Part shown: positions 1 through 64,000 of the stretch, one piece after another
How the letters are laid out: every line of letters starts with the position of its first letter
Position numbering within the stretch: position 1 is the stretch's first letter
Assembly: GCA_030432565.1 (NCBI GenBank)
Contig: JAUIGV010000011.1
Span: 62,001 to 126,000 of the forward strand
Origin: Verrucomicrobiia bacterium
GTDB taxonomy: Bacteria > Verrucomicrobiota > Verrucomicrobiia > Verrucomicrobiales > Akkermansiaceae
Reading direction: 5' to 3'
DNA length: 64,000 nucleotides
Notes under the pieces: generated by a model
Database searches by the model: none
What the model saw: only the letters and a program-made list of their open reading frames with translations
What the model was told of the DNA's origin: nothing
Made by a program: the position numbers and the translations under genes

Positions 1-1149
1 CTCTTTGAGTTCCTCTTCGGTAAATCCGAACTGAACGGCCTTACGGAGTTCTTGTTCGAGGACGGGCACGGCCTCTTTCCATTTTCCTTCGGCGGGAGTG
101 ACTTCGATTCCTCCTTGTTCAATCATGTTGAAGTAGGCGCTGCGACTGGCCGATCCTGAGAGAATTGGAGATCCTTCTTCCTTGGCAAGGATGCCAAACC
201 GACGGCTTAGGATCCCGTTCGCGATGGCGAGCGGGTATTGGTTTGTTCGATTGGTGCTGGTGTCAGGCTTCGGAGTGTAAGGCCGAAGCGAGTATAGGGA
301 GATATCGGTCGAGGGAAGTTCCTTGTCCGTAAAGACCTCGGAGCGGAGACCAAAACCCGAGGGGGGAATATCCTTGGGCGGATTTTGGCCGGGATTTTCC
401 GGGTTTTGCATGGAGATGAAGGTTTCACGGATTCGTTTCTCCATTTCCTTGGCGTCGAAGTCACCGACAACCACGAAAGTCATGCGTTTTGGCGTGTAAT
501 AACGGCTGTAAAAGTCAGTGAAGCGCTCGCGAGGGGCGGTTTTGATGACTTCCTCGGTCCCAATGGGCACGCGCTTCATGAGTCGTGACCCCGGGATGAG
601 ATACTCAAATTGCTTTAGCATCATACGGTATCCCACGGAATCACGGGAGGTTTTTTCTGAAATGATGACGCCACGCTCGTTGTCAATTTCCTCCTTGGTT
701 AAAAGGGCCCCGTCGGCGAAGTCGCGCATTACGGTGAAGGTTAGATCCACCGTCTTTTCGTCCATATTCGGGAGATCCAGCATATAGACCGTTTCATCGA
801 AGGAAGTGTAGGCATTGGCGTGGGCTCCGAATTGGATGCCGAGCCGTTGCATCTGCGGGATGAGCTCGGCAGGAGTGAAGTTCTTGGAGCCGTTGAAGAC
901 CATGTGCTCCAGAAAGTGCGCCAATCCCCGCTGGTCATCGGCTTCCATCAAGGAGCCAGCCGCGATGTGAAGGCGGACCGAGAACTTGCCCGGAGGCTCG
1001 GAATTGGGATAGATGATGTATTTGAAGCCATTATCCATCGAGCCGAAGATGGCATTGGGATCGGGCTTGAGATCTGATCCTTCGCCGGCGACCGGATTAG
1101 CGGAAAGCGGCAGGATGAGCGCGGTTGCGAGTAGAAACAATGATTTCAT
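1..1149 (-). CDS. M16 family zinc peptidase, secreted, C-terminus beyond the window
   Basis: The gene runs off the left edge; about 383 N-terminal residues are visible. It begins with a signal peptide (MKSLFLLATALILPLSA) followed by an M16 N-terminal domain. The inverted zinc motif HxxEH is HFLEH at residues 78-82, and the third ligand is probably Glu158 in NERGVIISE, about 77 residues downstream as is usual for the family. M16 enzymes of this type (pitrilysin/insulinase, PqqL-like) are periplasmic or secreted and degrade peptides. If full length it should be 450 residues (one domain pair) or about 900 (fused pairs); the window cannot decide. It is divergent from the TIM-barrel gene at 1261 across 111 bp. 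Confidence 0.9.
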   Translation of the reverse strand, partial: MKSLFLLATALILPLSANPVAGEGSDLKPDPNAIFGSMDNGFKYIIYPNSEPPGKFSVRLHIAAGSLMEADDQRGLAHFLEHMVFNGSKNFTPAELIPQMQRLGIQFGAHANAYTSFDETVYMLDLPNMDEKTVDLTFTVMRDFADGALLTKEEIDNERGVIISEKTSRDSVGYRMMLKQFEYLIPGSRLMKRVPIGTEEVIKTAPRERFTDFYSRYYTPKRMTFVVVGDFDAKEMEKRIRETFISMQNPENPGQNPPKDIPPSGFGLRSEVFTDKELPSTDISLYSLRPYTPKPDTSTNRTNQYPLAIANGILSRRFGILAKEEGSPILSGSASRSAYFNMIEQGGIEVTPAEGKWKEAVPVLEQELRKAVQFGFTEEELKE

Positions 1150-1260
1150 GAATGTGGGGACCATAGGTTAGTCGGTCTGGAAGGAAAGCGGGGAAAGTAC
1201 TTCGATTTGTTTTTGGGATTTCAGATTGTCATCAGAGATTGTGGAAGGCTTGATAGAAGG

Positions 1261-2157
1261 ATGATGAGAAGACGCCATTTTATCACCCAAACCGGGCTGG
1301 CATCGGTTGGAGCAGGCTTGGCTGCAGGCCAAAGTCGAAAGAAAAAATCGTGGCCTATCGTGATTTTCGAAAAGCCCATTCAGACCCTCGATTATGACCG
1401 CATGGGTGAGGAGTTGTCTAAAATGGGCGTTCAAGGAATTGAGGCGACAATCCGGCGTGGAGGTCACATTGAGGCCAAGGATGCCGAGTCTGAAGTGCCC
1501 GGAATGGTGAAGTCCTTGGCGAAAAATGGCCAGAAGGCCCTCATTGCCACTTGCAACGTGAATTTAGCAAACGAGGAGAACGCGAATTTTCTGCGCATAC
1601 TCAAGGCAAATGGGATCACCCGCTACCGCATGGATTACTTTCGCTATGATCTAAAGAAGGCCCTCCTCCCACAAGTTGCGGAGAATACCGCCAAGCTCCG
1701 CGAGATCGAGGCAATGAATCGCGAAATCGGAATGCAGGCTTTGTATCAAATCCACGCGGGGGCCAAATATGCCGGTTCACTGGCATGGGACGCGGCCATG
1801 ATGTTCGAAAAGGTAAATCCGGATCATGCCGCGATCGCGTTCGATCTTCGACATGTGAAGGCAGGATCCGGTTTGTCATTCCCCACCGCTCTGGCCGCGA
1901 TGAGGAAGCATGTGCGATCAATTTTCGTCAAGGATGCGAGATGGGGCGGTGAGCGAACGACCAGCATCAAGAATGTCCCCCTCGATACCGGAATCGTTAA
2001 CAAGAAGACCTTCGATGAGGTGAGGAAGGGGCATGTCTCGATGCCTTTGTCGCTGCACATGGAATGGGGAAAGGCTCCAATCTACCCGAAGGAGATTGTT
2101 ATGGATGCTGTTGCTCATGTCGGGCGAGACGTAAGAGTTCTAAAGTCATGGCTCTGA
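1261..2157 (+). CDS. Secreted TIM-barrel protein (sugar phosphate isomerase/epimerase-like)
   Basis: This 298-residue protein has a Tat-type signal at its start (RRRHFITQTGLASVGAGLAAG), which is the main reason for choosing ATG 1261 over an upstream in-frame TTG. ATG 1264 is an equally possible start. A GGAAGG lies at 1243-1248. After the signal it reads as a xylose-isomerase-like TIM barrel (AP endonuclease family 2 fold): the body follows the pattern of proteins ordering substrate by week axial acid and His residues, but I cannot assign metal ligands with certainty. Its 3' end overlaps the next gene by 10 bp, so the two are probably translated together. Such secreted TIM-barrel proteins are numerous in Verrucomicrobia and Planctomycetes and are thought to act on carbohydrates. 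The substrate is unknown. Confidence 0.75.
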   Translation: MMRRRHFITQTGLASVGAGLAAGQSRKKKSWPIVIFEKPIQTLDYDRMGEELSKMGVQGIEATIRRGGHIEAKDAESEVPGMVKSLAKNGQKALIATCNVNLANEENANFLRILKANGITRYRMDYFRYDLKKALLPQVAENTAKLREIEAMNREIGMQALYQIHAGAKYAGSLAWDAAMMFEKVNPDHAAIAFDLRHVKAGSGLSFPTALAAMRKHVRSIFVKDARWGGERTTSIKNVPLDTGIVNKKTFDEVRKGHVSMPLSLHMEWGKAPIYPKEIVMDAVAHVGRDVRVLKSWL

Positions 2158-3068
2158 GACTAATTTTCCCCATCCTGATGTTCTCGTTGGTTGCGGCTGA
2201 TGAGGTGAAAGTCGTGGAATCTCAAAGGTCCATTGTCATTTCGCGTGGAGAAACAGACATCCTGACTTACCACAAAGCAGAAGTGCCGCCCCCGGAGGGG
2301 GCGAGGAAGGTCTACCGCCGGAGTGGTTTTATTCATCCGCTCAAGAGTCCCAAAGGGGGAGTGGTCACCGGAATTCATCCTGATGACCACTTGCACCATC
2401 TGGGGCTTTGGCACGCCTGGGTGAAAACGAAACACGGCAAGGATCAACCGGATTTCTGGAACTTGGGAGGAGAGAGCGGGAGAGTCCGCTTTTCCAAATT
2501 ACTTAAGAAAAGCACGAGTGGATTTACGGTCGAACAGGAACAGCTTGCTTACAAGGGCGCGAACAAAAAGGAATCCGTTATCCTCAGGGAAGTGCTATCA
2601 ATAGCAGTGGATGCCACGGAGGAGGCCAACTTCATTGACTACCACCTTATCCAAAAGAACGTTTCCAGCGAGATGTTGGAATTGCCAGCCTACCGATATG
2701 GCGGACCTTTGGCTTATCGCGGGCCCCATTCCTGGAATAAGGAAAACAGCGACTACCTGACCTCCACAGGAAAGAAGCGGGCCGACAGCCATGCCACCCG
2801 CGCGGACTGGTGTGCGATTTTTGGGCCGACTGACAAAGGGGATGCCACGATCACGATGATGGGGCATCCAGGCAATTTTGACGCTCCCCAACGCTTGCGG
2901 ACCTGGCCGGATGGGAAGGTTTTTCTCTGTTGGACCCCAATTCAGGAAAAACCTTTGGTGATCCAACCTGACCAATCGGTGTCCTGGAAATACCGGATTG
3001 TCATTTCAGACGGAAAGCCCGACCAAACTGCGATCAATCGGTGGTGGGCCGGGTATCGCGGGAAGTGA
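2148..3068 (+). CDS. Secreted PmoA-like family protein (DUF6807)
   Basis: This is a 306-residue protein with an N-terminal signal peptide (MALRLIFPILMFSLVAAD), which fixes the start at ATG 2148 inside the end of the preceding gene. The body resembles the family annotated as 'methane oxygenase PmoA' (DUF6807), for example HPDDHLHHLGLWHAW at about residues 82-96 and a late FLCWTPIQE segment. Despite the name, the family is not a membrane methane monooxygenase subunit and its chemistry is unknown. The His-rich segment could bind metal or sugar; that is inference. The 10-bp overlap with the TIM-barrel gene suggests the pair acts on one substrate. The 3' end overlaps the convergent glycosyltransferase by 35 bp. 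Confidence 0.75.
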   Translation: MALRLIFPILMFSLVAADEVKVVESQRSIVISRGETDILTYHKAEVPPPEGARKVYRRSGFIHPLKSPKGGVVTGIHPDDHLHHLGLWHAWVKTKHGKDQPDFWNLGGESGRVRFSKLLKKSTSGFTVEQEQLAYKGANKKESVILREVLSIAVDATEEANFIDYHLIQKNVSSEMLELPAYRYGGPLAYRGPHSWNKENSDYLTSTGKKRADSHATRADWCAIFGPTDKGDATITMMGHPGNFDAPQRLRTWPDGKVFLCWTPIQEKPLVIQPDQSVSWKYRIVISDGKPDQTAINRWWAGYRGK

Positions 3069-4383
3069 GCCGGGACCGAAGGAAGTGAAATTTTTCGGGC
3101 CTGAGAAATTGATTGAGAATTCGTTCGGGAGGAATCCACTCGATCTCACCGGGAGTCTGGAGGGCGCAAACAACCCTGCTCAAGTTCCCGGAGTAACTTC
3201 CCAACGTCCAGGGGGTGGTGTCCACCTTTTGAGGTTCTTGCAGAAGCGCGTTTTTGAGCCAGTCCGACAATTCGGGAAGGGATTCTTTTACAATAACCCT
3301 GCGCTGATACTCTTCCGGAAGGTTCCCAAAGTCTACGGTCCCGCCAGCTGAGAATTCGGACCAAGCTTGATCCAGTTCTTCGGTCTCCAATTTTCGTCCA
3401 TATGCGAGCATGGTGGCCGCAAGTTTCTCACGATACTCTGTTTCCAGCTCCGGCAGGAGTTCGAGAGACACTGGAATGGATTGATAAAGCGTGCCGTAGT
3501 TGACAAAGTCACAAGTGATTTCCGGCAGGTCGCGTCCAATGAGAGGCTTATTAAGAAAAGCGGGGTCAAGGAACGTGAGGCCGAAGCCTTCGTTAATCGA
3601 AGTGGTCACCAAATGGGTTGATTCTTCAAGCCACGATACAAAGGAGTCCGGATGTTTGCCCACCACATCGAAATCAATCGGAAGATTTTCCTCCTCAGAG
3701 AACCGGACCCAGTCGTCGTGTAAAAATGCGGGCTCCTCCGCGCCGGAGCGCAACGCTACTGCAAAGCGGGTGTTGGGCGGTGCGTGTGCGGCCAAAAGGC
3801 AGAGTTCACCAAGGTTTTTTCGGCGAATTCCCCGGACCGGGTATAAAACCAGGGTTTCCTTCAGTGTCTTCTTCCGGATCGTGGGGGGATTGACGGCATT
3901 TGGCAGAAAGTGTGCGCGGGATTGGGGAATGCCGGCCTGTTTGAGGATCTCGAGATCGCGCCGATTGATGGTGGCGTAGTGAATGTGAGGTGCGTTGGGG
4001 TAGAGTCGGCGATTCCCCTGAACAAGTTGATAATTGGCCGGCCGGCCGTCCTCCACGAAATCGTGAATCTGCATCAGAATAGAGACTCCGGAAGTGGCGG
4101 CAGCTTCGATCATCCGCGGGTAGGAGACGTTCAGGCCGAGCGTCGGATTATGAATGATCCAGAGGTCGGCGTTTTGCTCGAGAAGTCGCTCGACCGGTAT
4201 GGTGCCCTCGGATTGGTAATCCAACTCGGGTAGGATGAGCCCCGGACCAGCCCAGTCTTTTTCGGGCCCGCTGGACGCAATCTTGACCTGATGTCCTTGT
4301 TCCCGGAGAATTTTGGTCTGGGATTCGATCACCCGCGTCACGCCTCCCGCTCGCAGATGGTAGTGGATGATCAGGATGTGCAT
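3034..4383 (-). CDS. GT4-type glycosyltransferase (GT-B fold)
   Basis: This 449-residue protein has the N-terminal GT-B signature MHILIIHYHLRAGGVTRVIE, with the glycine-rich acceptor-side loop near residue 14. The donor-binding C-terminal domain contains INEGFGLTFLDPAFLNKPLI, matching the GT4 E-x7-E region although the second acidic residue is not obvious. The role is probably transfer of a sugar to a surface glycan, lipid or compatible solute; acceptor and donor cannot be read from sequence. No other glycan genes are adjacent. Its stop lies inside the convergent PmoA-like gene, and it is divergent from the small membrane protein at 4451 across 67 bp. Confidence 0.8.
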   Translation of the reverse strand: MHILIIHYHLRAGGVTRVIESQTKILREQGHQVKIASSGPEKDWAGPGLILPELDYQSEGTIPVERLLEQNADLWIIHNPTLGLNVSYPRMIEAAATSGVSILMQIHDFVEDGRPANYQLVQGNRRLYPNAPHIHYATINRRDLEILKQAGIPQSRAHFLPNAVNPPTIRKKTLKETLVLYPVRGIRRKNLGELCLLAAHAPPNTRFAVALRSGAEEPAFLHDDWVRFSEEENLPIDFDVVGKHPDSFVSWLEESTHLVTTSINEGFGLTFLDPAFLNKPLIGRDLPEITCDFVNYGTLYQSIPVSLELLPELETEYREKLAATMLAYGRKLETEELDQAWSEFSAGGTVDFGNLPEEYQRRVIVKESLPELSDWLKNALLQEPQKVDTTPWTLGSYSGNLSRVVCALQTPGEIEWIPPERILNQFLRPEKFHFLRSRLTSRDTRPTTD

Positions 4384-4450
4384 GTCGCTGGGAGCGAGGA
4401 GTCTGCACGATAGCGTTGCGATGGCAAACGGGATTCGCTAGCGTAGAGCC

Positions 4451-4765
4451 ATGAAGAATTCGGGATGGTGGCAGATGTCGCTCGCAATTGCTGCGGTCAC
4501 GCTCGCAGATCGGGCCAAACGGCGTCGTTTCATCACCGGTTTGCTCGTGGTTATCGTGGCCTATTTCGCGCTGGGAAACTGGCCACTGAATTCGTGGCTT
4601 TTGCAAGGACTCTGGCGAATGTTGATTTTCTGGGGCTTTCTTGCGTTGATGTGCCTCTTTATGATTCTGATGGCCTTGTTTGACGCCTTGGCGGTCATCG
4701 GTGAGGAAAGGAGGAAACTGGGCCTGACCAAGCCGCGCGAAGACGAAGAATCATCACTGGATTAG
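4451..4765 (+). CDS. Small two-TM membrane protein of unknown function
   Basis: This is a 104-residue protein I do not recognise. It has a basic N-terminal stretch (DRAKRRR at about residues 20-26), then two hydrophobic segments at about 27-45 and 58-84, and a charged C-terminal tail ending in an acidic run. The basic residues before the first TM segment predict both termini in the cytoplasm. It is followed after 44 bp by the M20 dipeptidase gene on the same strand and could be cotranscribed with it. The ATG is clear, and the hydrophobic/charged layout argues that it is a real gene. Confidence 0.65.
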   Translation: MKNSGWWQMSLAIAAVTLADRAKRRRFITGLLVVIVAYFALGNWPLNSWLLQGLWRMLIFWGFLALMCLFMILMALFDALAVIGEERRKLGLTKPREDEESSLD

Positions 4766-4809
4766 ATTTGTGACTTGCGAGTTTGGCGGCCCCGCCTCAT
4801 CCCTCTGAC

Positions 4810-6144
4810 ATGACTTCAGAGCTTGAGCGCCTTTTCGAACATCTGCGATTTCCCAGTATCTCCACGGATTCCCGCCACATTGCGGATGTCCGGGCAAACG
4901 CCGAATGGCTTTTGGGCCAGTTCGAGCAGATGGGGTTGATCACCGAACTCCACGAAACCCCCGGAAATCCGGTGATCGTAGCCCGTAACGAAAGGATCGA
5001 AGGCCGTCCCACCGTTCTCATATACGGTCACTATGATGTGCAGCCCGTTGACCCGCTCGAACTCTGGGACTCCGCCCCATTTGAGCCCGAAATCCGCGAC
5101 GGCAAAATATGGGGCAGGGGCGGCGCTGATAATAAGGGGCAGCACTTCGTTCACATGCTTGGTGCCGAGAAAACGATTAAGGAAGAGGGTGAGCTCCCGC
5201 TGAATGTAATTTTTCTCATCGAAGGTGAGGAGGAGATCGGGTCACCGAACCTCGTTCCGTTCTTGAATGAGCACAAGGAGTCGCTGGCTTGTGATATTAT
5301 CGCGGTATCTGATACCGGCATGGTTGCCCCGGGTGTGCCAACCCTCGGCTATGGCTTGCGAGGCATCACTTGTCTGGAAGTGACAGTCAAAGGGCCGTCA
5401 GGCGACCTGCACTCGGGCGTCTACGGCGGGTGCGTTGCGAACCCTGCCAGTGCGGCATCGCGCATGGTTGCCAGCTTGCACCACGACGATGGCAAAATTG
5501 CAGTTGAAGGTTTTTACGATGACGTCATTCCGCTGGAAGACTGGGAACGCGAGATGTGGTCCAAAGTTCCCGGAGCCTCCGACGAAGACTTTCTGAAAAC
5601 CACTGGTTCTCCGGAGCCGTTTGGTGAACCGGGTTATTCCATGGCCGAGCGTCTTTGGGCCCGTCCAACCATCGAAGTGAATGGATTCGGTAGCGGCTAT
5701 CAAGGCGAGGGGTCGAAAACGGTTCTGCCTGCCAAGGCGATTTTCAAACTCTCCTGCCGTTTGGTTCCCGGCCAGGATCCCGCGAAGGTCCAACAACAGG
5801 TTGAAGATCATCTCCGGGCCCATTCACCTAAAGGAGTGACTGTCGAAATTTACAAGGGCCATTCTGGAAAGGCTTATCACAACGATCCCCACTCCAAGTT
5901 TGGCAAGGCCGCTCAGGCCGCGCTTACCACCGCTTTTGGGCGTGAGCCGGTCCTCATTCGTGAAGGTGGCAGTATCCCCATCATCCAGGATATGAAGGAG
6001 ATCCTGGGCGCCGACAGTCTGATGCTTGGGCTGGCGCTGCCGGACTGCCAAATCCACGCTCCCAACGAGAACTACTCGGTCGAGAACTTTGAAAAGGGAA
6101 TCGAGATGAGCCGGGAACTTCTAAAAGAACTTTCAACTCTGTAA
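4810..6144 (+). CDS. M20 family dipeptidase
   Basis: This 444-residue cytoplasmic dinuclear zinc peptidase is of the M20 dipeptidase type (carnosinase/CNDP-like). Metal and catalytic motifs are visible: YGHYDVQP with His74 and Asp76, GRGGADNKG with bridging Asp107, EGEEEIGS with the catalytic and metal-binding glutamates around 140-142, and a late HAPNENY containing the conserved His. The dimerisation 'lid' domain lies between about 190 and 310. The length is normal for the family. I chose ATG 4810; an upstream in-frame TTG at 4783 adds nine proline-rich residues with no family support. The gene is 6 bp upstream of glnS, so the two are likely cotranscribed. The natural dipeptide substrate is unknown. 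Confidence 0.9.
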   Translation: MTSELERLFEHLRFPSISTDSRHIADVRANAEWLLGQFEQMGLITELHETPGNPVIVARNERIEGRPTVLIYGHYDVQPVDPLELWDSAPFEPEIRDGKIWGRGGADNKGQHFVHMLGAEKTIKEEGELPLNVIFLIEGEEEIGSPNLVPFLNEHKESLACDIIAVSDTGMVAPGVPTLGYGLRGITCLEVTVKGPSGDLHSGVYGGCVANPASAASRMVASLHHDDGKIAVEGFYDDVIPLEDWEREMWSKVPGASDEDFLKTTGSPEPFGEPGYSMAERLWARPTIEVNGFGSGYQGEGSKTVLPAKAIFKLSCRLVPGQDPAKVQQQVEDHLRAHSPKGVTVEIYKGHSGKAYHNDPHSKFGKAAQAALTTAFGREPVLIREGGSIPIIQDMKEILGADSLMLGLALPDCQIHAPNENYSVENFEKGIEMSRELLKELSTL

Positions 6145-6150
6145 AACGTC

Positions 6151-7821
6151 ATGAGTGACGAGAAAAAAGACTTCATCCGCGAAATTATCGCGGCCGATCT
6201 TAAAAGCGGAAAGCACGCTGCTCCCATTACCAGATTCCCACCCGAACCGAATGGATACCTCCACATTGGACACGCCAAGGCAATCGGGGTGAATTTTGGA
6301 ATCGCTGGCGAGTATGCCGGCCTCGGGGCGAGATGCCACTTGCGCTTCGACGACACCAATCCGGTCAAGGAGGACACCGAGTATGTCGAATCGATCAAGC
6401 GCGACATCGAATGGCTTGGTTACGATTGGGGAGAGCATCTTTACTTCGCGAGCGACTACTTCGACTACTTCTACGATTGCGCCGTTGCCCTCATCGAGAA
6501 GGGGCTCGCTTATGTTGACACCCAGACTCCGGACGAAATTCGTGCCCAAAGAGGAAACGTCAGTGTGGTCGGCACGCCCTCGCCTCACCGGGAGCGCTCG
6601 GTGGAAGAGAACCTGGCGCTTTTCAAGAAGATGCGCGAGGGAGGATTCAAGGACGGTGGGGCGGTTCTGCGTGCCAATATCGACATGGAGTCTTTCAACA
6701 TGAACATGCGGGACCCGGTGCTCTACCGGGTTGTTCATGCTCGTCATCACAACACGGGAGACAAATGGTGCATTTACCCCATGTATGACTTTGCCCATCC
6801 GCTGGAAGACGCCAAGGAGCACATCACGCACTCGCTTTGCTCGCTGGAATTTGAAAACCACCGTCCACTTTACGACTGGGTCGTGGAGAATTGCCCGGTG
6901 CCGTCAAAGCCACGCCAAATTGAATTTGCTCGTCTCAACATCGGTTACACCGTGATGAGCAAGCGGAAGTTTATTCAACTGGTGGATGAGAAGCATGTCG
7001 ATGGTTGGGATGATCCGAGGATGTCGACCCTGAGCGGAATGCGTCGCCGTGGTTATCCTCCCGAGGCAATTCGGGCATTTGTTGAGAGAGTCGGATTGAC
7101 CAAACAGAATTCGCTCTCGGACTTTGCTCTCCTTGAGTTTGAAGTACGAAACTATCTTAATAAGGTCGCCCAGCGAAAAATGGCGGTCCTCGACCCGATC
7201 AAAGTGGTCATCACCAACTACCCGGAAGGTGAAAGCGAAAAGGTGAGCGTGCCGAATAATCCCGAAAACGACGATGACGGTTCGCGTGAGCTGACCTTCA
7301 CCCGGGAGTTCTGGATCGAGCGCGACGACTTCATGATCGAAGCTCCAAAGAAGTACTTTCGACTCAAACCCGGCGGGGCCGTTCGGCTTCGAGGTGCCTA
7401 CATCATCCAGCACGTCGACCACGTTCTCGGTGAGAATGGTGAAGTCAGTGAGGTCCATTGTGAATTTATCCCAGACACCATCGGCAAGTCGGCTCCGGAA
7501 GGGGTGCAGTGCCGCACGGCGATTCATTGGGTTTCCTGTGCTGAAGCAGTCGATGCCGAAGTCCGGCTCTACGACCGCCTTTTCACCGAAGAAGTTCCCG
7601 ATAACGCGGAGGGGGGATATTTGTCCTGCTTGAATCCTGACAGTTTGTCCGTCGTCACCGGCGCCAAGGTGGAGCCAAGTCTGGCTGCGATGGTGGCGGG
7701 CGAGCGGTGCCAGTTCGAGCGTATCGGATACTTCTGTGCGGATTCCGTGGATCACTCGCCAGACAAGCCGGTTTTCAACCGGATATCGACCCTGCGGGAT
7801 TCGTGGGGTGCCAAGAAATAA
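6151..7821 (+). CDS. glnS: Glutaminyl-tRNA synthetase
   Basis: This 556-residue class Ib synthetase charges tRNA-Gln directly. The HIGH motif is HIGH at residues 38-41 within PPEPNGYLHIGHAKAI, and the KMSKS-equivalent is VMSKR at 268-272. The FDDTNP element at about 66-71 and the two C-terminal beta-barrel anticodon-binding regions are also present. The segment around DWGEHLYFASDYFDYFYD is typical of GlnRS rather than GluRS. Length matches bacterial GlnRS (about 550). Its presence implies that glutaminyl-tRNA does not depend solely on the GatCAB transamidation route. It sits between an M20 dipeptidase and an MFS gene with very short gaps, so all three may share a transcript. Confidence 0.97.
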   Translation: MSDEKKDFIREIIAADLKSGKHAAPITRFPPEPNGYLHIGHAKAIGVNFGIAGEYAGLGARCHLRFDDTNPVKEDTEYVESIKRDIEWLGYDWGEHLYFASDYFDYFYDCAVALIEKGLAYVDTQTPDEIRAQRGNVSVVGTPSPHRERSVEENLALFKKMREGGFKDGGAVLRANIDMESFNMNMRDPVLYRVVHARHHNTGDKWCIYPMYDFAHPLEDAKEHITHSLCSLEFENHRPLYDWVVENCPVPSKPRQIEFARLNIGYTVMSKRKFIQLVDEKHVDGWDDPRMSTLSGMRRRGYPPEAIRAFVERVGLTKQNSLSDFALLEFEVRNYLNKVAQRKMAVLDPIKVVITNYPEGESEKVSVPNNPENDDDGSRELTFTREFWIERDDFMIEAPKKYFRLKPGGAVRLRGAYIIQHVDHVLGENGEVSEVHCEFIPDTIGKSAPEGVQCRTAIHWVSCAEAVDAEVRLYDRLFTEEVPDNAEGGYLSCLNPDSLSVVTGAKVEPSLAAMVAGERCQFERIGYFCADSVDHSPDKPVFNRISTLRDSWGAKK

Positions 7822-7825
7822 GTGT

Positions 7826-9013
7826 ATGAAGGGCCACCGTTACTGGTTGGCGGTGGTCTTTTTCCTCCTCGCCTCGGCACCGGGATTTTGGTTTCCGGCC
7901 CTCACCAATGTGCTGGAGAGCTACGGACTTGGTTCATGGCGATTGGCTGTTTTTTTGGTGCCGCCGCTGACGGGGATGATTTCACCGTTGATTTTTGGTG
8001 CCCAGGTCGATCAGCGACTCGAAGCCCAAAAGGTTCTGGGCTGGATCATGCTTCTGGGAGCGGGGTTTCTATACATGGCCTTTCACGCTCTTGAACATCA
8101 CTGGGGGGGTGGATGGTTTCTGTTTTTCTTTATCACAAATGCTTTGATTTCGGCTCCGGCGTGGTCCTTGCTCACGACGATTACGCTTTCGAATCTGGCC
8201 GATCCCGGGAAGAGTTTTGGTTACTTCCGGGTTTGGGGGACCATCGGATGGCTGGTCGCCGGGTGGGTCGTTAGTATGTCGGGATTGGATTTCTCAGCGC
8301 AGACCGGAAAGCTGGGGGCAGCGGTTCGGATACTCGCAGGATTCGCATGCTTCGCACTTCCAGTCACCTTGCCGAAAGGGATTAAAGCGAAGAATTGGAC
8401 CGAGTCTTTAGGCTTCGGAGCAATCAAGCTGCTTAAAGATCGTGATCTTTTATGCTATTTCATGACCGCGCTGCTCTTCAATATTCCCTTGGCTGCGTAT
8501 TATTATCACACACCCCTGCACTTGGCTGAACTCGGAGCGGAAAACGTTTCCTTTTTAATGACGACAGCGCAAATCATGGAGACAATTGCGATGTTGGTCA
8601 TGGGGTTGGTGATTGCACGATATCGGGTGAAGACCATTCTAATTGTCGCTATCGTAAGTGGAGTCCTCCGGTATCTCTTCTACTCATTCGATGAGGTTTT
8701 CTGGCTCGTGCTGGGGGTCACCTTGCACGGCATTTGTTGGACTTTCTTTTTTGAGGCGGGGCGGGTCTTTGTCCACCGTCGTGTCGATGAAGGGATGAGG
8801 ACCCAGGCCCAGGCTCTTCTCGGATTTTTCAGTGGCGGCTTGGGCGGGGTGCTTGGGATTGTTGTTGTGGATGTCATCTATCGCACGGTCGTTCCCAATC
8901 ACGGTTGGTCGCCATATTGGTTGATCCTGACGGGAATGAACTGCGTTGCCCTGACACTCTTTGTCATCGGCTACAAGGGCCTCCCGGTCGCTCCCGATCA
9001 GGAGGAAAGCTAG
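7826..9013 (+). CDS. MFS transporter, nucleoside:H+ symporter-like
   Basis: This 395-residue integral membrane protein has about twelve predicted TM helices. ATG 7826, 4 bp after the glnS stop, begins MKGHRYWLAVVFFLLASAPG and places TM1 at the N-terminus. The segment SFGYFRVWGTIGWLVAGW at about residues 131-148 resembles the conserved loop and TM5 region of the NHS family (NupG/XapB) and related MFS_1-like permeases. This suggests uptake of nucleosides or a similar polar solute, but the substrate is inference. Its stop codon overlaps that of the convergent M48 protease in a 4-bp CTAG. Confidence 0.8.
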   Translation: MKGHRYWLAVVFFLLASAPGFWFPALTNVLESYGLGSWRLAVFLVPPLTGMISPLIFGAQVDQRLEAQKVLGWIMLLGAGFLYMAFHALEHHWGGGWFLFFFITNALISAPAWSLLTTITLSNLADPGKSFGYFRVWGTIGWLVAGWVVSMSGLDFSAQTGKLGAAVRILAGFACFALPVTLPKGIKAKNWTESLGFGAIKLLKDRDLLCYFMTALLFNIPLAAYYYHTPLHLAELGAENVSFLMTTAQIMETIAMLVMGLVIARYRVKTILIVAIVSGVLRYLFYSFDEVFWLVLGVTLHGICWTFFFEAGRVFVHRRVDEGMRTQAQALLGFFSGGLGGVLGIVVVDVIYRTVVPNHGWSPYWLILTGMNCVALTLFVIGYKGLPVAPDQEES

Positions 9014-10275
9014 CCCAACTTTTTGAGCGCTTGAATTCTCACCAAAACCGGTGGATGCGAGTGATCAAGAAAGACTTCAAGAGGGTGTGGCGTGAGATTG
9101 GAAAGGTTGTTGGCAGAGAGCTTCTTGAGGGCGGAGATCAGGTGGTCGGGAGTGCCTTGATTCACGACAGCATACTCGTCGGCCTCAAACTCATGCTTTC
9201 GGGAGAGGATATTCATTGCCACCGAAAGCAAGCGGGACACGGGCTTGAAGACGATCATGAATAAGACAAGGCCGGCTGCAGTCGCGGCGGCGGAACCCGT
9301 CGGTATTCCAAATGCGGCATACAGTTGGCTTCCGAATGCCGTGTCCGGATTCGTAGCCATTCCCAGAAGGAAAAAGATGACCGCAGTTTGAATCATCGAA
9401 ATCACAAGGCGCTGGACGATGTGCTTTCGCTTGAAATGGCCTATCTCATGAGCGAGAACCCCAACCAATTCGTCAGTTGTCTGGCTCTCAATCAGAGTGT
9501 CAAACAAGGCAATTTTTTTACGCTTACCGAACCCCGTGAAAAAGGCGTTTGATTTCGACGAGCGTCGTGACCCGTCCATCACCGAGATCTCGGTCAGGGG
9601 GAATTCGCACTTTTTGGCCATCGACTGGATCGCGGCGTTCAATTCTTCGTCTTCCAGTGGAGTGAATTTGTTGAACAGGGGTAGGAGGAAAGAGGGGGCC
9701 AGGTAGGTGAGCGCGAGTGAAATAAAGGTGAAACTCAACCAGGCCCAGATCCAGGCGTTGGGCACTGAATCAAAGATCCAAAGAATCAGGGCAACGATTC
9801 CGCCGCCGAGGATTGCGGTGATGAGATGGGATTTGATTTGATCGACGAGGTAGGTTCTTGCAGTGGTTTTATTGAAGCCGAATTTCTCTTCCAACACGAA
9901 GGTGTGATAAAGATCAAAGGGAAGGGAACTCACCCAGGACCCAAGATACAGAATACCGATGAAAGCCAACCCGGTCCCGATTTTTCCTAATCCCCAGCCG
10001 CACACGAGCCCATCCACCCAGCCAAATCCTCCAAAAAACCAAAAAGCAAGGAGGACGGTGAGCGAAAATATGGAGGAAATGACCCCAAATTGCGCCTGAG
10101 CCTTTTCATAAGACTGAGCTTTTTGATATTTTTCATCGTCCCAAACTCCCCTGAATTCCTCGGGTAGCTCGGGTTTGAGATTCTTCAAAGTGAGAAGCGT
10201 CGCTGCGAAATCGAGCTTCCAGAGAACGAGAAGCGCAACAATGAGAAGGATCGCGAGAAGATTGAACTCGGGCAT
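9010..10275 (-). CDS. M48 family membrane metalloprotease (Ste24/CAAX prenyl protease type)
   Basis: This is a 421-residue membrane protease. The zinc motif is HEIGH at residues 276-280, preceded by DGSRRSSKSNAFFTGFGK, the characteristic Ste24-type substrate-strand region. The third ligand is probably the Glu in KHEFEADEYAV. Several TM helices precede the catalytic domain and two more follow the zinc motif. The N-terminal M48 peptidase extension is present, so this is a full-length Ste24-like enzyme rather than the shorter HtpX. Bacteria lack CAAX substrates, so a membrane-protein quality-control role is the usual inference. An upstream in-frame start at 10326 would add 17 polar residues; ATG 10275 puts a TM helix near the start. 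Confidence 0.88.
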   Translation of the reverse strand: MPEFNLLAILLIVALLVLWKLDFAATLLTLKNLKPELPEEFRGVWDDEKYQKAQSYEKAQAQFGVISSIFSLTVLLAFWFFGGFGWVDGLVCGWGLGKIGTGLAFIGILYLGSWVSSLPFDLYHTFVLEEKFGFNKTTARTYLVDQIKSHLITAILGGGIVALILWIFDSVPNAWIWAWLSFTFISLALTYLAPSFLLPLFNKFTPLEDEELNAAIQSMAKKCEFPLTEISVMDGSRRSSKSNAFFTGFGKRKKIALFDTLIESQTTDELVGVLAHEIGHFKRKHIVQRLVISMIQTAVIFFLLGMATNPDTAFGSQLYAAFGIPTGSAAATAAGLVLFMIVFKPVSRLLSVAMNILSRKHEFEADEYAVVNQGTPDHLISALKKLSANNLSNLTPHPLEVFLDHSHPPVLVRIQALKKLG

Positions 10276-10403
10276 GCGGTGACGTTCGTGGCGCGATGGA
10301 GAAGGGACAAGATGATTTTCGTCCAAAGGACAGGAATTGTTCGATTACCCAAATTATTTGTTTAGGATCTTGAAATTGTTAAGAGAACCGTAATAATCGC
10401 TCC

Positions 10404-11012
10404 ATGTTCCGGCCCGCCCGCCAGATGAAGTTCAGTTTTGCCGAGCCGCCTCACGAGGTTTCTCGCCTTGGCAAGGGGAGGGGTGGGGCTCCACTTTCCA
10501 AAAAAGGTTTCGATGGATCTTTTACGGACTGGTGTTGTGAGTTGGTCCGGGGTCTCGGGCTGGCAGATTTGGAACAACGGATCGAAGTCGAGTGGAATCC
10601 GCGTATGCGTTCGTGCGCGGGACGGGCCTTTTGGCCGGTGGGTTTGATCCAACTCAATCCAAAGCTCAACGAAATTTCGGCCTCAGAAGTGAGGAGGACT
10701 GTTCTTCATGAGTTGGCTCATTTGGTGGCCTACGAGCGTAACCCTCATCGCTCCATCAAGAGTCATGGTCCCGAATGGCAACGTGCCTGTGCCGACCTCG
10801 GAATTCCCGATGAACAGGCGACTCACGAATTGGCATTACCAACCCGCAGTTTAAAAAGGCGTTGGAAATACCAGTGTCCGCAATGTGATTATGCTTTTGA
10901 ACGGGTTCGCAGATACAAAGGCGCAGTTGCCTGTTACGATTGTTGCCTTAAGACCACGGGCGGGGTCTTCGACCCAACCTACCGGCTCGTCGAAGTGTCG
11001 CTATCGACCTAG
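10404..11012 (+). CDS. SprT-like zinc metalloprotease domain protein
   Basis: This 202-residue protein has the SprT-like layout: a helical N-terminal part, the catalytic zinc motif HELAH at 102-106, a downstream SHGPEW at about 124-129 supplying the third His, and a C-terminal zinc ribbon with CPQC and CYDC pairs. SprT-family proteins in eukaryotes (Spartan) degrade DNA-protein crosslinks; the function of the bacterial homologues is little known. Two starts, codons 1 and 8, are possible. The gene stands alone between divergent M48 and convergent peroxidase genes and is followed by a hairpin terminator. Confidence 0.8.
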   Translation: MFRPARQMKFSFAEPPHEVSRLGKGRGGAPLSKKGFDGSFTDWCCELVRGLGLADLEQRIEVEWNPRMRSCAGRAFWPVGLIQLNPKLNEISASEVRRTVLHELAHLVAYERNPHRSIKSHGPEWQRACADLGIPDEQATHELALPTRSLKRRWKYQCPQCDYAFERVRRYKGAVACYDCCLKTTGGVFDPTYRLVEVSLST

Positions 11013-11025
11013 TCGGGATTCGACG

Positions 11026-11062
11026 AAAAAAGCCTCGCCAGTTTTCCGGCGAGACTTCTTTT
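11026..11062. terminator. Bidirectional hairpin terminator between sprT-like and peroxidase genes
   Basis: The stem CTCGCC (11034-11039) pairs with GGCGAG (11048-11053) across an 8-nt loop. After a C/A mismatch the stem continues with G-C and A-T pairs. A-rich sequence on the left (11026-11031) and TTCTTTT on the right (11056-11062) give U-tracts on both strands, so it can end both converging transcripts. Confidence 0.7.
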
Positions 11063-11074
11063 GTTGTAGTGGTT

Positions 11075-12922
11075 TTATCGTCTGGAGCCCGTTGTTGGGT
11101 CGCGGCGTTGGCGCCCTTCGCTCGTTTTTGGGAGTCGGGTTGATTGCCTCCGGTGTTTTGTCTGTCGGCGGAGCGCTGTCCCATTCACAAAGACATCTTC
11201 CTGGAGCTCGCTTCCAATGTCCGTGTTTCGCTTGATGATACGGGAAAGTGTTTGCTCATTCACCATATCGACGATTTCCGGAGCCAGCGCACTCTCATAA
11301 TAGAAGCGGTCCCCATCACGCAATCGCACGAACTGATCGACAAGTATTCGTTGGTAAGTCTCTCCGACCATCGATCCCGGTAGGTCGTTCTCACAGAGAG
11401 CTCCGACCCAAAGGTCAAGTTGATCGGGATCATCGTAAACAGACTGCAGACTTTTGACATCGTCCGGGTTGTCGGTCAGGTCGCTCATGAAACGAAGTGG
11501 TCTCAGACCAAGTCCGCGCCGGACTTCGTTGAATCCCGGAATGCCATGGTCGCGACCACGTTGGATATTCAATGAGGCGAGATCGAATCCGCCAGCACCC
11601 GGAGGACCGAAGAGGAAGTTGCGAACCTCATCAATCAGGTGGGCATCCAGTTCCTGGCATTGCTGAGAGGCGAGTCCACGCAAGACAACCTCAATCCCTT
11701 CGTCTTCAATCAAACCTGGGTCGAAGAATGAGGTGGCAAGTGAGAGATGACCGGCTTCGATTTCGTCGCCATTGCGGTCGACGCGCAACAGCTCCGAAGA
11801 GAGCATGCTGTGACCGATCCGGAATGCCGCTGCGCCAAATGAATTGGAGATATCAGCCCGCACGTCATCGCGATATCCGCGATAGGGTGGCAGGGCGTCC
11901 GGACCCAAAAGAACAGGCAGGAATTCCCGGTAGGTGATGGCCTGGATTTCCGCGCCAACGATCATGCGGGCGAATTGATAGATCTCCTCGTCCATCGCCT
12001 GGGGATTGAGCCCGGCATAGCTTTCGGCCCAGTAGTTGTGCTCGCGGACAAACAGGGTGTGGAGTGCGGTTAATCCAACTTGTTCGTTTGCCCGCACATC
12101 TCCGGCGAGGAAGAAATTTGGAGTCGGCGACGGAGCGTTATCAAACCCTCCTTCATTATAGGGAAGGAGATCTCCATGATTGCTTTCAGTAACCTTGAGC
12201 TTTCCGCTTCCGTCCAGTCGTCTCAGCGCAAAGGCACGCGCATCAGTCGAACCATAGACTTGCGAACCATCGATATAAGCCGAGATGGCATTGATCTGTT
12301 CCCGAACTCCGGCGTGTTCCTCGTAAAGAGAACGATTGAGCGGGATTTGGACTGTGCCGGTACTGGCCGGATCAAAGTGCGGATCCCCAATCGGCACAGG
12401 GATATCAAAGGCTTCAGCCGGATCAATCGTTGGTGTTTCGATGATATCGTGATCGAGGAACTGTCCCCACTGCCACAGAAAATCGGTCGCTCCCTTTGAA
12501 TTCGGCAATGAGTCTGTTTGTGCCACCACCGCATTGCTAATGGCTCTTGCCGAAGGTCGTTCCGGCCCTGCGGGTTCCGAACTGCCATCAGCATAAGCGT
12601 TCTTGAAAATCCGGATCGTGGAAACTTCGGCAGCTCCCCAATCAGGATGGGCAATATTGTTCCCGCTGCCATTGAGCGTTCGGCTTTCGCGTTGCACCGG
12701 GATTTCGTTCGCCTGCGTTTCAACCTTTCGCCGCAGCTGCTCGTCGATGGACGTTCTTTTGGGCATGGATCTGGGAAGGAACGCGGCCTGGCGTTCGTTC
12801 GGGCGTCGGTATTCGGTTCCTCGTTCGGGTCCAGTCTCCTGGGCGGGAGCGAGCATCATGGCAGCCGTCAGGGAAAAGAGCGTCGCCGCAATTTTTCGTG
12901 AGGATTCAGGTGTGTCTTTCAT
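11075..12922 (-). CDS. Animal-type haem peroxidase (peroxidasin/myeloperoxidase superfamily), secreted
   Basis: This is a 615-residue protein with an N-terminal signal-like segment (residues about 10-28, ending APAQE). The superfamily hallmarks are intact: WQWGQFLDHD at 150-159 supplies the equivalents of the halide-site Gln (154), the haem-ester Asp (157) and the distal His (158). FRIGHSML contains the proximal His at 371, and LNIQRGRDHGIPGFNEVRRG is the conserved block after the haem site. An Arg is expected between the two His residues in the distal site. Known members use H2O2 to oxidise halides or tyrosines outside the cell. The bacterial substrate is unknown. It lies 136 bp downstream of the AraC gene on the same strand, with an inverted repeat between them. 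Confidence 0.92.
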   Translation of the reverse strand: MKDTPESSRKIAATLFSLTAAMMLAPAQETGPERGTEYRRPNERQAAFLPRSMPKRTSIDEQLRRKVETQANEIPVQRESRTLNGSGNNIAHPDWGAAEVSTIRIFKNAYADGSSEPAGPERPSARAISNAVVAQTDSLPNSKGATDFLWQWGQFLDHDIIETPTIDPAEAFDIPVPIGDPHFDPASTGTVQIPLNRSLYEEHAGVREQINAISAYIDGSQVYGSTDARAFALRRLDGSGKLKVTESNHGDLLPYNEGGFDNAPSPTPNFFLAGDVRANEQVGLTALHTLFVREHNYWAESYAGLNPQAMDEEIYQFARMIVGAEIQAITYREFLPVLLGPDALPPYRGYRDDVRADISNSFGAAAFRIGHSMLSSELLRVDRNGDEIEAGHLSLATSFFDPGLIEDEGIEVVLRGLASQQCQELDAHLIDEVRNFLFGPPGAGGFDLASLNIQRGRDHGIPGFNEVRRGLGLRPLRFMSDLTDNPDDVKSLQSVYDDPDQLDLWVGALCENDLPGSMVGETYQRILVDQFVRLRDGDRFYYESALAPEIVDMVNEQTLSRIIKRNTDIGSELQEDVFVNGTALRRQTKHRRQSTRLPKTSEGRQRRDPTTGSRR

Positions 12923-12943
12923 GATTCTCTTCTTTCTAGTTTT

Positions 12944-12965
12944 AGATCGAATTCATTTTCGATCT
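12944..12965 (-). promoter_or_regulatory. Perfect 8-bp inverted repeat upstream of the haem peroxidase gene
   Basis: AGATCGAA (12944-12951), a 6-nt spacer, then TTCGATCT (12958-12965). It lies 22 bp before the peroxidase ATG. There is no U-run on the coding strand, so it is more likely an operator or 5'UTR hairpin than a terminator. No binding protein can be named. Confidence 0.4.
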
Positions 12966-13058
12966 ATCGGGCATCATGCCAGAGGTATTCTGAACGGGAG
13001 ATGAAAGGCCTGAAACATTCTCACTTTTCTCAAAAGGTTTTCTACAAGGTGTCTCGTA

Positions 13059-13814
13059 CTACCTGATAGCAGCCCGGTAAAAGTTGCGGTAATCCTTCGG
13101 GCTCATATGCATGATGGATGAGAAAGCACGGGTGAACGAAGCGTGCTCGTGGTAGGATAGCGAGCCCGCGATCTGCCCCACGCTCAGTGTTGTGCTGAGG
13201 AGTTTGTCGCAGGCTGCCGCAATCCTTGCGCGAACGAGGTATTGCTTGGGGGTGGTACCCAGGTATTTCCGAAAGCTGCGTTCCAGGCTGCTCACCGACA
13301 TTCCGGCCTGCCGCGCCAAATCGCGCACGGTGATGTCCTCGCCGAGATTTTCGTGAACCCGATCGATAAGATTTGAAATGGCGCGTTGCGGAGTCGGGAG
13401 CGGGGGGCCCTCGCCGTGTTCAAGTCGACGCGAGACCCCGGCAGTCCCTAGCACTTTGTTATTTTCGTCGAAGAGAGGAATTTTAGAGGTCATTCGCCAC
13501 TCGATGCCTCCACCCGGACGGGTGACGATTTCCAACTTGTTTTGGAGTGGTTTTGAAGTTTTTAAAACAGTCTCGTCATCACAGCGAAAGAAATTCGCCA
13601 TTGTTGGCGGGAAGAGTGATTCGTCTGTCTCGCCGACCAGATCTTCGGGAGCTCGATTGAGGAGCTGGGCGTAGGCCCGGTTGGCGAAGATGATGGTTCC
13701 GGTGTCGTCTTTGACCCAAAACATGATGTCGGGAAGTGCTTCAAAGAGCCCCATGGCGATTTGCCCGGGTCGAAGTTGAGCGGAGAGCTCCTGGAAACGA
13801 GTGAAGGAAGACAT
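13059..13814 (-). CDS. AraC-family regulator with N-terminal PAS domain, probable xyl regulator
   Basis: This is a 251-residue protein. Residues about 20-130 read as a PAS domain (ALPDIMFWVKDDTGTIIFAN, later GTAGVSRRLE), and residues about 145-250 are an AraC/XylS double HTH (ITVRDLARQAGMSVSSLERS for the first helix-turn-helix, SYHEHASFTRAFSSIMHMSP for the second). It is divergent from xylA with 119 bp between the starts, so control of the xylose genes is the natural inference. Verrucomicrobial and proteobacterial XylR proteins usually have a periplasmic-binding-protein-like sensor instead of a PAS domain, so the ligand here may not be xylose itself. Confidence 0.85.
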   Translation of the reverse strand: MSSFTRFQELSAQLRPGQIAMGLFEALPDIMFWVKDDTGTIIFANRAYAQLLNRAPEDLVGETDESLFPPTMANFFRCDDETVLKTSKPLQNKLEIVTRPGGGIEWRMTSKIPLFDENNKVLGTAGVSRRLEHGEGPPLPTPQRAISNLIDRVHENLGEDITVRDLARQAGMSVSSLERSFRKYLGTTPKQYLVRARIAAACDKLLSTTLSVGQIAGSLSYHEHASFTRAFSSIMHMSPKDYRNFYRAAIR

Positions 13815-13933
13815 TGGGTTTGACGATTTAGGACAAAAAAACGATGGCTTGGATCATGGACTCACGAAAGAAAAATTTGCTAGCCTCTTCCGTGCGCAGG
13901 AGTGATTCTGCTCCCAAACAACACAATTGACCC

Positions 13934-15244
13934 ATGTCTGAATATTTTCCCAACATCCCCAAGATAAAGTATGAGGGGCCTCAATCCGATAATCCCTTCG
14001 CCTTCCATCATTACAATCCGGACGAGATTGTGGCTGGAAAATCGATGAAAGAGCACATGCGCTTCGGCGCCGCCTACTGGCATTGTATGCGAAATGGACT
14101 CGGGGATCCCTTTGGTGATGGCACGGCTCTGATGCCTTGGGATAATGGCGAAGAGACTCTGGAAAATGCTCTGAACCGCGTTCCGGTTTTCTTTGAATTC
14201 CTCGATAAGATCGACATCGATTACTACTGCTTCCACGATCGTGACATCTCGCCCGAGGGAGAGACTTTGACACAGACTCACGAGATGTTTCATCGGGTGG
14301 TGCAGGAGCTGGAAACTTTTCAAAATCAAACCGGCAAAAAACTCCTCTGGGGAACAGCCTGTTTGTTCGGACACCCAAGATATGCGCACGGCGCTTCAAC
14401 GTCTCCGAACGCTGACGTTTTTGCCTTTGGTGCAAGCCAGGTCAAGAATGCCATCGATGCAACCCATCGTCTTGGGGGGCCTGGTTATACTTTTTGGGGT
14501 GGTCGTGAGGGCTATGGCTCACTGATCAACACCGACATGAAGAGAGAGGTGGATCACTTGGCCGCTTTTCTGCATATGGCGGTCGATTATGCGAAAAGCA
14601 TTGGCTATACCGGACAGTTTTACATCGAACCCAAGCCGCGTGAGCCATCCACCCACCAATATGACTCCGACTCGGCGGCGTGCTTGAACTTTCTTCGTGA
14701 GTATAATCTGCTTGAGCATTTTAAGCTGAATATCGAAACAAACCATGCCACCCTGGCCGGCCACACCATGGAGCATGAGCTTGAGGTTGCCATAAATGCC
14801 AACGCTCTCGGGTCAATTGACGCAAATCGTGGTGACGAACTCATCGGCTGGGATACCGACCAGTTTCCAACCAATATTTACGGGACCACCAACGTAATGT
14901 TACGCCTCCTCAAGATGGGCGGGTTTACCACAGGGGGACTTAATTTCGATGCCAAACGCCGTCGTGAGAGTCACGAACCGGAAGATCTTTTCCACGCACA
15001 TATCGGCGGGATGGATGCCTTCGCACGCGGCCTTAAGATTGCCGCCAAGATCATTGAAGACGGACGCTTTGACGAGTTTGTGAAGACGCGTTACTCCTCC
15101 TATGATCAGGGAATCGGCGCTGAAATTGAGTCCGGAACCGCGACTCTCGACTCTCTCGATCAATATGCCCAGGGCATCGCACCTCCGCAGCTGGCAAGCG
15201 GACGCCAGGAGCGTCTCGAGAATCTTTTGAACGACTACCTCTAG
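13934..15244 (+). CDS. xylA: Xylose isomerase
   Basis: This 436-residue TIM-barrel enzyme interconverts D-xylose and D-xylulose. Family signatures are present: [16 protein letters not shown], with the catalytic His and Asp pair, and [13 protein letters not shown] in the loop before the barrel's metal sites, followed by the Glu/Asp metal ligands ([10 protein letters not shown]; later SIDANRGD). Length matches class II xylose isomerases (about 440). It is the first gene of a five-gene run in which gaps are 6-40 bp, divergent from the PAS-AraC regulator. No Shine-Dalgarno sequence precedes the ATG. Confidence 0.97.
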
Positions 15245-15250
15245 AATTCG

Positions 15251-16807
15251 ATGTCCCTTGTCCTTGGCCTGGACTCATCAACGCAGAGTCTTTCAGCAGT
15301 CATCCTCGATACCGAAGCGGGGATCGTGCTTGCTGATCATTCGGTGAATTTTGGTGATGATCTCCCGCACTACAACCAATCCCACGGTTACGACGACTCG
15401 GGATCCCGGGGCGAGGTTTCTTCCAATCCTCTCATGTGGCTTGAAGCGCTCGACCTCTTGCTTGTGCAAATGTCCGGCGAAGAGATCGATTTTTCTAAGA
15501 TCGAAGCGGTATCAGGGTCCGGGCAGCAACACGGAAGTGTTTACCTCAAGAGTTGTTTTGGTGAGAAGCTTGCGGGGCTTTCGGCAAAGAAAGATTTAAA
15601 AGACCAACTTGCGGGATGCCTTGCCAGAGATCGCTCGCCAATCTGGATGGACAGTTCGACGACTTCCGAGTGTGCTGAGATCGCGGAGGCAGTTGGGGGG
15701 AACGAAATCGTTTGCGCTAAATCGGGCTCATTCGCGACTGAGCGATTCACGGGCCCGCAGATCCGGAAATTTGCCAAGGAAAGTCCGGCGGGGTATGCCG
15801 AAACAGGCGTGATCCATCTCGTTAGTTCCTTCTTCGCCAGCATTTTTGCAGGCCGGAATGTTCCTATCGATTATGGCGACGGGGCCGGGATGAATCTAAT
15901 GAATCTGGCGGCCAAGGATTGGGATGCCGATCTGGTAAATGCGACTGCTGATGGATTGGCTGAAAAGCTACCTCCATGCGCACCTTCGAATTCAAGTTCG
16001 GGACGAATCTCCAACTATTTCGTAAGAAGATATGGCTTCTCTCCGACTTGTGAAACCATCATTTGGTCGGGAGACAATCCCTGCAGCCTCATCGGAATGG
16101 GGGCCTCCACGCCCGGCAAGGTAGTCATAAGTCTTGGAACCAGCGACACCCTTTTTGCGGCGATGCCGGAGCCAAAAACCGACCCCAATGGTTTCGGCCA
16201 TGTTTTTGGGAATCCGGCCGGCGGCTACATGAGCTTGATCTGCTTCAAAAACGGCTCTTTGGCCCGGGAGGCAATCAAGGAGCAATACGGGCTCGGGTGG
16301 GAAGCATTTGAGACGAAGGCTCTGTCCGAAACTCCCGCCGGAAACCGCGGCTTGATGATGTTGCCGTTTTACGAACCCGAAATCACTCCGGCGATTGATA
16401 CCGGAGGTCCTGTTTTTTCCGCAAACCATGAATACTCTTCAGGCGAGGCTGTCCGTGCCGTTCTTGAGAGCCAATTTCTCAACATGCGGGCGCACTCGAA
16501 TTGGCTCGGAGTAAGTCCAAACAGGATCTATATCACCGGCGGGGCTTCCGAAAATGACGGGATCGCCCAGGTGATTGCCAATGTCTTTGGAGTGGCGGTT
16601 GACCGTCTCGATGTTCCGGGGTCTGCTACCATTGGTGCCGGAATGCGTGCCGCCCATGGAATCGGTGAGAATCTTGCCGATCTCGAATCCAAATTCAGCC
16701 AACCGCAAGAGGGGCGGAGGCTCGAGCCGGAACCTGCCGCATGCGACGTTTACAATTTGGCCCTCCCCAAATTTAAGGCATTTCTTGCAGAACAAAGCGC
16801 TTCCTAA
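15251..16807 (+). CDS. xylB: Xylulokinase (FGGY family)
   Basis: This 518-residue FGGY carbohydrate kinase phosphorylates D-xylulose to xylulose 5-phosphate, feeding the pentose phosphate pathway. The N-terminal phosphate loop (LGLDSSTQSLSAVI) and the substrate-site GSGQQHG motif at about residue 83 are typical of XylB. The C-terminal ATP-binding part has SLGTSDTLFA and ITGGASENDGIAQVIANVFG. It starts 6 bp after the xylA stop, so cotranscription is near certain. It is slightly longer than E. coli XylB (484). Confidence 0.95.
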   Translation: MSLVLGLDSSTQSLSAVILDTEAGIVLADHSVNFGDDLPHYNQSHGYDDSGSRGEVSSNPLMWLEALDLLLVQMSGEEIDFSKIEAVSGSGQQHGSVYLKSCFGEKLAGLSAKKDLKDQLAGCLARDRSPIWMDSSTTSECAEIAEAVGGNEIVCAKSGSFATERFTGPQIRKFAKESPAGYAETGVIHLVSSFFASIFAGRNVPIDYGDGAGMNLMNLAAKDWDADLVNATADGLAEKLPPCAPSNSSSGRISNYFVRRYGFSPTCETIIWSGDNPCSLIGMGASTPGKVVISLGTSDTLFAAMPEPKTDPNGFGHVFGNPAGGYMSLICFKNGSLAREAIKEQYGLGWEAFETKALSETPAGNRGLMMLPFYEPEITPAIDTGGPVFSANHEYSSGEAVRAVLESQFLNMRAHSNWLGVSPNRIYITGGASENDGIAQVIANVFGVAVDRLDVPGSATIGAGMRAAHGIGENLADLESKFSQPQEGRRLEPEPAACDVYNLALPKFKAFLAEQSAS

Positions 16808-16847
16808 ACAGAATTTCAAACAATCCTAATTCAAACCAAAATAAACC

Positions 16848-17903
16848 ATGTCCAGACCAGTTACACTATTCACGGGCCAGTGGGCCGACCTTCCGCTTGC
16901 CGAGCTTCTTCCCAAAGTCAAAGAAATGGGTTACGACGGCGTCGAGCTTGCCTGTTGGGGCGATCACTTTGATGTTCAGGCCGCTCTAAATGAGGAAGGG
17001 TATGTCGAAGGTCGTTGGGAGCTTTTGAAGCAGAATGATCTCTCGTGTTTTGCCGTCTCCAATCACCTTGTGGGGCAGGCAATTTGTGATCACATCGATG
17101 AACGTCACGCCGCGATTCTATCGCCAGCGGTTTATGGGGACGGTGATCCCGAAGGCGTCCGTCAGCGCGCTGCCCGGGAGTTGATCGATACCGCCAAAGC
17201 CTGCCGCAAGTTTATCGATGCAGGAAAAGACTACATGGCCGGTCGTGAACAGGTGGGGATCGGCGCTGTTGTCAATGGCTTTACAGGCTCCAGCATCTGG
17301 CACGCTCTTTATGCATTCCCACCGACCGATCAGGCTTATCTTCAGAAAGGATTCGATGATTTTGCGAATCGCTTCACTCCGATACTCGATGCTTTCGACG
17401 CGGTCGACGTAAACTTTGCCCTTGAGGTTCACCCGACCGAGATCGCCTTCGACATCGCGTCGGCAGCCCGTGCCATCGAAGCCGTAAAGGGTCATAAACG
17501 GTTTGGATTCAACTTCGACCCAAGTCATCTTGGTTACCAGGGGGTCGATTACGTTCGCTTTATCCGTGAGTTCTCTGATCGCATCTATCACGTCCACATG
17601 AAGGATGTCTGGTGGGGGCATGGTGATGGTACGGTGGGAGTCTTTGGCGGCCACACGGATTTTACGGATGCCCGACGCTACTGGGATTTCCGTTCTGTTG
17701 GCCGCGGTGATATTGACTTTGAAGAGATCATCGTTGCTTTGAATGATACAAGATACAGCGGGCCGCTTTCGGTTGAATGGGAGGACGGGCGCATGGAGCG
17801 TTTCCACGGAGCCGCCGAGAGTTGCGCCTTCACCAAGTCACTTGACTTCCCACGCAACGAGGGAGGGATGTTCGACTCAGCCTTCGACAGCGATAACCAG
17901 TAG
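16848..17903 (+). CDS. TIM-barrel sugar isomerase/epimerase family protein
   Basis: This is a 351-residue xylose-isomerase-like TIM-barrel protein (AP endonuclease family 2 fold) without a signal peptide, so it is cytoplasmic. Recognisable barrel elements are [16 protein letters not shown], a metal-ligand type [28 protein letters not shown] with Asp and His, and YHVHMKD; the conserved E, D, H, E metal set seems complete. It follows xylB by 40 bp and precedes two Gfo/Idh dehydrogenases by 13 bp and about 1.1 kb. This neighbourhood matches that of enzymes acting on oxidised (3-keto) or otherwise modified sugars. The specific reaction is not deducible. Confidence 0.8.
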
Positions 17904-17916
17904 AATTTAAATCATT

Positions 17917-18996
17917 ATGTCACTTAAAATTGGAGTCATTGGAGCAGGTGGAATGCTTCAGTATCATTACGCCGGCTTTGTAAAAGCCGGGGCCGAAGTC
18001 GCAGCCGTTTGCGACATGAGCGAGGAAGCTGCCAAGGCTGCGGCCGGGAAATACGGCGTCCCCTCGACTTATACCGACGTCGCGGAAATGCTCAACGACT
18101 CGTCACTTGATGCAGTCAGCATTATTGTTCCCAACAAGTTTCATGCTTCTCTCGCCATTCAATGCCTTAATGCGGGAAAACACGTGTTTTGTGAAAAACC
18201 TCCGGCACTCAATGCAGGTGAGGTAAAGGAGATGATCGCCGCCTCCGAAGCCGCTGGGAAAACCCTCATGTTCAATTTTAACAACCGGGCACGTCCCGAG
18301 TCTGTTGATCTTAAGAAGCGCATCGACGCAGGTGAGATTGGTGAAATTAATTCGGCGCAGTCCAAATGGATTCGCCGAACAGGTATTCCCGGTTTTGGTG
18401 GTTGGTTTACCACCAAGGCTCTTGCCGGTGGGGGTGCGACGATCGATTTGCTTCACATGATCGACCTGGCTCTTTACTTCATGGGCTATCCGAAACCAAC
18501 CAATGTTCTCGGCAAGACCTTTGACACCTTTATGGGAGACTCCCGCTTTAAGGGACCATGGGGGATTCCTGATCGCGCCGATGGGGTCACCGATGTCGAG
18601 GCTGCCGCCCACGGATTTGTGACCTTTGACACCGGACAGGTTCTGACTCTTCAAGTTTCCTGGGCGGAAATGATCAAACGGGAAGAAGTTTCGGTAGTCT
18701 TCCAGGGAACAAAGGCAGGCGGAAAAGTCGAGCGTCTCTTTAAGGAGGACGGGATCGACGAGACTGCGATCGACACCTTCGAGCTTTATACCCAGGACGG
18801 AGAAAAATCAGTTGATACCGTCCATGAGCACCCATTTTGCGAAGACATGGGCCGGATCGATTCGGCCGCCAACTTTGTGGAAACGCTTGAAGGAAAGGCT
18901 GAGCCGCTTAACACGCCCGAGCAGGCTCTCCATCTGATGACCATCATCGATGCCATTTATGAATCCTCAAATACAGGTAAGGCAATCTCACTTTAA
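17917..18996 (+). CDS. Gfo/Idh/MocA family oxidoreductase 1
   Basis: This 359-residue NAD(P)-dependent sugar dehydrogenase has an N-terminal Rossmann domain (GVIGAGGMLQYHYAGF) and the family's conserved CEKPPAL at about residue 90, where the Lys takes part in catalysis. The C-terminal alpha/beta substrate domain has the catalytic His/Asp-type region LLHMIDLALYFMG. There is no signal peptide, so it acts in the cytoplasm. Paired with the downstream homologue and the upstream TIM-barrel protein, it probably interconverts an alcohol and keto group on a pentose or its derivative. The substrate is unknown. Confidence 0.88.
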   Translation: MSLKIGVIGAGGMLQYHYAGFVKAGAEVAAVCDMSEEAAKAAAGKYGVPSTYTDVAEMLNDSSLDAVSIIVPNKFHASLAIQCLNAGKHVFCEKPPALNAGEVKEMIAASEAAGKTLMFNFNNRARPESVDLKKRIDAGEIGEINSAQSKWIRRTGIPGFGGWFTTKALAGGGATIDLLHMIDLALYFMGYPKPTNVLGKTFDTFMGDSRFKGPWGIPDRADGVTDVEAAAHGFVTFDTGQVLTLQVSWAEMIKREEVSVVFQGTKAGGKVERLFKEDGIDETAIDTFELYTQDGEKSVDTVHEHPFCEDMGRIDSAANFVETLEGKAEPLNTPEQALHLMTIIDAIYESSNTGKAISL

Positions 18997-19002
18997 GAAG
19001 TT

Positions 19003-20157
19003 ATGAATCGTAAATTAAGGATGGGAATGGTCGGAGGAGGTCGTGGCGCCTTCATTGGACAGGTTCACCGCATGGCCGCCAATCTTGACGGTAAAATCGA
19101 ATTGGTCGCAGGAGCTTTCTCGTCCGATCCCGAGAAGTCCAAGCTTTCGGGGCAGGACTTTTTTATCGACCCTGCACGGGCCTACGGAAGCTACGAGGAA
19201 ATGGCAAAGGCGGAAGCTGCCCGCGAGGATGGAATCGATTTCGTTTCCATTGTGGTGCAGAACCACCTCCACTTTTCCGTGGCAAAATGCTTTCTGGAAG
19301 CCGGGATCAACGTCATCTGCGACAAACCCCTGACCGTGGATCTCGAGCAGGCGAAGGCGCTGAAGAAACTGGTCGAGGACTCGGGGCTCGTTTTTGCCCT
19401 AACCCACAATTACACCGGATACCCTATGGTCAAAGAAGCCCGGCGTATGGTCAAAGACGGTGAGCTGGGACGCTTGCTCAAAGTTGTCGCCGAGTATCCC
19501 CAGGGATATGCGGTGGGCGATGTCGAAGGGGAGGGTTCCGGAGCGATTGCCAACTGGCGCGCCGATCCCAAAATCGCAGGGAAGTCAAACTGCATGGGTG
19601 ACATCGGAACCCATGCGCACAATCTCACCAAGTATATCACCGGCCTTGAAGTCGATGAGTTGGCCGCCGAATTGACGGCCTTCATTCCCGGTCGAGAGTT
19701 GGACGACGATGGTAATTGCCTTGTCCGCTTTACCGACGGGGTGAAGGGGATTATTTATGCGTCCCAGATCTCCAATGGAGATGAGAACAACCTGAATATC
19801 CGTGTTTATGGGACCAAGGCTTCTCTGGAGTGGCATCAGGAAGATCCCAACGAACTGATCGTGAAATATGCCAATGCGCCGAGAAAAACCTATCGCCGTG
19901 GTAACGACTATTTGGGGGCAGCCGCCCAAGAGAACTCCAGAACTCCGTTTGCACATCCGGAAGGATTCATTGAAGCCTTTGCCAATGTCTATTTGGCTGC
20001 GGCCAAGGCAATCAGTGATCAGATTGATGGGAATCCTGCTCCAGAGGGGGGATACGATTTTCCAACCGTAGATGATGGAGTTGCCGGAGTCGCGTTTATC
20101 GGCGCTTGTGTGGAGTCCTCGCAAAACAACGCGGCCTGGACGAAGCTCGATCTCTAG
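19003..20157 (+). CDS. Gfo/Idh/MocA family oxidoreductase 2
   Basis: This 384-residue second Gfo/Idh/MocA dehydrogenase starts 6 bp after the first. Its Rossmann loop is GMVGGGRGAFIGQVHR and the catalytic motif is CDKPLTV, with EKP replaced by DKP but the Lys kept. The active-site region is MGDIGTHAHNLTKYITG. It is not a recent duplicate of its neighbour: the two differ in length, in the Rossmann loop and in insertions (for example residues about 160-190, EYPQGYAVGDVEGEGSG). The pair suggests successive oxidation and reduction at two positions, or two substrates. The precise reaction is unknown. Confidence 0.88.
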   Translation: MNRKLRMGMVGGGRGAFIGQVHRMAANLDGKIELVAGAFSSDPEKSKLSGQDFFIDPARAYGSYEEMAKAEAAREDGIDFVSIVVQNHLHFSVAKCFLEAGINVICDKPLTVDLEQAKALKKLVEDSGLVFALTHNYTGYPMVKEARRMVKDGELGRLLKVVAEYPQGYAVGDVEGEGSGAIANWRADPKIAGKSNCMGDIGTHAHNLTKYITGLEVDELAAELTAFIPGRELDDDGNCLVRFTDGVKGIIYASQISNGDENNLNIRVYGTKASLEWHQEDPNELIVKYANAPRKTYRRGNDYLGAAAQENSRTPFAHPEGFIEAFANVYLAAAKAISDQIDGNPAPEGGYDFPTVDDGVAGVAFIGACVESSQNNAAWTKLDL

Positions 20158-20194
20158 TCTTGAATTATCCACGTTGCATCCCTATCAGTCAGGG

Positions 20195-20800
20195 GTGCAG
20201 CGTTTCTTTAACCTCCTCATCTTTTCTTTTGGGCTCGTTTCTTGTTCCAGTTCGGACAAGGACACAGGTCTTACGGCGCCCGAACCCCAAGGAGCCCGGC
20301 AGGTTGAAATTGGCAAAGATGGTAGCAACAATCCTTTCGCCTTCAATAAAAGCGATGTCGAGCAGGGCGAAAATGGTCTGATCACAGGGGGGAAGCGAAG
20401 TCAGTTTGACCAAAAAACGAATTCGGCCTATGTCAATGCAAACGCCAAGGCACCGGCCTATCTTCAGAAGTCCTACAGCAAGCAAACCTGGGCGGGAGCG
20501 AAGAACTACAGCACAGGATCGTATCAGACCAGCGGCTACCGTCAGTCTGGCCGGAAATCTTGGTTTGGCGGGCGCGAATCGAGCCAAGCCAACAAGATTG
20601 CAAATGCCTCAGGAAAAGGCTTCGGAACGGGTTCCTATCAGACCGGTAGTGCTACGGAGAGCGGGCGCAGAGTTTCCACTGGTTCAAGTGCTTATGTGGA
20701 CCAGCAGGCACGTGACGGCTGGCGCAGAGTGAAAATCATCGAGGGCGACGAGTATCGAAGCATCTCGATGGGACAGGCTAAAAGTCTTCTCGGTCGCTAG
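20195..20800 (+). CDS. Repeat-containing putative lipoprotein
   Basis: I do not recognise the family. With GTG 20195 as start the product (201 residues) begins MQRFFNLLIFSFGLVSCSSS, a good lipoprotein signal with lipobox LVSC and Cys at residue 17; TTG 20174 is a possible alternative adding seven residues. The mature part is polar and rich in Gly, Ser, Tyr and Gln. It holds a short repeat: TGSYQT occurs twice, each copy followed by a stretch ending SGRK or SGRR. This suggests an elongated surface-associated protein. Its stop shares a 4-bp CTAG with the convergent gene. Confidence 0.65.
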   Translation: MQRFFNLLIFSFGLVSCSSSDKDTGLTAPEPQGARQVEIGKDGSNNPFAFNKSDVEQGENGLITGGKRSQFDQKTNSAYVNANAKAPAYLQKSYSKQTWAGAKNYSTGSYQTSGYRQSGRKSWFGGRESSQANKIANASGKGFGTGSYQTGSATESGRRVSTGSSAYVDQQARDGWRRVKIIEGDEYRSISMGQAKSLLGR

Positions 20801-23031
20801 TTTCGGCCGATACGAGTGAGCCGCTCGGTCCAGATCGCGGCCTCTTCCGGGGCAGCTGAAATGCTTTTTCTCGCTTGGAAGTAGTTCGCAAGTGTGTCCA
20901 ACGACGATTGGATGGGTGTCGCCGGTTGGGGGCCGGTTGCAATTTCGCCACAAATGGCTGCCTGTAAGAGCCGCCCGGCTTTCGCCGGTTGGTTGTCTTT
21001 TAGATAGGATTGTCCCAGAGTTGCCAGACAACGGACTGCCTGATGATTCGAGAGATCAGCCAGCTCAGAGGTCAGGTCAATTGTTTCGCGTTTTCCTGCA
21101 AGCGCGGCAAGCTGGAGAGCCAGTCCGGGATTTGCGAGAGTGGGGAGGTGAAGTTCGACGGGAATCTCAACTTGATTTAACTCCCGATTGAACCAGTGAA
21201 GCAGCACGTTTGCCGGATCAATCGAAAGGGCCGTTGATAGCGCTCTTTTGCGGATAGCGAGGTCCCAAGTGTCATCGCGAATAATCGAGAGCAAATCATC
21301 GATTGAAAGCTGAAACCAAGCTGCGGTTTCGACAATTTCCAAAGCCCCGGGCACTTTGAGGAATAAGGCCAACTGATAGAGGTCATCGGTTGGCAAAAGC
21401 CTCGCCTTGGTCGATTCGGCGATCTTGTTTTCGATAATTAACCTGGCTTCTTCAGCCTGATTCGAAAGAAAGTCCTCAACCTTTTTCAGAATAACCAAGG
21501 GTGACTGGGCCGGATCTGGCTCGCGGAAATATTCATACCAAAAAGTAGAGACCTTGGGGTGATACGGAAGCATTCCGGCGATTGATACGGCTCTTTGGTA
21601 GGCTTGATCAGCCATCAAGCTTGAAGCCAGCGGAAGAAGTTCTTCCCGGGAGAAGAAGTTCAGGCCTAATTTCAGAGCCCCTTGAAGCCTCGTGTCTTGC
21701 TGAATTCCCGTCGTGATCAATCGCTCAAAAACCATGCGGGCTTGTTCACGATCACCCGCTTCAAAGTGGAGGGAGGCTAAAGTAAGTCTCATCCGGGTTT
21801 CAAGGGTTTCATCAGGCCCTCCGAGAACGTCCTCCGCAAGGCTGAGAGCCTTGTCGCGCTGGTTGCTCCGCCACAGCAGCCCCGTGGCTGTGATCACCTG
21901 GCCCTCCGACGATAATTTCTCGGCAGCCTCTGTAGGACACGCGAGGCTCATGAGCGTGCGGGCGAGTTCCGACCAATCGATCAACACCGAGGAGGTGAGG
22001 GCTTCAATATCCGGTTCATCGGGGGGGATGCCAAAAAACCGGTGGATTGCCGCCAGAGAAGTGCTGGCCGGGTAATCAATTCCGTCGTCGTTCGAAGGCA
22101 GGGTCAGCGAACCGGCAATCAGGTTGCTCTCATAAGCGAGGACAGGACTTACATTCGGGCCGGATGAAATCTGCAAAATCTTCTCCGGGTTCTGGTGGGC
22201 CCGGGCCCGGAAAAGACCGAGTTCATTGATCCAATTTCCTTCATACTGAATCGGCGGGATTTCTCCGGCAACTTCAAGAAAAGCGATTGCCCGCGCCAAG
22301 TCGTAAGTTGTGTCTTGATGGAGTCCGGATGCAAGGATTCGAACAGCCAGCGGGACATCGCCATTCACGGTCGCAATCCGGGCCATCTCGATGTAGGCCT
22401 CGGTGGCTATTTGATTGGGACAAGTGACCGCCATCTCAAAAACGTCCTTCGTTTCCCTCTTCGCTAAATTTGCGATCATCCGGGACTTCATCGGAAGATC
22501 CTCCCATGAGAGCGCGGCAATAATAGTTCCCCGACAACGAGGGCTCAGGTCAGCCGATAAAAAATCCTTCCAGGAGCTTCGGCGTTCGAGGATTGCCTGG
22601 GTCACAATTTCGGCGAGATTGAAAATATGCCCGGCTGGCATCCGGCGATCGGCCGCCCAGCTATCGAGAAAAACAAGAGCAGGCCTTACACCCTCGGGAT
22701 GGTCGAGAAGCTCTCCAAGTTTGGTGGCCCGGAATTCCGGTTTTGCCAGATTCACGGCCTCCGCGAGCTTAAGCAGGTCGGGCGGAGAGTCTGGCTCCAG
22801 TCCCATCCGGAGACGTTGGAGGACAAAGAGAGCCCGTCTGAAAACCTCTGGATTCTCTTCATGGGAGAGCTTTGTCAAAAGCGGAATCGCTTCCCGGCCG
22901 GCCTTCCAGATCTCCTGAGTCAGCGCTTCCCTTCGTTCTGTTTCCTGCGACCCCAAAACCTCTCGAGCCTCTTCAAGAGGCGGAAGAGCCAGCGCGCTTG
23001 TGATTGTCAGGAGGTGGAGAAAGGATTTCAC
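20797..23031 (-). CDS. Large secreted helical-repeat protein of unknown function
   Basis: This is a 744-residue protein with a signal-like N-terminus (MKSFLHLLTITSALALPP). The first 150 residues look HEAT-like (for example KAGREAIPLLTKLSHEENPEVFRRALFVLQRL). Most of the remainder is helical with TPR-like features: alanine and leucine spaced in helix pairs, such as TLASLHFEAGDREQARMVFERLI and ATLGQSYLKDNQPAKAGRLLQA. No catalytic motif is visible. It is divergent from the K+ channel gene (84 bp gap). It may serve as a scaffold in the periplasm; that is inference. Confidence 0.7.
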   Translation of the reverse strand: MKSFLHLLTITSALALPPLEEAREVLGSQETERREALTQEIWKAGREAIPLLTKLSHEENPEVFRRALFVLQRLRMGLEPDSPPDLLKLAEAVNLAKPEFRATKLGELLDHPEGVRPALVFLDSWAADRRMPAGHIFNLAEIVTQAILERRSSWKDFLSADLSPRCRGTIIAALSWEDLPMKSRMIANLAKRETKDVFEMAVTCPNQIATEAYIEMARIATVNGDVPLAVRILASGLHQDTTYDLARAIAFLEVAGEIPPIQYEGNWINELGLFRARAHQNPEKILQISSGPNVSPVLAYESNLIAGSLTLPSNDDGIDYPASTSLAAIHRFFGIPPDEPDIEALTSSVLIDWSELARTLMSLACPTEAAEKLSSEGQVITATGLLWRSNQRDKALSLAEDVLGGPDETLETRMRLTLASLHFEAGDREQARMVFERLITTGIQQDTRLQGALKLGLNFFSREELLPLASSLMADQAYQRAVSIAGMLPYHPKVSTFWYEYFREPDPAQSPLVILKKVEDFLSNQAEEARLIIENKIAESTKARLLPTDDLYQLALFLKVPGALEIVETAAWFQLSIDDLLSIIRDDTWDLAIRKRALSTALSIDPANVLLHWFNRELNQVEIPVELHLPTLANPGLALQLAALAGKRETIDLTSELADLSNHQAVRCLATLGQSYLKDNQPAKAGRLLQAAICGEIATGPQPATPIQSSLDTLANYFQARKSISAAPEEAAIWTERLTRIGRN

Positions 23032-23115
23032 GAGTCAAAAACGTATCCAGAAGACCAATTCTTAGCGATAAGACTCTTCTGGCACTGGCGGGAGGAAACA
23101 TTTAGACTCGGCGGC

Positions 23116-23940
23116 GTGGAAGAGAAAAAGCCCGAAAGTCTGAAGGAACGCTTATGGCGAATTGTTTTTGAGGCTGAGACTCCGCTCGGGAAATCCTTTG
23201 ATGTCATTTTGCTCTGGGCCATCGTCCTGAGTGTTCTTGCGGTCTCGCTCGAAAGTGTTGACAGCATCCGGGAGGAACATGGCCAAATTCTCAAACTTGC
23301 CGAATGGGGATTCACCATTCTTTTCACGGCGGAATATATTTTACGAATCGCTCTCGTCAGAAGGCCTTTTCGCTATGTCACGAGTTTTTACGGAATCGTC
23401 GATCTGCTCTCATGTTTACCGACCTATCTTGCAATCTTGCTGCCAGGAGCGCACTCACTGATGGTGATTCGAATCCTCAGGCTCCTGCGGATGTTTCGTG
23501 TTTTGAAGATGGTGAGCCATGTTAGGGGTGGGGAAACCATTATGCGCGGGTTGATACACAGCCGGGCTAAGATTTTTGTGTTCTTCTTCACCGTCTTCCT
23601 CTTTTCCGTGCTCGCCGGCACTCTGATGTATCTGGTGGAGTCGGGAGAGGAGGGGACCCATTTCACCAATATTCCAATTAGCATCTACTACGCCATCGTT
23701 TCGATCACGACTGTGGGCTACGGGGATATGGTCGCGATTACCACGATAGGGAAAATGCTGACCGCCGTCTATGTGCTGACCGGTTACGCCATCATTGCGG
23801 TCCCGACGGGAATCGTGACCTCGGAACTCTTGAAGAGCCATTTTGGGGATCCAACGAGCGATGCCTGCCCGGGTTGTGGAGCCCACGGCCATCTGCCCGA
23901 CGCGAAATATTGCCGCAAGTGTGGCGATAAGTTAAATTAG
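23116..23940 (+). CDS. Voltage-gated-type potassium channel with C-terminal zinc ribbon
   Basis: This 274-residue ion transport protein has six TM segments. The S4-like segment [15 protein letters not shown] carries regularly spaced arginines, and the pore has the K+ selectivity filter TTVGYGD. The cytoplasmic C-terminus ends in a zinc-ribbon-like CPGC...CRKCG (Cys pairs about 18 residues apart). I chose GTG 23116 because it gives [15 protein letters not shown], the usual start of bacterial Kv channels, and avoids overlapping the divergent gene. A GGAGG at 23091 lies 20 bp upstream, too far for a normal Shine-Dalgarno. The same frame stays open upstream to 22627, but that part is antisense to the previous gene. 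Confidence 0.88.
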
Positions 23941-23978
23941 AGCATTGCGTCGAGCAGATCCCGGCACGAGGATCAGAC

Positions 23979-24794
23979 ATGTGGAAATCAGCCGCTGACT
24001 ACGAGGATATTCGCTATGAAAAGAGTGAGGATGGAGCGATCGCGAAAATCACCATCAATCGTCCCGAGGTTCGCAATGCCTTCCGTCCTCTGACGGTCAA
24101 GGAATTGCTTTCGGCCTTTGAACTCGCCCACCAGGATGATGGGGTGGGAGTAATTATTCTCACCGGTGAGGGAGAGAAGGCCTTTTGTTCCGGCGGCGAC
24201 CAAAAGGTGAGAGGTCACGCCGGATATGTGGGGGACGACGGAGTCCCTCGCCTCAACGTGCTCGATTTGCAGAAGAAAATTCGTGGACTGCCCAAACCCG
24301 TTGTCGCCATGGTGGCCGGATATGCCATCGGGGGTGGGCACGTTTTGCACATCGTTTGCGATTTGACGATTGCGGCGGACAATGCCCGATTTGGGCAAAC
24401 CGGACCCAAGGTTGGATCTTTCGATGGTGGATTGGGGTCAAGCTATCTGGCGCGCATCGTAGGGCAAAAGAAGGCGAGGGAGATTTGGTATCTCTGTCGC
24501 CAGTACGACGCCACGCAAGCCCTCGACATGGGACTGGTCAACACTGTTGTCCCTCTCGCTGATCTTGAGAACGAAACCGTCAAATGGTGTCGTGAGATGC
24601 TCGATCATTCTCCCTTGGCTCTCCGTTGCCTGAAATCGGCCCTCAACGCAGATTGCGATGGCCAGATGGGTTTGTTGGACCTCGCTGGCAATGCGACCCT
24701 GCTCTATTATATGAGTGAAGAGGCCAAGGAAGGGAAACAGGCTTTCGTCGAAAAGCGGAAACCTGACTTTTCAAAGTTCCCCCGGGTGCCTTAG
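23979..24794 (+). CDS. menB: 1,4-dihydroxy-2-naphthoyl-CoA synthase
   Basis: This 271-residue crotonase-fold enzyme cyclises O-succinylbenzoyl-CoA in menaquinone synthesis. MenB-type elements are seen: [10 protein letters not shown], the oxyanion-hole loop [11 protein letters not shown] at about 70-80, and [20 protein letters not shown] followed by [14 protein letters not shown], containing residues of the active site. The C-terminal [20 protein letters not shown] is the usual MenB tail. It lies 10 bp before the menA-like gene. No other men genes are within the window, so the pathway is split over several loci. Confidence 0.95.
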
Positions 24795-24804
24795 GATCTC
24801 CGTA

Positions 24805-25677
24805 ATGATTCCGGCGTGGAAAGCCTGGCTGTTGGCGGCCAGACCCAAAACCCTTCCAGCCGCGATCGTGCCGGTGTGGTCCGGGTGCCTTATGACGGCT
24901 GCCCTCGGGTTTGATATTTCCTATCGCCTTGCCGTGGTGACAATGATGGGGGCCATCTTCATTCAGATCGCAACAAATTTCTTCAATGACGTCATTGATG
25001 CCCGGAAGGGCGCCGACACCATCGAGAGAGCAGGACCGACTCGCGCAACTGCCAGCGGACTTCTTAGCCCAAAGGCAATGTATGCGGGTGCGTCGTTCAT
25101 GCTATTGCAAGCTTTGGTATGCGGGTTCCTTCTCGCGAACGCACGTGGCTGGCCGATTGTCGTAATCGGGATCCCATCTCTCTATTTGAGCTATGGTTAT
25201 ACCGGAGGACCGGTTCCTTTGGCTTACCGCGGGCTGGGAGAGATTTTTGTCATCCTGTTTTTTGGTTTCATCGCGGTGATGGGCACCATCTTTATACAAA
25301 CCGGTCTCTGGCCCTGGCAGGGCTGGATCCTTGGCCTGCAAATCGGATGTCTTTCGGCTGTTCTCATTGCGGTAAACAATTATCGGGATTTGGAGGAAGA
25401 CGAGGTCGCCAATAAACGAACCCTTGTCGTCAGGTTGGGGCGAAAACCGGTGGCTTTTTTGATCTACCTCATGACCATTCTGCCTTCGTTTCTTGTCCTC
25501 GCTTTCCACGATTCGTGGAGCTGGTTTGCCGTTTCCTTTGCCCTTGGGGTCACCTTTCTTATTCTGGAATGGCGGCTTCTGAAACCAGACGGAGTTCGTT
25601 CCAGTCTGCTTGGGCTTTCGGCGCTTCACCTGATTTTGTTTGTAGGTGCACAACACCTCTGCCTGGTATTGACCTAG
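24805..25677 (+). CDS. menA: 1,4-dihydroxy-2-naphthoate polyprenyltransferase
   Basis: This 290-residue UbiA-superfamily membrane enzyme attaches the polyprenyl chain to DHNA, giving demethylmenaquinone. It begins WLLAARPKTLPAAIVPVW, the typical MenA N-terminus, and has the first Asp-rich motif NFFNDVIDARKGAD at about residue 60 and the second, NYRDLEEDEVANKRTL, at about residue 197. About eight TM helices are predicted. ATG 24805 was chosen over the upstream frame extension, which overlaps menB. Together with menB it indicates menaquinone as a respiratory quinone in this organism. Confidence 0.93.
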   Translation: MIPAWKAWLLAARPKTLPAAIVPVWSGCLMTAALGFDISYRLAVVTMMGAIFIQIATNFFNDVIDARKGADTIERAGPTRATASGLLSPKAMYAGASFMLLQALVCGFLLANARGWPIVVIGIPSLYLSYGYTGGPVPLAYRGLGEIFVILFFGFIAVMGTIFIQTGLWPWQGWILGLQIGCLSAVLIAVNNYRDLEEDEVANKRTLVVRLGRKPVAFLIYLMTILPSFLVLAFHDSWSWFAVSFALGVTFLILEWRLLKPDGVRSSLLGLSALHLILFVGAQHLCLVLT

Positions 25678-25708
25678 GCTGGTCGAGGGGTATCTTGCAT
25701 CAACCCCG

Positions 25709-26239
25709 ATGAAAGAACCTGCACCAATTTTCACAAAGCTCTTCGAGTCCCACGTTTGGATCAGACCTGAGGGGCGGGGGACTTTTATTGAAAGTCCGGT
25801 GATCAAGGCCTTTGTTGAAGCCTCGATGGAAGAAGGGGCAAGCGATTTTGTCATCGACCTCGAGGCCTGCCCCGGGATGGATTCCACCTTTATGGGAATG
25901 CTGGCAGGGCTGGGAATCGGATTTCGTAAAAACAAAAAGGGCCAAATTTCAATTGTCGGCACCACTGGGAAGACGCGTGCGTCGCTTAAGGAACTCGGAC
26001 TCCAACATCTTATGAGTATCGAACCTTCGGAAGGCCCGTGGATCGGGAAGATGGAGGAGGCCCGCGCGGATCTTGTCCGTTTGGATCAAAAAACCGGAGG
26101 TGACAAGGAAGCTCACGTTTTGAAGAGCCATGAAGACCTTTGTCTTGCGGACGATGCTAATCTGGATCGCTTCAAGACCGTTCTGGAGATGCTGGGATCC
26201 GATATGACATCCGGGGCTGCCACCCGCCCGGGAAACTAA
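25709..26239 (+). CDS. STAS-domain protein (anti-sigma-factor-antagonist-like)
   Basis: This is a 176-residue protein. Residues about 10-115 form a STAS domain with the phosphorylatable-serine region CPGMDSTFMGMLAGLG, where Ser at about 55 follows the conserved Asp. The C-terminal 60 residues are charged and lack a recognisable domain. STAS proteins bind kinase or anti-sigma partners in partner-switching pathways, but no anti-sigma kinase or PP2C phosphatase is adjacent, so the partner must be elsewhere. It lies 31 bp downstream of menA and may be on the same transcript. Confidence 0.8.
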   Translation: MKEPAPIFTKLFESHVWIRPEGRGTFIESPVIKAFVEASMEEGASDFVIDLEACPGMDSTFMGMLAGLGIGFRKNKKGQISIVGTTGKTRASLKELGLQHLMSIEPSEGPWIGKMEEARADLVRLDQKTGGDKEAHVLKSHEDLCLADDANLDRFKTVLEMLGSDMTSGAATRPGN

Positions 26240-26265
26240 GCCTGAGAAGAAATCACATTTCAGTA

Positions 26266-26294
26266 TTGCCACTCTCGTATCAGCGGGGTAGCTT
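26266..26294 (+). promoter_or_regulatory. Possible sigma-70 promoter for tRNA-Ser
   Basis: TTGCCA (26266-26271) and TAGCTT (26289-26294) are separated by 17 nt, and the tRNA starts 35 nt downstream. The match is moderate and was made by eye. Confidence 0.3.
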
Positions 26295-26329
26295 CCGCCC
26301 GCCTCGACCAAAAGGGCAATTTTTCAATC

Positions 26330-26419
26330 GGACAGATGGCAGAGTGGTCGAATGCGCACGCTTGGAAAGCGTGTGAGGCAGCAATGTCTCCGAGGGTTCG
26401 AATCCCTCTCTGTCCGCCA
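26330..26419 (+). tRNA. tRNA-Ser(GGA)
   Basis: A 90-nt class II tRNA. The acceptor GGACAGA pairs with TCTGTCC (26409-26415), followed by discriminator G and encoded CCA. The anticodon stem CACGC/GCGTG flanks loop TTGGAAA with anticodon GGA at 26364-26366, reading UCC and UCU serine codons. The long variable arm and T-loop GGTTCGAATCC are intact. Confidence 0.95.
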
Positions 26420-26465
26420 TCCTGTTCCCACCCTCGGTTTCCGGGGAAGGTGCGGAGGGATTTCG

Positions 26466-26768
26466 TCAGGACTTCTTTGGAGCCTGCGGATCGGGTTTTC
26501 TTTTAGAGGCCGGGATAAGTCGGCTCGCAATTGCCTGCGCCGCCATGGGGGCCGTCAGCAGGACCAGGATGAGGATGAGTCCCGACAGGAAGATGCTTCC
26601 GGCCTCGGGGAATTCGATCGCGGCGGCCAGCACCAGCAAGATGACGCCCAAGGACGACGCTTTGGTTGCTGCGTGAATGCGGGCGAGAGAATCAGGCATA
26701 CGGACGAGGCCGATGGATGCGATCAGGAAACAAAGACTCCCGAGGATTGCGAGAAGGTGAACGATCAT
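26466..26768 (-). CDS. mrpG: Mrp antiporter subunit G
   Basis: This 100-residue, three-TM protein matches the MnhG/PhaG family: a first hydrophobic helix, then the family signature RMPDSLARIHAATKASSLG at about residues 23-41. It is the last gene of the mrp operon and overlaps mrpF by 4 bp (ATGA-type). MrpG is a small membrane subunit required for activity of the Na+(K+)/H+ antiporter complex. Its stop faces the tRNA-Ser gene. Confidence 0.93.
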   Translation of the reverse strand: MIVHLLAILGSLCFLIASIGLVRMPDSLARIHAATKASSLGVILLVLAAAIEFPEAGSIFLSGLILILVLLTAPMAAQAIASRLIPASKRKPDPQAPKKS

Positions 26769-27025
26769 GATTGAGGCGGGTCAATGAATCGGGCGAGAAC
26801 GATGGAGGACAGGAATCCCAACATGGCGACAAGAAGTCCGAACTGAAGGGCGAGCGGGTTTTTATCGTGAAATGAGAGCAGGATGCAGAGGCCCAGCACC
26901 TGGAAAGTCAAAGTGTCGACCACGATGATTTTGTCGGCCTTGGAGTTGGCGAAGCTGGGAAGAAGCAGCGAGCCAAGAGTGACAAGGATTGCCAGTCCCA
27001 GAATGATGGTAGCGGTGATCAACAT
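26765..27025 (-). CDS. mrpF: Mrp antiporter subunit F
   Basis: This is an 86-residue, three-TM protein of the MnhF/PhaF family. Features include DKIIVVDTLTFQVLGL, the usual conserved segment with Asp residues. I chose ATG 27025; the longer frame to 27154 would overlap mrpE and adds a non-hydrophobic sequence unlike the family. It lies 7 bp after mrpE and overlaps mrpG by 4 bp. Confidence 0.92.
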   Translation of the reverse strand: MLITATIILGLAILVTLGSLLLPSFANSKADKIIVVDTLTFQVLGLCILLSFHDKNPLALQFGLLVAMLGFLSSIVLARFIDPPQS

Positions 27026-27032
27026 GGTTTCG

Positions 27033-27350
27033 TTAGGGGAGTTCGGCGAGGAAGCGTTCGTAGTTTTTCTGAATCTCCCGGATGAGCTTGTCCGGGGAAT
27101 CAGCACCATAAAGCGAGTGCACGACCAGAATGCGGCCCTCGTCTTCTTCGGCAACTGACACTGTCCCCGGCGTCATGCTCACGAGATTAGCAAGAATAAA
27201 GCGCTTGGTGGGGGAAGTCAGGGAAACCGGCACCCGTAGAATGACGGGATTCAGATTTGGATTGGGCGATAGAATATCCCGGGCAACGCGAACTGCCCCT
27301 ACCGCGATGTCGCGGAGATAGAGAAGGGGGAACAAAAGAATCAACTTCAT
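27033..27350 (-). CDS. mrpE: Mrp antiporter subunit E
   Basis: This 105-residue MnhE/PhaE protein is shorter than the B. subtilis subunit (158). It keeps the N-terminal hydrophobic segment, and the conserved region SLTSPTKRFILANLVSMTPGTV at about 43-64 followed by the soluble domain (ILVVHSLYG). The ATG overlaps the mrpD stop by 4 bp. The shorter N-terminus suggests loss of one TM helix, as in some group-2 Mrp systems. Confidence 0.9.
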   Translation of the reverse strand: MKLILLFPLLYLRDIAVGAVRVARDILSPNPNLNPVILRVPVSLTSPTKRFILANLVSMTPGTVSVAEEDEGRILVVHSLYGADSPDKLIREIQKNYERFLAELP

Positions 27351-28834
27351 GGCAACGTTGGATTGGTTGGTCCAAGAACCGCTCGAATGTAGGCGGACGG
27401 ATCAAGGAGTGTATGTGCCGCATCGTTGGCGAGTCGAAAGAAGAGCCCGCTCGCGAGCCCCAGCAAGATCGTCACTGCCGCGAGGGCTCCAGATGTCGCA
27501 AGTAGGACTTTTGGCTGTGGTTCGGTCTCGGGCAAATCGTCTCCCCAAAAGGCTGCACTCCAGATTTTCAGCATGGAAAAAATCGTCAAAAGTCCGACCG
27601 AAATAATCGCGACGGCGGCAGCCCACTGGTGCAATTCGAGACTTCCTTTAAGTAGTGCGAACTTGGCAAAGAATCCTGAAAGTGGGGGGAGCCCTGCAAG
27701 AGAAAGAGCCGGAACGGCAAAGAGCGCAGCGATGATCGGCGAGCTTCGGACGATTCCGTAGACCTTCTTTAAGTCGCTGCTTCCGGCATGGCCTTCCACT
27801 AATCCTGTCACCAGGAACAAGTTGCCCTTCACGACGATGTGGTGGATGAGGTAGAAGACTCCGGCACTTATGGCGAGAGGGCTGTATATTGCCAAGGCAA
27901 GAGCCATGTATCCCACCTGGCTGATAATATGGAAGGACAGGATGCGGCGCATGTCATTTTGAGCAACGGCGCCAAGGACCCCCCCCATCATCGTGATAAT
28001 CGCGAGCCAAAAAAGAAGTTGTTGATGCGGGAAGGCACCGTCAAAGACGAAAACCATCCCAAAAATTCGATAGAGAGCGTAGAGGCCGATCTTTGTGAGC
28101 AGCGCGGCGAAGAGCGCGGAAATCGCAGGAGGAAGTTGGGGGTAGGATCGGGGCAGCCAAAACGCCAAAGGAATGAGGGCGGCCTTGATTCCGAACGCTC
28201 CGAAAAGCAGAGCGGAGGAGCTTTCGATGAGGAAAGATTTCTCTGTTTTTTGGAAGAGGCGGTGAAGGTCGGCAAAATTCAAAGTCCCGGTTTTGCCGTA
28301 GATGAGTCCCGCAGCGATCAGGAACAGCAACGAGGCAATCAGATTGATCACGACGTATCTCCAGGTCGCTTTGCGGGCTTCTTTGCCGGGAACAATTGCC
28401 ATGATTGCGAACGAGGACAGGAGCAAGACTTCAAACCAAACGTAGAGGTTAAAAAGGTCGCCGGTTAGGAAGGCTCCATTGGCCCCCAAGCCCAGGGTGC
28501 AAAGCAAGGGATAGAGATGACGTCTTCGAAAACGGGCGGACAGTGTCTTGGTTGCAAAAATGATCGAGGCAACCAGCACCAATTGACAGACCGCCAGCAT
28601 GAGAGCGGCGAAACCATCCACCACCAGGACGACACCGTAGGGTGCCGGCCAATTGCCAACATGAAGAGCAAACACATGACCTCCGGCCGTTTGAACCACG
28701 AGGATAATACTCGCCGCAAAACTTATAATACCGGCGACCAGAGCCGGTGCGTAGTGACCACGCATCGTCATGCTGGTTACAGCTCCCACCACCGGGAGGA
28801 GCAGACAGGCAATGATAAGAATTTGCGGGGTCAT
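27347..28834 (-). CDS. mrpD: Mrp antiporter subunit D
   Basis: This is a 495-residue membrane protein of the NuoL/M/N-related antiporter family, with about 14 TM helices. It has the conserved proton-channel block including GLGANGAFLTGDLFNLYVWFE, with the essential Glu of TM5, and HIISQVGYMALALAIY in the central discontinuous helix region. MrpD with MrpA forms the ion-translocating core of the complex. It overlaps mrpE (4 bp) and mrpC (4 bp), which indicates one tightly coupled transcript. Confidence 0.96.
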   Translation of the reverse strand: MTPQILIIACLLLPVVGAVTSMTMRGHYAPALVAGIISFAASIILVVQTAGGHVFALHVGNWPAPYGVVLVVDGFAALMLAVCQLVLVASIIFATKTLSARFRRRHLYPLLCTLGLGANGAFLTGDLFNLYVWFEVLLLSSFAIMAIVPGKEARKATWRYVVINLIASLLFLIAAGLIYGKTGTLNFADLHRLFQKTEKSFLIESSSALLFGAFGIKAALIPLAFWLPRSYPQLPPAISALFAALLTKIGLYALYRIFGMVFVFDGAFPHQQLLFWLAIITMMGGVLGAVAQNDMRRILSFHIISQVGYMALALAIYSPLAISAGVFYLIHHIVVKGNLFLVTGLVEGHAGSSDLKKVYGIVRSSPIIAALFAVPALSLAGLPPLSGFFAKFALLKGSLELHQWAAAVAIISVGLLTIFSMLKIWSAAFWGDDLPETEPQPKVLLATSGALAAVTILLGLASGLFFRLANDAAHTLLDPSAYIRAVLGPTNPTLP

Positions 28835-29127
28835 TTTGAGGGACGGATCAAAAGCGTGAGTAGAAAGGCAAGAATTCCAAAGCCGATCACGATCGCTGTG
28901 AGGACGAGCGCCTGCGGAAGGGGATCAGCCAAAGTGGCAGGGTCGGTGTTTTCATCCATTAATGCTGACGCATTGTGCTTTAAGCCCCCCGAGGCGAGAA
29001 TGATGAGGTTGGCAGCTTGGCTTAAGAGAATCAGTCCGATGATGATATCGACTTTGCAGCCTCCGAGGAGGCGGTAGATTCCGGCGGCAACCAGGATTCC
29101 AATGGTAACGGCGACAAAAAATTCCAT
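28831..29127 (-). CDS. mrpC: Mrp antiporter subunit C (NuoK-like)
   Basis: This 98-residue, three-TM protein is homologous to complex I subunit NuoK. GIYRLLGGCKVDIIIGLILLSQAANLIILASGG is the family-typical region (the first part is residues about 16-35). It overlaps mrpD by 4 bp and begins 4 bp downstream of mrpA. MrpC is part of the membrane core of the antiporter. Confidence 0.93.
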   Translation of the reverse strand: MEFFVAVTIGILVAAGIYRLLGGCKVDIIIGLILLSQAANLIILASGGLKHNASALMDENTDPATLADPLPQALVLTAIVIGFGILAFLLTLLIRPSK

Positions 29128-29131
29128 GGTT

Positions 29132-31795
29132 CTAGATTGAGCGTTGGTGGAAGTGGCGGAGGTAGGTCATGCAGAAGCCGAGAACGGTCAGGAAGACTCC
29201 CAGGTCAAAAATAAGAGGCGTCCCGAGGTGGAGCGAGTCAAAGTGAACCCACAAGCCGGTGAAGAAGGGTCTGCCGGCGGCCAGTGGTAGAATGGTGGCG
29301 ATCGTCGCGATGGAGATCCCAATGATGAGACACCAATGAGAGGCTTTTCGTAGAAAGGGCGGGGTGTATTTGGGGCGGGAAGCGAGAATATTCATGCCGA
29401 TGCCGGCCGCTGCGAGCAAGGCGGCAATAAAGCCTCCACCAGGAGCGTTGTGTCCCCGCCAAAAAATCCAAAGAATGGCCGGGACGAGAAAATAGAGAAG
29501 GAGTTGGGAGCCCGTTGTCAGAAGAGATGAATACTCGGCATCAGGCAGTGGAGCCCGCTTTCGCGCGGCTCCCAAAGCTGCATTGGCTCCCATGGCGGCA
29601 ATCGCCAGCACGATAATCTCCCCAAAAGTATCCAACGCCCGGAAATCGACAAGAATGACATTCACGACATTGGCTCCGAAAGCGGCCGGTTTGCTTTGGC
29701 GGAGATGAAAATCCGAGACCGGATGATCCCACTCCAAAGTCATTGACTTCAAAATCAGAGCAGTCACCAGAACTCCGGCAAGGATCGCAACCACAAAGCG
29801 GAAGAGCCCGGGCTCACTCACTTCGGCACGTTTGACCTTTGCCAAAGCACCCGCCAAGAGAAAGAGAATCAGAGTCTCCGCCATCAGCTGGGTCAGGGCG
29901 AGATCCGGAGCACTGAACCATAAAAAAAGGAGAGCAATAATGAACCCTACAAAGCCCAGAGATACCAGCAGAGCCACCGTGCTTTCGCTACGAGCGGCAA
30001 TGATCGCTGCGATGATGAGCAGGGGCGTGAGTCCGATGAATACGAACGAATCGCCCGACCAATTGACCTCGAGATGATCCCAATACTGAACATCAAGTGC
30101 GAGAAACGAGGACGCTCCGACAAAAGCCAACATTAGGGCCAGGTGAGAAACCAGCTTGCCGTTTTGAAGAAGTCCGGCCACCGAGTCAGCAACTGAGCGA
30201 AGTCCGGCAATCAATACATCGAACGCCGCATCAAAAGTAAGCTTGGTTGAGGTGGGAATCACGATCCTAGGGAGGACCCTGACGAGGCCCAAAGAAAGAG
30301 CGATAGCCCCCAAACTCATGAAGAGAGCAGGTGTCCAACCGTGCCAAAATTCATATTCGGTATTGGGCTTTGCTCCAAGGGATTGCGCTGCGTCTGTCAG
30401 AAAATCAATGGGCAGCGCCAGAGCAACAACGGTGAAAAGGGAGAGTGCTGCCGGCAGCGCTGTTGCCAGCGTCATTCCAAGTGGCACCCTGTTTCCCGTC
30501 GATGGAACATTGGATTTCCGACTCACTGCAAAGATGATGCGGAAGCCCATTGCAAGGACGCCAGCGGCGACCAGCGCCACCAAAATGGCAAAGACAGGCG
30601 AATGCGCCCATGCTGCTTTGAGGAGGTATTCCTTGCCAATAAATCCAGGAAGAGGAGCAACTCCGATGAGTGACAGGGAGGAAATTATGACAACGAAGCT
30701 CGTCACGGGAATGGCTTGCAGTGCGCCTGCGAGTTTGGGCAATCTTCGGGAGCCCATTTGTTTTTCGAGGTTTCCAGCGGCAAGAAAAAGGGGCGCTTTG
30801 TAAAGGGCGTGTGCGGTTAGGAAGATGACGAACGCCTGGAGTGCTGCAGGAGTTCCGATCCCAGCGAGGATCGTCAGGAAGCCTAACGCCGCCAGAGTTG
30901 TGCACGCGAGGACGGTTTTGAGATCGTCGGCCTTCAGTCCCCGAACGAGCGATGATACGACAGTCAAACTTCCCGCGGTTGTGAGTGCCGGAGTCCAAAA
31001 ATAATGTTTGCTCAATACCGGGGCGAGAGTCCCCAAAAGAAAAACTCCGGCCTTAACCATGGTTGCCGAGTGGAGGTAGGCCGAAACCGGAGTGGGTCCG
31101 ACCATGGCGTTTGGAAGCCAGAAATGAAAGGGCCACTGGGCCGACTTCGTCATCGCGCCAATCGCAATCAGCACCACCGCAGCAGTTGGAAGCGAAGCGG
31201 GCGAAGAATCTAAAATTTGCGAGAGGGAGGACGTGCCTTGGGATTGATGAAGGATGACAAAGCCTGCCAGCAAAGCCGCTCCACCTGTCATGGTGATCAA
31301 GAGAGCCTGGGAAGCGTTTTTACGAGACTTCTCAAGATCGTTGTGAAATCCGACCAAAAGAAAAGACAGGAGCGATGTTGCCTCCCAAAAGAGAAAGAGC
31401 AGATAGAAGTTGTCCGACCATACAACCCCCAACATCGCGGAGGTAAAGAACCCCAGAAGAGCGACCAGAGAAGGCAGGCGGGGGTTCTTCGCAAAGTAGG
31501 TGCACGCATAGAGCAGCACACAGCCTCCGAGAAAGAGGATCAGAAAACCAAACCACGCGGTAAACGCAGTCATTCGGAATGAAAACTCAACGCTCAGTTC
31601 CGGGATCCACTCTTTCCGGAAAAAAACATGGTGACCGTCGAAGACCCTTGGGAGGAGAAAAAAGCCACTCGTCGACAGAGTAACCAGAGCGACACCTCCG
31701 GTCGTTTGGGAATGCTTGCGAATAACTCCGGGCAGAATCAGAGCGAGCAAAGCAATTGTCGATGGAACACCCAGGAGAAGAAATATCGAATCCAT
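29132..31795 (-). CDS. mrpA: Mrp antiporter subunit A fused to subunit B
   Basis: This is an 887-residue fusion. Residues 1 to about 640 are MrpA: the NuoL-like antiporter domain (LLGVVWSDNFYLLFLFWEATSLLSF-type region; KSAQWPFHFWLP with the conserved Lys; then DDLKTVLACTTLAALG), followed by the C-terminal MrpA-specific helices. Residues about 740-887 are an MrpB domain (LLTTGSQLLLYFLVPAILWI, then RGHNAPGGGF). ATG 31795 is preferred because TM1 starts just after it; the frame is open to 31840. Mrp operons of this fused form have six genes rather than seven, and this one is complete: AB-C-D-E-F-G. It is the first gene of the operon. Confidence 0.95.
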   Translation of the reverse strand: MDSIFLLLGVPSTIALLALILPGVIRKHSQTTGGVALVTLSTSGFFLLPRVFDGHHVFFRKEWIPELSVEFSFRMTAFTAWFGFLILFLGGCVLLYACTYFAKNPRLPSLVALLGFFTSAMLGVVWSDNFYLLFLFWEATSLLSFLLVGFHNDLEKSRKNASQALLITMTGGAALLAGFVILHQSQGTSSLSQILDSSPASLPTAAVVLIAIGAMTKSAQWPFHFWLPNAMVGPTPVSAYLHSATMVKAGVFLLGTLAPVLSKHYFWTPALTTAGSLTVVSSLVRGLKADDLKTVLACTTLAALGFLTILAGIGTPAALQAFVIFLTAHALYKAPLFLAAGNLEKQMGSRRLPKLAGALQAIPVTSFVVIISSLSLIGVAPLPGFIGKEYLLKAAWAHSPVFAILVALVAAGVLAMGFRIIFAVSRKSNVPSTGNRVPLGMTLATALPAALSLFTVVALALPIDFLTDAAQSLGAKPNTEYEFWHGWTPALFMSLGAIALSLGLVRVLPRIVIPTSTKLTFDAAFDVLIAGLRSVADSVAGLLQNGKLVSHLALMLAFVGASSFLALDVQYWDHLEVNWSGDSFVFIGLTPLLIIAAIIAARSESTVALLVSLGFVGFIIALLFLWFSAPDLALTQLMAETLILFLLAGALAKVKRAEVSEPGLFRFVVAILAGVLVTALILKSMTLEWDHPVSDFHLRQSKPAAFGANVVNVILVDFRALDTFGEIIVLAIAAMGANAALGAARKRAPLPDAEYSSLLTTGSQLLLYFLVPAILWIFWRGHNAPGGGFIAALLAAAGIGMNILASRPKYTPPFLRKASHWCLIIGISIATIATILPLAAGRPFFTGLWVHFDSLHLGTPLIFDLGVFLTVLGFCMTYLRHFHQRSI

Positions 31796-32204
31796 TGGCA
31801 CTAAATCCGGTCTGAGAACGCCCTCATAATTAAGCACCACTTATGAGTGCTATCAGCTTTGATTATGAGCTTTCGAATTACGAGCTTGGTCATGTTAGGC
31901 GACAAATGTCGGAGCCAGAAAAACACGAAACAAAATTCGCGCAACAAAAACTATCCTCCTCATGTTGGAAAACTGCCGAAAGGCCTAGAACCAAGCATTT
32001 TAAACGTTTTTATCGTCACCTCCGAAAATCCTATGGCCTGGAATCCATCCCTTTGGTTGATCGAAGAATGCGGGATCCTCCAGTGGTAAACCTGCCGTTT
32101 TAGGATTCTAAATACATGAAAAATATTTCGTGCAACTATTAGCGTCCAATGCTATAAGTCTTCCGTCAAAAGGTAATAAATTTAATCTCAAACCCACAAG
32201 TATC
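31796..32204. other. 409-bp intergenic region between mrpA and the sigma factor gene
   Basis: No convincing gene is seen. Two short overlapping frames (86 and 80 codons, 31843-32103) have no recognisable domain and differ in composition from neighbouring genes. The region is AT-richer than its surroundings and must contain divergent promoters for mrpA and the sigma gene. One fair sigma-70 match is listed separately. An antisense or leader RNA cannot be excluded. Confidence 0.6.
32130..32158 (+). promoter_or_regulatory. Possible promoter for the sigma-70-family gene
   Basis: An extended -10 element TGCTATAAG ends at 32158 (-10 hexamer 32153-32158). The -35 region around 32130-32135 (GTGCAA) is weak, at 17 nt. 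The predicted 5'UTR is about 40 nt. Confidence 0.35.
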
Positions 32205-33059
32205 ATGTCACAAGCTGAAACCGATAGCAGCGTTCGTCTCTACATGCGCGAAATCATGAAGACAGATCTCCTGACTCCCGAGCAGGAAGTCGAGCTGGCT
32301 GCCCGAATCAAAACGGGAGACGAGAAAGCGCGTGAGATCATGATCAAGGCGAACCTCCGCCTTGTCGTAAAGCTCGCCCGGGATTATTCGAACTACGGTG
32401 TCCCTCTCGCGGATCTAATTTCCGAAGGAAATATTGGGCTGATGAAGGCGGTGGAAAAATTTGACCCGGCAAAAGGCGGCAAGCTCAGCACCTATGCCGG
32501 TTGGTGGATCAAGCAGGCCATCAAGCGCGCTCTTGCCAATCAAGGTAAGACCATCCGCCTTCCGATCCATTTGGTCGACAAGCTGGCCCGGGTTCGCCGC
32601 ATCACCGCGATGTTGACCGAAGAGCTTGGAGAAGAACCTACGAATGAAATGCTTTCCGAGGTCCTGGGAATTCCAGAGCGGAAACTTGCCATGCTCAAAC
32701 AGGCATCACAGCGCCCGGCTTCACTAGACGCTCCCGTTTCCGACGACTCGGTTTCGACGTATGCTGAAGTGATCGGAGATGAGAACGCAGTGAGTCCGCT
32801 CGATGAGTTGGCCAACAAAAATTACCTCGATGAACTTGACGACATGCTGGAGGTTCTTGATGCGCGTGAGACTGAAATTATCGGTTCGCGGTTCGGTCTC
32901 AATGGCAAGAAGGTCATGACTCTCGAAGAAATCAGCCATAATTTTGGAGTGAGTCGCGAGCGGATTCGTCAGGTGCAAAACGCCGCAATCAGTAAGATGC
33001 GAAAAGCACTCCGCAAGAAGGAGAAAAGCCCAAAATCCCTTGTTCAGCCGGCTTTCTAG
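32205..33059 (+). CDS. RNA polymerase sigma-70 family factor (RpoD/RpoS-like, no region 1.1)
   Basis: This 284-residue sigma factor has region 1.2 (LYMREIMKTDLLTPEQE), region 2 (LVVKLARDYSNYGVPLADLI and TYAGWWIKQAIKRALANQGK, including the -10 recognition and melting helices), region 3 (LVDKLARVRRITAMLTEELG) and region 4 (MTLEEISHNFGVSRERIRQ, with the -35 HTH). There is no region 1.1 and no non-conserved insert, so it is a group 2/3 sigma rather than the primary factor, whose gene should be elsewhere. ATG 32205 matches the family start; the open frame continues back to 32130. A strong hairpin terminator follows. Confidence 0.92.
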   Translation: MSQAETDSSVRLYMREIMKTDLLTPEQEVELAARIKTGDEKAREIMIKANLRLVVKLARDYSNYGVPLADLISEGNIGLMKAVEKFDPAKGGKLSTYAGWWIKQAIKRALANQGKTIRLPIHLVDKLARVRRITAMLTEELGEEPTNEMLSEVLGIPERKLAMLKQASQRPASLDAPVSDDSVSTYAEVIGDENAVSPLDELANKNYLDELDDMLEVLDARETEIIGSRFGLNGKKVMTLEEISHNFGVSRERIRQVQNAAISKMRKALRKKEKSPKSLVQPAF

Positions 33060-33087
33060 TCAAGAATCACAGCGCTCAAAAAAAATT

Positions 33088-33119
33088 ACCCGGACGGGTT
33101 CACCGTCCGGGTATTTTCT
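33088..33119 (+). terminator. Rho-independent terminator of the sigma factor gene
   Basis: A perfect 10-bp stem, ACCCGGACGG (33088-33097) with CCGTCCGGGT (33103-33112), and a 5-nt loop. It is followed by ATTTTCTT on the + strand and preceded by an A-run (33080-33085), so it can serve the convergent gene as well. Confidence 0.9.
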
Positions 33120-33141
33120 TCGAAATGATTGGAAAGAAATC

Positions 33142-34152
33142 CTACTCGTGATCCTCCGCGTAATGCTCCTTCAGAGAGTTACGGGCAAAGTCATTTTTGA
33201 GATCACGCCAGACAAGGTGTGCGTGGTTTGCATCATTCTGGGTATTGGCGTATTCGATAATAAAATCGACGCCTTGGATCCGGAAGTAATGAGGACCGTT
33301 TCTTTCCAGGGAACCAGCCCAGGCAAAGTGCAGCTTTTTGCGTTGAGTGGTGTTGATTTTCCGCAAAGCGTCATTGGTGACCTCGCTTCGCTGCATGGAG
33401 GCGACTTGCGACACAATCGCCAATAGCTGCTTTATGTGCTCGCCTTTCATCTTGTCCGAAGTCGCCCCCTGGACTTTCTGTGCCTTGGCCGTGCTATCCT
33501 GTGCGGTTAGGATCTCCTTGGGCGCTTGCTCTGAGAAGACCGGAGACATTCCGGCTTTGATTAAATCCAGAGTCAGCTGACGACCGGCATCCTCGATTTC
33601 TCCAAGTGGGCGCATTCCCTTCAAGGGACCCTTTTTTAATTCAGCCGGGTTGGTGCCATAAAAGGCAGGCAAACCGATGACCTTGTCGCCGAGGAGAGAA
33701 AAGTTGAGTGAGAGATGGTGTCCCTCGAAACGCCAGCCCCATGGTTTGGTTGGGGAGGGGGTTCCGAAAATTGCGATGTTATATTTCTCGGTATTGCGAA
33801 CCTTGGGATCCCCGCCACGACTGCGTAAAATTTCCTCGAGGGTCATAATCTGAGTAGCGGTCAAAAGACCTTTTTGTGTCAGGCCGGTTCCCAGTAGACC
33901 AAAAGCAAGGTGTTGCTGGTGTGGCTTGAGCGCATCAAACCGAACTCCTTCGCGGTCCATGGGAACGAAGTGCCAGTTTTCGCGTTCCTTGTTTTTAAAG
34001 TCGAAGGAAGCGGCCTTGCGCTGAGTCTCGTCAAGACTGGCGAGAAATACCGTAGCCGCCTTGTTCATTTCGACCGCAGCCGGGTTGTGATTATGGCCCT
34101 CGTGAGCGAAGACCACCGATGTCAGTGTTGCGAGAATGATTGGAAATCTCAT
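33142..34152 (-). CDS. DUF3500 family secreted protein
   Basis: This is a 336-residue protein with a signal peptide (MRFPIILATLTSVVFA) directly followed by a His-rich stretch HEGHNHN. The body matches the DUF3500 family: HQQHLAFGLLGTGLTQKG, IFGTPSPTKPWGWRFEGHHLSLNF and the late HFAWAGSLERNGPHYFRIQGVDFIIEYAN (its first half at about residues 280-296) with DANHAHLVWRDLKNDF. The conserved His/Glu pattern could bind metal; function unknown. Its ATG overlaps the mgtE stop (ATGA, 34149-34152), so translation is probably coupled with that gene. Confidence 0.85.
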   Translation of the reverse strand: MRFPIILATLTSVVFAHEGHNHNPAAVEMNKAATVFLASLDETQRKAASFDFKNKERENWHFVPMDREGVRFDALKPHQQHLAFGLLGTGLTQKGLLTATQIMTLEEILRSRGGDPKVRNTEKYNIAIFGTPSPTKPWGWRFEGHHLSLNFSLLGDKVIGLPAFYGTNPAELKKGPLKGMRPLGEIEDAGRQLTLDLIKAGMSPVFSEQAPKEILTAQDSTAKAQKVQGATSDKMKGEHIKQLLAIVSQVASMQRSEVTNDALRKINTTQRKKLHFAWAGSLERNGPHYFRIQGVDFIIEYANTQNDANHAHLVWRDLKNDFARNSLKEHYAEDHE

Positions 34153-35558
34153 ACCCCTAGAATACTGCGCGCGACGGTGAAATAAATCACCATTCCTGAA
34201 ACATCGACAATTGTTGTGATGGCAGGGGCTGCAATCACCGCGGGATCCATCTTTATGGCACGAGCGCCAATGGGCAATAGGGCACCAATGAGAGTTGAGG
34301 TCGCGACTTGTGCACCAAGCGCAATCGCCACCGTGAATCCGAATTGTGTGAAGTTAGTTCCGTTCGGAAGAGTGAACTGCAGGGCGGGCGGGGCGAAAAC
34401 AGCAAAAAAACCGATGAGGACAGCCAAAAGACTACCCAGCAAAAGACCCAGGCGAAATTCTTTCCAGGCGACCTTCGTGGTGTCCTCGGGATCCAATTCC
34501 CCAAGAGCCATTGCCCGGATCACCATCGTGGAAGCTTGTCCGCCGGTATTTCCGCCAGCCGCGACAACCATGGGAAGGAAAAGTGATAAAAGATAAACCT
34601 CCGTCAGAGTGTGCTCGAAACGCATCATGACGAAACCCGATAAAATCGCGAGAAAAGCGAGGATCACAAGCCAGCCGCATCGCCTCCTAAAGTGAGATGC
34701 GACCGATGTATTGAGATACGTTTGTTCAGATTGATCGCCGGCGATACCGGCACCTTTTTCAATGTCCTCGGTCGATTCCTCCTCAAGGATCTCGAAAGCA
34801 TCGTCGGCGGTGATTACACCCAGCAGGCGGTTCGATTCATCGACCACCGGAAGGATCAGCATATCGTATCGAGAGATCATTTGAGCAGCCTCCTCCTGAT
34901 CAGCGGTGGCTAAAATCGAATGGTCGATATCCTGCACAAGTGACTGAACAGAAACATCCCACGCATTGAACGCGAGATCCCGAAGGCGGATTTTACCCAC
35001 CAACTTATCCTCGTCATTGACCACAAAAATCCGAGCCAGAGTCATCGTTGATTCAAGGTCTCCACGAAGATGCTCAATGGCATCCTTCACAGTCATGTGC
35101 TCACGAATTTTACCGATATGAGTGGTCATGCGGCCGCCGGCCGTTTCCTCGTCGTAGCGAAGAAGGGTGCGGGTATCTTCCTGCTTGTCTTCATCAAGAA
35201 GCTCAAGGAAATCACGACGTTTTGAATCGCTGACATCTTGAAGAATGTCGACGCGGTCATCATCCGGTAAAGAATCCAGAATCTCGCGCTGCTCCTCGGG
35301 GGCGAAGGAGTTGAGGGTTTCCTCGACGAGTGTGTCAGGAAGCTCCGCAAGAACTTCCGAAAACTTTTCAGCACCGAGAGCCTCCGTCAAAAACGTCCGA
35401 CCTTCTTGATCTGCGTCTTCGAAAAGCTCGGCAAGGTCGGCATGGTGTAAATCCCAGCAAAGGTCGCGAACACGGGAATGATCTCGCTTCGCGATCGCTT
35501 GCTCGGCTTTTTCGAGAATTTCTGACAGTTCCTCGGACACGGCGATAGTCTGTCGCAA
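34149..35558 (-). CDS. mgtE: Magnesium transporter MgtE
   Basis: This 469-residue Mg2+ channel has the three MgtE parts: a helical N domain (about residues 10-135), a CBS pair (136-260; for example DDAFEILEEE, with acidic Mg-sensing residues), and a C-terminal five-TM domain with PMVVAAGGNTGGQASTMVIR, the conserved pore segment, and the Asp at MDPAVIAAP. Regulation through Mg2+ binding to the cytoplasmic domains is expected for the family. The start is a TTG at 35558; GTG 35540 would give 463 residues. Neither has a Shine-Dalgarno. No M-box-type leader is recognisable upstream. Confidence 0.95.
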   Translation of the reverse strand: MRQTIAVSEELSEILEKAEQAIAKRDHSRVRDLCWDLHHADLAELFEDADQEGRTFLTEALGAEKFSEVLAELPDTLVEETLNSFAPEEQREILDSLPDDDRVDILQDVSDSKRRDFLELLDEDKQEDTRTLLRYDEETAGGRMTTHIGKIREHMTVKDAIEHLRGDLESTMTLARIFVVNDEDKLVGKIRLRDLAFNAWDVSVQSLVQDIDHSILATADQEEAAQMISRYDMLILPVVDESNRLLGVITADDAFEILEEESTEDIEKGAGIAGDQSEQTYLNTSVASHFRRRCGWLVILAFLAILSGFVMMRFEHTLTEVYLLSLFLPMVVAAGGNTGGQASTMVIRAMALGELDPEDTTKVAWKEFRLGLLLGSLLAVLIGFFAVFAPPALQFTLPNGTNFTQFGFTVAIALGAQVATSTLIGALLPIGARAIKMDPAVIAAPAITTIVDVSGMVIYFTVARSILGV

Positions 35559-35652
35559 GTCCTGTTATCGTAAAAGGTTGATCTGCTTCAATCGGCTCTC
35601 GGTTGCCTCAAAAAACTCTCTATGAGAGAAGCTCCGGGATTGGTCGCACCAT

Positions 35653-35674
35653 GTCTTTGTCGATCGACAGAGAC
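35653..35674. promoter_or_regulatory. 22-bp near-perfect palindrome between acpS and mgtE
   Basis: GTCTTTGTCGATCGACAGAGAC at 35653-35674 reads the same on both strands except at one symmetric position pair. The core TGTCGATCGACA is perfect. It lies 95 bp upstream of mgtE and downstream of acpS, both on the minus strand. The form fits an operator for a dimeric regulator; no U-run follows, so a terminator is unlikely. Confidence 0.4.
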
Positions 35675-35765
35675 AGGACACTGGGTCAAAAGCTAAATTC
35701 CGTTAACTTCACACAATATATGTAATGCGGAGTTACTTATGGCGCTGATTTTAGCCTATGCTCCA

Positions 35766-36161
35766 TCAAGCTTCCGACTCACCCGACATCACGACCGCAT
35801 TTGCCGCTGCGTAATGTTTTGCATGCGTGAGGCTGACCATCACCTGTGTCACGCCTCTCTCTTCAGCGCAGACCGCAGCCGCGCCGCTAAGTCTCACTTC
35901 CGGCTCGCCGCTTGGGCGACGAAGAATCTCCATGTCGAGCCAACCAACATCTTTCCCGATTCCTGTTCCAAAAGCTTTCGAAATCGCTTCCTTTGCTGCA
36001 AACCTAGCCGCGTAGTGCAATTCCGGCCGTTTTTGCCGCTGACAATAGCTGCGCTCCTGCTCGGTGAAGATCCGGTCGAGGAACTTTTGTCCAAACTCGT
36101 CCATCGAAGACCGAATCCGGGACACCTCTACAACATCGATCCCGATCCCAACCAAGTCCAT
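35766..36161 (-). CDS. acpS: Holo-[acyl-carrier-protein] synthase
   Basis: This 131-residue enzyme transfers 4'-phosphopantetheine from CoA to ACP. Signature residues are present: VGIGIDVVEVSRI, with the Mg-binding Asp9, and AARFAAKEAISKAFG, with the catalytic Glu and Lys near 55-62. The C-terminal half has VSLTHAKHYAAANAVV, the typical last strand region. It follows pdxJ immediately (1-bp gap), a pdxJ-acpS arrangement known from E. coli. It acts in fatty acid synthesis. Confidence 0.96.
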   Translation of the reverse strand: MDLVGIGIDVVEVSRIRSSMDEFGQKFLDRIFTEQERSYCQRQKRPELHYAARFAAKEAISKAFGTGIGKDVGWLDMEILRRPSGEPEVRLSGAAAVCAEERGVTQVMVSLTHAKHYAAANAVVMSGESEA

Positions 36162-36162
36162 T

Positions 36163-36915
36163 TCACGATTTGGTTGGATACTGGGCCATGGCGGCCTTCA
36201 TTTCGGCAACCGCAGCCCTCAGCCCGATGAAAATACCGCGCGAAACCAGAGTGTGCCCAATATTCAGTTCTTTTAAGTTTTTTACAGAAAAAAGGTCCTT
36301 AATATTCTCTAGGTGAATCCCATGCCCTGCATTTACCCGCAATCCCAAGGATGTTCCAAATTCGGCTCCTGATTGCAGCCGTGTGATTTCTGATTCGTGC
36401 TCTTTCCCAATCGTTAGGGCGAAGGTCCCGGTGTGGAGTTCGATCATTTCCACTCCCAGATTTGCAGCAGCTTTGATTTGGGATTCATCCGGATCGATGA
36501 ACAAACTGACTTGAATCCCCGCACTCTGAAGTTCTGAGATCGTTTTACGCAAAGCCTCCAGATTGCCGACGACATCCAGACCCCCTTCGGTCGTAATTTC
36601 CTCCCGTTTTTCGGGAACCAGACAGGCAAAATCGGGTTTTAAATCACAGGCGAAAGCCACCATTTCAGGAGTATTTGCCAATTCGAGATTCAGAGGCAGG
36701 TCAACCTCCCGCCGGACTAATCGGGCGTCGTCATCCTGCATGTGCCGGCGATCCTCGCGAACATGGACGGTAATTGAATCAGCTCCGCCCGCTTTCGCTT
36801 CAAGCGCGGCTTCCAAAATTGAGGGCTCGAGAATCGGAGCATCCGGATTCATGGCATATCGCGCCTGCCGAAGAGTGGCGACATGATCGATATTTACTCC
36901 AAGAAGCAGCGACAT
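36163..36915 (-). CDS. pdxJ: Pyridoxine 5'-phosphate synthase
   Basis: This 250-residue TIM-barrel enzyme condenses 1-deoxyxylulose 5-phosphate with the PdxA product. The N-terminal LLGVNIDHVATLRQAR carries the conserved Asp/His, and KAGGADSITVHVREDRRHM, ELHTGTFAL and VNAGHGIHLENI are the family's barrel motifs. Length is normal (about 240-250). It lies 11 bp after purH on the same strand and 1 bp before acpS, forming purH-pdxJ-acpS. It indicates the DXP-dependent vitamin B6 route. Confidence 0.97.
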   Translation of the reverse strand: MSLLLGVNIDHVATLRQARYAMNPDAPILEPSILEAALEAKAGGADSITVHVREDRRHMQDDDARLVRREVDLPLNLELANTPEMVAFACDLKPDFACLVPEKREEITTEGGLDVVGNLEALRKTISELQSAGIQVSLFIDPDESQIKAAANLGVEMIELHTGTFALTIGKEHESEITRLQSGAEFGTSLGLRVNAGHGIHLENIKDLFSVKNLKELNIGHTLVSRGIFIGLRAAVAEMKAAMAQYPTKS

Positions 36916-36926
36916 GATTTTGCAAG

Positions 36927-38468
36927 CTAGTGTTTAAAGTGGCGGTGTCCGGTGAAGATCATGGCCATGCCGGCGGCATCAGCAGCAGCGATCACCTCTT
37001 CATCCCGAATGGAGCCCCCGGGCTGGATACACGCAGTGGCGCCAGCCTTGACGGCTGCATCCAATCCGTCGGCAAATGGGAAAAGAGCGTCGGAGGCAAT
37101 AATACTACCCTCAAGGGAGAGCCCGGCCTCCTCAGCCTTCCAGACAGCAATCCGTGAGGAATCCACCCGGCTCATCTGCCCTGCGCCAATCCCCAGAGTA
37201 CGATCTGCCGAGCTAAAGACGATGGCGTTTGATTTAACGTGCTTCACCACGCGCCAGCCAAACCTCATCGCCGTCATTTCAGCTTCGGTCGGCGGACGTT
37301 TGGTGACGACCTTGCCCTCGAGATCCTCGAGCCCCATCACGGTGTGATCCTTATCCATTACCATCAGACCACCGGGGGCTGGACGAACAACAGGATCCTT
37401 CCGGTATTTCTCGTATCCAGGTTCCATTTTCATCAGGCGAAGATTTTTCTTCTTTTGGAGAATCGCGCGAGCCTCGGGTTCGTAATCAGGCGCAATGATG
37501 ACATCGGTGAAAATCCCCGAAATCACTCTTGCGAGCTCCTCGTTGATCGGCCGATTACAAACGATCACTCCTCCAAACGGCGCTGCGCGATCGGTCTCGA
37601 ATGCCTTTTGCCAGGCAATCCGCAGGTCCTCATCCTGACCAACCCCACAAGGATTGGTGTGCTTGAGAATCCCGACCGTTGAGCGTTTGAAGTCGAGAAT
37701 GAGATCTGCGGCCGCCTCGATATCGAGAATGTTGGTGTAGCTTAGTTCTTTTCCTTGGAGTTGTGAGAAGCACTCCGCGAAATTACCGTAGAGTCGGGCT
37801 TTTTGGTGGGGGTTGTCACCATATCTGAGATCACTCGCGAGCGGAAGATTGACCGAAAAACTACAAGCAGTGCCCTGATCGCACTGACCCAAATAGTTGG
37901 AAATGGCCCCGTCATAAGCCGAAGTGCGCCGGAAGACCTTGATTGCCAGTTCTTCACGAAGTCGAAGCGTGGTGTCTCCATTGTGCTCTTCCATTTCTTC
38001 CAAAACCCTCTCGTAATCGGCTGGATCTGTCAGCACGGTCACTGACGAGTAATTCTTGGAAGCACTGCGCAACATGGAAGGCCCGCCGATATCGATGTTT
38101 TCAATCGCTTCAGCCAGGGTGACATCCTCCTTCGAAACAGTTTGCTCAAAGGGGTAAAGATTCACAACAACTAGATCAATCGTCGGAATATCGTTTTTCT
38201 TACCTTGGGCGACGTGGTCATTGGAGTCGCGTCGTTGAAGCAAGCCTCCGTGGATTTTAGGATGGAGGGTTTTCACCCGCCCTTCGAAGAGTTCGGGAGC
38301 ACCGGTGTATTCAGCGACATCAATGACAGGAAGGCCGGAATCGCGGAGGGCCTTGGCCGTTCCCCCTGTTGAAAGAAGTTCAATGCCATAGTCCTCATGA
38401 AGGGACCTTGCAAAATCAACTAATCCGGACTTGTCGGAAACCGAGAGGAGCGCGCGTGCAATCGCCAT
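36927..38468 (-). CDS. purH: Bifunctional AICAR transformylase/IMP cyclohydrolase
   Basis: This 513-residue enzyme catalyses the last two steps of IMP synthesis. The N-terminal IMP cyclohydrolase domain starts [20 protein letters not shown] and contains [13 protein letters not shown] and [13 protein letters not shown]. The C-terminal transformylase domain has KHTNPCGVG, with the Lys-His pair used in catalysis, and [14 protein letters not shown] followed by [17 protein letters not shown] 38468 gives the family-typical start; the 99-bp open extension to 38567 is not conserved-looking. It is divergent from the Bat operon across 174 bp. Confidence 0.97.
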
Positions 38469-38642
38469 AAATTTGAATGTGTTTGCGGACCATTGGGTCC
38501 AGATGATGGCTAGGCTACCTCGCCCCTCCGGGCAAGGGTAATGTGGGATCTTGAATGTGAATAACAACGCCCCACTCCCCTGCTTTTCTGACTAAAATTC
38601 CGTTCCCCTTTTCGATTCAACCCACTAAAATCAAGCCAGCGA

Positions 38643-39533
38643 ATGGAGGAGGCAGAAAGTATCGAAGAAATCATGCGTCGGGTCAGGCGGCTGGAGATCC
38701 GTGCCCGGCGACTCGCCCAGGAGGTTTTTTCGGGTGATTACCACTCATCGTTTCGTGGGCAGGGTCTCGATTTTGATGAATTTCGGGAATACCAGCCAGG
38801 CGATGAAATTCGCTTTATCGATTGGAATGTCACCGCCCGGATGGAGACTCCCTTCATTCGAAAATTTAGGGAGGAACGGGAGCTCTCGGTGATCCTGGCC
38901 GTCGACATCTCCGGATCGACCGACTACGGTAGCGATTATCTGAGCAAACGTGAACGTGCAGCGGAAGTCGCAGCACTGCTGGGCTTCAGCGCACGTTACA
39001 ACGGAGATAAGGTAGGTTTGCTCCTTTTTGCCAAGGAACCTGTTCTTTACCTGCCTCCGGGGAAAGGTGGTCGTTCCGTCCTCAGGGCGGTTCGTGAAAT
39101 TTTAACCGCAAAACCGCCTGATCCCGGAACTTCGATTGCCGAGGCCTCAAAGTTTCTCCTCCAAACGCTCAAGCGCAAAGGGCTGGTCTTTTTCATTTCG
39201 GATTTCGTGGACTGGGGCTTTGAGCGCCCGTTGGGAACTTTGGCGAGGCAGCATGATGTCATTGCTCTTCCCATTCTCGACCCACTCGAGAAGGGAATTC
39301 CTGATGTGGGGAAAGTTTGCCTGCGCGATCCGGAGAGTGGTCAGGAAATTGTCGTGAACACCTCAAACAGCAATACCCGCATGGGACTCTCCAGACTCTC
39401 AAAAAGATATCGCGAAGGGCTCGCATCGTTCTTTAAAAAGCATGGCATTGATAGCGCTCCAATTTCGACAAAGGATGACTACCTCGCCGATCTTCATCGA
39501 CTTTTTCAACGCCGGGCTCTTCGTCGCCGCTGA
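38643..39533 (+). CDS. DUF58 protein with VWA-like fold, first gene of a Bat operon
   Basis: This is a 296-residue cytoplasmic protein of the DUF58 family. The N-terminal SFRGQGLDFDEFREYQPGDEIRFIDW is the family signature (a central part spans about 36-55), and the embedded VWA domain has MIDAS DISGS at about residues 91-95 in ILAVDISGSTDYGS. Usually a MoxR-type AAA+ ATPase gene precedes DUF58 in such operons; here purH lies there in divergent orientation and no MoxR gene is in the window. The next gene starts 2 bp after its stop. Confidence 0.88.
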   Translation: MEEAESIEEIMRRVRRLEIRARRLAQEVFSGDYHSSFRGQGLDFDEFREYQPGDEIRFIDWNVTARMETPFIRKFREERELSVILAVDISGSTDYGSDYLSKRERAAEVAALLGFSARYNGDKVGLLLFAKEPVLYLPPGKGGRSVLRAVREILTAKPPDPGTSIAEASKFLLQTLKRKGLVFFISDFVDWGFERPLGTLARQHDVIALPILDPLEKGIPDVGKVCLRDPESGQEIVVNTSNSNTRMGLSRLSKRYREGLASFFKKHGIDSAPISTKDDYLADLHRLFQRRALRRR

Positions 39534-39535
39534 TT

Positions 39536-40303
39536 ATGGATCCCAATAGTCCGCCAACACTCGAGCACGGTATTCCTGATCCGGAGACCTATCTGCCGGC
39601 GACTCCGGATTGGTTTTGGTGGTTTTTAATCGCGGGTATTGTTCTAACTGTTTTTGCGATTTGGTGGTTAATACACCTTCTCTTCGAGAGACCCAAAAAA
39701 GCGAAATCTATCCCTGAGCGAGATCTGTTCACCCCGGCAATGAAAGTTCTAGATTCGCTCGAATCACAAGCTGGCGAGAGATTGATTTCGGAGATCGCGG
39801 CGGAAGCCTCATTGGCGATCCGGACCTATCTGGCCGGCGCTCGATCGGAGCCCGCACTCTATGAAACTGTGGAAGAATTTCAAGCGCGTCAGGCCGTCCT
39901 GCCCGCTGACACCAACCAAACTCTCAATCGTTTGAACGAAGCCAAATACGATAGATCGGAAATCGATCAATCCCGCTCGATCAGACTAATCGAGGAGTCG
40001 CGGGTGTGCCTTGCAAAGCTCCGTCGATTTTCTCCGGCCGAAGATCAAAAGGACGGCCAAATGCCAACCTTGCCTGAAGTCAAAACAGCCGGATGGATTC
40101 AGCGGACCTTTGCGAGACGGACTCTCGCCGCCTTTCCCTTTGGTCTCATTCTGGCGCTCGGAGGCTTACTGGGAAGCACCTATCAAAGACGCGGCGTGGG
40201 AGCTGAAATTCAAGGGAATGCTTTGGTCTGGGTCGGACTCTCGATCAGCGTGGTTGCCCTTGTCACCTTTCTTCTCATTCGCCCTTCCAAGGAATCATCA
40301 TGA
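39536..40303 (+). CDS. DUF4381-like membrane protein of the Bat operon
   Basis: This 255-residue protein occupies the position, and has the layout, of the DUF4381-type gene found between DUF58 and BatA genes. A proline-rich N-terminus (PPTLEHGIPDPETYLPATPD) leads into TM1 (WFWWFLIAGIVLTVFAIWWL), then a cytoplasmic region of about 120 residues, and two further TM segments near 200-220 and 228-247. The extra C-terminal helices are more than the family usually has. It overlaps the following VWA gene by 4 bp. Confidence 0.75.
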   Translation: MDPNSPPTLEHGIPDPETYLPATPDWFWWFLIAGIVLTVFAIWWLIHLLFERPKKAKSIPERDLFTPAMKVLDSLESQAGERLISEIAAEASLAIRTYLAGARSEPALYETVEEFQARQAVLPADTNQTLNRLNEAKYDRSEIDQSRSIRLIEESRVCLAKLRRFSPAEDQKDGQMPTLPEVKTAGWIQRTFARRTLAAFPFGLILALGGLLGSTYQRRGVGAEIQGNALVWVGLSISVVALVTFLLIRPSKESS

Positions 40304-41328
40304 GCTTTCTCGACAACTACGATCTCGCGGAACCATGGTGGCTCTTGCTGCTTCTGGGTGTCCCGCTTCTCATGCTGTTGGGTTATCGCCAGGGAACCCG
40401 CAGTTGGCTCGTCTACCCGACCTTGCGGGTGCTGGGAACACTCGGACTCAAACCCAAAGACCGTCCCTTTCACTTTGCGCCCTTGATTCTCCCGCTGATG
40501 TTGATCCCGGCCATCTTTGGGCTCGCCCGACCCCAGGAAACGAGGAGTCGCACCTCAAGCACGGCGAGCGGGATTGATATCATCATCGCCCTTGACGTTT
40601 CCTACTCGATGTCCACGACCGACTTTTATGAATCGGACAATGGCATGCGGCGACCTCAACGCAGGATCAATGCGGCGAAGAAAATTATTACCGAATTTAT
40701 CGAACGTCGACCGGATGACAGGATTGGAATTGTCAGCTTTGCGGCACGACCGTATACCGTCGCACCCATTACTCTCGATCATCAGATACTCGAGTACACT
40801 TTACGTGACGTCGCTTTGGTTTCGGACCGGACCGAGGGCGGCACCGCGATTGGAAGCGCCATTGTAGCGGCGGGTGATCGCCTGGAAACATTGACGCGGG
40901 ACTCAGGAAAAAAGGATCCCAAGAGCAAAAGCAAAGTGATCGTACTGGTGACCGATGGGGCCAGCAACTCCGGGCAACTTTCGCCGATCGAGGCAGCAGG
41001 CCTGGTCGCGGATCTTGACATTAAGGTCTATCCGGTCGCAATCGGAACTCCCCAGGGGCGGATCCGCGGCATGAATACCGGCCAGGAATTTGACACCGAA
41101 ACTCTCAAGGAAATCGCCAAGATCACAAAAGGAGATTTTTATCGAGCGCGCGACTATGTCGGACTTCGGGAGGCTTTCAAAAGCATCGATGATCTTGAGA
41201 AAATCGAGGTTGAAAGAAAGAGCTGGGTGATCAGAAAAGAACTTTATCCCTGGTTCGTCGGAGCATCGGCCCTCCTTGTTTTGGGCTTTCTTTCTGTCAC
41301 CGCATTTAACCCACCCCCGATGCCATGA
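40300..41328 (+). CDS. VWA domain protein, BatA-like
   Basis: This is a 342-residue BatA-type membrane protein: two TM segments in the first 80 residues, a periplasmic or cytoplasmic VWA domain with complete MIDAS (DVSYS at about 99-103, then Thr in EGGTAIGSA and VTDGASNSG), and a TM helix at about 317-337. MIDAS metal binding implies ligand-controlled protein interactions. The gene overlaps its neighbours by 4 bp on both sides, consistent with coupled translation of complex subunits. Bat proteins were first tied to aerotolerance in Bacteroides; the biochemical role is still poorly defined. Confidence 0.88.
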   Translation: MSFLDNYDLAEPWWLLLLLGVPLLMLLGYRQGTRSWLVYPTLRVLGTLGLKPKDRPFHFAPLILPLMLIPAIFGLARPQETRSRTSSTASGIDIIIALDVSYSMSTTDFYESDNGMRRPQRRINAAKKIITEFIERRPDDRIGIVSFAARPYTVAPITLDHQILEYTLRDVALVSDRTEGGTAIGSAIVAAGDRLETLTRDSGKKDPKSKSKVIVLVTDGASNSGQLSPIEAAGLVADLDIKVYPVAIGTPQGRIRGMNTGQEFDTETLKEIAKITKGDFYRARDYVGLREAFKSIDDLEKIEVERKSWVIRKELYPWFVGASALLVLGFLSVTAFNPPPMP

Positions 41329-43325
41329 GTTTTGCAAAACCTGAATGGCTTTTGTGCCTGCTTGCTCTTCCCTTGCTCGGGCTGATGGCCTGGCTTTCGT
41401 GGAAGAATCGGGGCGACCGATGGAAAAAAATGGTGGCTCCTCGCTTGCAGGGACGCTTGAGCAAAACGCGTCCTTCATGGGTCCATTTTACCTCGCTGGG
41501 CCTCGCGTTGGCAGGTTTGGGTGGCTTGATCGTTGCGGTCGCCCAACCGGAATCCGGCGAGGAGTGGGTTGAGGTGGAGAACGAAGGTCGCAATATTCTC
41601 TTTTGCATGGACATTTCCCGCAGCATGCTGGCCCGCGATGTTGAGCCAAACCGACTCATGGCTTCGCGTGCTGCTGCGCTTGAGATTCTGGAACGTTTTC
41701 CCAACGATCGTGTTGGGGTTCTTCTTTTTTCCGGGGAGACGCTCATTCAGTCCCCGCTGACCATCGATCACAGCTTTGTAGAGCAAACTTTGGCCCAACT
41801 CGACCCCAACGATATTCCTGTGGGAGGTTCCAACCTCACCAAGGCCATCGATTCAGGAACACAGCTCCTTGTGGAGACCGGCCAGCAGAGCAATATCATG
41901 GTGGTCTTCAGCGATGGCGAGAAATCCACGGAAGGGCTGGAAGGCGCCGCAGCATCAGCAGCCAGAGAAGGTGTTTTCATCTATGCGATCGGGATAGGCA
42001 CAGCCGAAGGATCATTCATTCCCGATCCGCGTGAGCGAGATGGGAAGTTCCGGGATCGCTCTGGCAATGTTGTTTTTACAAAGCTCGATGAGGAAGCTTT
42101 GAAGGTGCTTGCTGAGGAGACCAATGGATATTATTCCCAAGGCATGGGGGCCGGCTTCATTGGCAAGCTGGATTCAGCGCTTGAAGAAATGGATCGCTTC
42201 CGCGAAGAAGGAAAGCACCAACGGGTTGCTAAACCTGCTCATCGATGGTTTGTTTTCGGAGGACTACTTCTCATGATGACTTCGATTTTTATTCGCTGCC
42301 TGCCTCTAAGGCCGGTCGTTGCCGTGCTGGCTTTCGTTTTTGCCATGCCACGTGCCGAGGCCGGCTTGGTGGAAGATGGCGTTGCCGCTCTGAATGCAGG
42401 CGAGACAACTGCGGCCCGGCAATTTTTCAGTGAAGCCGCCGGGGAGGCCTCGGGCGACCGTGCTGCAAGTCTGCATCTCGCAGCCGGATCGGCGGCCTCA
42501 AAAGCACAGGATTGGTCCGCAGCGGTCGATTCATTCAGCTCGGCGCTCTCCGCTGAAGATCCTGGAATCCAGCAGCAAGCCCACTACGCTCTTGCAACTT
42601 CCCTCTTCTATTTCGGGGTGCCAAAAGCAAAGGCTGAAAAAGTAAAGGCCTGGAAGGGATCGATTGAGCACTTTGAAGCCTCCTTGGAACTGCAGCCGGA
42701 ACATCAGGCCTCGTCCGATAATTTACAGTCGGTCCGGAAGCAATTGGCCGAGCTTCAAAAGGAGGAGAAACAGGACGAACCGGATGGGCAAGATCAGGAA
42801 GAAAAGGGAGATCAGGAGGACGAGAACGAGAAGGAGGAGGAAGGAGACCAAGAGCCCAAGGAGCCGGATCAATCCGACGATGATGGCAAGGATGACGAGT
42901 CGGAAAAAAAGGATCCCGAAGAGGAAGGAAAAAATCCCGATCAAAATAATCCAAATTCTGAAGAGAACACGGACGATCAAGCAGAGGAAAACAAGGGTGA
43001 AGAGAACAAGGGCGATCCATCCAACGAAAACAAGGATGACAAGCAGGGCGGCGACTCAAACGAGGATGAGAGTCAGCAAGATCCGAAGTCCGGGGATGAT
43101 CAATCAGATCCCAAGAATAATCAGAACAATGGACAGGAGGGAAAGCAAGGTGGTCAGAACAAGTCAGAGCCTGAGAGTGCCAATCTAAAAGATGATCCCA
43201 ATGCTCCGGAAAATGAGACACCCCGCGAGAGAGCCCGACGGCTTTTAAAACAGTATTCCGATTTTGGTGGCAAGGCTCCGCGGAGAATTCAGAGATCCTA
43301 CAATCGAAGCCAGCACGATTGGTAA
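41325..43325 (+). CDS. BatB-BatC fusion: VWA domain, TPRs and acidic low-complexity tail
   Basis: This 666-residue protein joins what are usually two genes. Residues 1 to about 320 are BatB: two N-terminal TM helices, a VWA domain with MIDAS DISRS at about 97-101 and a TM segment near 308-325. A second hydrophobic stretch (VVAVLAFVFAMPRAEAG) then leads into TPR-like repeats of BatC (about 345-470). The last 190 residues are extremely acidic and low in complexity, with long Glu/Asp/Lys/Asn/Gln runs, ending with a basic RERARRLLKQYSDFGGKAPRR. The acidic tail is probably disordered. The antisense and +1 frames here are open only because of this composition. Confidence 0.88.
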   Translation: MSFAKPEWLLCLLALPLLGLMAWLSWKNRGDRWKKMVAPRLQGRLSKTRPSWVHFTSLGLALAGLGGLIVAVAQPESGEEWVEVENEGRNILFCMDISRSMLARDVEPNRLMASRAAALEILERFPNDRVGVLLFSGETLIQSPLTIDHSFVEQTLAQLDPNDIPVGGSNLTKAIDSGTQLLVETGQQSNIMVVFSDGEKSTEGLEGAAASAAREGVFIYAIGIGTAEGSFIPDPRERDGKFRDRSGNVVFTKLDEEALKVLAEETNGYYSQGMGAGFIGKLDSALEEMDRFREEGKHQRVAKPAHRWFVFGGLLLMMTSIFIRCLPLRPVVAVLAFVFAMPRAEAGLVEDGVAALNAGETTAARQFFSEAAGEASGDRAASLHLAAGSAASKAQDWSAAVDSFSSALSAEDPGIQQQAHYALATSLFYFGVPKAKAEKVKAWKGSIEHFEASLELQPEHQASSDNLQSVRKQLAELQKEEKQDEPDGQDQEEKGDQEDENEKEEEGDQEPKEPDQSDDDGKDDESEKKDPEEEGKNPDQNNPNSEENTDDQAEENKGEENKGDPSNENKDDKQGGDSNEDESQQDPKSGDDQSDPKNNQNNGQEGKQGGQNKSEPESANLKDDPNAPENETPRERARRLLKQYSDFGGKAPRRIQRSYNRSQHDW

Positions 43326-43341
43326 TCTGCAGAAAATAATC

Positions 43342-45618
43342 GTGAGATTTTTCTCAATCATTCTGGTTTTTGCGATTATCGCAGGAAGCCCCCTCTTCGG
43401 TCAGAGCGCCCCGGCGATCCGGACCAACCTCGACAGCTCAATGATTGTCGTGGGTGAAAAAACCTATCTGACGGTCTGGGTTGAGGATCTTACGCTGATT
43501 GATTGGCCCACCACGCCCAAAGCAGCACCTCTCGTCATCAAACGGGAATCGCAGCGTCGTTATCAAATCAACGGGCGCATTCGCGAGGGTTTCCGGTATT
43601 TGATCTCGGCCTTCGAGCCTGGAGTTTATACGGTCCCCCCCTTTGAACTTCAAACCCGTTCCGGGGTCATTCGATCACGTGGCCACACTCTTCGAGTTGC
43701 GCCAATTGATAGCCTTGAAACACACGGGATTAAGATCAGAGGAGATGTTACACCCTACTTGACCGGTGTTTTTGTCGAGAAAATGAATCCCTATTTGGGC
43801 GAAACGCAGGATATCGAAGCCAAGCTGTATCTCTCGCAGGCCGCACCCCACTTACTCCGATTGTCGGATGGGAACGTCATCAACATGAAGAAGGACGGAC
43901 TCGCTGCCTGGCGATTTACCACGACCGCAGAACCGACGGGATTTCTCGATTATGACGGCCATCAATTTGCCGTCTACACCTACACGAGTTCCATCAACGC
44001 CCTTAGGGATGGCGCCCTTGTCCTTGGGCCGGGCTCAACCAACGCAACATTGCTCCGGCGGCAAATGGTTCGTGGTGGCTTTGCCACCGCCTCTTTTGTC
44101 ACAAAGATCGATTTTCCGGCAGTTGAGCTGAACGTTCGCCCCCTTCCCGACGGAGCACCGGCCGGTTTTGGCGGTGCAGTGGGATCCTTCTCCATGGAAG
44201 TTCGCCCCCTGAGTCTCGAGCTGGAACTTGGTGGCTCCCTTACCGTTGAAACGCGAATCACCGGTTCCGGGAACATCGATCAATTCCCCGGACCGCAGTT
44301 GGTTGACCCCGACGGAAATTGGAAACAGTTTGAAACAATGGCGAGACCGAGTGGAGGTGAACGCCGATCAAGTTCAGGAACCGCCGAGTTTTCGCATGTC
44401 TTGCGTCCTCTCAAAAAAGTGCCAACCCTGCCCCCCTATCGCTTCGTCTACTTTGACCCCTTGCTCGAGAGTTACGAAACGAAAGAGTCTCCTCCTTTTC
44501 CAATCCTGATCACGGGTGACATCCCTTCGTCTGCAACCGGAAAGGTGTCCCCGGAGTTTCTAGCGACCGGCAATCGCCCTTTGAAAGCATTCGGAAAATC
44601 TTCGCCTCTCGTCAAGTGGTCCTGGCAGATTATTCCGGCGTTGATTGTCTGCTGGATTCTAGGAACTGGATTCCGGAACACGGTTAAAGCTCGTCAGACT
44701 GCGTTATTACCGCAGAGGGAGTTTGAGCAGGATCTCGAGAAAGTAATTTCGGCAGGTGGTGACCGGGTGAGATTTTTCCGGGAAGCAGCCCGTTTCGCCG
44801 CCGACCACAACGCGACTGATGGATTTGAAGAAATTTTTGAGACGCGGGATGAAATTTGTTTTCGGCAGGATTCGAAATCAGAGCCAATTGAACCCGGCGA
44901 AAAGAAGCGCATCTTGAGGCTGCTGAGAACCTTGTCCCCTCTTCTGCTGGTTTTCCTCTTTGCGGGTTCTGTCATTCAACCGGCCAACGGAAACGACTTT
45001 ACTCCCGAAGATGCGAAAACCCGGATTCTTGAAGACATGAAAACGGGGGCAGTGAGGGAACATTTTCACAACCTTTCCATCTGTGAAAATGAATTGGGGA
45101 ATCCAGGCAAAGCCGCACTCTGGGCTTATCGTTATCAGCTTCAAGGCGGCGACAGCTCCAAATTAATGATCGATCTACCCGGGATTCGCGCGCGGGAACC
45201 GGAGGGAACGGAATGGGTGTCGATCTTACCAAAGTGGCTTTATCTTCAAATTTGCCTCCTTGGATTTTGGTCGCTTGTCATCGTCATGCTGACCGTCCGC
45301 TATATCTTGGGTCGGGCGCGGCGAACTCTCATCATGACCTTCGCTACCCTCACCGGAGCGGGCCTCCTAATTGGAGGGATCGGACTGTGGCTCTATCCAA
45401 AAGGAGTAAGCTTTGAGCCGCTAAGTGAACTCTCGGTGGTAACCAAAAAAACGCCATTGAGGAGTCAGCCCTTTGAGGGCGGTGATGCCGCCCGTGAAAA
45501 TGTCGTTGGCAGTCTTTGTCTGGTTGAAACGAGCCGGGCGGGATGGGCCAAAATCAAGCTTCCCGGAGGTTATTCCGGATGGGTTAGGCAAGATGACGTC
45601 TCGCCGATCGCGGAATAG
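43342..45618 (+). CDS. BatD-BatE fusion: BatD beta-domains, TPR-like region and SH3 domain
   Basis: This is a 758-residue protein. GTG 43342 yields a signal peptide (MRFFSIILVFAIIAGSPLFG), so I prefer it over the longer frame from 43264, which overlaps the previous gene. Residues about 25-420 resemble BatD (repeats of immunoglobulin-like beta structure, such as SMIVVGEKTYLTVWVEDL). There is a TM helix near 435-455, a second hydrophobic segment near 535-550, then BatE-like features: a TPR-like stretch (MKTGAVREHFHNLSICENEL), two TM helices and a C-terminal bacterial SH3 domain (PLRSQPFEGGD, ending GGYSGWVRQDDVSP). BatD and BatE are usually separate proteins. Confidence 0.82.
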   Translation: MRFFSIILVFAIIAGSPLFGQSAPAIRTNLDSSMIVVGEKTYLTVWVEDLTLIDWPTTPKAAPLVIKRESQRRYQINGRIREGFRYLISAFEPGVYTVPPFELQTRSGVIRSRGHTLRVAPIDSLETHGIKIRGDVTPYLTGVFVEKMNPYLGETQDIEAKLYLSQAAPHLLRLSDGNVINMKKDGLAAWRFTTTAEPTGFLDYDGHQFAVYTYTSSINALRDGALVLGPGSTNATLLRRQMVRGGFATASFVTKIDFPAVELNVRPLPDGAPAGFGGAVGSFSMEVRPLSLELELGGSLTVETRITGSGNIDQFPGPQLVDPDGNWKQFETMARPSGGERRSSSGTAEFSHVLRPLKKVPTLPPYRFVYFDPLLESYETKESPPFPILITGDIPSSATGKVSPEFLATGNRPLKAFGKSSPLVKWSWQIIPALIVCWILGTGFRNTVKARQTALLPQREFEQDLEKVISAGGDRVRFFREAARFAADHNATDGFEEIFETRDEICFRQDSKSEPIEPGEKKRILRLLRTLSPLLLVFLFAGSVIQPANGNDFTPEDAKTRILEDMKTGAVREHFHNLSICENELGNPGKAALWAYRYQLQGGDSSKLMIDLPGIRAREPEGTEWVSILPKWLYLQICLLGFWSLVIVMLTVRYILGRARRTLIMTFATLTGAGLLIGGIGLWLYPKGVSFEPLSELSVVTKKTPLRSQPFEGGDAARENVVGSLCLVETSRAGWAKIKLPGGYSGWVRQDDVSPIAE

Positions 45619-45655
45619 GGCGAACGACGAAAACATTCAGGAATCCTTCCACTCC

Positions 45656-48175
45656 CTACGAAGCCGATGCGCTGGTTTCCTTTGGCTTCTTTCCAGCCTT
45701 GGTCTTAAACGAAACCTTTTTCTCGTCCTTTCGCACCTTGGCCGTGACGTGCTGTCCTCCCTTGACCTCGCCTGAGAGAATTGCTTCTGCAAGCGGATCC
45801 TCAAGAAGTTGCTCAACAGCGCGGCGCATGGGGCGCGCGCCATAGTCAGGATCGTAGCCCTCGGTGACGATAAGATCGCGAGCTGACTCCTCGAGAACCA
45901 GTTCGATCTCTTTTTCAGCAAGACGCTTCACCAACTTGGCAACCTCCAGATCAACAATTTGGTTGAGACTTTCCTTCTCGAGCATGCGGAAGACCACGAG
46001 TTCATCCAGTCTGTTGAGGAATTCCGGGCGGAAGTGCTTCTTGGCGACGGCGTCAATCTTGGCCTTCATTCCCTCGAAGTCAGCTTCATCTTCGGCCATC
46101 GCATTGAAGCCCAAAGTGGTTTGGCGCTTGATGCTCTCGGCCCCGACATTGGAGGTTAAAATGATGATGGTATTTCGGAAATCGATCTTACGACCAAAGC
46201 TATCCGTAATCATGCCCTCTTCCAAAATCTGGAGCAGGAGATTCATCACGTCCGGGTGGGCCTTCTCGACTTCATCAAAAAGAATCACCGAGTAAGGACG
46301 GCGTCTGACGGCTTCGGAGAGCTGACCTCCTTCTTCATAGCCGACATATCCCGGAGGCGAACCGATGAGGCGGCTTGCGCTGAACTTCTCCATGTATTCC
46401 GACATGTCGATCTGAATGAGTGACTCAGGATCGCCAAACATAAAGTTCGCCAGATTTCGGGCAAGATAGGTTTTACCGACGCCGGTCGGTCCAAGGAAAA
46501 GGAATGATCCGATGGGACGACGTGGATCCTTGAGGTCCGCACGGGAACGACGGAGTGCCTTCGAAATTGCCACGACCGCTTCGTTCTGCCCGATGACGGT
46601 TTCCTTGAGGTTCTCCTCCATTTTGAGGAGCTTGGCAGCCTCTTTCTGTTCCATACGTTGGAGCGGAACTCCGGTCCACTTCGAAACGACCGACATGATG
46701 TCGTCCTCTTCGATATCGACGATCTTCTCTTCGCTTTCGCCGCGCCACCCTTCGATCTTGTCATCGAGTTCCTTGCGGGTGCTTTTTTCTTCGTCACGAA
46801 GAGCTGCGGCTTTTTCAAAATCCTGATCGTTGATGGCGGCGACCTTTTCGTCATTGATCTCCGCGATGCGCGCTTCGAGATCCTTCAACCCGATCGGGCG
46901 GGTCATCGTTTTAATCCGGGCGCGGGCACCGGCTTCGTCAACCACGTCGATGGCTTTGTCCGGAAGAAAGCGGCTGGTGAGATAACGTGAGGTCAACTTC
47001 ACGGAGGCCTCCAGGGCATCGTCGGTGTAGCGAACCTTGTGGTGGCTCTCATACTTTTCGCGGAGCCCCTTCATAATTTCGATCGCATCCTCGATCGACG
47101 GCTCGTTGACTTTCACCTGCTGGAATCGGCGCTCCAAAGCGGAATCCTTTTCAATATGCTTTCTGAACTCATTGAGAGTTGTTGCTCCGATACATTGAAG
47201 TTCGGCCCGACTCAGAGCTGGCTTGATGATGTTCGAAGCATCCATGGCTCCCTCGGCTGATCCCGCACCAACGATGGTGTGGAGTTCGTCGATAAAAAGA
47301 ATAACGTTCTTCACCTTGCGGATTTCGTCCATGACAGCCTTGATCCGCTCCTCAAATTGACCGCGATACTTCGTGCCGGCGACCATTAGGGCGAGGTCAA
47401 GAGTGACCACCTTCTTGTCGCGAAGAATTTCGGGAACATCGCCTGCCGCGATCTCTTGGGCCAGGCCCTCCACGATCGCAGTCTTTCCGACACCGGCCTC
47501 CCCAACCAGAACCGGATTATTCTTGGTCCGACGGCAAAGAATTTGGATGACGCGCTCGATTTCGGAAGAACGCCCAATCACAGGGTCAAGTCCCCCTGCT
47601 TGCGCAAGTTTGGTGAGATCGCGACCGAAAGCCTTCAGGGCCGGAGTCTTGGTTTTGCCTTCGGCATCTTCCTCATTCTCCATCTCCATTTCGTCATCAT
47701 CCTCGAAATCGAAATCATCCTCGGAATCTTCAGCAGCAAAATTCGGATCAATCTCGGCGAGCACCTCGTTGCGGGTCGTTTGGAGATCCACACTCAGGCT
47801 GGTGAGAACACGGGCCGCCATTCCTTCGCCTTCGCGGAGCAAACCAAGGAGAATGTGTTCGGTCCCAACGTAAGAATGGTTAAGCTGCTTGGCCTCCTTG
47901 TTTGCCAGGGCGAGAACCTTTTTCACACGGGGTGTATAGGGAATGTTGGTTGAGTTTTTGTCATCAGGACCAGTCCCAACTTCCTTCTCCACTTCCATGC
48001 GAACGGACTCAAGGTCGAGCCCCATCCGTTGGAGGACGCTCACTGCAACTCCCTGCCCAAGCTTAATGAGCCCCAAGAGAACGTGTTCCGTCCCAATGTA
48101 GTTGTGGTTGAATCGGTCGGCTTCTTTTCGAGCCAAAGCCAGCACCTGCTGTGCGCGTGGTGTGAAATTATTCAT
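45656..48175 (-). CDS. clpC: ATP-dependent protease ATPase subunit ClpC
   Basis: This 839-residue Hsp100 unfoldase works with ClpP. The N domain (1-145) has two Clp repeats ([29 protein letters not shown] in the first, of which residues 8-25 are the core). An acidic linker at about 148-172 ([20 protein letters not shown]) is longer than usual. The first AAA domain has Walker A GEAGVGKT at 225-232, and the middle domain includes a UVR motif ([20 protein letters not shown]). The second AAA domain has GPTGVGKT and the arginine-finger region. ATG 48175 gives the normal N-terminus. In Gram-positive bacteria ClpC binds phosphoarginine-tagged substrates made by McsB, whose gene is 31 bp upstream. 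Confidence 0.97.
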
Positions 48176-48206
48176 GGAATCTTTAAGGTAAAGTGGGGAG
48201 TCTCGG

Positions 48207-49298
48207 TTAATTTTCTTTTCCTGTAATATCAATAGCAGGTGGCAGTGATGATTGCAACTGCTCCCGAATCATTTGGGCCCTGAGGATGTCGCGGGCTTCC
48301 GGCTCAAGCTTGCGCCCCGCCCGCCATTGAAGGTGGGCTGGCTGGGTCTCCATAAAGAGCCGATCACAAGTCTCGACGAGATCTGCGGGCAAAAGCTGCA
48401 GATCCGCCCCCAGTCGGAGCATGGAAAGATGATTGAGAGCCTCTTTCGAGGTGATAATGTGGGCGTAGGAAAGATTGCCTGCGGCACGTCCGATGCGATC
48501 CCGAACCATCACCGGATCTTCGATCATGAGCCTCTTGCGCGCTTGCAGTTCATAAAGTGCGACATCACCAATCACCTTGGTCAATCGATCTAGAATTTCT
48601 TCCTCACTCTCGCCGAGTGTTGATTGATTCGAAATTTGGTAAAGGTTCCCCAAGGACTCGGTGCCTTCTCCGTATAACCCGCGAACCGCAAGTCCCAGCT
48701 TGTTGATCCCTTTCAGGACCTGACCAATTTGGTCGCTTAAAACCAAGCCCGGCAAATGGAGCATCGACGAGGCCCGCATGCCCGTACCAAGGTTGGTTGG
48801 ACAAGCTGTGAGGTATCCCAGGGTCGGGTCAATCGCAAAATCGACCACCTTTTCGAGGCTCTGGTCGATGGTGTGGGCCAGTTTGAAAGCCTCCTTCAAT
48901 TGGAGGCTGGGACGGATGGCCTGAATCCTAAGATGATCCTCCTCGTTAATCATCAAACTCAAGGTCTGCTTGCGATTCACGACAGAGCCACTCCCCTCGC
49001 TCCGGGCCGCCTGCTCCCGGCTGATCAGGTGGCGCTCGACGAGCACCTGCTTTTGGAGAGGCTCGAGGTCGCACAGCTCGTGAGAAAAACCGTCCTTCAT
49101 ACCCGGGATGCCTTCCAATTTCCCCTGAAGAGAAGAGCGAACCGCCTGACGTTCCTTTTTGCGCGCCCAACCCGGGAATGGAGCCTTGGCAAGATTTCGG
49201 GCCAGGCGAACCCGGCTCGTCAAAACGACCGAAGTTTCAGCGCCGTGCCCTGTCATCCAGTCAGCAGGATGCTTCAACAGTGTTGTAAATCGCATCAT
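48207..49298 (-). CDS. mcsB: Protein-arginine kinase McsB
   Basis: This 363-residue ATP:guanido phosphotransferase-family kinase phosphorylates arginines in proteins. Conserved elements are TSRVRLARN (27-35), NEEDHLRIQ (118-126), the active-site loop with Cys166 in LTACPTNLGTGMRAS and VVDFAIDPTLGYLTA before it. The C-terminal RDILRA (336-341) matches the RDxxRA motif through which McsB senses phosphoarginine. All these point to an active enzyme rather than a creatine-kinase-like relative. Its start overlaps the mcsA stop by 4 bp, and clpC follows after 31 bp. No CtsR repressor gene is adjacent. Confidence 0.95.
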   Translation of the reverse strand: MMRFTTLLKHPADWMTGHGAETSVVLTSRVRLARNLAKAPFPGWARKKERQAVRSSLQGKLEGIPGMKDGFSHELCDLEPLQKQVLVERHLISREQAARSEGSGSVVNRKQTLSLMINEEDHLRIQAIRPSLQLKEAFKLAHTIDQSLEKVVDFAIDPTLGYLTACPTNLGTGMRASSMLHLPGLVLSDQIGQVLKGINKLGLAVRGLYGEGTESLGNLYQISNQSTLGESEEEILDRLTKVIGDVALYELQARKRLMIEDPVMVRDRIGRAAGNLSYAHIITSKEALNHLSMLRLGADLQLLPADLVETCDRLFMETQPAHLQWRAGRKLEPEARDILRAQMIREQLQSSLPPAIDITGKEN

Positions 49299-49828
49299 GA
49301 CCCAACTACTCCCTTCCCGCTCTTTTCGATTTCGCTGATCTCATCCCGAATGATGGCCGCATCCTCGAAACGCTCTTCCTCAATCGCACTTGCGAGTTTG
49401 GTTGCCAAACCTGCGAGTTCTGACTCCAAAGCCTGCTTCTTCGCCAAGCCCTCCGGCAAATACCCCTTGTGGACTCCCCCCTTGTGCATCGAGGGAAGCC
49501 GCCCCATGATCTCACGGGAAAAGACCTGATAGCATTCAGGACAACCCAGACGCCCTACCTTGCGAAAGTCTTCCAGGGTGAAGCCACAGGCACTGCAATC
49601 CTCCTGATTCAGATCCGCGATGAGATCGGGGATTTGGGTCTGAGGCGGCGAACTTCCGAGCAAATCACCACCCATTAGAAGGCCGTCCACGCTGGTGATC
49701 CCTTTCTTTTGGGCGCACGATTCGCAGAGGACAAACTTCTTGAGCTTGCCGTCCGTCACCTGGGTGTAAAACACCGTGGCCTTTTCCTGGCATGAGTCGC
49801 ACTTCATCAACAATGAAAAGGTAGCCAT
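49295..49828 (-). CDS. mcsA: McsA-type kinase activator (zinc fingers plus UVR domain)
   Basis: This is a 177-residue protein. Four CxxC pairs are present: C10/C13, C35/C38, C78/C81 and C96/C99, forming two zinc modules, followed by a helical UVR (UvrB/UvrC) domain at about 130-168. This is the McsA architecture; McsA activates McsB and links it to ClpC. The start could be ATG 49828 or ATG 49807 (MKCDSC), the latter more like B. subtilis McsA. It is first in the mcsA-mcsB-clpC operon and is divergent from an SDR gene, with a short palindrome between. Confidence 0.9.
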   Translation of the reverse strand: MATFSLLMKCDSCQEKATVFYTQVTDGKLKKFVLCESCAQKKGITSVDGLLMGGDLLGSSPPQTQIPDLIADLNQEDCSACGFTLEDFRKVGRLGCPECYQVFSREIMGRLPSMHKGGVHKGYLPEGLAKKQALESELAGLATKLASAIEEERFEDAAIIRDEISEIEKSGKGVVGS

Positions 49829-49895
49829 TCGCGTACCAATGGCTACCGAAAATTCCGCGATTTCGTTCTAACTTTTCTTTCAGGTGAAATTGAAG

Positions 49896-49908
49896 CGGGA
49901 AATTCCCG
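49896..49908. promoter_or_regulatory. 13-bp palindrome in the mcsA/SDR divergent region
   Basis: CGGGAAATTCCCG at 49896-49908 is symmetric apart from the central base. It lies 68 bp upstream of mcsA and 78 bp upstream of the SDR start. It is unlike CtsR heptad repeats or CIRCE. An operator role is tentative. Confidence 0.3.
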
Positions 49909-49985
49909 GGGAGATGGCATTTTACACGAACTTCCTTGATATCATTTCTTGCCGCCCGCCAACCACCCACTACGTTTGGAGCAAC

Positions 49986-50774
49986 ATGAAAACAGCACAG
50001 TTTTTGAAAGAGATGTTCGGCCTGGAGGGTAAGACGGCCGTGGTGATCGGAGGTACGGGAGAGCTTTGTTCCTACATGGCGCTCGGACTTGCCCAGGCTG
50101 GAGCCGAGGTCGTTTTAGTGGGGCGCAACGAGGAAAAAGCCAATGAGCGACTCAAGGTGATTGAGGAAGCTGGAGGCAAGGGATATTTCGCCCTGGCTGA
50201 CGCCAGTGACCGTCAGTCGCTCAACGAGCTTCTGAACTCGGTGGTGGAGCAGTCCGGAAAGATCGACATCCTCGTGAATGGTGCGGGGATCAACTCCCCC
50301 AGCCCATTTGTGGAAATCACGGATGAAGAAGCTCTGAAAATTCTCGATGTCAATCTGGTTGGGGTCATGCGCGCCTGCCAAATTTTCGGAAACTATTTCC
50401 TGAGCCGGGATGTTCAGGCATCGATTATCAACCTGGGGTCGATCTCTGGCCTGAACCCTCTTTCCCGAGTCTTCACCTACTCGGCTTCCAAGGCAGCAGT
50501 GCACAACCTGACGCGCAACATCGCGCGCGAGTGGGCTGATCGCGACATTCGCGTCAACACCTTGGTCCCGGGCTTCTTCCCTGCCGAGCAGAACCGTAAA
50601 GTGCTCGATGAATCACGGGTGGCCGAAATCCTCCGTCATACTCCCGCTTCAAGGTTCGGAAATCCACAGGAACTGATTGGAGCAACGCTCCTCCTGGCCT
50701 CGAACCGGGCCGGCGGCTTCATCACGGGCACAGAAATCGTGGTCGATGGCGGCTTCAATTCGATGACGATTTAG
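49986..50774 (+). CDS. SDR family oxidoreductase, mannonate-oxidoreductase-like
   Basis: This 262-residue short-chain dehydrogenase has catalytic residues in order: an Asn near NGAG, Ser in NLGSISG (about residue 146), and Tyr and Lys in YSASK (about 158-162). The cofactor loop [11 protein letters not shown] replaces the usual TGxxxGIG; GGxGxLx loops are found in SDRs annotated as D-mannonate oxidoreductases. The most likely role is oxidation or reduction of a sugar acid in uronate catabolism, but no uxu genes are near. ATG 49986 was chosen because the preceding 34 codons do not look like an SDR N-terminus. Its stop overlaps that of the convergent ftsB-like gene. Confidence 0.82.
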
Positions 50775-51118
50775 TCTTCGATTTGAATGATCGTCTCCCC
50801 TTTCCGCATGTAGCGGAGAGGGTCCCGGGCACGCTCTTGCAAATAACGCGGGTTCTTTTTCAGGGCACGTGCTTCGGCTTCCAGTTGCTGGCTGCGCTTT
50901 TCAAGCCGCCTTTCTTCCTCCTTGGCATCGGCCAGCTCTCCTTCAATTTCCTTGAGAAGGTGATATTGAGGGAGCGCCGGAATTGCGACTGCGAAGCAGG
51001 CCGCCACTACAAAAAGCCAGAATACCACCAAGGTTGGTTTTCCAAAGAAGCCACGAGCCCCGTGGGAGTCTAAAAACTCCGGTGACCGGTCTGTTGAGGC
51101 TCGATAACGACGACTCAT
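50771..51118 (-). CDS. FtsB/DivIC-like septum formation initiator
   Basis: This 115-residue bitopic membrane protein has a short basic cytoplasmic N-terminus, one TM helix (about residues 29-52, [20 protein letters not shown]), a coiled coil ([20 protein letters not shown] and following) and a conserved tail [17 protein letters not shown], the FtsB/DivIC signature. FtsB joins FtsL and FtsQ in the divisome. It is found after enolase in many genomes; here it lies downstream of eno on the same strand with a terminator between. ATG 51118 is preferred over an extension to 51160. Confidence 0.85.
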
Positions 51119-51163
51119 CGGGATTGAGAATACCCAAAGATCGATACTTAGGAAGTCCAAACT

Positions 51164-51194
51164 AAAAAAAGCCGCAGGAAAACCTGCGGCTTTT
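51164..51194 (-). terminator. Rho-independent terminator of eno
   Basis: Stem GCCGCAGG (51171-51178) with CCTGCGGC (51183-51190), loop AAAA, extended by A/T pairs. On the minus strand the hairpin is followed by a run of seven U. It sits between eno and the ftsB-like gene, and the symmetric flanks make it usable from either side. Confidence 0.9.
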
Positions 51195-51219
51195 AAAGAA
51201 TTTGAATGAGCGAGTCCCC

Positions 51220-54371
<3,152 letters not shown>

Positions 54372-54475
54372 GTCGCGACACTGGTTGGGACAAGCGGCAA
54401 TAGCAAGGACGGAAGCAAAAAACGTTTACCCTAGTCCCTGAACGGGTCGAGTCAATGTCATTCGATGGAACTTTT

Positions 54476-55156
54476 TTATGAATCCTTCGGGACGAATCTC
54501 ACCCTCTCTCCGGGAGTCGTATTACCCGCCTCCCGGCTCCGCTGAAGTGTCTGTTTGAGGATCATGAAGGCGCCCATCCATTTCCTCGGAAGTTTCCCTC
54601 CAAAGTCATCATTCGAAACGAGTGCCGAAAGAACGACGACGTCGTCCTCAGTCACTTTGAAGCGCCATCGCTCACCTTCTGCCTCCAAACTTAAAGATTT
54701 TTCATCCATGATCAGTCGGGCGATCTGCTCCCTCTTCGCAAGCCTTCTGGATCTGGCCGCATTCTCATCCGCGGCCAGCATGCTGACAGGCATGACCAGC
54801 GGACGATGGCGGGATCCCAAGACCAAATCGAGTGTCTTGAGTTGCCCTTCACGGAAAAATTGCACTTTCACGGTATCGCCGGCCTTCTTTTCGCGAAGTA
54901 GCACCACCATTTGTTCCATATTCACCAGGATTTGGCCGTCAAACTTCCACCAGAGATCTCCGTTTTTTCCTCCGGCCTTCGCAAGTGGTCCATTTGCCAC
55001 AATCTCCGAAGCCCGAAAACCGACGCCGGACTTGAGCGAGGTTGATTCACGATCCTTTGCTGATGGTGATTTAAACGAAACACCGATCCATGGCAGATCA
55101 CCCGCCTGAGCGAGACTTGCCAAAAGAGCAGATACGAAAATCAGAAGGGTTTTCAC
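54476..55156 (-). CDS. Secreted PDZ-domain protein
   Basis: This 226-residue protein has a signal peptide (MKTLLIFVSALLASLAQAG) and a PDZ domain at about residues 22-112: WIGVSFK, then VGFRASEIVANGPLAKAGGK and GDLWWKFDGQILVNMEQMVV, the conserved peptide-binding layout. The remainder has no recognised domain and no protease triad. It lies 12 bp downstream of the TM protein gene, which is coupled to the ECF sigma gene, so the PDZ protein may be a periplasmic sensor or ligand-binding partner. It could also simply be an operon passenger. Confidence 0.75.
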   Translation of the reverse strand: MKTLLIFVSALLASLAQAGDLPWIGVSFKSPSAKDRESTSLKSGVGFRASEIVANGPLAKAGGKNGDLWWKFDGQILVNMEQMVVLLREKKAGDTVKVQFFREGQLKTLDLVLGSRHRPLVMPVSMLAADENAARSRRLAKREQIARLIMDEKSLSLEAEGERWRFKVTEDDVVVLSALVSNDDFGGKLPRKWMGAFMILKQTLQRSREAGNTTPGERVRFVPKDS

Positions 55157-55168
55157 GGACGAAAGAAA

Positions 55169-55660
55169 TTAAAAGTCACTCTTGGGAGCATCGACAACAT
55201 GGTGATCGGTTGTCTCGACCGTAACCACTACCCCACTTTCCCGGTGCTGAACCACATCCTTGGTCACTTCGACCTCTCTTGAAATTTCTCTAATTTCCCC
55301 GGACTTGGTGACATAGACATTTGGAGATTCCTCAGTCAAAACCCAGGCCTCGTGATCCAGATGTTCGAATGCCGCAACATCGCCAGTCTCGACAATCTGA
55401 TCGCCCACCACAGCCGGGGAAGACGCCTTGTTCTTGCCGAAATACCACCCGCCACTAATTCCGATGCTGAGGGCGATTGCGGCCGCAGCCGCTGTTCCGA
55501 TCCAATTCACAGTTCGGCTGCTCGAACCCCTCGTAGAAAGCTCGGATTCTCCCACCAACCGGTCGATCAGTTGGTGGCAGCTCTCCCTCCCTTCGTCGCT
55601 GAGCCCTCTCGGGGTCATCGCTTCGAGTTTCGATTCCAGATTTTTCAATGCATTATCCAT
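55169..55660 (-). CDS. Single-TM protein, candidate anti-sigma factor
   Basis: This is a 163-residue protein with a cytoplasmic N-terminal part (1-50), one TM helix at about 53-74 (IGTAAAAAIALSIGISGGWYF) and a periplasmic part with repeated Glu/Val-rich strands. Its start overlaps the ECF sigma stop by 8 bp. This position and topology suit an anti-sigma factor, but it lacks the HxxxCxxC zinc-binding motif (only Cys28 followed by His29). The family is not recognised. The periplasmic domain could sense an envelope signal with the PDZ protein. Confidence 0.65.
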   Translation of the reverse strand: MDNALKNLESKLEAMTPRGLSDEGRESCHQLIDRLVGESELSTRGSSSRTVNWIGTAAAAAIALSIGISGGWYFGKNKASSPAVVGDQIVETGDVAAFEHLDHEAWVLTEESPNVYVTKSGEIREISREVEVTKDVVQHRESGVVVTVETTDHHVVDAPKSDF

Positions 55661-56186
55661 TTCCGATATTTTGAAGATGTCTTAACTTCTTTTGCAGTTG
55701 CTCGAGCGCGTAGCGGTAGCGGGAAGCTGCGGTATTGTGTGAAATTTTGAGGATTTTCCCAATCTCAGCAAAGGTCAAGCCACCCCATATTTTGAGGGTG
55801 AGAACCTCGCGAAGCTTTTCCGGCAAGTCATCAACTTCCTTCCTGAGAAGCTCGGCCTCTTCAGTTTCTTCAAGGGCCGGGTCGAGCCAGTGATCATCGC
55901 CCCTTTGGAATTGAATGATTTTTTGGTCCCGTTTTTCCCGGCGACCCTTTCGACGTCCGTGATCAAGGCCGAGATAACGCATGACCGAGAATGCGAGAGG
56001 CAGATCCGGCGGGCGATATCCCCTCTCCTCTTGATAGCCCCATAGTTTTATCAGAGCATCCTGCAGCAAATCCTCGGCCTCCTGGGCGTTGTTGCAACGA
56101 GCCCTCGCATAGGCAAGCAAACGAGGAGCGCTCTCATCGAGCCATTCCCGCCACGCTTTACCCAAATTTGTCCTGCCAACTGCCAT
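55653..56186 (-). CDS. ECF-type RNA polymerase sigma factor
   Basis: This 177-residue sigma factor has region 2 (ARARCNNAQEAEDLLQDALIKLWG, of which the core is at about 33-50) and region 4 (LPEKLREVLTLKIWGGLTFAEI, then KISHNTAASRYRYALEQLQKKL with the -35 HTH), joined by a charged linker. No region 3 is present. The first gene of a run of three with a single-TM protein and a PDZ protein. The upstream 67 bp to the tRNA gene would have to hold its promoter; I see no clear ECF-type motif there. Confidence 0.9.
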   Translation of the reverse strand: MAVGRTNLGKAWREWLDESAPRLLAYARARCNNAQEAEDLLQDALIKLWGYQEERGYRPPDLPLAFSVMRYLGLDHGRRKGRREKRDQKIIQFQRGDDHWLDPALEETEEAELLRKEVDDLPEKLREVLTLKIWGGLTFAEIGKILKISHNTAASRYRYALEQLQKKLRHLQNIGNG

Positions 56187-56253
56187 TCTTACAGTGAGGA
56201 TAATGCCCTAATTGGGATCATTTGTCTCAGAAAAACCAATCTTTTCGAACAGA

Positions 56254-56341
56254 TGGTGCGCGAGGGGGGAGTCGAACCCCCACGTCCGCAATGGACACCA
56301 GATCCTTAGTCTGGCGCGTCTACCAATTCCGCCACCCGCGC
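56254..56341 (-). tRNA. tRNA-Leu(AAG), copy 2
   Basis: An 88-nt class II tRNA. The acceptor GCGCGGG pairs with CTCGCGC, followed by A73 and encoded CCA. The anticodon stem CCAGA/TCTGG encloses loop CTAAGGA: U33 is followed by A34-A35-G36, anticodon AAG (56307-56305). A34 is unusual; standard bacterial tRNA-Leu for CUU/CUC is GAG. The long variable arm and GGTTCGACTCC T-loop are normal, so this is not a degraded gene. Confidence 0.93.
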
Positions 56342-56373
56342 TAAGCACCGCATCTGTTTTGGTCCCGTCAAAA

Positions 56374-56448
56374 TGGTGGTCGATACTGGATTTGAACCAG
56401 TGACATCTTGCGTGTGAAGCAAGCGCTCTACCACTGAGCTAATCGACC
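56374..56448 (-). tRNA. tRNA-Val(CAC)
   Basis: A 75-nt tRNA with acceptor GGTCGAT/ATCGACC, A73 and encoded CCA. Anticodon stem CTTGC/GCAAG with loop TTCACAC gives anticodon CAC (56416-56414), reading GUG. The D-arm AGCTCAGTGGTAGAGC and T-loop GGTTCAAATCC are intact. Confidence 0.95.
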
Positions 56449-56465
56449 CCAATTTTCAGAGACTT

Positions 56466-56492
56466 AAAAAGGCCCCTTTTCACGGGGGCCTT
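56466..56492 (-). terminator. Hairpin terminator between the first tRNA-Leu and tRNA-Val
   Basis: On the minus strand AAGGCCCC (56492-56485) pairs with GGGGCCTT (56476-56469) across an 8-nt loop, followed by U-residues (56470-56466). It lies downstream of the upstream tRNA-Leu gene, so the tRNA genes may be separate or partly attenuated transcription units. Confidence 0.7.
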
Positions 56493-56514
56493 CCTCGGTT
56501 TTTTATCAAAGAGA

Positions 56515-56602
56515 TGGTGCGCGAGGGGGGAGTCGAACCCCCACGTCCGCAATGGACACCAGATCCTTAGTCTGGCGCGTCTACCAATTCCGCCACCCGC
56601 GC
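56515..56602 (-). tRNA. tRNA-Leu(AAG), copy 1
   Basis: Identical in all 88 nt to the copy at 56254-56341, including encoded CCA and loop CTAAGGA with anticodon AAG at 56568-56566. As it is transcribed first in the cluster it may be the parent copy. A terminator follows 23 bp downstream. Confidence 0.93.
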
Positions 56603-56675
56603 TAAGCACTGTCTCTTTGACGGCGGAGGAAGTAGTCGCCCCCCTCCCCTTGTTCAAGAATTACTTTAAAAAAAA

Positions 56676-57629
56676 TCACCCCTGTGGAATGGTGACCGAC
56701 CGGGTGTAACGAAAACTGTTTTGCTCAATAAACTGAGCAGCGGCAAGCGGGCTTTGAAACGGGTTCCTTTTGAGGATGGCAACCCCTTCGTCGGAAAGAA
56801 CCGTAATTGCAAGTTCCACGGAAGTGATCCTCCCGCCGACAAATTCAGAACGGGTATTCAAATTCGGAGCCAATCCGGTCCCATTGATCGCGAAATTACG
56901 CACGGTTTGCAGTCCTTGATCCGAACTCATCACCGTAATCTTGGTGGTGCGGGACAGCCCGGTCGCGTCCCGATAGGCAACCACAAAGGTTACTGTGAAT
57001 TCGTAAACATTCTCGCACATCAAGTCTGCAAGCTCGTTCCTCCCTGCCGCAGCGTCGAAATCAGTCTCAAGATTCTGGCTTCCCACGAGTGAGCCATTGT
57101 AGGTCTCGTTGGGGTCGAGGAGGTTGCGATAGAGGACGAACGTCGCAAACCTTTGGTTGGGATTCCCGAAAACGGGGTCGACAAAATCAAGTTGGTAGGA
57201 AACAGCGGAGACGTCCCCGCCTTGATCGGCATTGCGATTCCCGCCATCGGCACTCAGTCGTTCGCGACTTCCGGCATTCCCGTTGTAGCGGTCTGACGCA
57301 GAGGTAAAGAAAGTCAAACGAGCGGCGTTCGGGCTTTCCTGCCCTTGCGGTCCGACAGCTTGAGCGGTGGTCGTTGCGATGAGCCACTGGCTTTGATTAT
57401 TTCCCATGCGACTGACCATCGACTCAAGGTCGCGCCCGAGAGCATTGAGCATGATCTTGGCTTGTCCGGCAGCGCGGATCTCGGTCCGGGCGGCTTTCCA
57501 GGTATCAATCGCCGACCCGGTAATAAGCAGGGTGAGCAAAACGAGAACAAGAGTGATGGACATTGCCACCATCAACTCTGCCAGAGTAAACCCCTTGGCG
57601 AAACTTTTGCGAGTGCGGGAATATTTCAT
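56676..57629 (-). CDS. Prepilin-like protein, Verru_Chthon cassette protein C type
   Basis: This 317-residue pseudopilin has a type III-IV prepilin leader KGFTLAELMVAMSITLVLVLL: cleavage is expected after Gly at about residue 13, and the Glu at +5 is present. The hydrophobic helix is followed by a helical stem and a globular region with Gln- and Asn-rich loops. It is last of three adjacent pseudopilin genes in the D-B-C order. Size and context match Verru_Chthon cassette protein C, found in multiple copies in Verrucomicrobia. No secretion ATPase, pilotin or secretin gene is in the window. Confidence 0.8.
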   Translation of the reverse strand: MKYSRTRKSFAKGFTLAELMVAMSITLVLVLLTLLITGSAIDTWKAARTEIRAAGQAKIMLNALGRDLESMVSRMGNNQSQWLIATTTAQAVGPQGQESPNAARLTFFTSASDRYNGNAGSRERLSADGGNRNADQGGDVSAVSYQLDFVDPVFGNPNQRFATFVLYRNLLDPNETYNGSLVGSQNLETDFDAAAGRNELADLMCENVYEFTVTFVVAYRDATGLSRTTKITVMSSDQGLQTVRNFAINGTGLAPNLNTRSEFVGGRITSVELAITVLSDEGVAILKRNPFQSPLAAAQFIEQNSFRYTRSVTIPQG

Positions 57630-57647
57630 AGGTTTTGAGAGACTCAA

Positions 57648-58376
57648 TTAGCGTCGAACGACGAGATTCCGGGAAAAGATAGGCCGCGTAAAGTTGGCGG
57701 GGTCAAACGCGTTGGAAAGATAAGCAAAGGTCTTCGTTGGCAGGCTGTAGTATTCAGCCTCGAAGGCGATCACAGCCTCCGGATAAGATTGTGGATTTTG
57801 CGCGAAATCCTGTCCCGGAACATTGGGATCAACGATTGTCCCGGGCTCGTCGGTGACGCGCAGCCCCTGCCCTTCGTAGACGAGTTGGCGCAACTTCACA
57901 AAGAATATCCGACCTTCGACAGCCTGAAGATCCTCCTCGAAAAGAGGGTCGCTCAGGCGGCGGACCATTGGTTGCACCAAAAAGTCACGACCTGAGATGG
58001 CAAGGGTCCGGTCGGCCGGCGCAAGCGTACCATCGTTTCGAAATTGGCCGGGAATCGCGCGATATTTATAGATGATGATGGTTTCACCTTGTTGCTCGGA
58101 CTGAGCGATCCAATCAATCGCCTTCTGGAAAGGATCTCCCTGGTAGCGCCGGCGCTCGCGGCCTTCGCGAACTGTTCGGAGTTCAAGCTCCAGGGTGGCC
58201 TGGAGCCGGCTCGCCTCGTCAGTCGAGAGCGTCTTCTTGATTGTTCGGGCGGCAGGCCCAAAAACAGCCATAAAACCCGTGATCATCACGACCAGAATCC
58301 CCAGAGCGATGACAACCTCCACAAGAGTGAAGCCTGCCTTGGTTTTCCTAAGTCTGATTGGTGCGTGTGTCGTCAT
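57648..58376 (-). CDS. Prepilin-like protein, Verru_Chthon cassette protein B type
   Basis: This is a 242-residue protein with a short leader and the cleavage motif KAGFTLVEVVIALGILVVMI (Glu+5 present). It is a GspI/J-like minor pseudopilin by shape. ATG 58376 is preferred over an 11-codon extension. It starts 19 bp after the cassette D stop and ends 18 bp before cassette C, so the three are one transcript. Such minor pseudopilins cap a pilus-like fibre; the substrate is unknown. Confidence 0.8.
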   Translation of the reverse strand: MTTHAPIRLRKTKAGFTLVEVVIALGILVVMITGFMAVFGPAARTIKKTLSTDEASRLQATLELELRTVREGRERRRYQGDPFQKAIDWIAQSEQQGETIIIYKYRAIPGQFRNDGTLAPADRTLAISGRDFLVQPMVRRLSDPLFEEDLQAVEGRIFFVKLRQLVYEGQGLRVTDEPGTIVDPNVPGQDFAQNPQSYPEAVIAFEAEYYSLPTKTFAYLSNAFDPANFTRPIFSRNLVVRR

Positions 58377-58395
58377 ATTGAGTCTGTGAATTATG

Positions 58396-59094
58396 TTAGT
58401 TGGTGCCAACCGCGCCTAGCTGCTCGATGTCCCTAATCAAGGTCGTTCCGCCGTTTTTAAGAACGACAAAGCCGCCGAGATCTCTTCTTCCACCGAGGAG
58501 AGGCTGCTGGGCGCCGTTCGGGCGTGCTCCACTCACCACGACAAAGCCGGCACCTGGTGTCGTGCATACTCCCTGTCCGTTAAATTCGTAATAATGGCAT
58601 TGCCATGTATCGGCAGGCTGGTTGGTCAGCTGATGCCTATCCTGCGGGAGGACACCTCCCGTCCTCATGTCGGCCCGGCTTAACTCCGGACTGTAGTAGA
58701 CTCCCTGAGGCAGGAAGGTTGGTGAACCTGCCCGTTGCCATTCCGGAATGATCCGGCCCTCCTCATCGGTTGTCTGATAGACAACCATCATCATGCGGCG
58801 GTAACGCTCGCGTTGAATTGGATCAGCATCATTGAGCTGTCCATGGATAATAAGGCGTGCCGGAGCATTTTGGTTCATTGCCAAAGTTCGGGCCTGGGCA
58901 AGCAAACCCTCCCCTATGGCCAGTCCGGCGGTGACTCCCTGACCTTTGCCGATTCGACTGATCCCCACGGATGCAAGCGAGAGAAGGATGGCGATGATCG
59001 CCATCACTGCCAAGAGTTCGACCAAGCTAAAGCCCTTTCGAAAGCCGCGGAGCAGCCGACTTGAATCCTGTTTAGATGTTGGTGTGTTTAACAT
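58396..59094 (-). CDS. Prepilin-like protein, Verru_Chthon cassette protein D type
   Basis: This 232-residue protein has leader and motif RKGFSLVELLAVMAIIAILL (residues about 20-39), with Glu+5. The region after the stem is GspH-like: AIGEGLLAQARTLAMNQNAP is typical of cassette D and of GspH. It is first in the three-gene run and is preceded by a 76-bp gap after galE. Cassette protein A, a large companion normally in the same locus, is not present in this window. Confidence 0.82.
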   Translation of the reverse strand: MLNTPTSKQDSSRLLRGFRKGFSLVELLAVMAIIAILLSLASVGISRIGKGQGVTAGLAIGEGLLAQARTLAMNQNAPARLIIHGQLNDADPIQRERYRRMMMVVYQTTDEEGRIIPEWQRAGSPTFLPQGVYYSPELSRADMRTGGVLPQDRHQLTNQPADTWQCHYYEFNGQGVCTTPGAGFVVVSGARPNGAQQPLLGGRRDLGGFVVLKNGGTTLIRDIEQLGAVGTN

Positions 59095-59170
59095 TGCCTG
59101 AGTGAGTGATCGTTCGGTTTCGGGTGAAGATCAAGAAAAATTTTGTAGTTACACTGTATATCTCACTGAT

Positions 59171-60175
59171 TTAGCCGGGAAAGTGTCCACCGTGCGGTTG
59201 GGACATCCATTTCCATGCGGTTTCAATCATTGATCGAGGATCTTTGCGGGAGGCCTCCCAATCCAGCAACTTCTTTGCATTGCCAGGGTCGGCGACGAGA
59301 TGTCCGGGGTCACCGGGCCGTCGATCGCCATACTTGACCGGGACTTTCTGCCCCGTGACCTCTTCAGCGATGTCAATAATCTGCTTTACCGAGATTCCGA
59401 CGCCGGTTCCGAGATTGCAGCGGAGCGAGTCGCCTCCTCCGGCCAGGTGCCTGAGGGCTGCCAGATGTGCAGTAGCCAGATCTTCCACATGAATATAGTC
59501 GCGGATGCAGGTCCCGTCGTCGGTCGGATAGTCTGTGCCGAAGACAGTAATCTCCGGGATCTCACCTTTCACCGCTTGCAGAACCAGCGGGATGAGGTGG
59601 GTTTCAGGACTGTGATCTTCTCCGATCAAACCATCGGTTGAGCAACCGCTGGCATTAAAGTAGCGGAGAGCAACGCTTTTGAGATCCCATGCGACATCGC
59701 AGTCATCAAGGATCCATTCGACCATGAGCTTGCTTTTCCCGTAAGGACTCACCGGTTTCTGAGAATGATCCTCGGTAAGAGGAAGTTTTTCCGGTTCTCC
59801 GTAAGTGGCGCAGGTTGATGAAAAAACGAAGGACTTACAGCCGAAATCGGACATCACCTCAAGCAGAGTCAAGGGCTCTGCGGTATTATTCCGGTAATAC
59901 TTCAAGGGATTGGTCACAGATTCTCCAACGTAGGCGTAGGCAGCAAAGTGAATGACGCCGGTAAAGTTGTGCTCGGTAAACAAGCGGGTCAAAAGCTCCC
60001 GATCTCCAACATCCCCCACGACCAATTCCGCCGAATCATCAACGATTGCGCCAACGTGCCCGTAGACAAGATTGTCGAGAACGATGACATGGTAGCCCTC
60101 TTCGCAGAGCAACCTGACGGTATGCGACCCAATATATCCGGCTCCCCCGGTCACTAAAACAGACTCTCCGCTCAT
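59171..60175 (-). CDS. galE: UDP-glucose 4-epimerase
   Basis: This 334-residue extended SDR interconverts UDP-glucose and UDP-galactose. It has VTGGAGYIGSHT at the N-terminus for NAD, the catalytic Ser/Thr in FSSTCATYG and Tyr-x3-Lys in SPYGKSKLMVEW, followed by ALRYFNASGCSTDG and the C-terminal GDRRPGDPGHLVADPGNA. Length and motifs fit GalE. It follows a rhomboid gene by 55 bp on the same strand. It should supply galactose units for surface polysaccharide. Confidence 0.95.
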   Translation of the reverse strand: MSGESVLVTGGAGYIGSHTVRLLCEEGYHVIVLDNLVYGHVGAIVDDSAELVVGDVGDRELLTRLFTEHNFTGVIHFAAYAYVGESVTNPLKYYRNNTAEPLTLLEVMSDFGCKSFVFSSTCATYGEPEKLPLTEDHSQKPVSPYGKSKLMVEWILDDCDVAWDLKSVALRYFNASGCSTDGLIGEDHSPETHLIPLVLQAVKGEIPEITVFGTDYPTDDGTCIRDYIHVEDLATAHLAALRHLAGGGDSLRCNLGTGVGISVKQIIDIAEEVTGQKVPVKYGDRRPGDPGHLVADPGNAKKLLDWEASRKDPRSMIETAWKWMSQPHGGHFPG

Positions 60176-60230
60176 GCTTGCGCAGGAGTCAAGCAGGCTC
60201 TCGGGTGACCGTCAAACAAATGACTCGCGA

Positions 60231-61031
60231 TCAGCGGGATGTTGCCTCCGTCTCCCTCTCCATCCGCATTCTGGCCAAATCATCCGCGTTCAGGAGCTTT
60301 GGGAAAAATCGCCCGATGAGGAACCAGCCCAACAGACCACCGACAAAGTGGACAAGGTGGGCCGTCCGAAAGATCATGTCGCCCACGGCTGATTCAAGCC
60401 AGTATCCGAGGTCGGAAAGCAGCGGAATTTCCAGCCACGGAGTCATCACAAAGAGAAGCGCGCTTGATACCAGAACTCCTTTTGTGAGATTCCGGGCCGA
60501 GATGTTTAAAAGGATCATCTTCGAATCCGGCGAAATGGAGAAAAAGCCCAGCAATAAGCCTGTGACCCCTCCCGAAGCCCCCACCAACACAGGGGTTTCG
60601 GGCACGAAAAACTGAAGCAGAACATGGGAAATTCCCGCTCCCACTCCGCAGACAGTGAACAAGGTGAAGATCCGCCAACTACTTAAAACATGGCTCAGGC
60701 GGGCCGCTGCATAGTAGAACAGGAGGGCATTGATAGCGAGGTGGGTCCAATTGCCGTGTAGCCAAATATGGGTGAACAATTGCCATGCTTTACCATTTGC
60801 AACTCCCTGCCACGAAAGACCTCCTTCCAGATAAATCATCTGAAGAGCAACGAATCCCTGCCATTTCAAAACCAAGGCCAGCGCAAGATGAACGGAGATC
60901 ATGCTTAGGACGCCAAAGGTCGCCGTGTTCACGCCCGGCGCCTGCAACATCACCCAGCCACGCCGGCCGCTTTCAGGTCTCACTGCTGACATCATCCCTA
61001 ATAAAGACCACCAGGGTTTGAAAACGCTCAC
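60231..61031 (-). CDS. Rhomboid family intramembrane serine protease
   Basis: This 266-residue membrane protein has about six TM helices. The catalytic Ser is Ser153 in GASGGVTGLL, and the partner His is probably His228 in AHLVHFVGGLLGW. The conserved HGNWTHLAINALL at about 92-104, with His and Asn that form the oxyanion site, is present. The protein should therefore be active and cleave TM helices. Residues 1-40 form a cytoplasmic tail; a start at Met14 is possible. The substrate is unknown. It is divergent from lysA. Confidence 0.9.
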   Translation of the reverse strand: MSVFKPWWSLLGMMSAVRPESGRRGWVMLQAPGVNTATFGVLSMISVHLALALVLKWQGFVALQMIYLEGGLSWQGVANGKAWQLFTHIWLHGNWTHLAINALLFYYAAARLSHVLSSWRIFTLFTVCGVGAGISHVLLQFFVPETPVLVGASGGVTGLLLGFFSISPDSKMILLNISARNLTKGVLVSSALLFVMTPWLEIPLLSDLGYWLESAVGDMIFRTAHLVHFVGGLLGWFLIGRFFPKLLNADDLARMRMERETEATSR

Positions 61032-61114
61032 CTTTTTCTCGAAAAAACGTTTTTTGCACTCTTGGTGCAGTCTTGACAGCGCGGACTTCCGACCGAGGAT
61101 ACGCCCCTTTCCCG

Positions 61115-62401
61115 ATGCACTCGTTTCACTATTCCAATGGCAGTCTTCATTGCGAAGGCGTTTCTATCGCAGATCTTGCAGAAAAACACGGCACTCCACT
61201 CTACGTTTACTCGTCCGAAACGTTCCGCGACCGCTATACCCGGCTCGATGATGCCTTTTCGGCAATCGACCACGAGGTCGCCTATGCTGTTAAAGCAAAT
61301 TCCAACCTGTCCGTACTTCGTCTTTTGGCAGGACTTGGCAGCGGGTTTGACATCGTATCGGGAGGCGAGCTTTTCCGCGTGCTAAAAGCCGGCGGCGACC
61401 CCGGAAAATGCACCTTTGCCGGAGTTGGCAAGACCCGTGAGGAGATCGAATATGCGCTTAGGGAGGGAATTTACTCGATCAATGTGGAATCAGAGGAAGA
61501 GGCAGCGTTCATCAGTCAGGTCGCCGGAGAACTGAATTTGGTCGCTCCCATCGCCTTCCGGGTGAACCCCAACGTGGACGCCAAGACCCACAAGTATATT
61601 TCGACCGGAAAGTCGGAGAATAAGTTTGGGATCGACTTTGAATTCATCGCAGACGCCTACGAGCGCGCATCGAAGCTCCCAAATCTCAATCTCAAAGGAC
61701 TTCAAATGCACATCGGGTCCCAACTCACCTCGGTTTCCCCTTTTGTGGAAGCTGTTGAAAAAGTCGCTCCCCTTGCTGCTGATCTCAAGGAGAAGTATGG
61801 GATCGAATTCTTCTCAATCGGTGGGGGCATTGGAATCGTCTATGAAGAAGCCCTGGCCTCCGGAAGCGAATCGTGGTGGATCAATCAGCCCGAGGAAACG
61901 CGCCCGCTTACTCCGGAGCAATATGCAGCCGCGATCATTCCGACACTCGAGCCACTTGGTCTGAAGATCCTCCTTGAACCAGGCCGTTTCATCGCCGGTA
62001 ACGCCGGGATTCTTGTGTCCAAGTGTCTTTACGAAAAGAAAGGCACCACCAAGACCTTTAAAATAGTCGATTCAGGGATGCACCAATTGATTCGCCCTGC
62101 GCTCTATGAAGGATTCCACGAAATCGTTCCCGTCACTGAGTCTGCCGGGGCGGTTGAGTCCGTGGATGTGGTCGGTCCGATTTGCGAAAGCGGTGACTTT
62201 TTCTGCCAAAACCGGCAAGTCTCCAGCTTCATGCCCGGTGAACTAATCGCCCTTATGAGTGCCGGTGCTTATGGAATGGTGATGGCCAGCACATACAACT
62301 CGCATCCCCTTCCCGCTGAAATTCTTGTTGAGGGAGAGCAAGCCAAGGTCGTCAGAAAGCGCCAAACACTCCAGGACCTCGTCGAGGCGGAAGAAGTGTA
62401 A
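61115..62401 (+). CDS. lysA: Diaminopimelate decarboxylase
   Basis: This 428-residue PLP enzyme makes lysine from meso-diaminopimelate. The PLP Lys is in EVAYAVKANSNLSVL, the GSGFDIVSGGELFRV motif follows, and the C-terminal beta domain has ILLEPGRFIAGNAGILV, GPICESGDFF (the active-site Cys region) and GAYGMVMASTYN. ATG 61115 is preferred; an earlier in-frame TTG at 61073 begins a TTGACA that may be the promoter -35 element. Length is close to the family norm (about 420). Confidence 0.96.
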   Translation: MHSFHYSNGSLHCEGVSIADLAEKHGTPLYVYSSETFRDRYTRLDDAFSAIDHEVAYAVKANSNLSVLRLLAGLGSGFDIVSGGELFRVLKAGGDPGKCTFAGVGKTREEIEYALREGIYSINVESEEEAAFISQVAGELNLVAPIAFRVNPNVDAKTHKYISTGKSENKFGIDFEFIADAYERASKLPNLNLKGLQMHIGSQLTSVSPFVEAVEKVAPLAADLKEKYGIEFFSIGGGIGIVYEEALASGSESWWINQPEETRPLTPEQYAAAIIPTLEPLGLKILLEPGRFIAGNAGILVSKCLYEKKGTTKTFKIVDSGMHQLIRPALYEGFHEIVPVTESAGAVESVDVVGPICESGDFFCQNRQVSSFMPGELIALMSAGAYGMVMASTYNSHPLPAEILVEGEQAKVVRKRQTLQDLVEAEEV

Positions 62402-62449
62402 AATTTTCGCGCGACTGGCAGCGTCTCACCGGGTTAGATCATCCAATCA

Positions 62450-63031
62450 ATGGGAGACGAAGCGAACGAGGAAGATTTGGCGCTGATGGCGGCCGTCGCG
62501 AAGGGCGACGAAAACGCCTTCGCCAAGCTCGTCGAAAAGCACCAGCGTTCCGTCCTGGGAACGGTGGCAAAAATGACGAATCAATCTCCCGATACCGAGG
62601 ATATTGCCCAGCAGGTCTTCATTAGGCTGTGGAAATCTTCCAAACGTTACCAGCCCACTGCCAAATTCACGACTTTCCTCTTCACCATCACTCGAAATCT
62701 CGTTTTCAACGCGACCCGAAAAAAAACACGGCGGAAGGAACACTCTTTTGACGAGCAGGAAGACGAATGGCACCAGACCATCGAAGATCAGAACACGCGG
62801 TCGCGGCCTGACAGATCGATCGAGCAGAACGAATTGCGGGAAGTGATCGATCGCGCGATTGCTTCTCTTCCTGAAAAACAGCGCCTCGCGGTTGTTCTCC
62901 GACGCTACGAAAAAATGCCTTACGAGGAAATTGCCGGGGTGCTCGAACTCTCTGTGTCCGCTGTGAAGAGCCAGTTGTTCCGGGCGCGGGCCGCTCTCCG
63001 CGAATCGCTTGAGCCCTATCTAAAGGATTAA
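62450..63031 (+). CDS. ECF-type RNA polymerase sigma factor
   Basis: This 193-residue sigma factor has region 2 (AFAKLVEKHQRSVLGTVAKM, then DIAQQVFIRLWKSSKRYQP and FTTFLFTITRNLVFN), and region 4 (LPEKQRLAVVLRRYEKMPYE, then ELSVSAVKSQLFRARAALR). It has a charged linker rich in Arg, Glu and Asp. It lies 48 bp downstream of lysA. No anti-sigma gene follows on the same strand; the convergent gene shares its last 4 bp. The partner and target genes are unknown. Confidence 0.92.
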   Translation: MGDEANEEDLALMAAVAKGDENAFAKLVEKHQRSVLGTVAKMTNQSPDTEDIAQQVFIRLWKSSKRYQPTAKFTTFLFTITRNLVFNATRKKTRRKEHSFDEQEDEWHQTIEDQNTRSRPDRSIEQNELREVIDRAIASLPEKQRLAVVLRRYEKMPYEEIAGVLELSVSAVKSQLFRARAALRESLEPYLKD

Positions 63032-63597
63032 TTCTCCTTCGGGCGGGGCGCGTCGGTGAACTGGCTCCACTTGATTTCACCGTAGTCGATCTTTTGAAGT
63101 TCGAACGCGTAGATGGCGTCCTCGTTGTGGGGGTCAATCGTTACCGCGAGATCAATGAGCGCACGGGCCAGCAGTCGATTGTCATCCCCCTTCTGCTGAA
63201 AAAGCGTTTCTGCCCGTGTCACAAAAAGAGCGGCCAGGGTCGCCGGGCTGTATTCGGCTTTCACCGGCCGTGGAATCGTTCCCTTGCTGAGTTGAAACTT
63301 CGTCACCATGGCCCGCTTGTTTCTTGTGGAAAGATGAAGAGCCAGGCCCAAGCCCTTTCTTGCAAATGCCAGCGAATCAGGATCGGCATTTTTGCTTGCG
63401 ACAAAATTTGTCACGAAATTAGCAATCGCCCCGGCATATTCATCGCGCTCCCTCTCGAGCAGTCCGAGGTTGTCGTCGAAAATACTGCCGCGAACCACCG
63501 GAGCCTTGAATTCGAACTTGGGAGGAGCAACATCCTGCGCCATCCCCGCTGTCAGGAGAATGGTGAAAAGGCCAAGCTGTCCAATTATCTGAAACAC
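63028..63597 (-). CDS. Small secreted protein of unknown function
   Basis: This is a 189-residue protein with a signal peptide (MFQIIGQLGLFTILLTAGMAQD); start GTG 63597. No family is recognised. The body is mainly helical, including a TPR-like pair (LARALIDLAVTIDPHNEDAIYA). Its stop overlaps that of the ECF sigma gene in a 4-bp TTAA. The start is only 18 bp from the divergent folate cyclo-ligase start, so their promoters must overlap each other's coding sequence. Confidence 0.65.
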   Translation of the reverse strand: MFQIIGQLGLFTILLTAGMAQDVAPPKFEFKAPVVRGSIFDDNLGLLERERDEYAGAIANFVTNFVASKNADPDSLAFARKGLGLALHLSTRNKRAMVTKFQLSKGTIPRPVKAEYSPATLAALFVTRAETLFQQKGDDNRLLARALIDLAVTIDPHNEDAIYAFELQKIDYGEIKWSQFTDAPRPKEN

Positions 63598-63615
63598 CCC
63601 TATAGTTTTATCGAC

Positions 63616-64000
63616 ATGTCACCGAACACAAGTTCCAAAGCCGGTGTCCGGAAACGAATTCGCCAACTGATAAGCCAGTTGGGCGAATCCGAAATCTCCG
63701 AGGGGTCGCAGGACATTTGTGACCAACTTGAATTTTCTTCAGGGACAGCCGTTGCCATTTTTGCAGGCCTCGCGAACGAACCGCAGCTCCTGGAATTGAT
63801 CGAGTGCCGGCCGGAAGTGAAATGGTATCTTCCCAAAGTCATCGGCCCCGGTCAAATGGACTTTATCCGAATCAGGAGAGTTGAAGAATTGAGTCGGGGG
63901 GCTTTTGGAATCAAGGAGCCTCTCTCAGGCGCCAAGGCAAGTCACCTCGACGTCATCGTGTGCCCGGGCGTGGCTTTTACGAGCGAAGGGCTTCGCCTCG
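63616..64000 (+). CDS. 5-formyltetrahydrofolate cyclo-ligase, truncated at window end
   Basis: About 128 N-terminal residues are visible. The start MSPNTSSKAGVRKRIRQLIS fits the family's N-terminal Lys/Arg-rich helix, and the conserved DVIVCPGVAFTSEGLRL, just before the window edge, precedes the GxGxGYYD signature of the family beyond it. The enzyme (YgfA/MTHFS) converts 5-formyl-THF to 5,10-methenyl-THF. Identification rests mainly on the CPGVAF block. Confidence 0.85.
   Translation, partial: MSPNTSSKAGVRKRIRQLISQLGESEISEGSQDICDQLEFSSGTAVAIFAGLANEPQLLELIECRPEVKWYLPKVIGPGQMDFIRIRRVEELSRGAFGIKEPLSGAKASHLDVIVCPGVAFTSEGLRL

Follow-up and report, generated by a model that had tools for sequence, protein, structure and literature searches.

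The locus considered here raises the question of whether an mcsA–mcsB–clpC operon that lacks ctsR could serve phosphoarginine labelling in a diderm bacterium. Such labelling has been studied mainly in Gram-positive bacteria, and in Bacillus and Staphylococcus the operon has the order ctsR–mcsA–mcsB–clpC. The window, that is, the whole stretch of 64,000 nucleotides that was analysed, had been assigned in a preliminary description to a probable Verrucomicrobium with a Gram-negative-type cell. The phylum stands and is indeed diderm; below phylum level the assignment does not hold, as the family is Akkermansiaceae. Three adjacent genes, all intact as open reading frames of the window, occupy positions 45656–49807 of the minus strand. 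The features of the locus are the following:

45656..48175, minus strand: clpC, Hsp100 unfoldase, with two Clp_N repeats, two AAA modules, a UVR-containing middle domain and an LGF ClpP loop

48207..49298, minus strand: mcsB, protein-arginine kinase of 363 amino acids, in a 4-base overlap with the mcsA stop

49295..49807, minus strand: mcsA, protein-arginine kinase activator, with four CxxC pairs and a UVR motif; the mechanical open reading frame extends to 49828

49818..49823, minus strand: -10-like hexamer TACCTT, at the 3' arm of the inverted repeat

49820..49847, unstranded: inverted repeat GGTAGCCA-N12-TGGCTACC, directly 5' of mcsA; candidate operator or 5' hairpin

Owing to their size and score, the three frames are not regarded as chance ones. 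The probable start of mcsA is an internal Met at 49807, where the alignment of relatives opens at MKCD, and the codons upstream of it are unconserved. Similarly, the mechanical frame of clpC begins with TTG at 48232, while its start, MNNFTPRAQ, is the same in relatives. The operon proposed earlier is borne out by full-length matches to solved McsB, McsA and ClpC, and its order is Gram-positive-like, with mcsA–mcsB and then clpC adjacent on the minus strand. The same order recurs in most of the class members fetched, and also in 65 of the 80 named loci.

The mcsB product carries the ATP:guanido phosphotransferase domain (PF00217, E 5e-65), which it shares with the phosphagen kinases. It might therefore be asked whether it phosphorylates free arginine instead of proteins. 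Against the NCBIfam model for protein arginine kinase, NF002194, it scores 395.7 bits, above the cut-off of 385; against NF053707 it reaches 371.6 bits, short of the cut-off of 500. Solved McsB chains (8wtb, 6tv6 and 6fh1) match residues 12–349 with E-values from 3e-81 to 1e-80, and the full-length homology thereby spans the C-terminal dimer/receptor domain. The phosphagen kinases match more weakly, at 5e-27 or worse for single-domain chains and at 6e-40 and 2e-48 for two double-domain chains, and they span the catalytic part only. The position of the gene between mcsA and clpC also speaks against a phosphagen kinase. On the full-length McsB match, this identity was dropped and is considered extremely improbable.

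In what we take to be the catalytic set of McsB (R29, E121, R125, C167, R176, R207 and E212 in B. subtilis numbering), all seven residues are kept and align with those of B. subtilis. The preliminary description had pointed to a Cys166 loop and a C-terminal RDILRA motif, and the alignment confirms both: residue 166 here is C167 of B. subtilis, and RDILRA holds R337, D338 and R341, so that the RDxxR receptor is kept. All four residues of the phosphoarginine receptor (S285, R337, D338 and R341), which are named in an excerpt of PMC8370763, are identical to those of B. subtilis. The catalytic and receptor residues are complete in seven same-genus relatives read, and the other 50 phylum-sample genomes of the residue reading likewise keep the seven catalytic residues and three of the receptor. 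Excerpts of the same source describe phosphorylated Arg194 as tying the B. subtilis McsB octamer together. This clamp is absent from the McsB of the window, where the alignment places Gln at the position; gated-cage control may therefore not apply to it. Arg occurs there in two of the 66 intact McsBs of the phylum and in seven of the 80 named loci, two of which are Paenibacillus. Arg194 is here taken for a trait of certain species rather than a criterion of the McsB family.

McsA has all four CxxC pairs, as had been described; a motif count gives CDSC, CESC, CSAC and CPEC. A UVR motif (PF02151) was found by Pfam, and the protein matches the solved McsA chain 8wtb_B (E 3.7e-22) as well as NF053706 (E 1.6e-31), in the latter case with 109.5 bits where the cut-off of the model is 210. 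ClpC aligns with its B. subtilis counterpart (3j3s) at E 3e-298. Its Pfam domains are PF02861, PF07724, PF10431 and PF02151, and the architecture of double Clp_N, two AAA modules, middle domain and ClpP loop is complete. Both GTEH motifs retain the equivalents of E32 and E106.

The partners that the preliminary description would have searched for, clpP and a YwlE-type arginine phosphatase, were both found in the same genome outside the window. The phosphatase (G000, contig C79, 131138-131551), with CTGNTCRSPMAE, has the P-loop CTGNTCRS, with Thr at P-loop position 5. According to the part of PMC8001253 available, Thr at this selectivity position favours phosphoarginine and Ile favours phosphotyrosine. 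Like the YwlE/PtpB phosphatases, the protein matches B. subtilis YwlE (4eti, E 2e-21) and also 4pic, titled arginine phosphatase; unlike them, its best PDB match is 4egs, titled RpiB (E 7e-26), and an rpiB–glyA fusion gene sits one gene away. On homology, writer, reader, protease and eraser genes are all present in this genome.

The locus is very probably a CtsR-less operon that is active in protein quality control by phosphoarginine. In such a system, McsB, stimulated by McsA, would phosphorylate damaged proteins on arginine. ClpC would bind the phosphoarginine through its N-terminal domain, the tagged protein would be degraded by ClpC with ClpP, whose gene lies elsewhere in the genome, and the YwlE-type phosphatase would remove the mark. 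Transcription would start from a local promoter overlapped by the inverted repeat. We infer these activities, substrates and controls from the genes. As there is no CtsR to phosphorylate, the job of the kinase is probably general labelling for degradation.

The absence of ctsR, claimed earlier, was confirmed by a search of the whole genome (best E 0.84). Across 387 genomes of the phylum there was a single marginal match (G049), of 41 residues at the cut-off in a frame of 254 amino acids, and on these searches the idea of a CtsR encoded at another site of the genome, or in the phylum, was rejected. A tblastn search with Paenibacillus CtsR covered 183 loci, some of them overlapping, and matched the two Paenibacillus loci only; one of these, L313, served as the positive control and was detected, its gene order being read as ctsR–mcsA–mcsB. 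The 'different regulation' proposed earlier holds insofar as CtsR is missing.

The inverted repeat overlaps a promoter-like region. Among same-genus genomes, mcsA was located in 22, and 13 of these carry the repeat ahead of the gene with no more than two mismatches. This would suit an unrecognised CtsR-like repressor that regulates the operon as in Gram-positives. The searches above count against such a repressor, and all nine copies that differ at one position or none are found 5' of mcsA, so the repeat is unlike a regulon operator. It was rejected as such also as its 35 matches within two mismatches (one strand, 27 genomes) are rarer than the 86 of a reversed control pattern. Control by a CtsR-like repressor is hence given hardly any credence. 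As an RNA hairpin, the repeat shows no double-sided (compensatory) pair change, with 12 wobble against 10 broken cells among 15 sequences, a set that omits G390 (an identical row), G399 (a longer spacer) and the same-genus members with no recognisable element. At the -10-like site, TAnnnT was read by eye from the alignment in many relatives; this hexamer would make the mcsA mRNA almost leaderless.

Compared with the Bacillus and Staphylococcus operon, the locus is alike in having mcsA–mcsB and then clpC, in full-length homology, in the catalytic and phosphoarginine-receptor residues, and in a YwlE-type eraser and ClpP encoded elsewhere. It is unlike it in the missing ctsR, Gln for Arg194, the diderm phylum and the inverted repeat before mcsA. 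The implied novelty of a diderm mcsAB–clpC set did not survive. The available parts of PMC10128030 describe mcsAB and clpC in the diderm Chlamydia trachomatis, and report that Chlamydia ClpCP2P1 degrades arginine-phosphorylated casein; McsAB is CT675/CT676 in an excerpt of PMC11708050. In Chlamydia mcsAB lies apart from clpC (PMC10128030, in part), whereas the three genes of the window are adjacent. Given this published case and an McsB relative in 368 of the 387 phylum genomes, the operon of the window is not exotic. Keyword searches gave, among the matches listed, no literature that dealt with McsB of Verrucomicrobiota or with a pseudokinase form of McsB.

What is new is the degenerate McsB in kept operons, outside the window. 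The residues of McsB were checked in 110 of the 387 genomes, chosen to include low scorers, so that the proportions are not a rate; in these genomes alone, from which all counts are drawn, catalytic residues are lost in 44 and intact in the other 66. The E-value alone was dropped as a test of kinase health because G055 reaches 6.8e-104 with three of the seven catalytic residues and G086 reaches 2.4e-82 with all seven. The CxGNTCRS motif of YwlE-type phosphatases was found in 41 of the 66 intact genomes against none of the 44 degenerate ones after inspection (three raw), the matches in intact genomes being checked less closely, with letters viewed among the matches listed. In the genomes examined, the eraser thus goes with an intact writer, which counts in favour of the active operon proposed above. 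The three raw matches were discarded: one is an unrelated frame (G301), and two end in TGN, not Ser (G090 and G356). The Thr-type motif is missing in 25 of the 66 intact genomes. Phosphatases were read in 21 genomes, and four of the Thr-less intact ones read (G013, G072, G088 and G128) encode a YwlE-like protein that carries Ile in place of Thr; since these occur with intact McsB, eraser specificity is not uniform. The motif also occurs in three genomes with no McsB match (G132, G264 and G364), with assembly completeness of 80–93%.

Wide neighbourhoods were fetched around 19 degenerate mcsB genes; mcsA adjoins mcsB in 18 of them and clpC does so in 14. McsA retains its cysteine pairs in 18 of 19, and ClpC its [LM]GF loop in 14 of 14. 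For dead McsBs, dN/dS is 0.11-0.41 in five closely related pairs. Such retention suggests a kinase-independent role of McsB in these lineages, and it could be extended to the window, where McsB, together with McsA, would then chiefly regulate ClpC or serve as its adaptor without catalysis, its kinase vestigial, as is seemingly its sole role in the related lineages. The complete catalytic and receptor residues in the window and its seven same-genus relatives argue against this, as do the phosphatase retained in the genome and the dN/dS of 0.75-0.86 in some more distant dead pairs, by which dead McsBs also evolve fast. This extension is judged very unlikely for the window; where McsB is intact, the data support a putative working phosphoarginine cycle.

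For the phylum, the ClpC tree requires two catalytic losses of McsB within one Akkermansiaceae genus. A repeated pseudokinase turn may thus have occurred across this diderm phylum, at least twice in that genus, with the operon often kept and under selection, and with the catalytic residues, usually the receptor, and the YwlE-type phosphatase lost together. McsA–McsB would then be a kinase-independent adaptor of ClpC, and arginine phosphorylation a detachable layer. Confidence in this reading is evenly balanced because of the high dN/dS of the distant pairs and the three motif-bearing genomes with no McsB match. With writer, reader and eraser all intact in many Verrucomicrobiota, a diderm phylum would become a second study ground for phosphoarginine labelling, and the series from intact to dead McsB within a kept operon may offer a direct route to the role that McsA and McsB have for ClpC without phosphorylation.

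The mcsA-mcsB-clpC operon in the window is real and intact. Its genes are arranged as follows.

49295-49807, reverse strand: mcsA, UVR family; 49807 is the most likely start Met
48207-49298, reverse strand: mcsB, ATP-gua_Ptrans family; 4-base overlap with the mcsA stop
45656-48175, reverse strand: clpC, two Clp_N repeats and AAA modules; 31-base gap to mcsB

The mcsA start is preferred because the relatives' alignment begins at MKCD, with no conserved codons upstream. An NCBIfam search names both McsA and McsB; McsB lies above the NF002194 cut-off and below that of NF053707, and McsA below that of NF053706. Solved structures match all three products, McsB at E 3e-81 (residues 12-349), McsA at E 3.7e-22 and ClpC at E 3e-298. 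The four CxxC pairs ascribed to McsA in the preliminary description were all counted, and ClpC keeps its GTEH motif in both N-terminal repeats, along with the LGF loop for ClpP. At 40300-45618, a BatD-like gene (PF13584) and two von Willebrand-like genes, recognized as such by eye, converge on clpC, and such genes adjoin the operon in 6/7 same-genus genomes fetched wide.

The kinase McsB retains R29, E121, R125, C167, R176, R207 and E212 (B. subtilis numbering), which we take to be the catalytic set. The alignment to B. subtilis McsB, whose failure was named earlier as a refutation, agrees at 7/7 of these positions, and the active-site Cys166 named then is the equivalent of B. subtilis C167. 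The phosphoarginine receptor residues S285, R337, D338 and R341 are also kept; the C-terminal sensing motif (R337, D338, R341) had been rightly read. In excerpts of PMC8370763, the receptor residues and Arg194 are named for B. subtilis McsB, and phospho-Arg194 ties the octamer. This position is Gln in the window, and Arg in 2/66 intact phylum McsBs (genomes G290 and G086) and in 7/80 named loci, two of the seven being Paenibacillus. As Arg194 is rare in both sets, the B. subtilis cage may not be general across species.

Judged from its sequence, the operon is most likely active. The proposal of an arginine-phosphorylation operon in a Gram-negative-type cell holds to that extent; it is not new, since a diderm McsAB-ClpC has been published for Chlamydia (excerpts of PMC10128030 and PMC11708050).

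The other partners suggested for a genome-wide search, clpP and a YwlE-type arginine phosphatase, were both found. There is one clear clpP (contig C55, E 1e-77), with a second, weaker match (E 3e-19), and three low-molecular-weight (LMW) phosphatase genes.

LMW phosphatase 1: CMGNICRS, tyrosine type
LMW phosphatase 2: CTGNTCRS P-loop, YwlE type
LMW phosphatase 3: CTGNSCRS, arsenate-reductase type, from tree placement

A Thr at P-loop position 5 favours phosphoarginine and an Ile there phosphotyrosine, according to PMC8001253. Among solved structures, the YwlE-type protein matches 4egs best (titled RpiB, E 7e-26) and B. subtilis YwlE 4eti next (E 2e-21); 4pic (titled arginine phosphatase) is matched as well. 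Its gene is one gene away from an rpiB-SHMT fusion, and RpiB-serine hydroxymethyltransferase fusions near the YwlE-type gene were seen at loci L331:4225-5988 and L336:7545-9218.

The operon in the window is a variant, lacking CtsR, of a known system, one that is standard across the phylum. NF002194 is matched at E 1e-10 in 368/387 phylum genomes. The McsB search gave no match in 14 control genomes, including B. subtilis, so that this control is silent; the PDB does contain McsB of B. subtilis, and this genome did match for LMW phosphatase, so the genome copy searched seems to lack the McsB stretch. McsA was found in 52/58 relatives, and the gene order is kept in most same-class loci fetched, while several other families have mcsAB without clpC nearby. 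Among 80 named loci (some on short contigs), all three genes are adjacent in 65, mcsAB alone in 12 and mcsB-clpC alone in 3. In two genomes of family f2, within the same taxonomic order as the window, mcsA and mcsB-clpC are on different contigs: G066 (L096/L097) and G234 (L098).

In line with the reported lack of ctsR, the genome search found none (best E 0.84), and CtsR occurs in 1/387 phylum genomes, as a marginal match. Among the 14 controls, Lactococcus alone came above the cut-off. In the positive control, Paenibacillus locus L313, ctsR (E 4e-38) lies upstream of mcsA; the Paenibacillus CtsR query matched only the two Paenibacillus loci among 183 loci searched (some overlapping). One element stands directly before mcsA in the window and overlaps a promoter-like region.

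49820-49847: inverted repeat GGTAGCCA-N12-TGGCTACC

In 27 same-genus genomes, copies with at most one mismatch number nine, all at mcsA and none elsewhere. With at most two mismatches, the repeat precedes mcsA in 13/22 same-genus genomes in which that gene was found, and is degraded or absent in the rest. Its 3' arm carries a hexamer of the form TAnnnT, common to many relatives, which would put the transcription start a few bases upstream of the mcsA ATG. The repeat is a candidate operator or a candidate 5' hairpin.

In relatives, McsB has decayed repeatedly. A first set of 30 genomes was taken for its low-scoring McsBs, and a second, mixed set of 30, chosen on E-value with a few of the window's family, gave 29 new loci. 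Residues were read in 110/387 genomes, including 51 of the phylum sample (the window among them), with E-value alone used elsewhere. All seven catalytic residues are kept in 66/110 McsBs and not in 44/110, which is not a rate, because low scorers were sought.

Loci L128-L157, L161, L168, L170, L172, L177-L186: degenerate McsB, often in a kept mcsA-mcsB-clpC operon

One stop lies inside the McsB match in G084 and G173 and none in the other degenerate McsBs, a few matches being short. No matched genome gave more than one McsB match (that of G191 is a single frame in two pieces), leaving no sign of an intact second copy. In 19 wide neighbourhoods of degenerate mcsB, mcsA adjoins it in 18 (L235 lacks a tblastn match) and clpC in 14; McsA retains four or more CxxC pairs in 18 (L235 has a partial frame only), and the ClpC [LM]GF loop is present in 14/14, as in 35/35 others. 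Five close dead-McsB pairs gave dN/dS of 0.11, 0.13, 0.22, 0.27 and 0.41 (dS 0.78-1.92, rough), which speaks for selected proteins; values of 0.75-0.86 in more distant dead pairs and about 1 in dead-intact pairs indicate fast evolution. The PF00217 cut-off was passed by 4/4 Pfam-scanned dead McsBs.

The phosphatase follows the same division. The pattern C-x-G-N-T-C-R-S, scanned across all 387 genomes, occurs in 41/66 intact-McsB genomes against 3/44 degenerate ones, or 0/44 once inspected, the intact matches having been inspected less closely. Fisher p for 41/66 against 0/44 is 4e-13 (2.5e-10 without genus g2), ignoring shared ancestry. Within-clade contrasts point the same way, the eraser following the writer: in g2, G231 is intact with the motif and its sister G096 degenerate without it, and genera g38 (G149 and G175, intact with motif, against G304) and g156 (G346 against G249) agree. 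So do g71 (degenerate G173 against most others) and family f32 (G055 against G040, G052), with the intact side called by E-value only. The same holds for that side in f36 (G090 against G068, G095, G225, G338; G233 also lacks the motif), f27 (G014, G076 against most of g75/g78) and f46 (G117, where C167 is the only one of the seven missing, against G367). In f39, G209 stands against the degenerate ones, and intact G101 also lacks the motif. On the contrary or uninformative side, 25/66 intact genomes lack it, including G248 (a draft near-identical to G021), and three drafts, G132, G264 and G364 (completeness 91, 93 and 80%), have the motif without an McsB match.

LMW phosphatases were also read in 20 genomes and the window's, the divergent L212, L215 and L216 being left out of the tree. 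It sets the tyrosine type apart from a side where B. subtilis YwlE falls with the arsenate-reductase group. A YwlE-like member, some with Ile for Thr, is present in 9/11 intact-side genomes (none in G248, ambiguous in G009), of which 8/11 were residue-checked (G009, G010 and G039 by E-value only), and in 0/10 degenerate genomes, all residue-checked. Degenerate G083 has an arsenate-reductase type and one unplaced phosphatase; G193 and G017 have no LMW match. Ile-for-Thr members accompany McsB intact by residues or E-value in L199, L201, L202, L203, L205 and L209; the open frame has 607 codons in L201 and 740 in L199, possibly a fusion.

The ClpC tree requires two changes within g2, forced by starred branches: G096 is joined to intact G231 (95/94), and the remaining ten come together at 100/100. 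In this ten-genome dead-McsB group (L218-L227), the first ClpC GTEH has become GAEH, NVEH or NSEH; it is kept in G096, three other aligned dead-McsB ClpCs and 35 others. G231, G149, G175 and G293 (L159, L169, L174, L175) have 7/7 catalytic residues and have lost receptor Arg337/Asp338, and the phosphatase motif is present in the first three and absent from G293. This suggests that receptor loss precedes other decay and is perhaps its first step. What deserves following is that kinase residues and phosphatase have repeatedly been lost together, with the operon retained.
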